IMG/VR virus record: IMGVR_UViG_3300031687_001299
Location: 1-28,908 of that record
Origin: a virus
Strand: one strand, 5' to 3'
DNA: 28,908 nt
The notes under the pieces were generated by a model. The model was not told the origin of the DNA, did no database searches, and worked only from the letters and a program-made list of their open reading frames with translations. Below, piece by piece: positions 1 to 28,908 of this stretch. The translations under genes were made by a program, and so were the position numbers. How positions within the stretch are numbered: the stretch's first letter is position 1; each line of letters opens with the position of its first letter.

Positions 1-224
1 CTAGTTTCTCCACATCTATTATCATCGGCGCCATTGCATACTGTGCCTGAAGTATAAATGTTGAATAGAGGTATGTTACCTAGTCCTGGACCGCCAGCTT
101 CTGTGCCGTCGAATGTTGTCCAGTCTGTGCTATCATATGTTGACGCACCATCGGCATTACCTACAAAGGCAACGCATAGATACGCTACAAATACTAGCTT
201 GCTGAAGAAGTTTGTAATGTCCAT
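1..224 (-). CDS. Secreted protein, 3' part missing (runs off the left edge)
   Basis: This is an open minus-strand frame from an ATG at 224-222 to the window edge, about 74 codons with no stop. The N-terminus reads MDITNFFSKLVFVAYLCVAF and continues VGNADGAS, a typical signal peptide with a likely cleavage near residues 25-27. The visible mature part is rich in Gly, Asp and Thr, with two Cys near the edge. It starts 31 bases inside the end of the upstream minus-strand gene, so the two are probably co-transcribed from the late promoter at 1645-1638. The Shine-Dalgarno is weak (AGAGAA). A secreted, adsorption or virion-associated role is a guess; the family is not recognised. Confidence 0.6.
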   Translation of the reverse strand, partial: MDITNFFSKLVFVAYLCVAFVGNADGASTYDSTDWTTFDGTEAGGPGLGNIPLFNIYTSGTVCNGADDNRCGET

Positions 225-1561
225 TCTCTTTTACAAGTGCTCCCAGATTTTTTAATGCCTTTTAAATCACGGCCGTTTCTAGTAGACTTACCTGAAGTAT
301 GTACTGTTTTCTTACAAGCTGATATCCAATCTGATCTCTCTTTCTTCTTAACTGAATTTTCTTGTTTAACACGTTCTAATCTTTCAACTTCTAGTCTATC
401 TAACTTTGCTTGGTAGTCTGTGTAGTCAGGTCTTTCTGTAGGATTGGCAACCCATTGTGCTGCTGCTTCCTGTCCAATAGCTCCTTGGTAAGGACAAGGT
501 GTTCCTGCCATTTCCATCGCCTTGAATACTCTCTCATCTTGACACATTAAGGAAACCGCTGCTACCTTCATACCCATATCGTATACAGTTTTAGAAAGTT
601 TAATTCTTTCACAGTTTAAATCGTTAATTGACATACCACCAGCTAAACCAAATATTTGTCCTTGGAACGCACCACTTACACCTGTTGTACATAAGTCCTG
701 CGAATACGAAGCTCCAATACTAGGTGCTATGGCACTAGCTGGAGGACTCTTAATTTCTTGTTTAATGTTCTGAGTCGTTTCGTTAATATTCTTGTTGGTG
801 TTATTGTTGGTATTAGTATTGGTGTTCTTGTTATCTGTTTTAACATTAGAATCACTAGTACTAGTATTATTATTGTTGTTGGTATTCTTATTGTCAGATT
901 TTGAATTGTTATTATTGTTATTCGTATTATTTGACGTGCTATTTACAGTCTGATCTACTGTTGAAGTATTGTTGTTCGTATTATTAGCTGTGCTATTAAC
1001 ATTAGAATTATTGTTGTTCGTATTATTAGAAGTTGAATTATTCGTATTGTTATTGGTGCTGGTATTGTTGTTGGTGTTATTATTGGTATTCGTATTGTTG
1101 CTGGTTGATGTGTTCGTATTGTTGTTGGTGTTATTATTGGTATTCGTGTTGGTATTCGTATTAGCCGATGTATTATTATTGGTGTTGGTCGAAGTGTTGG
1201 TATTCGTATTAGCCGATGTATTATTATTGGTATTCGTATTAGCCGATGTATTATTATTGGTATTATTATTCGTGCTAGTATTGGTGTTGGTATTCGTATT
1301 AGCCGATGTGTTATTGTTCGTATTTGTGTTCGTGCTAGTATTGGTGTTGGTATTAGCCGAAGTGTTATTATTCGTATTATTGTTCGTATTGGTATTCGTG
1401 TTGGTACCTGTGGTAGTCGTCGTTGTTGTGGTAGACGTAGTGTTATCTACGGACTCACAATACTGCGTACCTGCTGTACAATCACCTGTTTGGTCTGCGA
1501 ACGCCGGAGCTGAGGTGATAAATATCCCTATGCCTATCATTGCTATATAAAACTTCTTCAT
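194..1561 (-). CDS. Secreted Asn/Thr-rich repeat protein with conserved Cys-containing C-terminal domain
   Basis: The 455-residue product starts with a clear signal peptide (MKKFYIAMIGIGIFITSAPA, cleavage near FA|DQ, residue 22). Residues about 40-275 are almost only Asn, Thr and Ser with recurrent NTNT, NNNT and SANTNT units. The C-terminal part (about 290-455) is normal sequence with a conserved-looking block (DLNCERIKLSKTVYDMGMKV, then LMCQDERVFKAMEMAGTPCP) and a basic tail; I recall similar C-terminal blocks in proteins of marine T4-like phages. The start is supported by AGGAAA upstream and a TATAAATA late promoter about 80 bases upstream. Late timing, export and low complexity suggest a structural or surface-exposed protein; function unknown. 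Copy number in the repeat is probably variable. Confidence 0.85.
   Translation of the reverse strand: MKKFYIAMIGIGIFITSAPAFADQTGDCTAGTQYCESVDNTTSTTTTTTTTGTNTNTNTNNNTNNNTSANTNTNTSTNTNTNNNTSANTNTNTNTSTNNNTNNNTSANTNTNNNTSANTNTNTSTNTNNNTSANTNTNTNTNNNTNNNTNTSTSNNTNTNNNTNNNTSTNNNTNNSTSNNTNNNNSNVNSTANNTNNNTSTVDQTVNSTSNNTNNNNNNSKSDNKNTNNNNNTSTSDSNVKTDNKNTNTNTNNNTNKNINETTQNIKQEIKSPPASAIAPSIGASYSQDLCTTGVSGAFQGQIFGLAGGMSINDLNCERIKLSKTVYDMGMKVAAVSLMCQDERVFKAMEMAGTPCPYQGAIGQEAAAQWVANPTERPDYTDYQAKLDRLEVERLERVKQENSVKKKERSDWISACKKTVHTSGKSTRNGRDLKGIKKSGSTCKREWTLQTSSAS
780..1430 (-). repeat. Low-complexity Asn/Thr-coding repeat tract
   Basis: The tract encodes the NTNT/NNNT/SANT part of the secreted protein. 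On the plus strand it is built from short GTATT, GTGTT and ATTATT units. Bases 1201-1230 and 1231-1260 are an exact tandem 30-mer (tattcgtattagccgatgta followed by ttattattgg), and a near copy starts at about 1291. The units keep the reading frame, so expansion or contraction would change only the length of the protein. Confidence 0.9.
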
Positions 1562-1637
1562 TAGTTTTTTCCTGTGTTGTTTTTCTCACGTCAAAACGTA
1601 ATAATGAAGGCATGATCTAAGTTTAGTTATTCATACT

Positions 1638-1645
1638 TATTTATA
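1638..1645 (-). promoter_or_regulatory. T4-type late promoter (TATAAATA), minus strand
   Basis: On the minus strand this is an exact TATAAATA, the late promoter core of T4-like phages (recognised by gp55 with gp33). It lies about 80 bases upstream of the ATG at 1561 and is divergent from the plus-strand copy at 1742. Confidence 0.65.
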
Positions 1646-1741
1646 ATAACTGGTCCTTTACAATACCAAATGATGTCTAAAAAAAGCACTAACTCTTATA
1701 AATTACTATGTAATGGATATTAAGGCATACTGTAATAGCAC

Positions 1742-1749
1742 TATAAATA
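1742..1749 (+). promoter_or_regulatory. T4-type late promoter (TATAAATA) for the radical SAM operon
   Basis: An exact TATAAATA ends only 6 bases before the ATG at 1756, and there is no Shine-Dalgarno between. Transcription should start at or next to the A of the ATG. It is the only exact copy I noticed before 17257, so it probably drives the whole 1756-17254 operon. Confidence 0.7.
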
Positions 1750-1755
1750 CTATAC

Positions 1756-2067
1756 ATGGAACACTTCACAAGAATAGTATTTACAACAGCGCTGATGGCT
1801 ATCTTTTTCTGGACGTGGCCGGTCCGCCTTTTCACTAATAAGAACAACTGTTACTTCTGGACTCTGGAGCGAATAATCTCAGAGGGAGGAAGAGCTCGAT
1901 GGTACAACTCTAAAAGATGGTTCGGACATCATGTCATATGGATTGATTTGACAGGCCAAGGCTGGGAGTACACCGTTCCTCGTATGTCTAAAAACACACC
2001 GTGGTACAAGATGCTGTTTTACAATGGTACTGTAAGGAAGTTTAGAAGCCACAGGAAGGATCAATAA
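1756..2067 (+). CDS. Small membrane-anchored protein, first gene of the late operon
   Basis: The 103-residue product has one N-terminal hydrophobic segment (about residues 6-27, FTRIVFTTALMAIFFWTWPV), then a soluble part rich in Trp, Arg and Lys with WFGHHVIWIDLTGQGWEYTV and a basic C-terminus. It looks like a single-pass membrane or signal-anchored protein. The ATG lies 6 bases after a TATAAATA late promoter with no ribosome binding site, which points to a leaderless start. Its stop overlaps the start of the desaturase gene (TAATG). I do not recognise the family. Its place ahead of a membrane-lipid enzyme hints at a membrane role, but this is inference. Confidence 0.75.
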   Translation: MEHFTRIVFTTALMAIFFWTWPVRLFTNKNNCYFWTLERIISEGGRARWYNSKRWFGHHVIWIDLTGQGWEYTVPRMSKNTPWYKMLFYNGTVRKFRSHRKDQ

Positions 2068-2810
2068 TGGCATCAACAGTTTTAAAGCAAAACAAGTCCT
2101 GGGCTCCTCTTACGTTAATAGTAGGACAAGCTATAGCCCAAGTGTCTGCTATACTATCTCTATTCCTTTTTCCATGGACACAGACAACTGCTGTAATAGC
2201 TTTAGCAATGTATGTAGGGATTATGTTAAGCGTTACAATGGGGTATCACAGACTATACTCTCACAAATCTTGGAACTGTCCTAAACCCTTGGAATATATA
2301 CTATTATTCCTATGTCATATAATGATGATAGGTCCAGCAATTACATGGGCAGCTAATCACAGAGAGCATCACAAATACGTTGATACACCCAAAGATCCAC
2401 ATAGTCCTCATTACCGAGGTTGGATGTTGGCATACTTTGGACAAGTATTAATAACAATAAATTTTAAATACGTCAAGGACTTACTTAGAAACAAAATACA
2501 CAGATTACAAGTTAAATATTATTGGCAAGTTATTATAGTATGGGCAGTATTACTATATGCAATAGATCCAATGGCACTACTTTACGCTTGGCTAATACCA
2601 GCAGGCTTTGCCAAACTTATAGGATCATTAGTATTTACATTTTCACATAGAGGCAAGACACCTCATAGTGATACATGGGTAGGAATTATAACATTAGGTG
2701 AAGGCTTCCACGATGTCCACCATGAGGAAGGGAATAGAAAAATTCTCTGGCACTCATTGGATATTGGGGGTCAACTTATTAGGATGATAGATAGGAATGC
2801 CAAAGTATAA
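2067..2810 (+). CDS. Fatty acid desaturase (acyl-CoA/acyl-lipid delta-9 type)
   Basis: The 247-residue integral membrane di-iron enzyme has all three histidine boxes of the type 1 desaturase family: HRLYSH (61-66), HREHH (98-102) and FHDVHH (214-219), plus several hydrophobic segments. The family introduces a double bond in acyl chains using O2 and electrons from ferredoxin, cytochrome b5 or similar. The protein is at the short end of the family. The gene is translationally coupled on both sides (TAATG with the upstream gene, 14-base overlap with the next). A second, different desaturase lies at 27656-28372. A likely role is changing host membrane fluidity late in infection; the exact substrate cannot be told from the sequence. 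Confidence 0.9.
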   Translation: MASTVLKQNKSWAPLTLIVGQAIAQVSAILSLFLFPWTQTTAVIALAMYVGIMLSVTMGYHRLYSHKSWNCPKPLEYILLFLCHIMMIGPAITWAANHREHHKYVDTPKDPHSPHYRGWMLAYFGQVLITINFKYVKDLLRNKIHRLQVKYYWQVIIVWAVLLYAIDPMALLYAWLIPAGFAKLIGSLVFTFSHRGKTPHSDTWVGIITLGEGFHDVHHEEGNRKILWHSLDIGGQLIRMIDRNAKV

Positions 2811-3471
2811 CAAAAGACACTATCCAGCTATAGCTGAAATAGATGTAGACTTAGACTATGATTTGATTGAGAACTTTCTCAACATGAACTATCATAGATG
2901 GCAAGACAATATGACAGCACACAAGGGCTTAGCCGTTGCAAGTAATCATATAGCCAAAGACACATATCAAGCAGTAGAACATTTTCATCTAACGGAATGT
3001 AACAACAATGAACCGTTAGAAACAGCACAAGCATATTCAACAAAAGACAAACTTAAAAGAAACATTCCTTATTCTATGGACGAACATAATTGGGACGAGC
3101 CAGTAGATTTTTACAAAGGAACAGAATTACAAAGTCATTTAAACTCCGCCTTTAAAGGTAAACTTATACGAGTTAGATATTCTCGCATGTTTCCAGGAGG
3201 TGTAGTGCCTAAACACATAGACTACAATACAACTTACGCAATGAGATTTCTTATTCCCTTATCAGGGAACAAAGGAGTTACAAATACCTTTTGGGTAAAC
3301 GGAGAAGAGATAAAGGTTGACATGAAGGAGAAAAGATGTTATTTTCTTAACATAGGTTATCCACACTCTGTAGTACATGCAGGTATGGGTATACGACATT
3401 ATTTAATGGGAAGTATAGCGGGGAATCAGAAGGATTTTGAATGTATAAGATATATGACAGAAAACAACTAA
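2797..3471 (+). CDS. Fe(II)/2-oxoglutarate hydroxylase, aspartyl/asparaginyl beta-hydroxylase-like
   Basis: The C-terminal half of this 224-residue protein has the pattern of the Asp/Asn beta-hydroxylase group: RYSRMFPGGVVPKHID (metal ligands H140 and D142), an Arg at 150 before a LIPLSG strand, NGEE (168-171), YPHS (distal His H190) and GIRHYLMG (R200, likely 2-oxoglutarate binding). The N-terminal 100 residues are unassigned. Members hydroxylate peptide or small-molecule substrates using Fe(II), O2 and 2-oxoglutarate. It overlaps the desaturase by 14 bases and the acetyltransferase by 31. The substrate may be a product of the same operon; that is inference. It is not related in detail to the other two 2OG-type proteins of the window. 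Confidence 0.75.
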   Translation: MPKYNKRHYPAIAEIDVDLDYDLIENFLNMNYHRWQDNMTAHKGLAVASNHIAKDTYQAVEHFHLTECNNNEPLETAQAYSTKDKLKRNIPYSMDEHNWDEPVDFYKGTELQSHLNSAFKGKLIRVRYSRMFPGGVVPKHIDYNTTYAMRFLIPLSGNKGVTNTFWVNGEEIKVDMKEKRCYFLNIGYPHSVVHAGMGIRHYLMGSIAGNQKDFECIRYMTENN

Positions 3472-4031
3472 AAGAATTAGGAAAGTTAGACTTAGTTAAT
3501 ATCATTATTAATAAAGCAATAGAAGAAGGGAACGGAGAAGCGTTTAAAGGTAAGTATAATCCTGAAACAACTCCTGGTGAAACTTTTGTAATACTAGTAG
3601 ATGGTGCACCAGCAGGTATGGTTTCATGCGAACCTAGTACTTACACCGGCGATCCAGACATAGCTGCAAGAGCTTGTCGTTTACATATAACCAAAGAATA
3701 TAGAGCTAAGCAATATGGGTTTCTTTTATTAGATGCTTGTTACGACTATTGCAGGCACGAAGGGTACAAAGTACTTTATATAACACATGATGTAAACTCT
3801 AAAGCAATGAATGCAATATATCAGAAAAGAAAAATGTCGTTATTTAAAGGAGCATCTAGAAATTTTTATATGTTACCTGCTTGGAAAGAACTAACATGGA
3901 ACAAGAAACATATATTTAAAGTAGACCCTCAAGCAGATTTTTATCAATACATATATCAAATTATATTAGAGGACGGTTTCCAATGGATTCCGAAAAGCAA
4001 CGTGGTGGGATTTAATGACATTCGTAGTTGA
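3441..4031 (+). CDS. GNAT family N-acetyltransferase
   Basis: This is a 196-residue protein with the GNAT core. A beta strand (ETFVILVDGAPAGMVSCEP) leads to ACRLHITKEYRAKQYGFLLL at about 78-97, where RAKQYGF (88-94) stands in for the R/Q-x-x-G-x-G/A acetyl-CoA loop. It is followed by a helix, the YKVLYITHDVNSKAMNAIYQ strand-helix (109-128) and KRKM, typical of the last GNAT motif. AAGGA lies 6 bases before the ATG. The gene overlaps both neighbours. GNAT enzymes transfer acyl groups from acyl-CoA to amines; the target here is unknown and could be the product of the radical SAM operon. Confidence 0.8.
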   Translation: MYKIYDRKQLKELGKLDLVNIIINKAIEEGNGEAFKGKYNPETTPGETFVILVDGAPAGMVSCEPSTYTGDPDIAARACRLHITKEYRAKQYGFLLLDACYDYCRHEGYKVLYITHDVNSKAMNAIYQKRKMSLFKGASRNFYMLPAWKELTWNKKHIFKVDPQADFYQYIYQIILEDGFQWIPKSNVVGFNDIRS

Positions 4032-4350
4032 TGATAAGTGTATACAATGTGTTCACACCGATTGTGTATCCGTATGTCCTGTGGATTGTTTCTATGAAGG
4101 TCCTAACATGTTGGTTATTAATCCAGATGAATGTATTGATTGTGGGTTATGTGTTTCTGAATGTCCTGAAGATGCTATTACAGATGAAGACGATGCAGAT
4201 CCTTACTGGTTGGAAATGAACGCTAAATTATCTTACCACCCAGGTTGGGAAATGATAGACGAACAGAAGCCTCCTATGGAAGGACACGAAGAAGCTAGTA
4301 AAATAAAAGATAAGAAAGATTTGTTGAGGATAGATTTTGTTACAATTTGA
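4015..4350 (+). CDS. fdxA: 7Fe ferredoxin, [3Fe-4S][4Fe-4S], FdxA type
   Basis: The 111-residue protein closely follows Azotobacter ferredoxin I: CIQCVHTDCVSVCPVDCFYE (9-28), then GPN and PDECIDCGLCVSECPEDAI (38-56). By position C9, C17 and C50 should bind the [3Fe-4S] cluster and C21, C40, C43 and C46 the [4Fe-4S] cluster; C12 and C25 match the free cysteines of the Azotobacter protein. The C-terminal extension is acidic. This is a soluble low-potential electron carrier. It lies directly upstream of a methyltransferase-like gene and six radical SAM genes, which need single electrons to cleave S-adenosylmethionine, so it is probably their dedicated donor; it could also serve the desaturase. 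The start has GGTGGG upstream and overlaps the GNAT gene by 17 bases. Confidence 0.93.
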   Translation: MTFVVDDKCIQCVHTDCVSVCPVDCFYEGPNMLVINPDECIDCGLCVSECPEDAITDEDDADPYWLEMNAKLSYHPGWEMIDEQKPPMEGHEEASKIKDKKDLLRIDFVTI

Positions 4351-4948
4351 AGAAGAACAATTAATAGATTGGATGCAAGGTATCAGGGAGAACCCTGATA
4401 TGATAAACGCTTTTTGGCCTAGCCAGATTAGATCTAAAGTATGGCTGACAGATTGGGTCAAACAATACTTGCCTAGTGCAAACAAAATAGTTATTTTTGG
4501 AGCATGGTATGGTGTGCTAGCAGACATGTTAATGTTACGATTAAAAAATCCTAAGATACTTGTTGTAGATAAAGCAAAAGATCCAATGTTGTGGTGTGGA
4601 AGAAAATATAACTATCACATAGGACTCATGGAAAAGTTTAGCTACGAAACCCGTGTAGACTTGGTGATAAATACAAGTACGGAACATATAACACAAACCG
4701 TGTATGATGAATGGTATGATAATATTCCAAAAGGAACATACTTCGTCATACAAGGTAATAATGATTTTGCAGAACCTGATCATGTTAGAGCGTGCAGTAG
4801 TCTAGAAATGTTTAATAAAATAAACAATGTACAGAATACGTTACACTCTGAGGCTTTAACTTATGAAGGACCCTGGAATACAATAGAAAATAAACCTACT
4901 TATTATGAGAGGTATATGACAATAGGGTTTAAAAGTGAACACAACTAA
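4337..4948 (+). CDS. SAM-dependent methyltransferase-like protein (Rossmann fold)
   Basis: The 203-residue product starts with TTG at 4337, supported by GAGGA 6 bases upstream and overlap with the ferredoxin gene. The middle looks like a class I methyltransferase fold: KIVIFGAWYGVLADMLMLRL (glycine loop), KILVVDKAKD (acidic residue at the end of strand 2), then VDLVINTSTEHI and GTYFVIQGNND as strands 4 and 5. The glycine loop (FGAWYG) is a loose version of the E/D-x-G-x-G motif, so substrate and activity are uncertain. The acceptor might be a product of the neighbouring radical SAM proteins. The 14-base overlap with the next gene indicates coupled translation. Confidence 0.65.
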   Translation: MLQFEEEQLIDWMQGIRENPDMINAFWPSQIRSKVWLTDWVKQYLPSANKIVIFGAWYGVLADMLMLRLKNPKILVVDKAKDPMLWCGRKYNYHIGLMEKFSYETRVDLVINTSTEHITQTVYDEWYDNIPKGTYFVIQGNNDFAEPDHVRACSSLEMFNKINNVQNTLHSEALTYEGPWNTIENKPTYYERYMTIGFKSEHN

Positions 4949-6314
4949 CGAAGATAGAATAAAAGTACTAGAACTAAAGAGAGATACAATGAACTCTATT
5001 AGTCCTAGTTTCTGTAGCGCGAAGTGGTTACAAACTTCCTTGTATTTACAAAATGGTTACAACCATAGTTGCCATCACCCTTCAGCACACAAGATTCCTA
5101 TAGAAGAAGTAAAAGCAAACCCAGCAGCGTTACACAATAGCAAATACAAGAAAGAACAAAGAGCTAAAATGCTTAATGGCGTTCGTCCTAAAGAGTGTGA
5201 CTACTGTTGGAAAATAGAAGACTTAGACAAAGATTATTTTTCAGACAGACACTACAAAACAGCAGATTGGTGGTCCTGGGACAAAGTACAAGACATAGAA
5301 AAAATGTCTCCAGCAGAAGATATATTTCCTACATACTTAGAAGTTTCATTTTCCAATGCGTGTAACTTTGCGTGTGCTTATTGTAGCCCAGACATATCGT
5401 CTACATGGATGAAGGACATTGAGGAAAATGGATCGTATCCAGTACAAAATGGAAACCATGATTTAAATTATTTAAAAAGCGTTGGCAAAATACCATACAA
5501 ACGTAAGGAAGAAAATCCTTACATGGATGCTTGGTTCAAATGGATGCCAGAAGTGTTACCTCACTTACGAGTTTTTAGAGTTACAGGCGGAGAGCCAACA
5601 ATGTCTAAAGATGTGTGGAGAACATTCGATTATATACTTGAGAATCCTCAACCCCAAATGCAACTAGCAATAAACACAAACCTAGGCGTAGATAAAAAAC
5701 TTATAGATAAACTAATTAAGTATATAAACCTATTGGAAGACAAAGTAGAAAAGATAGACGTTTATACAAGTGTGGAAAGCACACACAAACATGCAGAGTA
5801 TGTAAGAGACGGAATACAATACGATTATTGGTATGATAATTGTAAACGTATATTAGGCGAAACGAATTCGTTAGTAGCTATTATGACTACACTTAACATG
5901 CTAAGTTTACCTACGTTTAATGATTTTATTAAGGACATAATGGATTTGAGAATAGAATTTAATAAGGGATTAGAAAATAATAGAATACCTATAAGTTTAA
6001 ACTATTTAAGATGGCCTCCTCACTTACAAGCATCATTATTAGACTTAGAAACAAGACAAAAATATGTTGACGAGATCCTACCATACGGAGAGCAATGGTT
6101 GAAGTATTACAGTAGCGATAAATACGCTAGACTATACTTGGAAGAATGGGATCAATTGAATCGTTGGTGTGATTATTTAATAACTGAACCTACACAAATA
6201 AAGTTTAGGAAGGATTTCGTGAACTACATAAAAGCGTATGATATAAGAAGAGATAAAAACTTCAAAGAGACGTTCAAAGAGTTTGCACATTTACTGGAGG
6301 AATGGGATGTCTGA
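4935..6314 (+). CDS. Radical SAM protein 1, N-terminal auxiliary Fe-S (twitch-like) domain
   Basis: The 459-residue product starts at GTG 4935, inside the end of the upstream gene. Homology of its first 25 residues with the next protein supports this start over the ATG at 4989. The N-terminal domain has C27, C46 (SCHHP), C88 and C91 (ECDYCW), four Cys suited to one auxiliary [4Fe-4S] cluster. The radical SAM core follows with CNFACAYC (C143, C147, C150) and the SAM-binding GGEP (218-221) after RVT. The C-terminus has DIRRDKNFKETFKEF, a motif shared by most of the six proteins here. The enzyme should generate a 5'-deoxyadenosyl radical; the substrate is unknown. It is a tandem paralogue of the next gene. 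Confidence 0.88.
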   Translation: MNTTNEDRIKVLELKRDTMNSISPSFCSAKWLQTSLYLQNGYNHSCHHPSAHKIPIEEVKANPAALHNSKYKKEQRAKMLNGVRPKECDYCWKIEDLDKDYFSDRHYKTADWWSWDKVQDIEKMSPAEDIFPTYLEVSFSNACNFACAYCSPDISSTWMKDIEENGSYPVQNGNHDLNYLKSVGKIPYKRKEENPYMDAWFKWMPEVLPHLRVFRVTGGEPTMSKDVWRTFDYILENPQPQMQLAINTNLGVDKKLIDKLIKYINLLEDKVEKIDVYTSVESTHKHAEYVRDGIQYDYWYDNCKRILGETNSLVAIMTTLNMLSLPTFNDFIKDIMDLRIEFNKGLENNRIPISLNYLRWPPHLQASLLDLETRQKYVDEILPYGEQWLKYYSSDKYARLYLEEWDQLNRWCDYLITEPTQIKFRKDFVNYIKAYDIRRDKNFKETFKEFAHLLEEWDV

Positions 6315-7824
6315 AGATGTCGAGAAGTTAATAGAATACAGAAAAGAAGTTTTAGATACAAAGTCTAAAAGTTTCTGCGGAGCTAAGTGGTACAATGCTA
6401 CAACTTGGTTGGGTAGCGGGACAACAGCATCGTGTCATCACCCACCGGCACACAAAATACCTCTAATAGAGTTGGACGGCAATCCTTCGGCTATACACAA
6501 TACGAAGCATAAGAAAGCAATGCGGAAAATGATGCAGACAGGAGAACGACCTGCAGAGTGTGAGTACTGTTGGAAAATAGAAGACATACCTGGCGATACT
6601 CGAGTATCAGACAGAGTATTTAAGTCTAACATATACACAAACGATCAACTAGAAGCTGCACACAAGGCAGACTACAACGACAACACAATGTTAAAGACAT
6701 TTGAAATTGCTTTTGATAGAGTATGTAATTTAGCATGTAGTTATTGTAATGCAAGTTTCTCAACTACATGGGCTAAAGATATTAAAAAAGATGGACCCTA
6801 TCAGAATCTTGTTAGTGATGGCGCAGCTGCCTTCCAACAAGACGGTAAGTGGACAGAGCCTTTTGGAAGAGATGCTGTAACAGCAGACACCAATCCGTAT
6901 ATTAAAGCGTTTTGGGAATGGTGGGATAGTGGACTAGCAGATAGTTTAGAAGAGCTAAGAGTTACAGGTGGAGAGCCACTGATGTCAGGTGAAACGTGGA
7001 AGTTATTTGAAAAGATGCAAGCACGTCCTGAAATGAGACTAGCAATTAACAGCAATCTAATATGTAAGGATAAAATACTAGACAATCTAATTGAAAAGAG
7101 TCAGAGTATTAAAAAGTTTCATGTTTATACAAGCGCTGAATGTTATAAAGAACATCAAGAGTATGTGAGAGATCATTTTATTTGGGAAACATGGGATAAC
7201 AATATGCGTCGATTTATAGAAGAAGCAAACTATGAAGGACTACATATAATGATGACTATTAACAGCTTGTGTTTGTTTACTATAACAGAATTTCTAGATC
7301 ATGTATACACATACAAAGAAATGAAAGGAACAAAATCTCCCTCAGTTACTTTGAACCTTTTACGTTTTCCTAGTTTCCAAAGTCCGTTGGCATTACCAGA
7401 TCACATTAAAGTCCATGTAAGAGAGAAGTTAATGAGTTGGTATGCAGAACAAGAAGACAAACCTTTATGGAGTGGTACAGAAAGAGCCAACATAGAAAGA
7501 CTTATAGATTACTTAGACCATGTTGACGCTCCTCATAGACGAACAAGCTCTAAGCCTACCTTATGGAGAGACTTTAAATCGTTTTACGAACAATACGATA
7601 TACGAAGAGGCAAAGACATTGGTGTATTTCCAGAAATACTTACAGACTGGTTAGACATGCTACCACCTACAATCATCAATACAACAGGATTGAGAGATGG
7701 AGACAGCACAAAGAATAACGTAGGAGAAGCAGACGTAATAAGAATCGCAGAGGAAGAAGGTTGGATATTAAAACCAGACAATAAAAATATAGACAAACCT
7801 CTGAGTGATTATGATGTCGAATAG
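6307..7824 (+). CDS. Radical SAM protein 2, paralogue of protein 1
   Basis: The chosen start is ATG 6307 (505 residues), because GGAGG lies exactly 6 bases upstream; a longer frame from 6283 has no such site. N-terminal Cys C24, C43 (SCHHP), C85 and C88 (ECEYCW) match protein 1 one for one, as do AHKIP, RVTGGEP (GGEP 221-224), the EYVRD block and the C-terminal YDIRRGKD. The core motif is CNLACSYC (C140, C144, C147). Two inserts make it longer: about residues 165-195 and a C-terminal tail of about 50 residues ending in an acidic stretch. Proteins 1 and 2 form their own subgroup (CHHP instead of CC), so they probably arose by tandem duplication and act on related substrates. Function unknown. 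Confidence 0.88.
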   Translation: MSEDVEKLIEYRKEVLDTKSKSFCGAKWYNATTWLGSGTTASCHHPPAHKIPLIELDGNPSAIHNTKHKKAMRKMMQTGERPAECEYCWKIEDIPGDTRVSDRVFKSNIYTNDQLEAAHKADYNDNTMLKTFEIAFDRVCNLACSYCNASFSTTWAKDIKKDGPYQNLVSDGAAAFQQDGKWTEPFGRDAVTADTNPYIKAFWEWWDSGLADSLEELRVTGGEPLMSGETWKLFEKMQARPEMRLAINSNLICKDKILDNLIEKSQSIKKFHVYTSAECYKEHQEYVRDHFIWETWDNNMRRFIEEANYEGLHIMMTINSLCLFTITEFLDHVYTYKEMKGTKSPSVTLNLLRFPSFQSPLALPDHIKVHVREKLMSWYAEQEDKPLWSGTERANIERLIDYLDHVDAPHRRTSSKPTLWRDFKSFYEQYDIRRGKDIGVFPEILTDWLDMLPPTIINTTGLRDGDSTKNNVGEADVIRIAEEEGWILKPDNKNIDKPLSDYDVE

Positions 7825-9010
7825 ACTAGACTGTATTAATGTACATGAAGCAATTCGTGTTAATACAGATGGTTCATGTTCGTCTTGTTGTCTACAGCAT
7901 ATATCTTACAAGGACTCTGAACATAGAGATTTAAATGTTAAAACACATACACTAGACGAAATAATTACATCTACATCTGCAAATAAAGTTCGTGAGGATT
8001 TAGCAAATGGAATACAGAATGTACATTGTAAGGCATGTTGGGATATAGAAAACTCAGGTGGACAAAGTAAACGACTTATAGACAATAAACATAGAAGAAT
8101 GTGGCCATGGCAACCTGGTTCAATTGAACTAACACACCTAGACTTAAATATGGGAACAACATGTAATATAAAATGTATGACATGTGGCCCAGAAAATACA
8201 GTTCAATGGAACAAAGAATGGTGGGAAATTAACAAAAGTTATAAAAACCTAACCGATAAAAAAGATGTGTTTGCAAAATTTAAAACTTTTAATTCTGCAT
8301 ATGATGATGACTCTATGATATGGGAACAGTTAGAAGAATATAAAAATGTAATACAGTCCATGGACATGTTTGGTGGTGAACCCATGTTAATGAAAAAACA
8401 ATGGGACTTTTTAAAACTTTTAATTAAGAGTGACAATGCTAAAAACATAGAGTTACATTACAACACAAATGGCACAATCTGGGACTCTGAGAAATATGAA
8501 ATATTAAAAGAGTTTAAATCTGTGTCTATAGATTTTAGTATTGATGGGTTATATGATAAGTTTCATTATATGAGATTTCCAGCAGTATGGGAAGAAGTAT
8601 TAAACAACATGGAAAGAATAAAAAAGATAGAAAAGTTTACAGTACAAATATGCCACACAGTAAGTATATTAAATGTTTGGTATATGAAAGAGTTTTTAGA
8701 TTATTTTTCAGACTGGAATTGTTATTTAAATATAGTTCATGGTCCGGCACATTATAGTGTAAAAAATTTACCTATTGATATTAAGGAAATAATAACAGAA
8801 AAGTATAAAGAATTTCCCAAAGTAAATAAAATTGTGGGTTATATGAATGAAAGTAAAAGCGAGTATCCTAGACATTGGCATGGAGATACAAATATAGAAT
8901 TTTTTCCTGAGTTAAAAAGGAATATAGAAGGCTCTGATAATTTTAGGGGAAATGATTATAGTAAAACATTTCCAGAGTTTTTTAAGATATTAAAGGAGAG
9001 CGGGTATTGA
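7811..9010 (+). CDS. Radical SAM protein 3, CC-type N-terminal auxiliary cluster
   Basis: The start is either ATG 7811 or ATG 7814, just inside the end of the upstream gene (399 or 398 residues); GTG 7805 is also possible. The N-terminal domain has C8, CC (26-27), C73 and C76 (HCKACWDIE), then NSGGQSKR, a pattern also seen in proteins 5 and 6. The core is CNIKCMTC (C118, C122, C125) with FGGEP (GGEP 188-191) and a YNTNGT strand. The C-terminus carries NDYSKTFPEF, the FPE motif of the group. Lysine- and Asn-rich codons make it more AT-rich than proteins 1 and 2. Electrons could come from the ferredoxin at 4015. Substrate unknown. Confidence 0.88.
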   Translation: MMSNRLDCINVHEAIRVNTDGSCSSCCLQHISYKDSEHRDLNVKTHTLDEIITSTSANKVREDLANGIQNVHCKACWDIENSGGQSKRLIDNKHRRMWPWQPGSIELTHLDLNMGTTCNIKCMTCGPENTVQWNKEWWEINKSYKNLTDKKDVFAKFKTFNSAYDDDSMIWEQLEEYKNVIQSMDMFGGEPMLMKKQWDFLKLLIKSDNAKNIELHYNTNGTIWDSEKYEILKEFKSVSIDFSIDGLYDKFHYMRFPAVWEEVLNNMERIKKIEKFTVQICHTVSILNVWYMKEFLDYFSDWNCYLNIVHGPAHYSVKNLPIDIKEIITEKYKEFPKVNKIVGYMNESKSEYPRHWHGDTNIEFFPELKRNIEGSDNFRGNDYSKTFPEFFKILKESGY

Positions 9011-10014
9011 AAACAATAACATTACGACTAAGAAATAGTCGAGACAAAAGAATTAAGAAGTTAGATATAGTAATAGATTTAATTAATCACGAAGCTGTAA
9101 ATGAGTGGTATAGAAGATTTAAATATGAATTAGAAACGGGTGCGCATTTAGATAAAGGCCATTTATTTTTGGGGCAGAGTGTTTTAGGTAAAGAAGAATT
9201 AATGGAAAATATTAATACTACATTAGACAAAATAGAAGCATATGATTTTGTAGCAAATACAAGAACAGATTATCCTGTTTACAACAATCCAGATATTCCT
9301 GAAAGACTTACATTAGAAGACTTAGAAAAAGGCCACAACAATGCTAAGATGAATGTAATACACAATTATTTCCCTACACTTGCTGGACCATATGATAATA
9401 CATCTAATTGGTTGTATGTTGCTACAGAAGAAATAAGAGAATGTATATGTAGATTAAATGAAGAAGTACATGAGCTCCATACAGTCTTACAACATGAAGA
9501 AGATGAGCATTTAAGTTTACATGTAGCAATTTCCTGGCACAGAGATGCAGAAAAATTAACACAATTACCTGATATTTTTAACTCGTTATTTACTAAAGAA
9601 GTCAACAATGGAGATTTATTATTGGGTTATCCTCAAGTAGGTAAAACACATATAGAAGCTTGGTTGGAAGAAGATGAGGAACTGGACGATGAGCATATAG
9701 ATTGTATTGAAAAACTATCAGGAGATTTTTTATTAAAACTCTCGCCTAGTATGAGATATCCTTTTTTAGATGAGTTTGATAAGTGGTTAGAAAATCATGA
9801 TATAGATCCTGAAGATGAAACACTTAGATTGGGCTGGGCTGTAATGGGGAAAGTTAGAGACGTAAACACACTAACAAAAGAAAGAATGGCAAAATATGAT
9901 GATGTAGATTTAATAACAATTTCTGAAGAAGACGAAATAAAATCTTATGATTTCCCATATAGTAGATTTGATAAAGAATATAAAGAAGAGAGGATTGAGC
10001 ATTTAAATGACTAA
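9007..10014 (+). CDS. Unknown phage protein, shares a family with 26623-27666
   Basis: This 335-residue, acidic protein sits between two radical SAM genes. It starts at TTG 9007, with GGAGAG upstream, and overlaps the preceding stop; it also overlaps the next start by 8 bases. There are no membrane segments and no known catalytic motif that I recognise. Recurrent elements are LEKGHNNAKMNVIHNYF (about 106-122), a helix with CRLNEEVHELHTVL, then LLLGYPQVGKTHIEAW and, near the end, LRLGWAVMGKV. These elements line up with the protein at 26623-27666. QVGKT resembles a P-loop only superficially, because the full G-x-x-x-x-G-K-[TS] pattern is absent. It could be a partner or substrate of the radical SAM enzymes, or an unrelated phage gene; no function is assigned. 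Confidence 0.8.
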   Translation: MKTITLRLRNSRDKRIKKLDIVIDLINHEAVNEWYRRFKYELETGAHLDKGHLFLGQSVLGKEELMENINTTLDKIEAYDFVANTRTDYPVYNNPDIPERLTLEDLEKGHNNAKMNVIHNYFPTLAGPYDNTSNWLYVATEEIRECICRLNEEVHELHTVLQHEEDEHLSLHVAISWHRDAEKLTQLPDIFNSLFTKEVNNGDLLLGYPQVGKTHIEAWLEEDEELDDEHIDCIEKLSGDFLLKLSPSMRYPFLDEFDKWLENHDIDPEDETLRLGWAVMGKVRDVNTLTKERMAKYDDVDLITISEEDEIKSYDFPYSRFDKEYKEERIEHLND

Positions 10015-11290
10015 ACATCTTTGCACAGCACCGTGGACGCATACTTATGTTAGCCCTCAAGGCGAACGACGTCTATGCTGTGCAAGTAGAGAGGACGCAA
10101 AGTTTACAAAACAATATTTAGATTCGGGTGGCGGAGGAACAGACTTTGCTCCTGTTTCATTAGAAGAACATTGGAATAGTGACTACATGAAAGACATACG
10201 AAAACGTATGTTAGCAGGAGAATCTATACCTCAATGTGTAGTATGTAACGACAACGTATTAAACTTGCACACATATAGAAAGTATTTTACAGAAACATTA
10301 TTCCCTCACAAAATACAAGACATATTAGATACTACAGACGAAACAGGACATACTACAATGGTTCCTATATCCTATGATTATCGTTTGTCTAACTTATGTA
10401 ACTTCAAATGTAGAATGTGTGGCGATCAACTATCCTCATCTTGGGAAGCAGAAAACAAAAAACATCTTATTGTAACAGATGCTTGGTTACAACCCAATAC
10501 AAGAAGAAAAATATCTAACTTCCAAGTAGAAGTATTAGAAGAAGAATTACAAGCTGCAGTAGATCAAGGTGTAATAGAAGAAATATATTGGGTAGGTGGA
10601 GAGCCACTAATGTGGGAAAGACATTGGACTATAATGCAACAGCTAGTAGATAGTGGCCAGTCTAAAGATGTAACAATTAGATATAATACAAACCTAAGTA
10701 GAACAAAATATAAAAATTATGATTTATATAATATGTTAGATAATTTTAAGAAGGTTAATATTTGTGCTAGCATAGATGGTATAGGAGACATAGGAGAGTA
10801 TATAAGAACAGGATTGAAGTGGGATGAATTCTTAACTAACTTTTATGATGGTATGTTTTTAATAGATCGTTATGGAGACGATGCAATAGTATTTGATGTT
10901 ACACTTACATTGCCAGGACTATTTGGTTTAAAAGATATGTTTGATCAAGTAACAACTATGAATGTTAAGTCATATTTTAAATTCGCATACGCATTTGATC
11001 CTTCAAAAATAATAGCACCAACAGCATTACCCAAATCTATTCTAGTACCATATTGCCAGGAACTAATAGAATATATGGAACCAAGAAAAACTTGGAAGAC
11101 ACAAGTATATATAGATTCATTAAAGAGTTTAATGGAAAGGAAAAGTTTTGACGAAGAATACCCCGATTACAAGGAAGGATTAAAGAGAGGAAAGAATCAA
11201 ATATTATTCTTAGAAAAAATACGAGAACAATCACTTACATTTAGAGACATCTTAAATGAACCAGCAAAGGAGTGGTGGGATGGCATCTAA
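10007..11290 (+). CDS. Radical SAM protein 4
   Basis: The 427-residue product starts at ATG 10007, overlapping the upstream stop by 8 bases. The N-terminus begins directly with the auxiliary-cluster domain: C6 in CTAPWTH, CC (24-25), and C77/C80 in QCVVC. The radical SAM core has CNFKCRMC (C131, C135, C138), followed by an insert of about 50 residues and WVGGEP (GGEP 197-200), a YNTNLS strand and ICASIDG. The insert and the MVPISYDYRLSNLCNFKCRMC lead-in resemble protein 6, so these two form a second pair. The C-terminal FPE motif of the group is not obvious here. Likely cytoplasmic; substrate unknown. Confidence 0.88.
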   Translation: MTKHLCTAPWTHTYVSPQGERRLCCASREDAKFTKQYLDSGGGGTDFAPVSLEEHWNSDYMKDIRKRMLAGESIPQCVVCNDNVLNLHTYRKYFTETLFPHKIQDILDTTDETGHTTMVPISYDYRLSNLCNFKCRMCGDQLSSSWEAENKKHLIVTDAWLQPNTRRKISNFQVEVLEEELQAAVDQGVIEEIYWVGGEPLMWERHWTIMQQLVDSGQSKDVTIRYNTNLSRTKYKNYDLYNMLDNFKKVNICASIDGIGDIGEYIRTGLKWDEFLTNFYDGMFLIDRYGDDAIVFDVTLTLPGLFGLKDMFDQVTTMNVKSYFKFAYAFDPSKIIAPTALPKSILVPYCQELIEYMEPRKTWKTQVYIDSLKSLMERKSFDEEYPDYKEGLKRGKNQILFLEKIREQSLTFRDILNEPAKEWWDGI

Positions 11291-12458
11291 AAGTTTCTGT
11301 CCTTTACCTTGGACACATTTAGCCACACACCCACATGGAGCCATTACTCTTTGTTGTGAAGCCGAACAATTACTAGGCGCTTCACACGCTAGAGACAACC
11401 CAGATAAATTTAAAGATCTTCACACAGAAGAATACGACTTTAATAACATACACAATAACGATAACTTTAATGATGTCCGTTTACAAATGCTTGCAGGTAA
11501 ACGCCCTTCAGTATGTACAAGGTGTTGGGATAAAGAAGACGCAGGACAAGATAGTAAAAGAACAATAGACAGTAGAAAGTTAAACTTCAATATTAATAAC
11601 GCTAATGAAATAACAAACGAAGACGGCTCATTAAAAGAAGTTAATTATGAGTTTGTAGAATTACGTTTAGGCAATCATTGTAACTTAGCATGTAGAACAT
11701 GTAATCCCATATCTAGTTCACGTTGGAAAAAAGATTGGCAGAAGGCAAAGTTTGATGAGCGATTAATACTACCTCAAAACTTAATGGACTGGCCGTTAGA
11801 TTCTAAGTTCTGGGATAGTCTATTACAACACGTTAAAAATCTCAGAGTGTTATACATTAATGGTGGTGAGCCTTTATTAGTAGATAAGCATAAAGATTTC
11901 CTATACAAACTAGTTGAACTAGACATAGCAAAAAATGTAGAAATCGTATACTCTACAAACGTAACAATAATAAATAAAGAGTACGAAGAAGCCTGGAAAG
12001 GTTTTAGAAAAGTACAGATGATGCTTTCTTTAGATGACGTAGGAGACAGGAATAGTTATGTAAGGCATCTATCTAAATGGGATAAGGTATTAAAAACATT
12101 TGAATGGCTATCTAGTTTAGAACAAGTAGATACTAATATGATGTGTACTGTCTCCACATTAAATGTGTATTACTTAAAAGAGTATTTTGAGTATTACAAG
12201 AACAAGACGAATTATATATCATTAAATTTTGTTAATGATCCTGATTATTACGATATTAGAAACTTGCCTTTAGAAGTAAAACAAGAGGTATTAAAAAAGT
12301 TTCCCAACGAACAACTAAGAGCTTGGATGATGCAAGAAGGAAAAAATTCTTTAGATAGATTTATGAAACATACACAAACATTAGATATTATACGAAATCA
12401 GTCTTTTGAAAAAACATTCCCAGAGTGGAATGATATATTGAGGAAGCACAATGTCTAA
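11280..12458 (+). CDS. Radical SAM protein 5
   Basis: ATG 11280 is chosen as start (392 residues) because AAGGAG lies 7 bases upstream and the protein then begins MASKSFCPLPWTHLATHPHG, the domain edge seen in protein 4; an earlier ATG at 11256 would add only eight unrelated residues. N-terminal Cys are C7, CC (25-26), C79 and C82 (CTRCWDKED), followed by AGQDSKR. The core is CNLACRTC (C134, C138, C141) with INGGEP (GGEP 195-198) and the SLDD block. The C-terminus has DIIRNQSFEKTFPEW, the group's terminal motif. It overlaps the upstream gene by 11 bases and the next by 8. Substrate unknown. Confidence 0.88.
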   Translation: MASKSFCPLPWTHLATHPHGAITLCCEAEQLLGASHARDNPDKFKDLHTEEYDFNNIHNNDNFNDVRLQMLAGKRPSVCTRCWDKEDAGQDSKRTIDSRKLNFNINNANEITNEDGSLKEVNYEFVELRLGNHCNLACRTCNPISSSRWKKDWQKAKFDERLILPQNLMDWPLDSKFWDSLLQHVKNLRVLYINGGEPLLVDKHKDFLYKLVELDIAKNVEIVYSTNVTIINKEYEEAWKGFRKVQMMLSLDDVGDRNSYVRHLSKWDKVLKTFEWLSSLEQVDTNMMCTVSTLNVYYLKEYFEYYKNKTNYISLNFVNDPDYYDIRNLPLEVKQEVLKKFPNEQLRAWMMQEGKNSLDRFMKHTQTLDIIRNQSFEKTFPEWNDILRKHNV

Positions 12459-13866
12459 TACAATAGATTTAACAAAACTATTTCCTCCAGCTCCAATAAC
12501 CACAATTAATTTGTTAGACACTTATGCACCTTTAGATTTTAAGGGCTGGGGTACAAAATGTATATTGCCTTGGACACACCTACATGTGTGGCCTAATCAT
12601 GATGTGTTCCCTTGTTGTATTACAAATCATAAAGTAGGTTCTACAAAAGAAGATACACTGACTGATGTTTTTAATCAGGATGAAATGAAAAATATTAGAA
12701 AGAAGATGATGAATGATGAAAAACCAAAAGCATGTGATACTTGTTATAAGTCAGAAGAATACGGACAATCATCTCTGCGAAGTAGCGTAAACAAAACATT
12801 CCCTCATCATTATCATAAATTACTTGATACAAAAGAAGATGGTTCAGTAGAGAATATGGATTTAGTATATTGGGATTTCAGATTTTCAAATGTTTGTAAT
12901 TTTAAATGTAGATCATGTGGTCCTCAGTTAAGCACTGGTTGGTATCAAGATGCCAAAGAACAAAACAGAATGGATAAGATTGCAAGAGGAGACAAGAAAC
13001 CGAGACCAGGCGAAACAGAGATAACAGGAATCCTACCAGTTGGATTGCCTGAGCCAGGAGATAAAAGATTAATAAAACTTTGGGCGGAACTAGAACCTCA
13101 TTTTGATACAGTAGAAGAAATATATTTTGCAGGTGGTGAACCGTTGTTAATGGAAGAGCATTATAGAATATTAAACAGACTAATAGAAATGGGTAGAGCA
13201 GAAGAAGTTACAATAAAATATAATACAAACTTTAGCAATATGTCTTACAAAAAAACAAATGTGTTAGACTTGTGGCCTCACTTTAAAAGTGTTGAGGTAG
13301 GTGCAAGCATGGATGCTTACGGAGAAAGAGCAGAGTATATTAGATCGGGTACTGTATGGAATGATATTGTAACGAACAGAAGGCAGATGAAAATAAAAGC
13401 TCCCAACGCAAATTTCTTTGCAGCTTGTACTGTAGGCATAACAAACGCATATCATCTAGTAGAGTTTCACAAGCATTTACTGCACGAAGAAATAATAGAC
13501 CATGTATATGATTTTAGACTTAATGTTATCCGCACCCCTCGATGGTTAAGTATTGTTAATCTACCTAGACCTATGAAGAATGAATTAACAAATTTATACG
13601 AAGAACATATTGCATTTTTAAAACTTAACTATGAGTATAAGAATAGATGGCGGATTCCAGTACAAGAGTTTAGTGGAATTATAAATTTTATGAATGGAAC
13701 GCCTCCAGATATAAGCACACTACAAAGCTTTGACACAAAGCATAATCAACATCAAGGCTCTTTTGTTTACAAAATGGATCAACTAGATGTTATAAGAAAA
13801 GAGAATTGGAGAAAAAACTTTCCCGAAGTTTATAAAGGATTTAAAGAGAACGAAATATGTCTGTAA
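12451..13866 (+). CDS. Radical SAM protein 6
   Basis: The 471-residue product has an N-terminal extension of about 30 residues before the auxiliary-cluster domain: C37 in CILPWTHLHV, CC (55-56), and C95/C98 in ACDTCYKSEEYG. The core is CNFKCRSC (C149, C153, C156). A longer insert with many Gly and Pro (about 175-205) comes before FAGGEP (GGEP 228-231). The C-terminus has LDVIRKENWRKNFPEV, matching protein 5. GAGGA lies just before the ATG. It is the last of the six, and the next gene is an SGNH hydrolase starting inside its end. Same general reaction type as the others; substrate unknown. Confidence 0.88.
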   Translation: MSNTIDLTKLFPPAPITTINLLDTYAPLDFKGWGTKCILPWTHLHVWPNHDVFPCCITNHKVGSTKEDTLTDVFNQDEMKNIRKKMMNDEKPKACDTCYKSEEYGQSSLRSSVNKTFPHHYHKLLDTKEDGSVENMDLVYWDFRFSNVCNFKCRSCGPQLSTGWYQDAKEQNRMDKIARGDKKPRPGETEITGILPVGLPEPGDKRLIKLWAELEPHFDTVEEIYFAGGEPLLMEEHYRILNRLIEMGRAEEVTIKYNTNFSNMSYKKTNVLDLWPHFKSVEVGASMDAYGERAEYIRSGTVWNDIVTNRRQMKIKAPNANFFAACTVGITNAYHLVEFHKHLLHEEIIDHVYDFRLNVIRTPRWLSIVNLPRPMKNELTNLYEEHIAFLKLNYEYKNRWRIPVQEFSGIINFMNGTPPDISTLQSFDTKHNQHQGSFVYKMDQLDVIRKENWRKNFPEVYKGFKENEICL

Positions 13867-15191
13867 ATAAAAAAATAATGGTTGTGGGTTGTAGTTTTTC
13901 AACCGGCGAAGAATGTTGTGATTATGAAATAGTAGAAAATTATTATGATTATAAAGAAGATCCATCCTTCCATCCTCCTAGTAAACAAGGCAAAGAACAT
14001 GAAGAGTTTACTAAGAAAAAATATGTCCGACATCAAGACATGCACGACGAGTTTAGAGATAAATTAGTTCCTGCGTGGGCAGAAAGGCCCGATGTTAAAC
14101 AAATGATTAAAGAAAAAAATGAAAGCGATGGTGGTGCTTTATTGTTTCCTCATAACCCACAGCGTTTTGACCCTTTACCTTATTGGCAGTGGTATAATGA
14201 TAAACATTGTTATTCACAATTACTACATGATCAAACAGATTACAATGTTATAAATGCTGGTAGACGAGGCACGGGAATAAACTATCAACATTTAATTTAT
14301 AATATACATAGACAAATAAAGGCAAATAATAAGGATGGCTATTATTGGGACGCGCCCGGTAACTGGCCTGCTGTTTATACACCAGAAAAACAATTTGCAA
14401 GGAGCTGGTATTTAGAAGCATATTATCCTGCAGTTTACAAAGCAGAGCAACACATACACGGAAATACGCATGAGAATTTTAAATGGAACTTTAATGAGGT
14501 ATCTTTTTGTGGAGAAGAACGAGATCCTAATTTTAGATATGATGAATGTATGGATAGTGCAGACGTTTTAATATGGCAATTTACAGGAGAACCTAGATAC
14601 GCAGTTACATTAAGAGACAGAGATGAGATAGCTATTGGTTCTTCAATACAACAATTAGATCGTTGGTTTAGTCATTATTACAAATTTCTTCCAGGAGGAG
14701 AATTTCACAAACCAATGCCAACCCCATCAGGTGTGACATCAAGCGGAAACCGTTTAGAAGATATACCAGGTAAAAAAGAAATAAGAGACTGGTATAAGTA
14801 TTATCATGACCCTGCTCAGGACATGGCGAAGTCTGTTGGGTGGATGGAAAACATTATAAAATTAAGAGAAGCAAAAGGATTAAAAACTATTATGCTGTGT
14901 ATAACATCTCAGTTTACCAAAAGGTATGGTATTAACCCGAGAAATAATGAACACACCGCATCAATTGGATTTGATTATGATTCAAAATTACCTAATGAAG
15001 AGGTAGTAGATATGCTTAGGGAGAACCCCCAGATAAGGTTTAATCGTAATACAGAAAGCGGATTAGTATATCAAGGTGTTAAAAAAATAAAATTAGATTC
15101 TGATACAAAAGGAAAATGGGGACACTTAAACAAAGTTGGCCATGGAATTGTAGCAGATGAAATAAAAGAAATATTGGAGAAATGGAAATGA
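13857..15191 (+). CDS. SGNH/GDSL-like hydrolase
   Basis: The 444-residue protein begins with IMVVGCSFSTGEE, the block I of SGNH hydrolases with GCS instead of GDS (candidate catalytic Ser13). NAGRRGTGINY fits block II (Gly), VLIWQFTGEPRY is at the place of block III, and WGHLNKVGH (H423, H429) near the C-terminus fits block V with the catalytic His. The long middle is a family-specific insert rich in aromatic residues. The superfamily includes esterases, sugar O-acetyl esterases and acyltransferases. There is no signal peptide, so it is probably cytoplasmic. Together with the GNAT and NodU-type genes it suggests acyl and carbamoyl decoration of a glycan-like or other small-molecule product. 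Exact activity is unknown. Confidence 0.7.
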   Translation: MSVNKKIMVVGCSFSTGEECCDYEIVENYYDYKEDPSFHPPSKQGKEHEEFTKKKYVRHQDMHDEFRDKLVPAWAERPDVKQMIKEKNESDGGALLFPHNPQRFDPLPYWQWYNDKHCYSQLLHDQTDYNVINAGRRGTGINYQHLIYNIHRQIKANNKDGYYWDAPGNWPAVYTPEKQFARSWYLEAYYPAVYKAEQHIHGNTHENFKWNFNEVSFCGEERDPNFRYDECMDSADVLIWQFTGEPRYAVTLRDRDEIAIGSSIQQLDRWFSHYYKFLPGGEFHKPMPTPSGVTSSGNRLEDIPGKKEIRDWYKYYHDPAQDMAKSVGWMENIIKLREAKGLKTIMLCITSQFTKRYGINPRNNEHTASIGFDYDSKLPNEEVVDMLRENPQIRFNRNTESGLVYQGVKKIKLDSDTKGKWGHLNKVGHGIVADEIKEILEKWK

Positions 15192-15322
15192 AGAACTTTT
15201 GGTTGTGGCTAACAAAGCCTTATACAGATTATAAACAAAGAAAAATAACCGAGGAATGGAAACGACAACAGGATGCTGCACAAAAAGCTACTGAAGAAGA
15301 AGATCCATTTATATATGATTAA
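15188..15322 (+). CDS. Small 44-residue charged protein
   Basis: The gene starts at an ATG overlapping the upstream stop (ATGA) and ends with TAATG overlapping the next start, so it is held tightly in the operon; GGAG is upstream. The product begins MKNFWLWLTKPYTDYKQRK, continues with a charged Lys/Glu/Gln helix, and ends DPFIYD. From memory, small T4-like cyanophage proteins with a C-terminal DPFIY resemble it, which favours a conserved phage protein. Its size and place beside radical SAM genes would also fit a peptide substrate, but it has no Cys and no Gly-Gly leader. Confidence 0.75.
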   Translation: MKNFWLWLTKPYTDYKQRKITEEWKRQQDAAQKATEEEDPFIYD

Positions 15323-15858
15323 TGAATTTAAATTTAATAGATGATAAATTTCCTGTATGGGAAATAACCGAATGGCAATTACCGGAAGTAGATTATACAG
15401 AAGTATACGCTTACGATCAAAGTAGTAAATATTACAAATCCTCTGATTTAAGATGTAAAGTAAATGCTTATATTGATATGAGTCAAGGCGTAACCATACA
15501 AGAGATGTTAAAAGATTCAGACTTAAGAGTTTTAGATCAAATGTGGAAAGGACATCTAAACAGATTACAGTGGCCTATGGGTAATAATAATATATTATTA
15601 GATAAACCAGGATTTAATATGTCAGAACATATAGACAATCGCTTTGTAATCGGTGTACTAATTATAAACTTACAAGACAATCCTATAGGTTCAGGAACAG
15701 TTTTTACTGAATTAGAATATACAAGTCCAACTAAGAAAGGAACAGGAATATTTTTTCTAAATCATATTAATACAGAACACAAAATATATCAACCAGGACC
15801 TGAGGATAGATTGATATCATATCAAACAGTAACATTGGACAATCTACATCATGATTAA
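15322..15858 (+). CDS. 2OG-Fe(II) oxygenase-like protein (prolyl hydroxylase-like fold)
   Basis: This 178-residue protein has a double-stranded beta-helix pattern with a candidate facial triad: H103 and D105 (MSEHIDN), H153 (NTEHKIYQP) and R163 (DRLISYQTV) for 2-oxoglutarate binding. Between them are hydrophobic strands VIGVLIINLQDNPIGSG and GTGIFFLNH, in the usual order. Phages of the T4-like marine group often carry such enzymes. The start overlaps the stop of the 44-residue gene (TAATG) and the end overlaps the NodU-type gene by 8 bases. The substrate is unknown. This is a different subfamily from the gene at 2797. Confidence 0.7.
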   Translation: MNLNLIDDKFPVWEITEWQLPEVDYTEVYAYDQSSKYYKSSDLRCKVNAYIDMSQGVTIQEMLKDSDLRVLDQMWKGHLNRLQWPMGNNNILLDKPGFNMSEHIDNRFVIGVLIINLQDNPIGSGTVFTELEYTSPTKKGTGIFFLNHINTEHKIYQPGPEDRLISYQTVTLDNLHHD

Positions 15859-17254
15859 ATGGGGCATCTCAGCATACAATCACAACGCAGCTCTTACAGT
15901 AGTAAAGGGAAACGAAATTCTTTTTGCTTCTGAGGCAGAAAGATATAGTGGTATTAAAAATGATGCTAACATTCCCGATGAGCTAATACAAGCAGCTTTG
16001 GAATATGGGGAACCTTCCCAAGTTATGTGGTATGAGAAACAATATCTAAAACAACTTAGACGGTTATACGCAGGACAAAAGTTAAAAGGTCTGAGCATAC
16101 ACCCATATTTAAAAAACTTTAATATGAGATCTTATACTCATCACACCACACACGCAGCGGCTGGATTCTATACTAGTCCGTTTGAAATTGCAACAGTACT
16201 TGTGGTGGATGCTATAGGAGAGTTTACAACAACGAGTATATGGAATGGCAATAGACACTTATCTAAAGTGTGGAGTGAAGGGTATCCAAAATCCTTAGGG
16301 TTATTTTATTCAGCAATAACACACAGGTGTAACTTAAAACCAAATGAAGAAGAATATATCCTAATGGGTATGGCTGCTTATGGAGACCCTGACAAATACT
16401 ATGATAAAATGAAGCCTCTGTTAACTCAGAACTTACACAAAGGATGTCGTGATTGGCTACCCGGTGTAACTGACTACAACGACTTTGCAGCCTCAGCTCA
16501 AAAGATATATGAAGAAGAGTTTGAGAAGCTTCTTATCAAAGCTAAGTTACTTTTACCTTATAATAAAAAATTAGTTATAATGGGAGGGTGTGCTTTAAAT
16601 TGTGTAGCAAATAATTTAGCATTAAAACATTATGAGGATATATGGATAATGCCAGCTCCTGGAGATGCAGGTTCCTCACTGGGAGCTATATTAGCAGACA
16701 CAGAGCAACACGTTAATTGGAAAGGCCCTTACTTAGGACACAATATAGAAGGCGAGTATCCTGTAAAAGATTTATTAGGTGAGTTATTACAAGGTAATAT
16801 GGTAGGTGTTGCAAATGGTAGAGCAGAGTTTGGACCAAGAGCTTTAGGTAATAGATCACTACTAGCAGACCCGAGAGGAAAAGAAGTAAAAGATAAGGTT
16901 AATGCAATTAAACGTAGACAAGAGTTTAGACCGTTTGCACCCGTTGTAATGGAAGAACACGCTAAGTCTATATTTAATATGCCTGTTGATTCATCTCCTT
17001 ATATGCAGTACGTTATACAATGTATTAAAAAAACCGAGTACCCTGCAATAATACACAAAGACGGCACGTCTAGGGTTCAAACAGTTAACAATAAGCAACA
17101 TCCAGGGTTATATAAGCTCCTAAAACAGTTCTATAAAGAGACAGGGTGTCCTATGTTACTAAACACTAGCTTAAACATCAAAGGTTACCCTATGGTTAAT
17201 ACAGTACAGGACGGTATCCTATTTCAAAATAAATATAAAGTAAAAGTCTTTTGA
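15851..17254 (+). CDS. NodU/CmcH/TobZ-type carbamoyltransferase
   Basis: The 467-residue protein covers the two parts of the family. The N-terminal Kae1-like domain has NHNAAL (10-15, a variant of the usual HD-x-A-A), EAERYSGIK, THHTTHAAAGF (metal-binding His, about 96-106), VVVDAIGEF (D120) and MGGCALNCVANN (244-255). The C-terminal domain has GRAEFGPRALGNRSLLADPR (323-342), FRPFAP and LLNTSLNIKGYP. The family transfers a carbamoyl group from carbamoyl phosphate by way of carbamoyl-AMP to a hydroxyl of sugars or antibiotics. It is the last gene of the long operon. The product should be an O-carbamoylated compound or glycan; the acceptor is unknown. Length is slightly short at the C-terminus compared with the usual family. 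Confidence 0.88.
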   Translation: MIKWGISAYNHNAALTVVKGNEILFASEAERYSGIKNDANIPDELIQAALEYGEPSQVMWYEKQYLKQLRRLYAGQKLKGLSIHPYLKNFNMRSYTHHTTHAAAGFYTSPFEIATVLVVDAIGEFTTTSIWNGNRHLSKVWSEGYPKSLGLFYSAITHRCNLKPNEEEYILMGMAAYGDPDKYYDKMKPLLTQNLHKGCRDWLPGVTDYNDFAASAQKIYEEEFEKLLIKAKLLLPYNKKLVIMGGCALNCVANNLALKHYEDIWIMPAPGDAGSSLGAILADTEQHVNWKGPYLGHNIEGEYPVKDLLGELLQGNMVGVANGRAEFGPRALGNRSLLADPRGKEVKDKVNAIKRRQEFRPFAPVVMEEHAKSIFNMPVDSSPYMQYVIQCIKKTEYPAIIHKDGTSRVQTVNNKQHPGLYKLLKQFYKETGCPMLLNTSLNIKGYPMVNTVQDGILFQNKYKVKVF

Positions 17255-17256
17255 GC

Positions 17257-17264
17257 TATAAATA
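17257..17264 (+). promoter_or_regulatory. T4-type late promoter (TATAAATA)
   Basis: An exact TATAAATA starts 3 bases after the carbamoyltransferase stop and ends 5 bases before the ATG at 17270, with no Shine-Dalgarno between. The transcript is expected to be leaderless. Confidence 0.7.
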
Positions 17265-17269
17265 AAAAC

Positions 17270-17563
17270 ATGAACGCTAAAGTATATCAGTTTCCAGAAC
17301 AACATCCAGAGCCTAAAGCAATACAAGGGTATAGGATGTCTTTTTACACAGACAAAGAAATAGACCTAGCTTTATTGTGTGTAAACACATGGGGCTGGAA
17401 AGAGATAGGATATACAAGAAGGACTATGACACAACTAGATCCAATTTATATTAAAGAGTGTTTAGTTAAAGGTTATAATTCCGATCTACTAGGACATCCT
17501 GGCAGAAAGCTTATAAATAAGATTATAGATAGTATTGAGACTATTGAAGTTAAGGTAAATTAA
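17270..17563 (+). CDS. Hypothetical protein, 97 residues
   Basis: This small soluble protein starts with MNAKVYQFPEQHPEPKAIQG, followed by a helical part with DKEIDLALLCVNTWGWKEIG and a C-terminal helix (LINKIIDSIETIEVKV). I do not recognise the family. It follows a late promoter directly, with a probable leaderless start, and lies 3 bases upstream of the next gene, with which it is probably co-transcribed. Confidence 0.7.
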   Translation: MNAKVYQFPEQHPEPKAIQGYRMSFYTDKEIDLALLCVNTWGWKEIGYTRRTMTQLDPIYIKECLVKGYNSDLLGHPGRKLINKIIDSIETIEVKVN

Positions 17564-17566
17564 AGT

Positions 17567-17911
17567 ATGCCAATATATTCATTTCAACATAATGAAACAG
17601 GTGAGATTAAAGACGAGATGATGTCGTATGAAGACAAACTCAAATACCTGGATGAGAATCCACACCTCACATCAATTATAACCAAAGCCCCGGCCATCGG
17701 TAGTCACCGTGGTGGCGATAGAACCAAACCACCTGGAGGATTCAAAGACGTCCTCTCTAGAGTAGCAGACGCTAATCCTTATTCGGCATTAGCAGATGAC
17801 TATGGTAAAAAGGACCCTACCCAAGTTAAACTTCGAGAAACAGTTAAAGGAGTTAAAAAGAAAGTAGGAGATTTATACGGAGTATCAACCAAGGAGAAAT
17901 CAGCAGTTTAA
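17567..17911 (+). CDS. Conserved T4-like phage protein (FmdB-like N-terminus without zinc Cys)
   Basis: The 114-residue protein starts MPIYSFQHNETGEIKDEMMS, then an NPHL segment, APAIG and a PPGGFKDVLSRV motif; the rest is basic and helical. From memory, T4-like cyanophages carry a protein with the same order (tyrosine-rich start, TGE, NP, AP.IG, GFrDVL), sometimes called FmdB-like. The zinc-ribbon Cys pairs of true FmdB proteins are absent. The function is unknown. Only a weak AAGG is found upstream, so it may be translated by coupling with the upstream gene. Confidence 0.75.
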   Translation: MPIYSFQHNETGEIKDEMMSYEDKLKYLDENPHLTSIITKAPAIGSHRGGDRTKPPGGFKDVLSRVADANPYSALADDYGKKDPTQVKLRETVKGVKKKVGDLYGVSTKEKSAV

Positions 17912-17975
17912 AAATTATATCATGTTAGGGTAGTAATTCCGCTACGTAGACTTTCAACTAACAGGAGAACAATAT

Positions 17976-18722
17976 ATGGCTAGACGTAACTTACAGCTAG
18001 TTCAAGATAAACAAAACACAAACGGAAGGAGATCAACTCCTCTCAAAATCACCGATAAGGATCTCGCAAGATTCGATCCAATCACAACAACTCAAAATAG
18101 CTTTTGGCAAAAATATAGACGGAAAGACGCTTTACTGTTACACGGTTCAGCCGGCACCGGCAAAACATTTATTGCTATGTACAAAGCTTTAGAAGAGGTA
18201 ATGGCTAGAGGCGGCCGTTATAGTAAACTAATAATCATTCGTTCAGCAGTCCCGTCTAGAGAGATAGGACACTTGCCAGGAGACTATGGCGAGAAAATAG
18301 ATGTGTATTCTATACCATATCAAAATATGATGGACGAGTTATTCCCTCAAAAAGAGAAGCCATACGACAGACTTATGGAACAAAAGAAATTATACTTTAT
18401 GTGCACCTCGTTTATACGAGGGATTACATTGGATAATTCTATCATAGTCGTTGATGAATGTCAGAATATGAGTGACATGGAAATTAACTCTATAATGACA
18501 CGAGTAGGGCATCACTCTAAGATTATATTCTGTGGGGACTTTAGACAGACAGACTTAAACAAGAGTAATGATAAGTCCGGTCTTAAGAAGTTCATACAAA
18601 TAGCAGAGGATATGGAATCATTTGATACTGTGGAATTCATGCCTGAGGACATAGTTCGCTCAGATCTCGTTAAAGAGTACATATTAGCAAGGGTAGCGTA
18701 TGAAGATAAACATGAAAAATAG
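17976..18722 (+). CDS. phoH: PhoH family ATPase
   Basis: The 248-residue P-loop protein has Walker A GSAGTGKT (57-64), the PhoH-specific IIIRSAVPSREIGHLPGDYG stretch, Walker B IIVVDECQNM, and a sensor-like IIFCGDFRQTDL. PhoH proteins are ATPases predicted to act on RNA, and phoH is one of the most common genes of marine phages; its role in infection is not settled. AGGAGA lies 7 bases before the ATG. The 64 bases upstream hold no convincing promoter core, so it may be read from the late promoter at 17257 or from a middle-type promoter not recognisable here. Confidence 0.95.
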   Translation: MARRNLQLVQDKQNTNGRRSTPLKITDKDLARFDPITTTQNSFWQKYRRKDALLLHGSAGTGKTFIAMYKALEEVMARGGRYSKLIIIRSAVPSREIGHLPGDYGEKIDVYSIPYQNMMDELFPQKEKPYDRLMEQKKLYFMCTSFIRGITLDNSIIVVDECQNMSDMEINSIMTRVGHHSKIIFCGDFRQTDLNKSNDKSGLKKFIQIAEDMESFDTVEFMPEDIVRSDLVKEYILARVAYEDKHEK

Positions 18723-18734
18723 TTAAAAAAGTGC

Positions 18735-18763
18735 TTGACTTTTGGTCCTAAAGAGTGCATAAT
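18735..18763 (+). promoter_or_regulatory. Sigma70-type promoter, TTGACT-N17-CATAAT
   Basis: TTGACT (18735-18740) and CATAAT (18758-18763) are 17 bases apart. Transcription should start near 18770, about 4 bases before the ATG at 18774, giving an almost leaderless mRNA for the HD hydrolase gene. It fits an early promoter used by host RNA polymerase. Confidence 0.7.
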
Positions 18764-18773
18764 AGTATACATA

Positions 18774-19286
18774 ATGAAGAAACAAATAGAAAAAGCAGTC
18801 CAGTTCGCTACTAAGGCACACGAAGGACAGACCCGTAAATACACAGGAGAACCCTACATCGTTCATCCTCTAGCTGTAATGGAGACAGTTAAAACTGTAG
18901 AAGGCCATACACCAGAAATGCTTATGGCAGCAGTTCTTCATGACACAGTCGAGGATTGCGATGTAACTCTTGATCAAATAGCATTCCGTTTTGGACATGT
19001 TGTAGCAGATTTAGTAGAAGAATTAACAGATATCTCAGTACCAGAAGATGGTAACAGAGCCTTCAGAAAGGCTATGGATAGAGAGCACTCTGGACAAGCA
19101 TCATCTCAAGGAATGACTATCAAAATTGCCGATTTATTGGATAATACGAAGTCTATTACTGAACATGATGAGCATTTTGCTAAGATTTACATGGCAGAAA
19201 AGGCATTATTGTTACAAGTCCTTGATAAGGCAGACAAAACTCTTTTGCAAAAAGCACAGAAAAAGGTTGACAAATGGTTCAGATGA
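18774..19286 (+). CDS. HD hydrolase of the SpoT/MESH1 type (putative alarmone hydrolase)
   Basis: The 170-residue protein from ATG 18774 is a single HD domain of the RelA/SpoT hydrolase type: FATKAHEGQTRKYTGEPYIV followed by HP (H31), then AAVLHDTVED (H56, D57) and IKIADLLDN (D120, N124). There is no synthetase, TGS or ACT domain. MESH1-like enzymes hydrolyse (p)ppGpp, and some act on other nucleotides such as NADPH. A TTG further upstream (18735) overlaps the promoter -35 box, so it is not used here as start. The early promoter suggests an action soon after infection, for example lowering the stringent response in a starved host; this is inference. Confidence 0.85.
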   Translation: MKKQIEKAVQFATKAHEGQTRKYTGEPYIVHPLAVMETVKTVEGHTPEMLMAAVLHDTVEDCDVTLDQIAFRFGHVVADLVEELTDISVPEDGNRAFRKAMDREHSGQASSQGMTIKIADLLDNTKSITEHDEHFAKIYMAEKALLLQVLDKADKTLLQKAQKKVDKWFR

Positions 19287-19295
19287 TCGTATAAT
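19267..19295 (+). promoter_or_regulatory. Consensus sigma70 promoter, TTGACA-N17-TATAAT
   Basis: A perfect -35 (19267-19272), a 17-base spacer and a perfect -10 (19290-19295). It overlaps the last codons and the stop of the HD hydrolase gene and should drive 19332 onward with a leader of about 30 bases. It is the strongest host-type promoter in the window. Confidence 0.85.
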
Positions 19296-19331
19296 GTATG
19301 TATATTAAATAAAAAAGTGAGGACTTAAAAT

Positions 19332-19688
19332 ATGAATGAGAAACTAAAAACAAGAATCGAGGCACTTTGCCAGGATATCGAAAACCAGCACTTCAAGTCT
19401 TTCCCAAGACTTAAAGATTACAAAGCTACTTATAAAGCAGGACGTAAATTCTGCAAAATAATTATAGAGACTAACCAAACATCAGTTTGGGGTTTTGTTA
19501 ACTTAACACACGAAAAGTTTAATGAAGGTGATATACTACTAGCTCAAGGCTGGGCAGGACCAGCAATGAATAGAGCTAGAGGTAACTTGCTTACTTCAAA
19601 CTATAAAGTTGATTCTAGAAACCAATACGGACCTGGATATGTTTCAGGATACTCAGCAGGTGGAGACAGAGACGGGAGTTTCGTATAA
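19332..19688 (+). CDS. Hypothetical early protein, 118 residues
   Basis: This protein follows the consensus sigma70 promoter, with AGGA 8 bases before the ATG. It has an N-terminal helix (LKTRIEALCQDIENQHF), a beta-rich middle (GRKFCKIIIETNQTSVWGFV, NEGDILLAQGWAGPAMNRAR) and a Gly/Tyr/Ser-rich C-terminus. It resembles small conserved proteins of T4-like marine phages by length and Gly-rich tail, but I cannot name the family. It is translationally coupled with the next gene (TAATG). Confidence 0.75.
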   Translation: MNEKLKTRIEALCQDIENQHFKSFPRLKDYKATYKAGRKFCKIIIETNQTSVWGFVNLTHEKFNEGDILLAQGWAGPAMNRARGNLLTSNYKVDSRNQYGPGYVSGYSAGGDRDGSFV

Positions 19689-19879
19689 TGAGTATCTTCC
19701 CAACAACAGCAGAGGATAAAGACATCCAATTTGACAGAGCTTGGAAACATCAAGAACAGATGAATAAGGTTCAGCAACAGCAACAACACCAATCTGAAGA
19801 AGACGAAAATTGTCTTTGTGGTAAGAGACTTGATGAGTCAGGCCCAGATTGTTACAGCCATATGACACAAGGATATTAA
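19688..19879 (+). CDS. Small Cys-containing protein, 63 residues
   Basis: The start overlaps the upstream stop (TAATG). The N-terminal half is acidic and Gln-rich with a QQQQQ run; the C-terminal part has CLCGKRLDESGPDCYSHMT, with three Cys and a His that may bind a metal. No family is recognised. It is expressed with its neighbours from the promoter at 19267. Confidence 0.65.
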   Translation: MSIFPTTAEDKDIQFDRAWKHQEQMNKVQQQQQHQSEEDENCLCGKRLDESGPDCYSHMTQGY

Positions 19880-19880
19880 T

Positions 19881-20543
19881 TTGTTTAACCACATACCTGT
19901 TGAAATAGATCAACTAAAAAGAAAGAATACAGAAAACGGTCGTAGATATGAAACACCAACAGGTGTTTTGTATCCTTCAGTTACCACAATCCTCTCACAC
20001 AAGACAAAGCACTTTATACAAGAGTGGCGTAAAAGAGTAGGAGCTGAAGAAGCAGACAAAATTTCTAGAATTGCTTCTGTGCGTGGAACTAAAATCCATA
20101 CACTTTGTGAAGATGCTCTCAATAATAAATCTGAGGATGTTTCTAAATTAAGTATTCTAGATCAAGAGATGTACAAGAATTTTCGTCCCTTGTTAAATGA
20201 CATAGATAATATCCGTTGCTTAGAAGGAACGCTTTACTCAGATCATTTAAGACTGGGAGGACAAGTAGATTGTATTGCAGAATACAAAGGAAAGTTATCT
20301 GTAATAGACTTTAAAACTTCCAAAAAGAGAAAAACTAGATCACAATGCTATAATTATTTTATGCAGTGTTCTGCCTACGCCATTATGTTTGAGGAAAGAA
20401 CAGGTATCCCTGTAGATCAAACTGTAATCTTAATGGCACAAGAAGACGAAGACCCAGCAATATGGGTTGAAAAGAGAGATGATTTTGTACCACAGTTAAT
20501 TGAGACTAGAGATGCGTACGAAAACCAAAATCAAAACAGTTGA
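19881..20543 (+). CDS. PD-(D/E)XK exonuclease (RecB/Cas4-like)
   Basis: The 220-residue protein starts at TTG 19881, with AGGA 7 bases upstream. It has the RecB-type nuclease signature in order: GTKIHTLCEDA (H73, E77), E115, GGQVD (D130), IDFKTSK (D143, K145) and QCSAY (Q162, Y166). The N-terminal YPSVTTILSH block is typical of phage exonucleases of this group. It probably degrades or trims DNA during replication, recombination or host DNA turnover. It lies in an early operon and just upstream of the tRNA gene. Confidence 0.88.
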   Translation: MFNHIPVEIDQLKRKNTENGRRYETPTGVLYPSVTTILSHKTKHFIQEWRKRVGAEEADKISRIASVRGTKIHTLCEDALNNKSEDVSKLSILDQEMYKNFRPLLNDIDNIRCLEGTLYSDHLRLGGQVDCIAEYKGKLSVIDFKTSKKRKTRSQCYNYFMQCSAYAIMFEERTGIPVDQTVILMAQEDEDPAIWVEKRDDFVPQLIETRDAYENQNQNS

Positions 20544-20637
20544 TTCTTTATCCCGTAAAGAAAAAAAGAAGAACAAACAACTACACAACAAGAAGTTAAG
20601 ACAGCAGAAACAATCTGCCCGTAGCTCAACTGGATAG
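20512..20637 (+). CDS. Possible small Lys-rich protein, 41 residues
   Basis: This short frame starts inside the end of the exonuclease gene and stops inside the tRNA gene. The product (MRTKTKIKTVDSLSRKEKKK and onward) is strongly basic, which fits small DNA- or RNA-binding phage proteins. No clear ribosome binding site is seen, and reading into a tRNA is unusual. It may be only AT-rich filler between exonuclease and tRNA. Confidence 0.3.
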   Translation: MRTKTKIKTVDSLSRKEKKKNKQLHNKKLRQQKQSARSSTG

Positions 20638-20691
20638 AGCAACAGCCTTCTAAGCTGTAGGTTATAGGTTCGACTCCTATCGGGCAGGCCA
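20615..20691 (+). tRNA. tRNA-Arg (anticodon UCU)
   Basis: The sequence folds as a full cloverleaf of 77 bases: acceptor CTGCCCG/CGGGCAG, D arm GCTC/GAGC, anticodon arm ACAGC/GCTGT with loop CTTCTAA (anticodon TCT), T arm ATAGG/CCTAT with TTCGACT, discriminator G and an encoded CCA end. It reads AGA and AGG, the Arg codons that dominate the genes of this window. The gene ends 5 bases before the late promoter at 20697. Confidence 0.96.
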
Positions 20692-20696
20692 ATTTG

Positions 20697-20704
20697 TATA
20701 AATA
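20697..20704 (+). promoter_or_regulatory. T4-type late promoter (TATAAATA)
   Basis: An exact TATAAATA just after the tRNA 3' end. It leaves a leader of about 70 bases before the ATG at 20783; the leader has a short hairpin GAGC-ATTC-GCTC and an AAAGGAAAA ribosome binding site. Confidence 0.7.
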
Positions 20705-20782
20705 TAAGTAAGAATATAGCATAAGGTTATATTAGTATCAGAGCATTCGCTCGTAATTGATACGCAATCCAAAGGAAAACAC

Positions 20783-22069
20783 ATGTACAAGTATATAGCC
20801 GTGGCGCTTTTAGCCACCGTATCTACATCAACGTGGGCGACAGATTATGTCTCAGGCGTTGCAGATATTATTAATAGCAATTGTGTAGTATGTCATAGAG
20901 CAGGTGGCATAGGACCAATGAGTTTTGAAACGTATGAACAAGTTAGACCATGGGCTCCTCTTATAAGTTATAAAGTAATGACAAGAGAGATGCCTCCATA
21001 TGCCTACGATCACGGTATTGGCATACAAGACTTACAAGGCGATTGGCGTTTATCTCAAGAAGATATTGACACTATCGTAGAGTGGGTAGACAATGGATCA
21101 TCATATGGTGATCAAGACATAGTTATACAACCTCCAATACTTGCTGACACAGAAGCATGGAGTTTTGAAGTTGACTTTGGTTCTCCAGATACTATCATTG
21201 CTTCAACTCCAATAGACATACCTGCAAGCGGCAACGACTTATGGCACAAACACAATGTTCCAACAGGGCTAGCCGAGGACCGATGTATTAAAGCAGTACA
21301 AGTTAAACCACGTGGCAATGCGAAGTCAGTAGTACATCACGCTAACTCCAGCATTATTACTGAGGGAGGCAGAGAAGGTATGCTTACAGAATATGCTATG
21401 GGAAAGTGGGGAGAGATAGTTCCAGAAGGAGTATGCAGAACTATCCCAGCAAACGCAGAAGTGGCATGGGACATTCATATGTTCCCAGGTGGACTTGGAG
21501 CAATGGCACCAGGATCAGTTATCAAAGACAACGTGGTAGAGATTGGGCTTTGGTTATACACCGAAGAGGAAAGCGAACAACTGAAATACAAACAAGACTT
21601 GAGTTTGTATCGCCTAGGAGATCAGGACGATATAACTATACCACCCAACGGCTATTACATGACACAAGGCTTTCACAGTTTTGATCATCCAGTTAGACTA
21701 GATAGTTTCCAACCACATGGACACTTGCGTATGAACGCAGCAAGTTTGGAAATATTCTATCCAGAGACAGGACGCACAGAGCAGATTAGCCAAGTAAGTA
21801 ATTGGAGTGCAACATGGCATCACAGTCATTTGTATGAACCAGACGTTGCACCACTATTGCCAGCAGGAGCAGTTATTGTTCTAAAGCAATGGTATGACAA
21901 CACAGCAGAAAACCCAAATAATCCAGATCCAGATATGTGGGTAATGGGTGGTAGTAGAACAGGTGACGAAATGACGCACGCCTGGTTAGCTATCACACAC
22001 TTAGATGAAAAAGGCTACATTAAACTAAAAGAGAAAAGAGATGCAAATATTAATATTGCTAGTGATTAG
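20783..22069 (+). CDS. Secreted cytochrome c / copper type II monooxygenase fusion (PHM-like)
   Basis: The 428-residue protein has a signal peptide (cleavage near residue 19). A cytochrome c domain follows, with CVVCH (C34, C37, H38) and MPPY (M70, probable axial Met). The rest resembles copper type II, ascorbate-dependent monooxygenases of the peptidylglycine alpha-hydroxylating (PHM) group. HH 185-186 with H232 match the CuH site (PHM H107, H108, H172); H312-G-H314 and M397 in GGSRTGDEM match the CuM site (H242, H244, M314 in PHM, where the text is GGTSSDEM). Bacterial relatives with the same order exist. It should hydroxylate an aliphatic C-H in the periplasm, with electrons passing through its own haem. 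The late promoter places it late in infection. Substrate unknown; an unusual gene for a phage. Confidence 0.85.
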   Translation: MYKYIAVALLATVSTSTWATDYVSGVADIINSNCVVCHRAGGIGPMSFETYEQVRPWAPLISYKVMTREMPPYAYDHGIGIQDLQGDWRLSQEDIDTIVEWVDNGSSYGDQDIVIQPPILADTEAWSFEVDFGSPDTIIASTPIDIPASGNDLWHKHNVPTGLAEDRCIKAVQVKPRGNAKSVVHHANSSIITEGGREGMLTEYAMGKWGEIVPEGVCRTIPANAEVAWDIHMFPGGLGAMAPGSVIKDNVVEIGLWLYTEEESEQLKYKQDLSLYRLGDQDDITIPPNGYYMTQGFHSFDHPVRLDSFQPHGHLRMNAASLEIFYPETGRTEQISQVSNWSATWHHSHLYEPDVAPLLPAGAVIVLKQWYDNTAENPNNPDPDMWVMGGSRTGDEMTHAWLAITHLDEKGYIKLKEKRDANINIASD

Positions 22070-22217
22070 TATTATTGTTATAACTGAGCCGTCAACTTCA
22101 GGCTACAATGGACAACATAAGTTCGATTGGATGCCTGAACAAGTAGTATGGGAGCAAAATATTAGAAACTGTAGAAGTGCGGACGTTTGTAGAGCAGAAA
22201 CACTTTTTAGAAAATAG
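22041..22217 (+). CDS. Small secreted or membrane protein, 58 residues
   Basis: It begins at an ATG inside the end of the monooxygenase gene, with a weak AAAAGAG upstream. The N-terminus MQILILLVISIIVITEPSTS is a signal peptide or membrane anchor, followed by a short hydrophilic part with two Cys (C44, C50) that could form a disulfide in the periplasm. It is probably co-expressed with the cytochrome-copper enzyme, perhaps as a small partner. No family recognised. Confidence 0.5.
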   Translation: MQILILLVISIIVITEPSTSGYNGQHKFDWMPEQVVWEQNIRNCRSADVCRAETLFRK

Positions 22218-22235
22218 AAACGGAAGGACAGTTTG

Positions 22236-22243
22236 TATAAATA
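22236..22243 (+). promoter_or_regulatory. T4-type late promoter (TATAAATA)
   Basis: An exact TATAAATA 60 bases before the lipoprotein ATG at 22304. The transcript leader would begin almost directly with two hairpins. Confidence 0.65.
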
Positions 22244-22248
22244 TTAGT

Positions 22249-22288
22249 GGAGTCTTTGGAGAGACTCCCATACTGGACATACAGTCCA
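22249..22288 (+). promoter_or_regulatory. Two consecutive hairpins in the lipoprotein leader
   Basis: Hairpin 1 is GGAGTCT (22249-22255) with AGACTCC (22262-22268) and a 6-base loop. Hairpin 2 is TGGAC (22274-22278) with GTCCA (22284-22288) and a 5-base loop. Neither has a T-run, so they are not terminators. They may stabilise the short late mRNA or control translation of the lipoprotein, which has no clear Shine-Dalgarno. Confidence 0.5.
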
Positions 22289-22303
22289 TGGTAAATAAAA
22301 AAG

Positions 22304-22600
22304 ATGAAAGCAATAATAAGCGCTTTATTCTTAATTTTCACAGTAGGATGCGCCAGCATTAGTACAGGTGTAGATACAGTTAAAAATGTTGTAGCAACAG
22401 TAGTTGACACAACAGTATCTTCAGCAGCTACTATGGCGACAGCAATAACAGAAGATGTAGTTGATACAGGTACTTTTGTTGTTGAGACAGGTGTGGGTGT
22501 TGTTCAAACAGCAGCCGATAGAATAGATCAGGAGACTGATGAGATTCAGCCTAAGATCGAAGAACCTGATTTCCCTACAGCGAAACTTAAAGAAGACTAG
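22304..22600 (+). CDS. Small lipoprotein
   Basis: The 98-residue protein starts with MKAIISALFLIFTVGCAS, a type II signal peptide with lipid-modified Cys at residue 16 (TVGC, a slightly loose lipobox). The mature part is a Val/Thr/Ala-rich amphipathic stretch (DTVKNVVATVVDTTVSSAAT) and an acidic C-terminus, as in entericidin-like small lipoproteins. It should sit in the outer or inner membrane facing the periplasm. It forms a one-gene late unit, with promoter at 22236 and terminator at 22617-22642. A role in lysis (outer-membrane spanin) or superinfection control is possible but not shown. Confidence 0.8.
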   Translation: MKAIISALFLIFTVGCASISTGVDTVKNVVATVVDTTVSSAATMATAITEDVVDTGTFVVETGVGVVQTAADRIDQETDEIQPKIEEPDFPTAKLKED

Positions 22601-22616
22601 CTTAATCAAAACGGAC

Positions 22617-22642
22617 GAGCCCCACTTTGTGGGGTTTGTCTT
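22617..22642 (+). terminator. Rho-independent terminator
   Basis: CCCCAC (22620-22625) pairs with GTGGGG (22629-22634) across a TTT loop, followed by TTTGTCTT. It ends the lipoprotein unit. Confidence 0.8.
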
Positions 22643-22707
22643 ATACACTATTTACCTGATAAATACCAATTATATACAGAAACATTTCTATTAATAGAGT
22701 GGGTGTG

Positions 22708-22715
22708 TATAAATA
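22708..22715 (+). promoter_or_regulatory. T4-type late promoter (TATAAATA)
   Basis: An exact TATAAATA. The leader of about 65 bases before the ATG at 22785 has a small inverted repeat (ATAAGT-GTA-ACTTAT) and a strong AAGGAGAGG. A further looser core, GATAAATA, lies at 22658-22665. Confidence 0.7.
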
Positions 22716-22784
22716 TAAGTGTTATATAAGTGTAACTTATGTAATGATATAAATTTCAGTAATATAAAGAAGGAGAGGTTTACA

Positions 22785-22961
22785 ATGACCACAGCTACAT
22801 TCGGTGAAGTAGCGAAGCTCATAGGAACCAATGTTGAAAGACTAAAAGAAAACGAGAAAGTTTGTTTTCTTTGTGATGCGATTCAATTAGTAGCGATAAT
22901 GATTGCTCCGTTACTTTTGCCCATAGGAATAATTTACGGTACATACGTCGGAGGTTTCTAA
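22785..22961 (+). CDS. Small membrane protein, 58 residues
   Basis: ATG 22785 is chosen because AAGGAGAGG lies 7 bases upstream; a longer frame from 22719 would start just after the late promoter without such a site. The product has a soluble N-terminal half (MTTATFGEVAKLIGTNVERL), a CFLC pair and one C-terminal membrane segment (about 34-56, LVAIMIAPLLLPIGIIYGTY). It is coupled with the next tiny membrane protein (TAATG). Size and late timing fit a holin or lysis helper, but no holin family is recognised. Confidence 0.75.
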   Translation: MTTATFGEVAKLIGTNVERLKENEKVCFLCDAIQLVAIMIAPLLLPIGIIYGTYVGGF

Positions 22962-23068
22962 TGAAAGCTCTTACCAAGTACATGTATTATGGAAGACTGT
23001 TAGTATTATTAATGCCAATGATTGGTGTTAGTTTTACTCTCATAACCTTTTATAATTATACCAGTTAA
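22961..23068 (+). CDS. Tiny membrane protein, 35 residues
   Basis: ATG 22961 overlaps the upstream stop, and GGAGG lies 6 bases before it, a strong start. The product (MKALTKYMYYGRLLVLLMPM and onward, ending FYNYTS) is one membrane segment with a basic N-terminus. It is the second gene of the late unit that ends at the terminator 23088-23112. Function unknown; it may work with the upstream membrane protein. Confidence 0.65.
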   Translation: MKALTKYMYYGRLLVLLMPMIGVSFTLITFYNYTS

Positions 23069-23087
23069 TCTAGACTCATAGATCGGA

Positions 23088-23112
23088 ATGGCACCCTCGG
23101 GTGCCGTTTTTG
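23088..23112 (+). terminator. Rho-independent terminator
   Basis: GGCACC (23090-23095) pairs with GGTGCC (23100-23105) around a CTCG tetraloop and is followed by GTTTTTG. It closes the small membrane protein unit. Confidence 0.88.
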
Positions 23113-23133
23113 TGATTACGGTACTCTGGGCTC

Positions 23134-23167
23134 TTTACAAATACCCCTAACGATTGTATAATAAATA
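23134..23167 (+). promoter_or_regulatory. Overlapping sigma70-type and late-type promoter
   Basis: TTTACA (23134-23139), 17 bases, TATAAT (23157-23162) form a host-type promoter. The -10 overlaps AATAAATA (23160-23167), a late-type core. The ATG at 23173 is 10 bases after the TATAAT and 5 after the late core, with no Shine-Dalgarno. Confidence 0.65.
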
Positions 23168-23172
23168 CTATT

Positions 23173-23310
23173 ATGCGTAAAAAGAAACTAACTAAGATTA
23201 GAAATCCTGTAGCCCGTTATGCGAAATTGTTTAACAAGGCCACCGTAGTACCGGATAAAACTAAGTACAATCGAAAGAAGGATAAAGTAGTACCTGACGA
23301 CGCAGACTAA
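23173..23310 (+). CDS. Small basic conserved phage protein, 45 residues
   Basis: The product MRKKKLTKIRNPVARYAKLF continues with DKTKYNRKKDK and an acidic end. The NPVA-(x)n-KFN/LFN and DKTKY-x-RK pattern is one I recall from small conserved proteins of T4-like cyanophages; the function is not known. Strong positive charge suggests nucleic acid or RNA polymerase binding. The gene follows an overlapping early/late promoter and its start should be leaderless or nearly so. The next gene begins 13 bases after its stop. Confidence 0.75.
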   Translation: MRKKKLTKIRNPVARYAKLFNKATVVPDKTKYNRKKDKVVPDDAD

Positions 23311-23323
23311 TAAAGGAGGAACC

Positions 23324-23806
23324 ATGAATAAACTATGGATAACATTACCAATATTATTTTTTGTTATGATGACAGCGCAAGAAGTAAATGCGGATGAGAG
23401 AGAGATAGAATGTTTAGCACAGAACATTTATCATGAAGCCAGAAGTGAATCTACAGCAGGAAGAATGGCTGTGGCTCTAGTAACCATTAATAGAGTTAAT
23501 GATAGAAGATTTCCTGACTCAATATGTGGTGTTGTAAAGCAAACCAAATATTATCCCAGCGGGAATATAGATTTACATTCATGCCAATTCAGTTGGTACT
23601 GTGATGGCAAACCAGACACCATTGGAGACGAAGACTGTTATAAAGAAATACTATTAATAGCCGAAGTCATGTATACATACGAAACCGAAGATTTTACTGA
23701 GGGATCGTTGTGGTACCACAGTCCAAAAGTAAAACCTAAATGGTCTATGGTATATAATAAAACCATAAAGATAGATAACCATATCTTCTATAAAGATGTT
23801 GACTAA
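23324..23806 (+). CDS. Cell wall hydrolase, SleB/CwlJ type, with signal peptide
   Basis: The 160-residue protein has a signal peptide (MNKLWITLPILFFVMMTAQE, cleavage near VNA|DE, residue 23) and a SleB-type hydrolase domain: CLAQNIYHEARSES with the conserved Glu E38, AGRMAVALVTINRV, FPDSICGVV and SLWYHSP. These enzymes cut peptidoglycan (lytic transglycosylase or amidase-type activity). It is a likely endolysin, exported by the host Sec system and then needing holin or membrane depolarisation for release if the leader is retained. The ribosome binding site AAAGGAGGA is close to ideal. Its stop overlaps the -35 region of the epimerase promoter. Confidence 0.85.
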   Translation: MNKLWITLPILFFVMMTAQEVNADEREIECLAQNIYHEARSESTAGRMAVALVTINRVNDRRFPDSICGVVKQTKYYPSGNIDLHSCQFSWYCDGKPDTIGDEDCYKEILLIAEVMYTYETEDFTEGSLWYHSPKVKPKWSMVYNKTIKIDNHIFYKDVD

Positions 23807-23827
23807 AGCATTCAACGGTCGTATAAT
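23799..23827 (+). promoter_or_regulatory. Sigma70-type promoter, TTGACT-N17-TATAAT
   Basis: TTGACT (23799-23804) overlaps the stop codon of the cell wall hydrolase gene. After 17 bases comes TATAAT (23822-23827), which ends 6 bases before the ATG at 23834, so +1 should fall on or next to the start codon. It should drive the epimerase-gp33-gp59 genes. Confidence 0.8.
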
Positions 23828-23833
23828 AAGCAC

Positions 23834-24697
23834 ATGTTAACAGATAAACCTAATATAATAGTTACGGGCGGTTGTGGTTTTATAGGAAGCCACTTAACCA
23901 GAAGGCTATTGGATAATGGATTCGCCGTTACTGTTATAGATGACAACAGAGCAGGCGATGTATTTTACAAGCATGACTATGTTGAATATTGGAAAGCAGA
24001 TGTTAAGACTTTTAATCCTCATAAAGCTCAAATAGAACCACCTGTAGCAATATTTCATTTAGCAAATAGTCCTCGAGTAAGACGTTCTTTAGAATATCCT
24101 ACAGACACTATTGTTAATAATATTGGAACTACATGTGCGGTAGCCGACTGGGCTAGGATATTTAATATTAAATTGTTCTTTGCGACATCGTCTAGTACAC
24201 AATACAACGAGTCTAGAGGCAACCCTTATACATTCAGTAAAATTGTGTGTGAGGAAACATTAGGTTTATATAGAAATTTGTATTCATTAGATTATGTTCT
24301 CATGTTCTTTTATAATGTTTACGGACCTGGCGAGGCTGACTATGGAGAACATAGTACTGTCGTTAGGAAATTTAAAAAGGATTATTTAGCAGGTAATCCG
24401 TTAACTGTTTTTGGAACAGGAAACAAAGAAAGAGACTTTACGCATGTTGATGATGTGGTTCAAGGGTTATTACAACTATTGGCAGATCCACAGTTACCAT
24501 CGACAGCGCATTTCGGGAAAGGTGATCCCAAAACAATTACATCTATTGCAGATGCATTTGATCACCATGTTGTACATTCATTTGATAGACAGGGGGAAGC
24601 ACAAAAAACCTTGTGCCAGGAACCTTATATAGAATGCCCTAATGATGTACATGATTATATTAAACAATGGGTTAAGGAGAATGAACGTGATGCCTAG
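23834..24697 (+). CDS. NAD-dependent epimerase/dehydratase (extended SDR)
   Basis: The 287-residue protein has the nucleotide-binding TGGCGFIGSH (11-20, G-x-x-G-x-x-G), an acidic residue after strand 2 (VIDD), FHLAN in place of the usual HLAA, FATSSST (about 116-122) and the catalytic Y132-x-x-x-K136. The FFYNVYGPGE and ERDFTHVDDV blocks are typical of sugar-nucleotide epimerases such as UDP-glucose 4-epimerase. It probably makes a nucleotide sugar for glycosylation of phage DNA or host surface glycans; the exact sugar is unknown. There is no Shine-Dalgarno: the ATG is at the expected +1. Confidence 0.88.
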   Translation: MLTDKPNIIVTGGCGFIGSHLTRRLLDNGFAVTVIDDNRAGDVFYKHDYVEYWKADVKTFNPHKAQIEPPVAIFHLANSPRVRRSLEYPTDTIVNNIGTTCAVADWARIFNIKLFFATSSSTQYNESRGNPYTFSKIVCEETLGLYRNLYSLDYVLMFFYNVYGPGEADYGEHSTVVRKFKKDYLAGNPLTVFGTGNKERDFTHVDDVVQGLLQLLADPQLPSTAHFGKGDPKTITSIADAFDHHVVHSFDRQGEAQKTLCQEPYIECPNDVHDYIKQWVKENERDA

Positions 24698-24986
24698 AAT
24701 AGTAGTGGATAACACGATAGAAATGACAAAAGAAAAAATATCAGATATATTTTTAGTAACAAAAGAGTTTCACACCTCTACAGAGTTTTCACAACATATC
24801 GAGAGAATGTCTTTTAACACGAACTCTGGCTGTATGGATATGATAGTAGACTATTGTATTAAGCGGGAAATAGAGATAGAAAGTATAGGGAAGTTTTTAA
24901 CTTCAAATCTAAAAGCTAAAATTAAAGAAGAAGCTTTGGATTTAAATTTACTTAAGGAAAAAAGAAAGGCAACACTACCTTTATAA
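24690..24986 (+). CDS. 33: gp33, late promoter transcription accessory protein
   Basis: The 98-residue protein from ATG 24690 has the C-terminal pattern of marine T4-like gp33: CIKREIEIESIGKFLTSNLK, EALDLNLLKEK and the LPL end. gp33 links RNA polymerase with the sliding clamp and, with gp55, turns on TATAAATA late promoters, which are present in this window. AAGGAG lies 10 bases upstream; ATG 24681 would be too close to it. It overlaps the epimerase gene by 8 bases and is coupled with gp59 (TAATG), in the T4 order 33-59-32. Confidence 0.85.
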   Translation: MPRIVVDNTIEMTKEKISDIFLVTKEFHTSTEFSQHIERMSFNTNSGCMDMIVDYCIKREIEIESIGKFLTSNLKAKIKEEALDLNLLKEKRKATLPL

Positions 24987-25594
24987 TGGAACCCTTTGAC
25001 GTTTATAAGATTTACTTGGCTTTAAAGTTGCACTTTACAACTGAGTCTTATGACGTTACGAAACACAAGTTTGCAGCCAAAGGTAAAAAGGAAACATTCT
25101 TAAAACGAAAAGACCTTTTAGTTCTACGCAAACTTGCCAGGGACTTCACAAGACAAACTATCATTGATATACTTGTTGCTAACTTTGTAAGTGGTGATAG
25201 GTGGGGAGGAATGTTTGACACAGAGTCAATGGAAACATACAAAAAATGGAATGCTAATAAACAAAAAATAGCATATACATTTGAACAGGATCTTAATTCC
25301 ATTCAACTAAGAATGGAAAAGGATAATATTGAAGACGCTACAGTAGCTACTGGACACCCTTTAATATTTAAAATGTTACTTGGTAAACAAATAACATTGG
25401 AGACGGTGGTTATATTAAATAAAGAATTGAACTTTGTTAATGACTTTAAAGACGATCTTATACTAAAAGACACATGTTTATTGGTAAACAAGTATACACC
25501 TTTTATAGGTAAAAATACCAAAAACATACATCTAAAGCATCTAGATCTTATAAATATAATTGCTAGGACTAGAAGTAGTTCTAATACATCGTAA
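24986..25594 (+). CDS. 59: gp59, loader of the gp41 replicative helicase
   Basis: The 202-residue protein starts MEPFDVYKIYLALKLHFT, typical of T4-like gp59, with YDVTKHKFAAKGKKETFLKR, then VANFVSGDRWGGMF and a basic all-helical C-terminal half (HPLIFKMLLGKQITLETVVI). gp59 binds forked DNA and gp32 and loads the gp41 helicase. The position between gp33 and gp32 is the same as in T4. It has few Cys and no enzyme motif, as expected for this family. Confidence 0.88.
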   Translation: MEPFDVYKIYLALKLHFTTESYDVTKHKFAAKGKKETFLKRKDLLVLRKLARDFTRQTIIDILVANFVSGDRWGGMFDTESMETYKKWNANKQKIAYTFEQDLNSIQLRMEKDNIEDATVATGHPLIFKMLLGKQITLETVVILNKELNFVNDFKDDLILKDTCLLVNKYTPFIGKNTKNIHLKHLDLINIIARTRSSSNTS

Positions 25595-25614
25595 AATAAA
25601 ACGTAATAAAACGT
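25595..25614 (+). repeat. Tandem AATAAAACGT repeat in the gp32 leader
   Basis: AATAAAACGT occurs twice in tandem (25595-25604 and 25605-25614), followed by a degenerate third copy (AAACACAACG). It is A-rich and unstructured, 28 bases before the gp32 start. T4 gp32 represses its own translation by binding an unstructured A/U-rich leader, so this is a candidate operator. Confidence 0.55.
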
Positions 25615-25642
25615 AAACACAACGCAATACAGGAGAATATAT

Positions 25643-26563
25643 ATGTCGTTTAATACACTTTCAGAGCTTCGTAATCAACGAGGCAAATTCGATAACTTGA
25701 TGAAAGAAGTCGAAAAAATAGCAAACCCTAAATCTAACTTTCAGAAAGATGAACGGGAATGGAAACCCACAGTAGACAAAGCAGGAAACGGTTATGCCGT
25801 CGTTCGGTTTTTGCCTGCACCACAAGGCGAAGATATGCCATGGGTTAGAGTTTTCAATCATGGCTTCCAAGGCCCTGGTGGAAAATGGTATATCGAGAAC
25901 TCTCTCACTACACTCAACAAACAAGATCCAGTTTCAGAATTAAACTCTGAACTTTGGAATTCTGGTGTTGAAGCTAACAAAGAAATAGCTCGTAAACAGA
26001 AGAGACGCTTAAATTATTATGCTAACATCCTAGTCGTTGAAGATAAAGGAAACCCAGCTAATGAAGGACAAGTATTCCTTTACAAGTTTGGTAAAAAGAT
26101 CTTTGACAAAATTAAAGATGTTATGCAGCCTCAATTTGAAGACGAAAATCCAGTTAATCCTTTTGATTTCTGGGAAGGCGCTAACTTCAAGTTAAAAATT
26201 AGACAGGTAGAAGGATATCGTAATTATGATAAAAGTGAATTTGATTCCCCAAGCCCGGTAGCAGATGATGATGCTAAAATTGAAGGTCTATGGCAAACAC
26301 AACATTCCTTATCGGGTGTTGTAGCTCCAGACCAATTTAAATCTTATGAGGAGTTAAAAGCTAAATTGGACTTAGTCCTAAAAGGCCAGACAGCTCCAAC
26401 AGCAGAGTCTATATCAGCTACTACTAATGATGCAGATGACGACCATTTTATGGAAAAAGTGAAAAGCGTCCAAGCAGCACCAGCAGTATCAGCTCCTGAG
26501 TCTACAGATTCAGATGAGGATGATACGTTATCTTACTTCAAGTCCCTTGCAGAAGATAACTAA
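25643..26563 (+). CDS. 32: gp32, single-stranded DNA-binding protein
   Basis: The 306-residue protein matches T4 gp32 in order: an N-terminal cooperativity segment (MSFNTLSELRNQRGKFDNLM), the OB-fold core with YAVVRFLPAP, VFNHGFQGPGGKWYIENS, NYYANILVV, GKKIFDKIKDVM and FWEGANFKLKIRQVEGYRNY, and an acidic C-terminal tail (DSDEDDTLSYFKSLAEDN) that binds partners. The product has no Cys: at the T4 zinc-site positions C77, C87 and C90 it has Ser87, Asp95 and Ser98, so the zinc ribbon is lost, although the His (H73) remains. AGGAGA lies 7 bases upstream. It probably uses the tandem-repeat leader for self-regulation and is followed by a terminator. Confidence 0.95.
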   Translation: MSFNTLSELRNQRGKFDNLMKEVEKIANPKSNFQKDEREWKPTVDKAGNGYAVVRFLPAPQGEDMPWVRVFNHGFQGPGGKWYIENSLTTLNKQDPVSELNSELWNSGVEANKEIARKQKRRLNYYANILVVEDKGNPANEGQVFLYKFGKKIFDKIKDVMQPQFEDENPVNPFDFWEGANFKLKIRQVEGYRNYDKSEFDSPSPVADDDAKIEGLWQTQHSLSGVVAPDQFKSYEELKAKLDLVLKGQTAPTAESISATTNDADDDHFMEKVKSVQAAPAVSAPESTDSDEDDTLSYFKSLAEDN

Positions 26564-26579
26564 ACTTTCAAAGTTTTGG

Positions 26580-26604
26580 AGGCTCCTTACGGGGCCTTCT
26601 TTTT
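26580..26604 (+). terminator. Rho-independent terminator after gp32
   Basis: AGGCTCC (26580-26586) pairs with GGGGCCT (26591-26597), one G-T pair, around a TTAC loop, followed by TCTTTTT. Confidence 0.88.
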
Positions 26605-26610
26605 GACTTT

Positions 26611-26618
26611 AATAAATA
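26611..26618 (+). promoter_or_regulatory. Late-type promoter (AATAAATA)
   Basis: AATAAATA, a variant of the TATAAATA late core, ends 4 bases before the ATG at 26623, directly after the gp32 terminator. No Shine-Dalgarno is present, again suggesting a leaderless transcript. Confidence 0.6.
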
Positions 26619-26622
26619 CAGT

Positions 26623-27666
26623 ATGAAGTACCATATATTATATAGTAGCGGAGATGTTGTAAAAAACAATAGTTCTAATACGACTCTATGGCCATACAAC
26701 GAAGAAGCAGAAAAGGTTATTACTTGGGAATTAAATGACTACACCTTAACTAGGAAGTTCATACATCTACATCAAAAAATGTTTGATAATGCTACTATAC
26801 AAGATGGCGGTAGATATCTCGCACAAGAACAGAGTATATGTACTAGCGTATCTGCAGAGTCTATATTAGAGTCTAGAAGGCATCATAATAGTCTAATAAG
26901 AACATTACAAGCATTAAAAAAAGCTCCTAAGGTTAATGGCCAACCTCCCATAACATTTGATACTCCAGACTCTTTACTTGTTAATGAATTAGATCCTTAT
27001 GATAGGTGTGAGGATAAATTTAATAAAGGGCATTATCATTTTGAAACACAGGCAAAAATATGGCAAGACGCTCATGTAATAGAAAAGGTTAATATAGAGT
27101 ATTATATGAATGTTGTTAGGATACTCTCAGAATTAAATGAAACGTGCCATTACAACGAACAAACGCTCTACAATGTTCAACCTGAAGAATACAGAACAGT
27201 TTTAAAATACACATATCTATCTCATAACAGTAAACCAGACTACTTACGAGCTCATAATTTTACTGATAAATTAGAAGATAAAGACTATGAACATTTCTGT
27301 TTTCAATCAGGCAAAAAGGCTAATACGTTATTTCTAGACTTTGGAACTGTTGGTAAATCCCTAACAGAAGTAGCATCGACAAATGATTTAGAGTTACTGC
27401 ATACAAAAGGAGTAACACAACAAACATCTATAAACCCTTGGGTTAGATATGATTGGTCAGTAGGAGCTGAAAAAACAGAAGATAGGTACAATGAATGGTT
27501 AATAAATAATAACGTAAAAGATTATTATGATTTATCATTACCTATGATGACACCTGGGTTGCACCCATTAGGAGAATGTATATCTCATGATTTTTCAACA
27601 CCCAAAGAGTTCGCGGATTATATAGAAGCAACTCCTAAAATAGTAGGAACTAAACTTGAAATATAA
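26623..27666 (+). CDS. Unknown phage protein, related to 9007-10014
   Basis: This is a 347-residue soluble protein without recognised catalytic motifs. It shares the order of elements with the unknown protein of the radical SAM operon: a helix with RRHHNSLIRTLQAL, a helix with VRILSELNETCHYNEQTLYN, then LFLDFGTVGKSLTEV with following ND-x-EL, and a C-terminal YNEWLINNN segment before a Gly-Leu region. This suggests one phage protein family with at least two members here. Function unknown. It starts right behind a late-type promoter and overlaps the desaturase gene by 11 bases. Confidence 0.8.
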   Translation: MKYHILYSSGDVVKNNSSNTTLWPYNEEAEKVITWELNDYTLTRKFIHLHQKMFDNATIQDGGRYLAQEQSICTSVSAESILESRRHHNSLIRTLQALKKAPKVNGQPPITFDTPDSLLVNELDPYDRCEDKFNKGHYHFETQAKIWQDAHVIEKVNIEYYMNVVRILSELNETCHYNEQTLYNVQPEEYRTVLKYTYLSHNSKPDYLRAHNFTDKLEDKDYEHFCFQSGKKANTLFLDFGTVGKSLTEVASTNDLELLHTKGVTQQTSINPWVRYDWSVGAEKTEDRYNEWLINNNVKDYYDLSLPMMTPGLHPLGECISHDFSTPKEFADYIEATPKIVGTKLEI

Positions 27667-28372
27667 GACTAAAACAATACTTAAACTTTTTATACTATTC
27701 TCTACAGCAATAGCAGGCTTAGGATATTGGTTTACACACGGAGCAACAGTAACAGAGTTCATTCTGTATTTTGTATTACTGTCTTTTGTTTCACGAATAG
27801 CAAATGCAGGATATCATAGGTGGTTAACACATAACCAATTTGAACCTACATGGTTGGGTAAAAAGATAATGCTATATTTCATGGTGCTTACAGGTGAAGC
27901 TCCTCCAGGACATTATGTAATAGCACACTTAAACCATCACAAATACACAGATAAAGAAGGCGATCCTCATGGTCCAAACCAAATAGGTTTTTGGAATTTA
28001 GCATTAGGACAATTTAATGTAACAAAGCCTGCCTTTATGCGAAACTATGCTAAGCACAAAGACGCACAATGGGTTACTAAACATTACTGGAATTTATACT
28101 TTGCCAATTGGATAGTATTTGCCTTAATAAATCCTTACTTAAATGTTTGGTTGGCATGTATGTTTGCTTGGAGTTGGTTACAAATGATTAATCTTAATTG
28201 GAGAGGCCATGGCGGAACAGACGCATCACCTACAAACTTAGGTATACTCTCAAATTTGTTTATGGGTGGAGAAGACTATCACAAGAACCATCATGTTAAT
28301 CCAGGCAATCTTGTAATGGGAAAATGGGATACGACAGGTAAATACTTAGTCCCTTGGTTGTTATCAAAATGA
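27656..28372 (+). CDS. Fatty acid desaturase, second type
   Basis: The 238-residue integral membrane di-iron enzyme starts at TTG 27656, with AGGA 7 bases upstream, inside the end of the previous gene. Histidine boxes are HRWLTH (54-59), HLNHH (91-95) and YHKNHH (H209, H212, H213), and GDPHGP follows the second box. Hydrophobic segments flank the boxes. It differs clearly from the desaturase at 2067 (for example HREHH there, HLNHH here), so it is not a recent duplicate. It would introduce a double bond in host acyl chains with O2 and electrons from a ferredoxin-type donor. The 4-base overlap with the next gene (ATGA) indicates coupling. Confidence 0.88.
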   Translation: MKYKTKTILKLFILFSTAIAGLGYWFTHGATVTEFILYFVLLSFVSRIANAGYHRWLTHNQFEPTWLGKKIMLYFMVLTGEAPPGHYVIAHLNHHKYTDKEGDPHGPNQIGFWNLALGQFNVTKPAFMRNYAKHKDAQWVTKHYWNLYFANWIVFALINPYLNVWLACMFAWSWLQMINLNWRGHGGTDASPTNLGILSNLFMGGEDYHKNHHVNPGNLVMGKWDTTGKYLVPWLLSK

Positions 28373-28908
28373 AAAAGATATTAGGACTACCAATACTTCA
28401 TGTAAAAAATGTTGGTGAACACCTACTTCCTACGATGCAGAAATCTATTGATACATTACAATCACATAAAGAACATTGGGATAGACAAAAGAGTAAATTA
28501 TCAGTATACACAGAAAGCGGCGAGCACAAATTTAAATTAAAACAAGATCCAATGGAAGGTGTAGAGGGTTGGCAGGACCTTAGAAAGATTATTAAAGGCC
28601 ATGTAATGGATTACTTTACATCTACACAACCTATAGACGAAGACTTCCAATCGGATCAAGACAGGTTATTACGAGATGAGTTAGATACCTATTGGCACAG
28701 TTATGCTTGGTATACTTATTTTGATGAAAGAGACTCTTACAGTTGGCACGCACACGGGCAATATTATTTAATAGCCACTTATTATGTAAGAGCAGAAGAA
28801 GAACATGCGCCATTACAGTTTAAATCTCCCTTGTCAGATATGTACACTACATGGGCATTGGGAACAAAGGCAACAAACTTAGAAGAGACAATACAACCAG
28901 AGACAGGA
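28369..28908 (+). CDS. 2OG-Fe(II) oxygenase-like protein, partial (runs off the right edge)
   Basis: The frame starts at ATG 28369 (overlapping the desaturase stop) and is open to the window end, 180 codons. The pattern WYTYFDERDSYSWHAHGQYY at 114-133 with H127-A-H129, then LIATYYV and APLQFKSPL, resembles the putative 2OG-Fe(II) oxygenase family common in T4-like marine phages (H-x-H followed by an S/A-x-x-Y-Y strand and l-x-F-x-(S/D)P). The distal His and Arg lie beyond the edge. It is the third oxygenase-like gene of the window. Confidence 0.7.
   Translation, partial: MKKILGLPILHVKNVGEHLLPTMQKSIDTLQSHKEHWDRQKSKLSVYTESGEHKFKLKQDPMEGVEGWQDLRKIIKGHVMDYFTSTQPIDEDFQSDQDRLLRDELDTYWHSYAWYTYFDERDSYSWHAHGQYYLIATYYVRAEEEHAPLQFKSPLSDMYTTWALGTKATNLEETIQPETG

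Follow-up and report, generated by a model that had tools for sequence, protein, structure and literature searches.

A candidate phage-borne dicopper monooxygenase of the PHM fold with a built-in cytochrome c domain

A gene in a virus record from IMG/VR, here called F1, probably encodes an auxiliary enzyme of the periplasm, a type-2 dicopper monooxygenase with the PHM/DBM fold (PHM, peptidylglycine alpha-hydroxylating monooxygenase), in which an N-terminal c-type cytochrome would act as the built-in electron donor. The window, meaning the whole stretch of DNA that was analysed, is 28,908 bases long and includes T4-type gp32, helicase loader, PhoH and exonuclease genes. A sequence-only reading of this DNA had already proposed a PHM-like copper monooxygenase, and the match of the predicted structure to dopamine beta-hydroxylase (DBH) and PHM, the conservation of the ligands and the genuine linkage of the gene to phages all argue for that assignment.

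The open reading frame, signal peptide, CxxCH motif and six copper ligands described in that reading are all present in the translation (Table 1). The protein begins M-Y-K, followed by the signal-peptide-like stretch IAVALLATVSTSTWA, and residues 1-20 have low pLDDT in the structural model. Behind the signal peptide, helices 22-33, 51-66 and 92-103 of the model form the three-helix core of a cytochrome domain, which Pfam PF13442 matches with E=0.0018, under the curated cut-off. Among the aligned homologues, Met70 never varies and C34, C37 and H38 hardly do, as expected for a haem c with an axial Met. Thus, F1 combines the CxxCH motif, distal Met and three-helix core of a class I cytochrome c.

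Table 1. Features of the window around F1 (positions in the window), and loci of a secreted protein beside cellular relatives (positions in each locus)
Feature	Position	Strand	Basis
PhoH-like protein	17976..18722	+	phrog_170 E=5.9e-76
Phage exonuclease	19881..20543	+	phrog_298 E=1.7e-72
tRNA-Arg (TCT), between exonuclease and F1 genes, not part of the enzyme	20615..20691	+	ARAGORN
Putative late promoter word TATAAATA, T4-type, 79 nt upstream of the F1 start codon	20697..20704	+	
AAAGGA, likely ribosome-binding site	20771..20776	+	read from sequence
F1 gene (predicted secreted cytochrome c / PHM-fold dicopper monooxygenase)	20783..22069	+	ORF open, 428 aa
Signal peptide, residues 1-19 (...TSTWA/TDYV)	20783..20839	+	read from translation
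Class I cytochrome c domain, ~residues 20-105	20840..21097	+	PF13442 match, model helices
Haem attachment motif C34-V-V-C-H38	20882..20896	+	93/94 aligned homologues
Met70, candidate axial haem ligand (MPP motif)	20990..20992	+	94/94 aligned homologues
PHM/DBM-fold copper domains, ~residues 118-408	21134..22006	+	Foldseek top 31 all DBH/PHM
H185-H186 = PHM H107-H108 (CuH)	21335..21340	+	94/94 conserved; hhalign pairs with PHM HH
H232 = PHM H172 (CuH)	21476..21478	+	92/94; hhalign pairs with PHM VHYG
H312-G-H314 = PHM H242-T-H244 (CuM)	21716..21724	+	86/94; motif order
M397 = PHM M314 (CuM), in GGSRTGDEM	21971..21973	+	94/94 conserved
T4 gp32-type single-strand DNA-binding protein	25643..26563	+	phrog_224 E=2.4e-121
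~310 aa secreted protein, cellular locus L212	7554-8477		
~310 aa secreted protein, cellular locus L213	9282-10214		
~310 aa secreted protein, cellular locus L214	5302-6255		
~310 aa secreted protein, cellular locus L215	7228-8160		

Searches of PDB sequences with F1 alone or with profiles returned only weak matches, mostly to the cytochrome, so that a comparison of structures was needed. No Pfam or NCBIfam model passes its cut-off on F1, which itself matches neither PF01082 (Cu2_monooxygen) nor PF03712 (Cu2_monoox_C); the search with the N-domain model PF01082 was silent everywhere, controls included. The C-domain model PF03712 does match a paralogue, F2, and other members of the family (best E 2.4e-4), passing the Pfam cut-off in seven of eight related genomes, with relatives falling below it or just over it. 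A direct profile comparison of F1 with rat PHM using hhalign was weak (E 0.06). A model of F1 built from an alignment of 94 relatives reached a pLDDT of 90.2 and a pTM of 0.87 (an earlier one, built on close homologues only, had a pLDDT of 59), and in a Foldseek search of the PDB its first 31 matches were all DBH or PHM, with E from 6e-13 to 3.1e-9 and probability 1.00; the next match had E 1.5e-5 and came without real superposition. Among the matches listed from the BFVD viral structures, there was no PHM-like fold. The sequence-only reading had expected superposition on PHM to bring the ligands together in two sites: the predicted model has the two-domain PHM/DBH fold with the ligands in PHM motif order, and at this level it agrees with the expectation. 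It superposes only loosely, with a TM of 0.55-0.63 (normalised by PHM) and an rmsd of about 5 Å, and the spatial relation of the two copper domains may therefore differ from that in PHM.

The ligand set is that of the PHM/DBM family, with His-His plus His at CuH and His-x-His plus Met at CuM, where the equivalence of H312 and H314 rests on motif order, sequence alignment with PHM by hhalign being unreliable in that region. The DEM of F1 pairs with that of PHM (reference sequence identical to PDB 1yip) only at permissive hhalign settings. The context proposed earlier for the Met ligand, GG-x3-(S/G)DEM, fits the phage protein, which has GG-x3-GDEM (GGSRTGDEM), but rat PHM has one residue less at this point, GG-x2-SDEM (GGTSSDEM). 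Conservation was counted in the alignment of 94 relatives, drawn from viral and cellular loci. Within the copper domain, the five named His are the most conserved of 14 and M397 is the most conserved of nine Met, and a chance choice would hit exactly these residues with a probability of 5.6e-5 in this alignment. All ligand departures among the 94 sequences fall in one cellular paralogue group, and every ligand is kept in 80 of 80 phage homologues wherever the sequence is present, as it is in the viral copies of F2.

From the fold and these ligands, we infer that F1 may carry out O2-dependent hydroxylation of C-H bonds. The gene would be transcribed late, from a T4-type promoter, and its product exported by Sec; host Ccm would then link haem to C34 and C37, where H38 and M70 would serve as axial ligands, and copper would be loaded into its sites in the periplasm. 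Single electrons could reach the haem from a respiratory cytochrome of the host or, in those phages that have one, from a neighbouring small phage cytochrome c, and pass on to CuH, while CuM would bind O2 and hydroxylate a C-H bond of a substrate predicted not to be peptidyl-glycine. In this way, F1 presumably keeps host periplasmic oxidation going in late infection. Alternatively, F1 could be an electron sink, passing electrons from host periplasmic cytochromes to O2 with little or no coupled hydroxylation and so relieving over-reduction in infection, a role like that proposed for the cyanophage genes for plastoquinol terminal oxidase. The built-in cytochrome c, the extra small cytochrome c next door in some phages and the lack of any obvious pathway partner captured alongside F1 fit this idea, yet we consider it unlikely, as the full CuM site, including its Met, is kept in every phage copy, and the many diverged copies per cell genome better suit a diversity of substrates than a general oxidase.

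It is also rather improbable that F1 is a copper-binding or haem-copper protein with no monooxygenase activity, acting, for example, in copper delivery, storage or sensing. Non-catalytic relatives do seem to exist: in eight aligned cellular paralogues of 560-620 aa, the CuM His-x-His is replaced by Arg and Asn/Ser, with the other ligands mostly kept, so not every member of the family is a PHM-type catalyst. However, no phage copy shows this loss, and neither does any of the other 86 aligned sequences. The long paralogues adjoin F1-type genes in cells (L083:4501-6315 and L212:5415-7280, both on the minus strand, and relatives), some have an AhpC/TSA-type match, and they are possibly non-catalytic partners.

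PHM (rat, 1phm/1sdw) and DBH (4zel), the closest known enzymes, are animal monooxygenases of hormone and dopamine biochemistry. They are likewise secreted, with a two-domain beta fold and the six copper-ligand equivalents in identical order, but identity in the structural alignment is about 13%, and whereas PHM and DBH rely on ascorbate, F1 has an N-terminal cytochrome c as its presumed donor. The shared fold and ligands would also allow F1 to amidate or otherwise modify a peptide as PHM does, such as a phage or host surface peptide. This is hardly to be expected, since PHM R240, which we take to be the residue that binds the peptide carboxylate, and N316 and Y318, presumably its peptide-binding partners, correspond to Q310, H399 and W401 in F1 (counted from ligands H242/M314), and no PAL-like lyase gene was recognised beside F1 in the phage loci examined. 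The copper domain of F1 also has only two Cys, in contrast to the disulphide-rich PHM. By fold and sites F1 would work as PHM and DBH do, but with the peptide-holding residues replaced and so few Cys it is better not classed among the peptidylglycine enzymes, and its substrate is most likely a small molecule other than peptidylglycine, judging from sequence.

The gene is genuinely phage-borne, as the earlier reading had it: beyond the T4-type genes of the window itself, hallmark genes (gp23 major head protein, scaffold, protease, tail fibre, PhoH) stand beside its homologues across phage loci, of which 80 were examined. At least four phage contexts could be counted, in which F1 follows gp21-, gp22- and gp23-type head genes (in many contigs of one lineage it stands directly behind gp23, the major capsid gene of T4 type), lies between a UvdE endonuclease and an Fe-S carrier/tail fibre region, adjoins thymidylate synthase, or lies near PhoH and exonuclease, as in the window. 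Although marine Gammaproteobacteria commonly carry very similar genes and one genome contig mixes cellular genes with phage-like copies, these contexts, the separate phage-dominated clade, a median dN/dS of 0.085 (strong purifying selection) and ligands that are never lost refute misbinned cellular DNA in virus contigs, or a decaying passenger, as a general explanation, and leave it only the slimmest chance. Phage hallmark neighbours, purifying selection and host origin together mark F1 as a probable auxiliary metabolic gene.

The late promoter proposed for F1 fared less evenly. Each of the eight copies of TATAAATA in the window precedes a gene start on the same strand by 4-87 nt, compared with 10.6% of permuted words, and this placement fits a T4-type late promoter; the total number of such words in the window is not above chance, however, and only 16 of 71 viral homologues have the exact word upstream of them. 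Late expression of F1 is probable.

Several other genes of the window are worth recording. Six long genes between 4935 and 13866 (starting at 4935, 6283, 7805, 10007, 11256 and 12451) resemble radical SAM paralogues; those at 4935 and 6283 match Pfam Radical_SAM, one of them just under the cut-off, and radical SAM PHROGs are matched by that at 10007. Just ahead of this run is a ferredoxin gene (4015-4350). There are two fatty acid desaturase genes (2067-2810 and 27656-28372; Pfam FA_desaturase, E ~1e-13) and a NodU-like carbamoyltransferase (15851-17254; phrog_1601, E=2.7e-99), and on the minus strand, 194-1561 encodes an apparently secreted protein that has no Pfam match and includes a long, low-complexity repeat of Asn and Thr.

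Rather than the rarity of a single phage that the sequence-only reading had suggested, F1 is part of a widespread, host-derived module, and a search of viral metagenomes for the same architecture found it encoded by at least 225-236 IMG/VR stretches. The further statement that no phage enzyme of this kind is well described holds up: there was no F1 homologue among 50,697 deposited phage records, and no description of a phage PHM-like enzyme was found in the open-access literature. The paralogue F2 is a second copper-cytochrome protein, 25-30% identical to F1 and with the same haem and copper residues. It follows F1 in 45 of the 64 phage loci with room for it, at an offset of -79 to +682 nt, often overlapping or 3 nt apart, and on the same strand in 52 of 52 cases. 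Nine phage loci have a gene for a small class I cytochrome c between the two; this gene is absent from the window and from the cellular loci searched, and F2 is not in the window, which is a fragment. We tentatively suggest, as a possibility somewhat short of even, that F1, the small cytochrome c and F2 make up a complete module, carried by marine T4-like phages, that would divert part of the host's periplasmic electron flow and use O2 to hydroxylate dissolved organics in late infection. If so, the module would represent a hitherto undescribed class of phage metabolism, built on an enzyme family that is chemically uncharacterised in cells as well.

The same cytochrome/PHM architecture is found in cells, among Gammaproteobacteria, Gemmatimonadota and Acidobacteriota, with F1's ligands and identities of up to 82%; no paper characterising these proteins was found in the open-access literature. 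The best match comes from the family of Pseudohongiella sp. O18, in which 106 of 137 genomes have matches at E <= 1e-60, and as many as twelve copies were scored in a genome. A tree made by a quick method, with long branches elsewhere in it, groups the phage copies with two cellular genes (SH-aLRT 100) inside the gammaproteobacterial (Pseudohongiellaceae) radiation. The simplest reading of this placement is that F1 was captured from a Pseudohongiellaceae-like cell (OM182-type Gammaproteobacteria, free-living in the ocean), and such bacteria are candidate hosts of the phages. CcmH, of the cytochrome c maturation system that would attach the haem, is present in eight of eight genomes of this presumed host group.

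Cellular versions often stand in arrays, and directly upstream of the closest ones lies a gene for a conserved secreted protein of about 310 aa (Table 1). None was seen beside the phage copies, which have the monooxygenases, sometimes with the small cytochrome, but no such partners. Two contigs blur the line between cell and phage. In a Pseudomonadales genome contig (L125:4824-6858), cellular genes are followed by a truncated F1 and an F2 that falls inside the phage F2 clade, which could reflect either transfer from phage to cell or a chimera in the assembly. The other contig, of 335 kb and from a Neomarinimicrobiota genome record (L082), has gene neighbours in common with the phage loci and resembles a phage that was binned together with a bacterium. 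PQQ alcohol dehydrogenases near cellular F1-type genes (27 copies, in 19 of 79 loci) were considered as a pathway hint and set aside, as the background is about 0.06-0.27 per 17 kb and the enrichment is not clear. Pseudohongiellaceae-type genomes (G001, G003, G073, G115 and others) have 13-58 matches to PQQ-dependent dehydrogenases each, and because they are so full of them, these enzymes give no clear guide to the substrate.

The closest phage precedent for F1 is pmoC. In the pmoC-phages, a single copper monooxygenase subunit was captured from methanotrophs and is co-expressed with structural genes (PMC7674155). Like the F1 phages, pmoC/amoC viruses (PMC7674155) carry a host-captured gene for a copper monooxygenase function, but pmoC/amoC is one membrane subunit of an unrelated copper enzyme, whereas F1 would be a complete soluble enzyme that includes its haem donor.

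Should F1 prove active, many marine phages would encode a soluble dicopper monooxygenase that brings its haem donor with it. That viruses took the gene and kept it under purifying selection suggests that it is of value for energy or carbon supply. F1 also points to an uncharacterised and strongly expanded periplasmic oxidation system in Pseudohongiellaceae (OM182-type), where some genomes have a dozen close copies. Finally, the family may provide models of PHM/DBH chemistry from bacteria, perhaps independent of ascorbate, with enzyme and electron donor fused in one protein.
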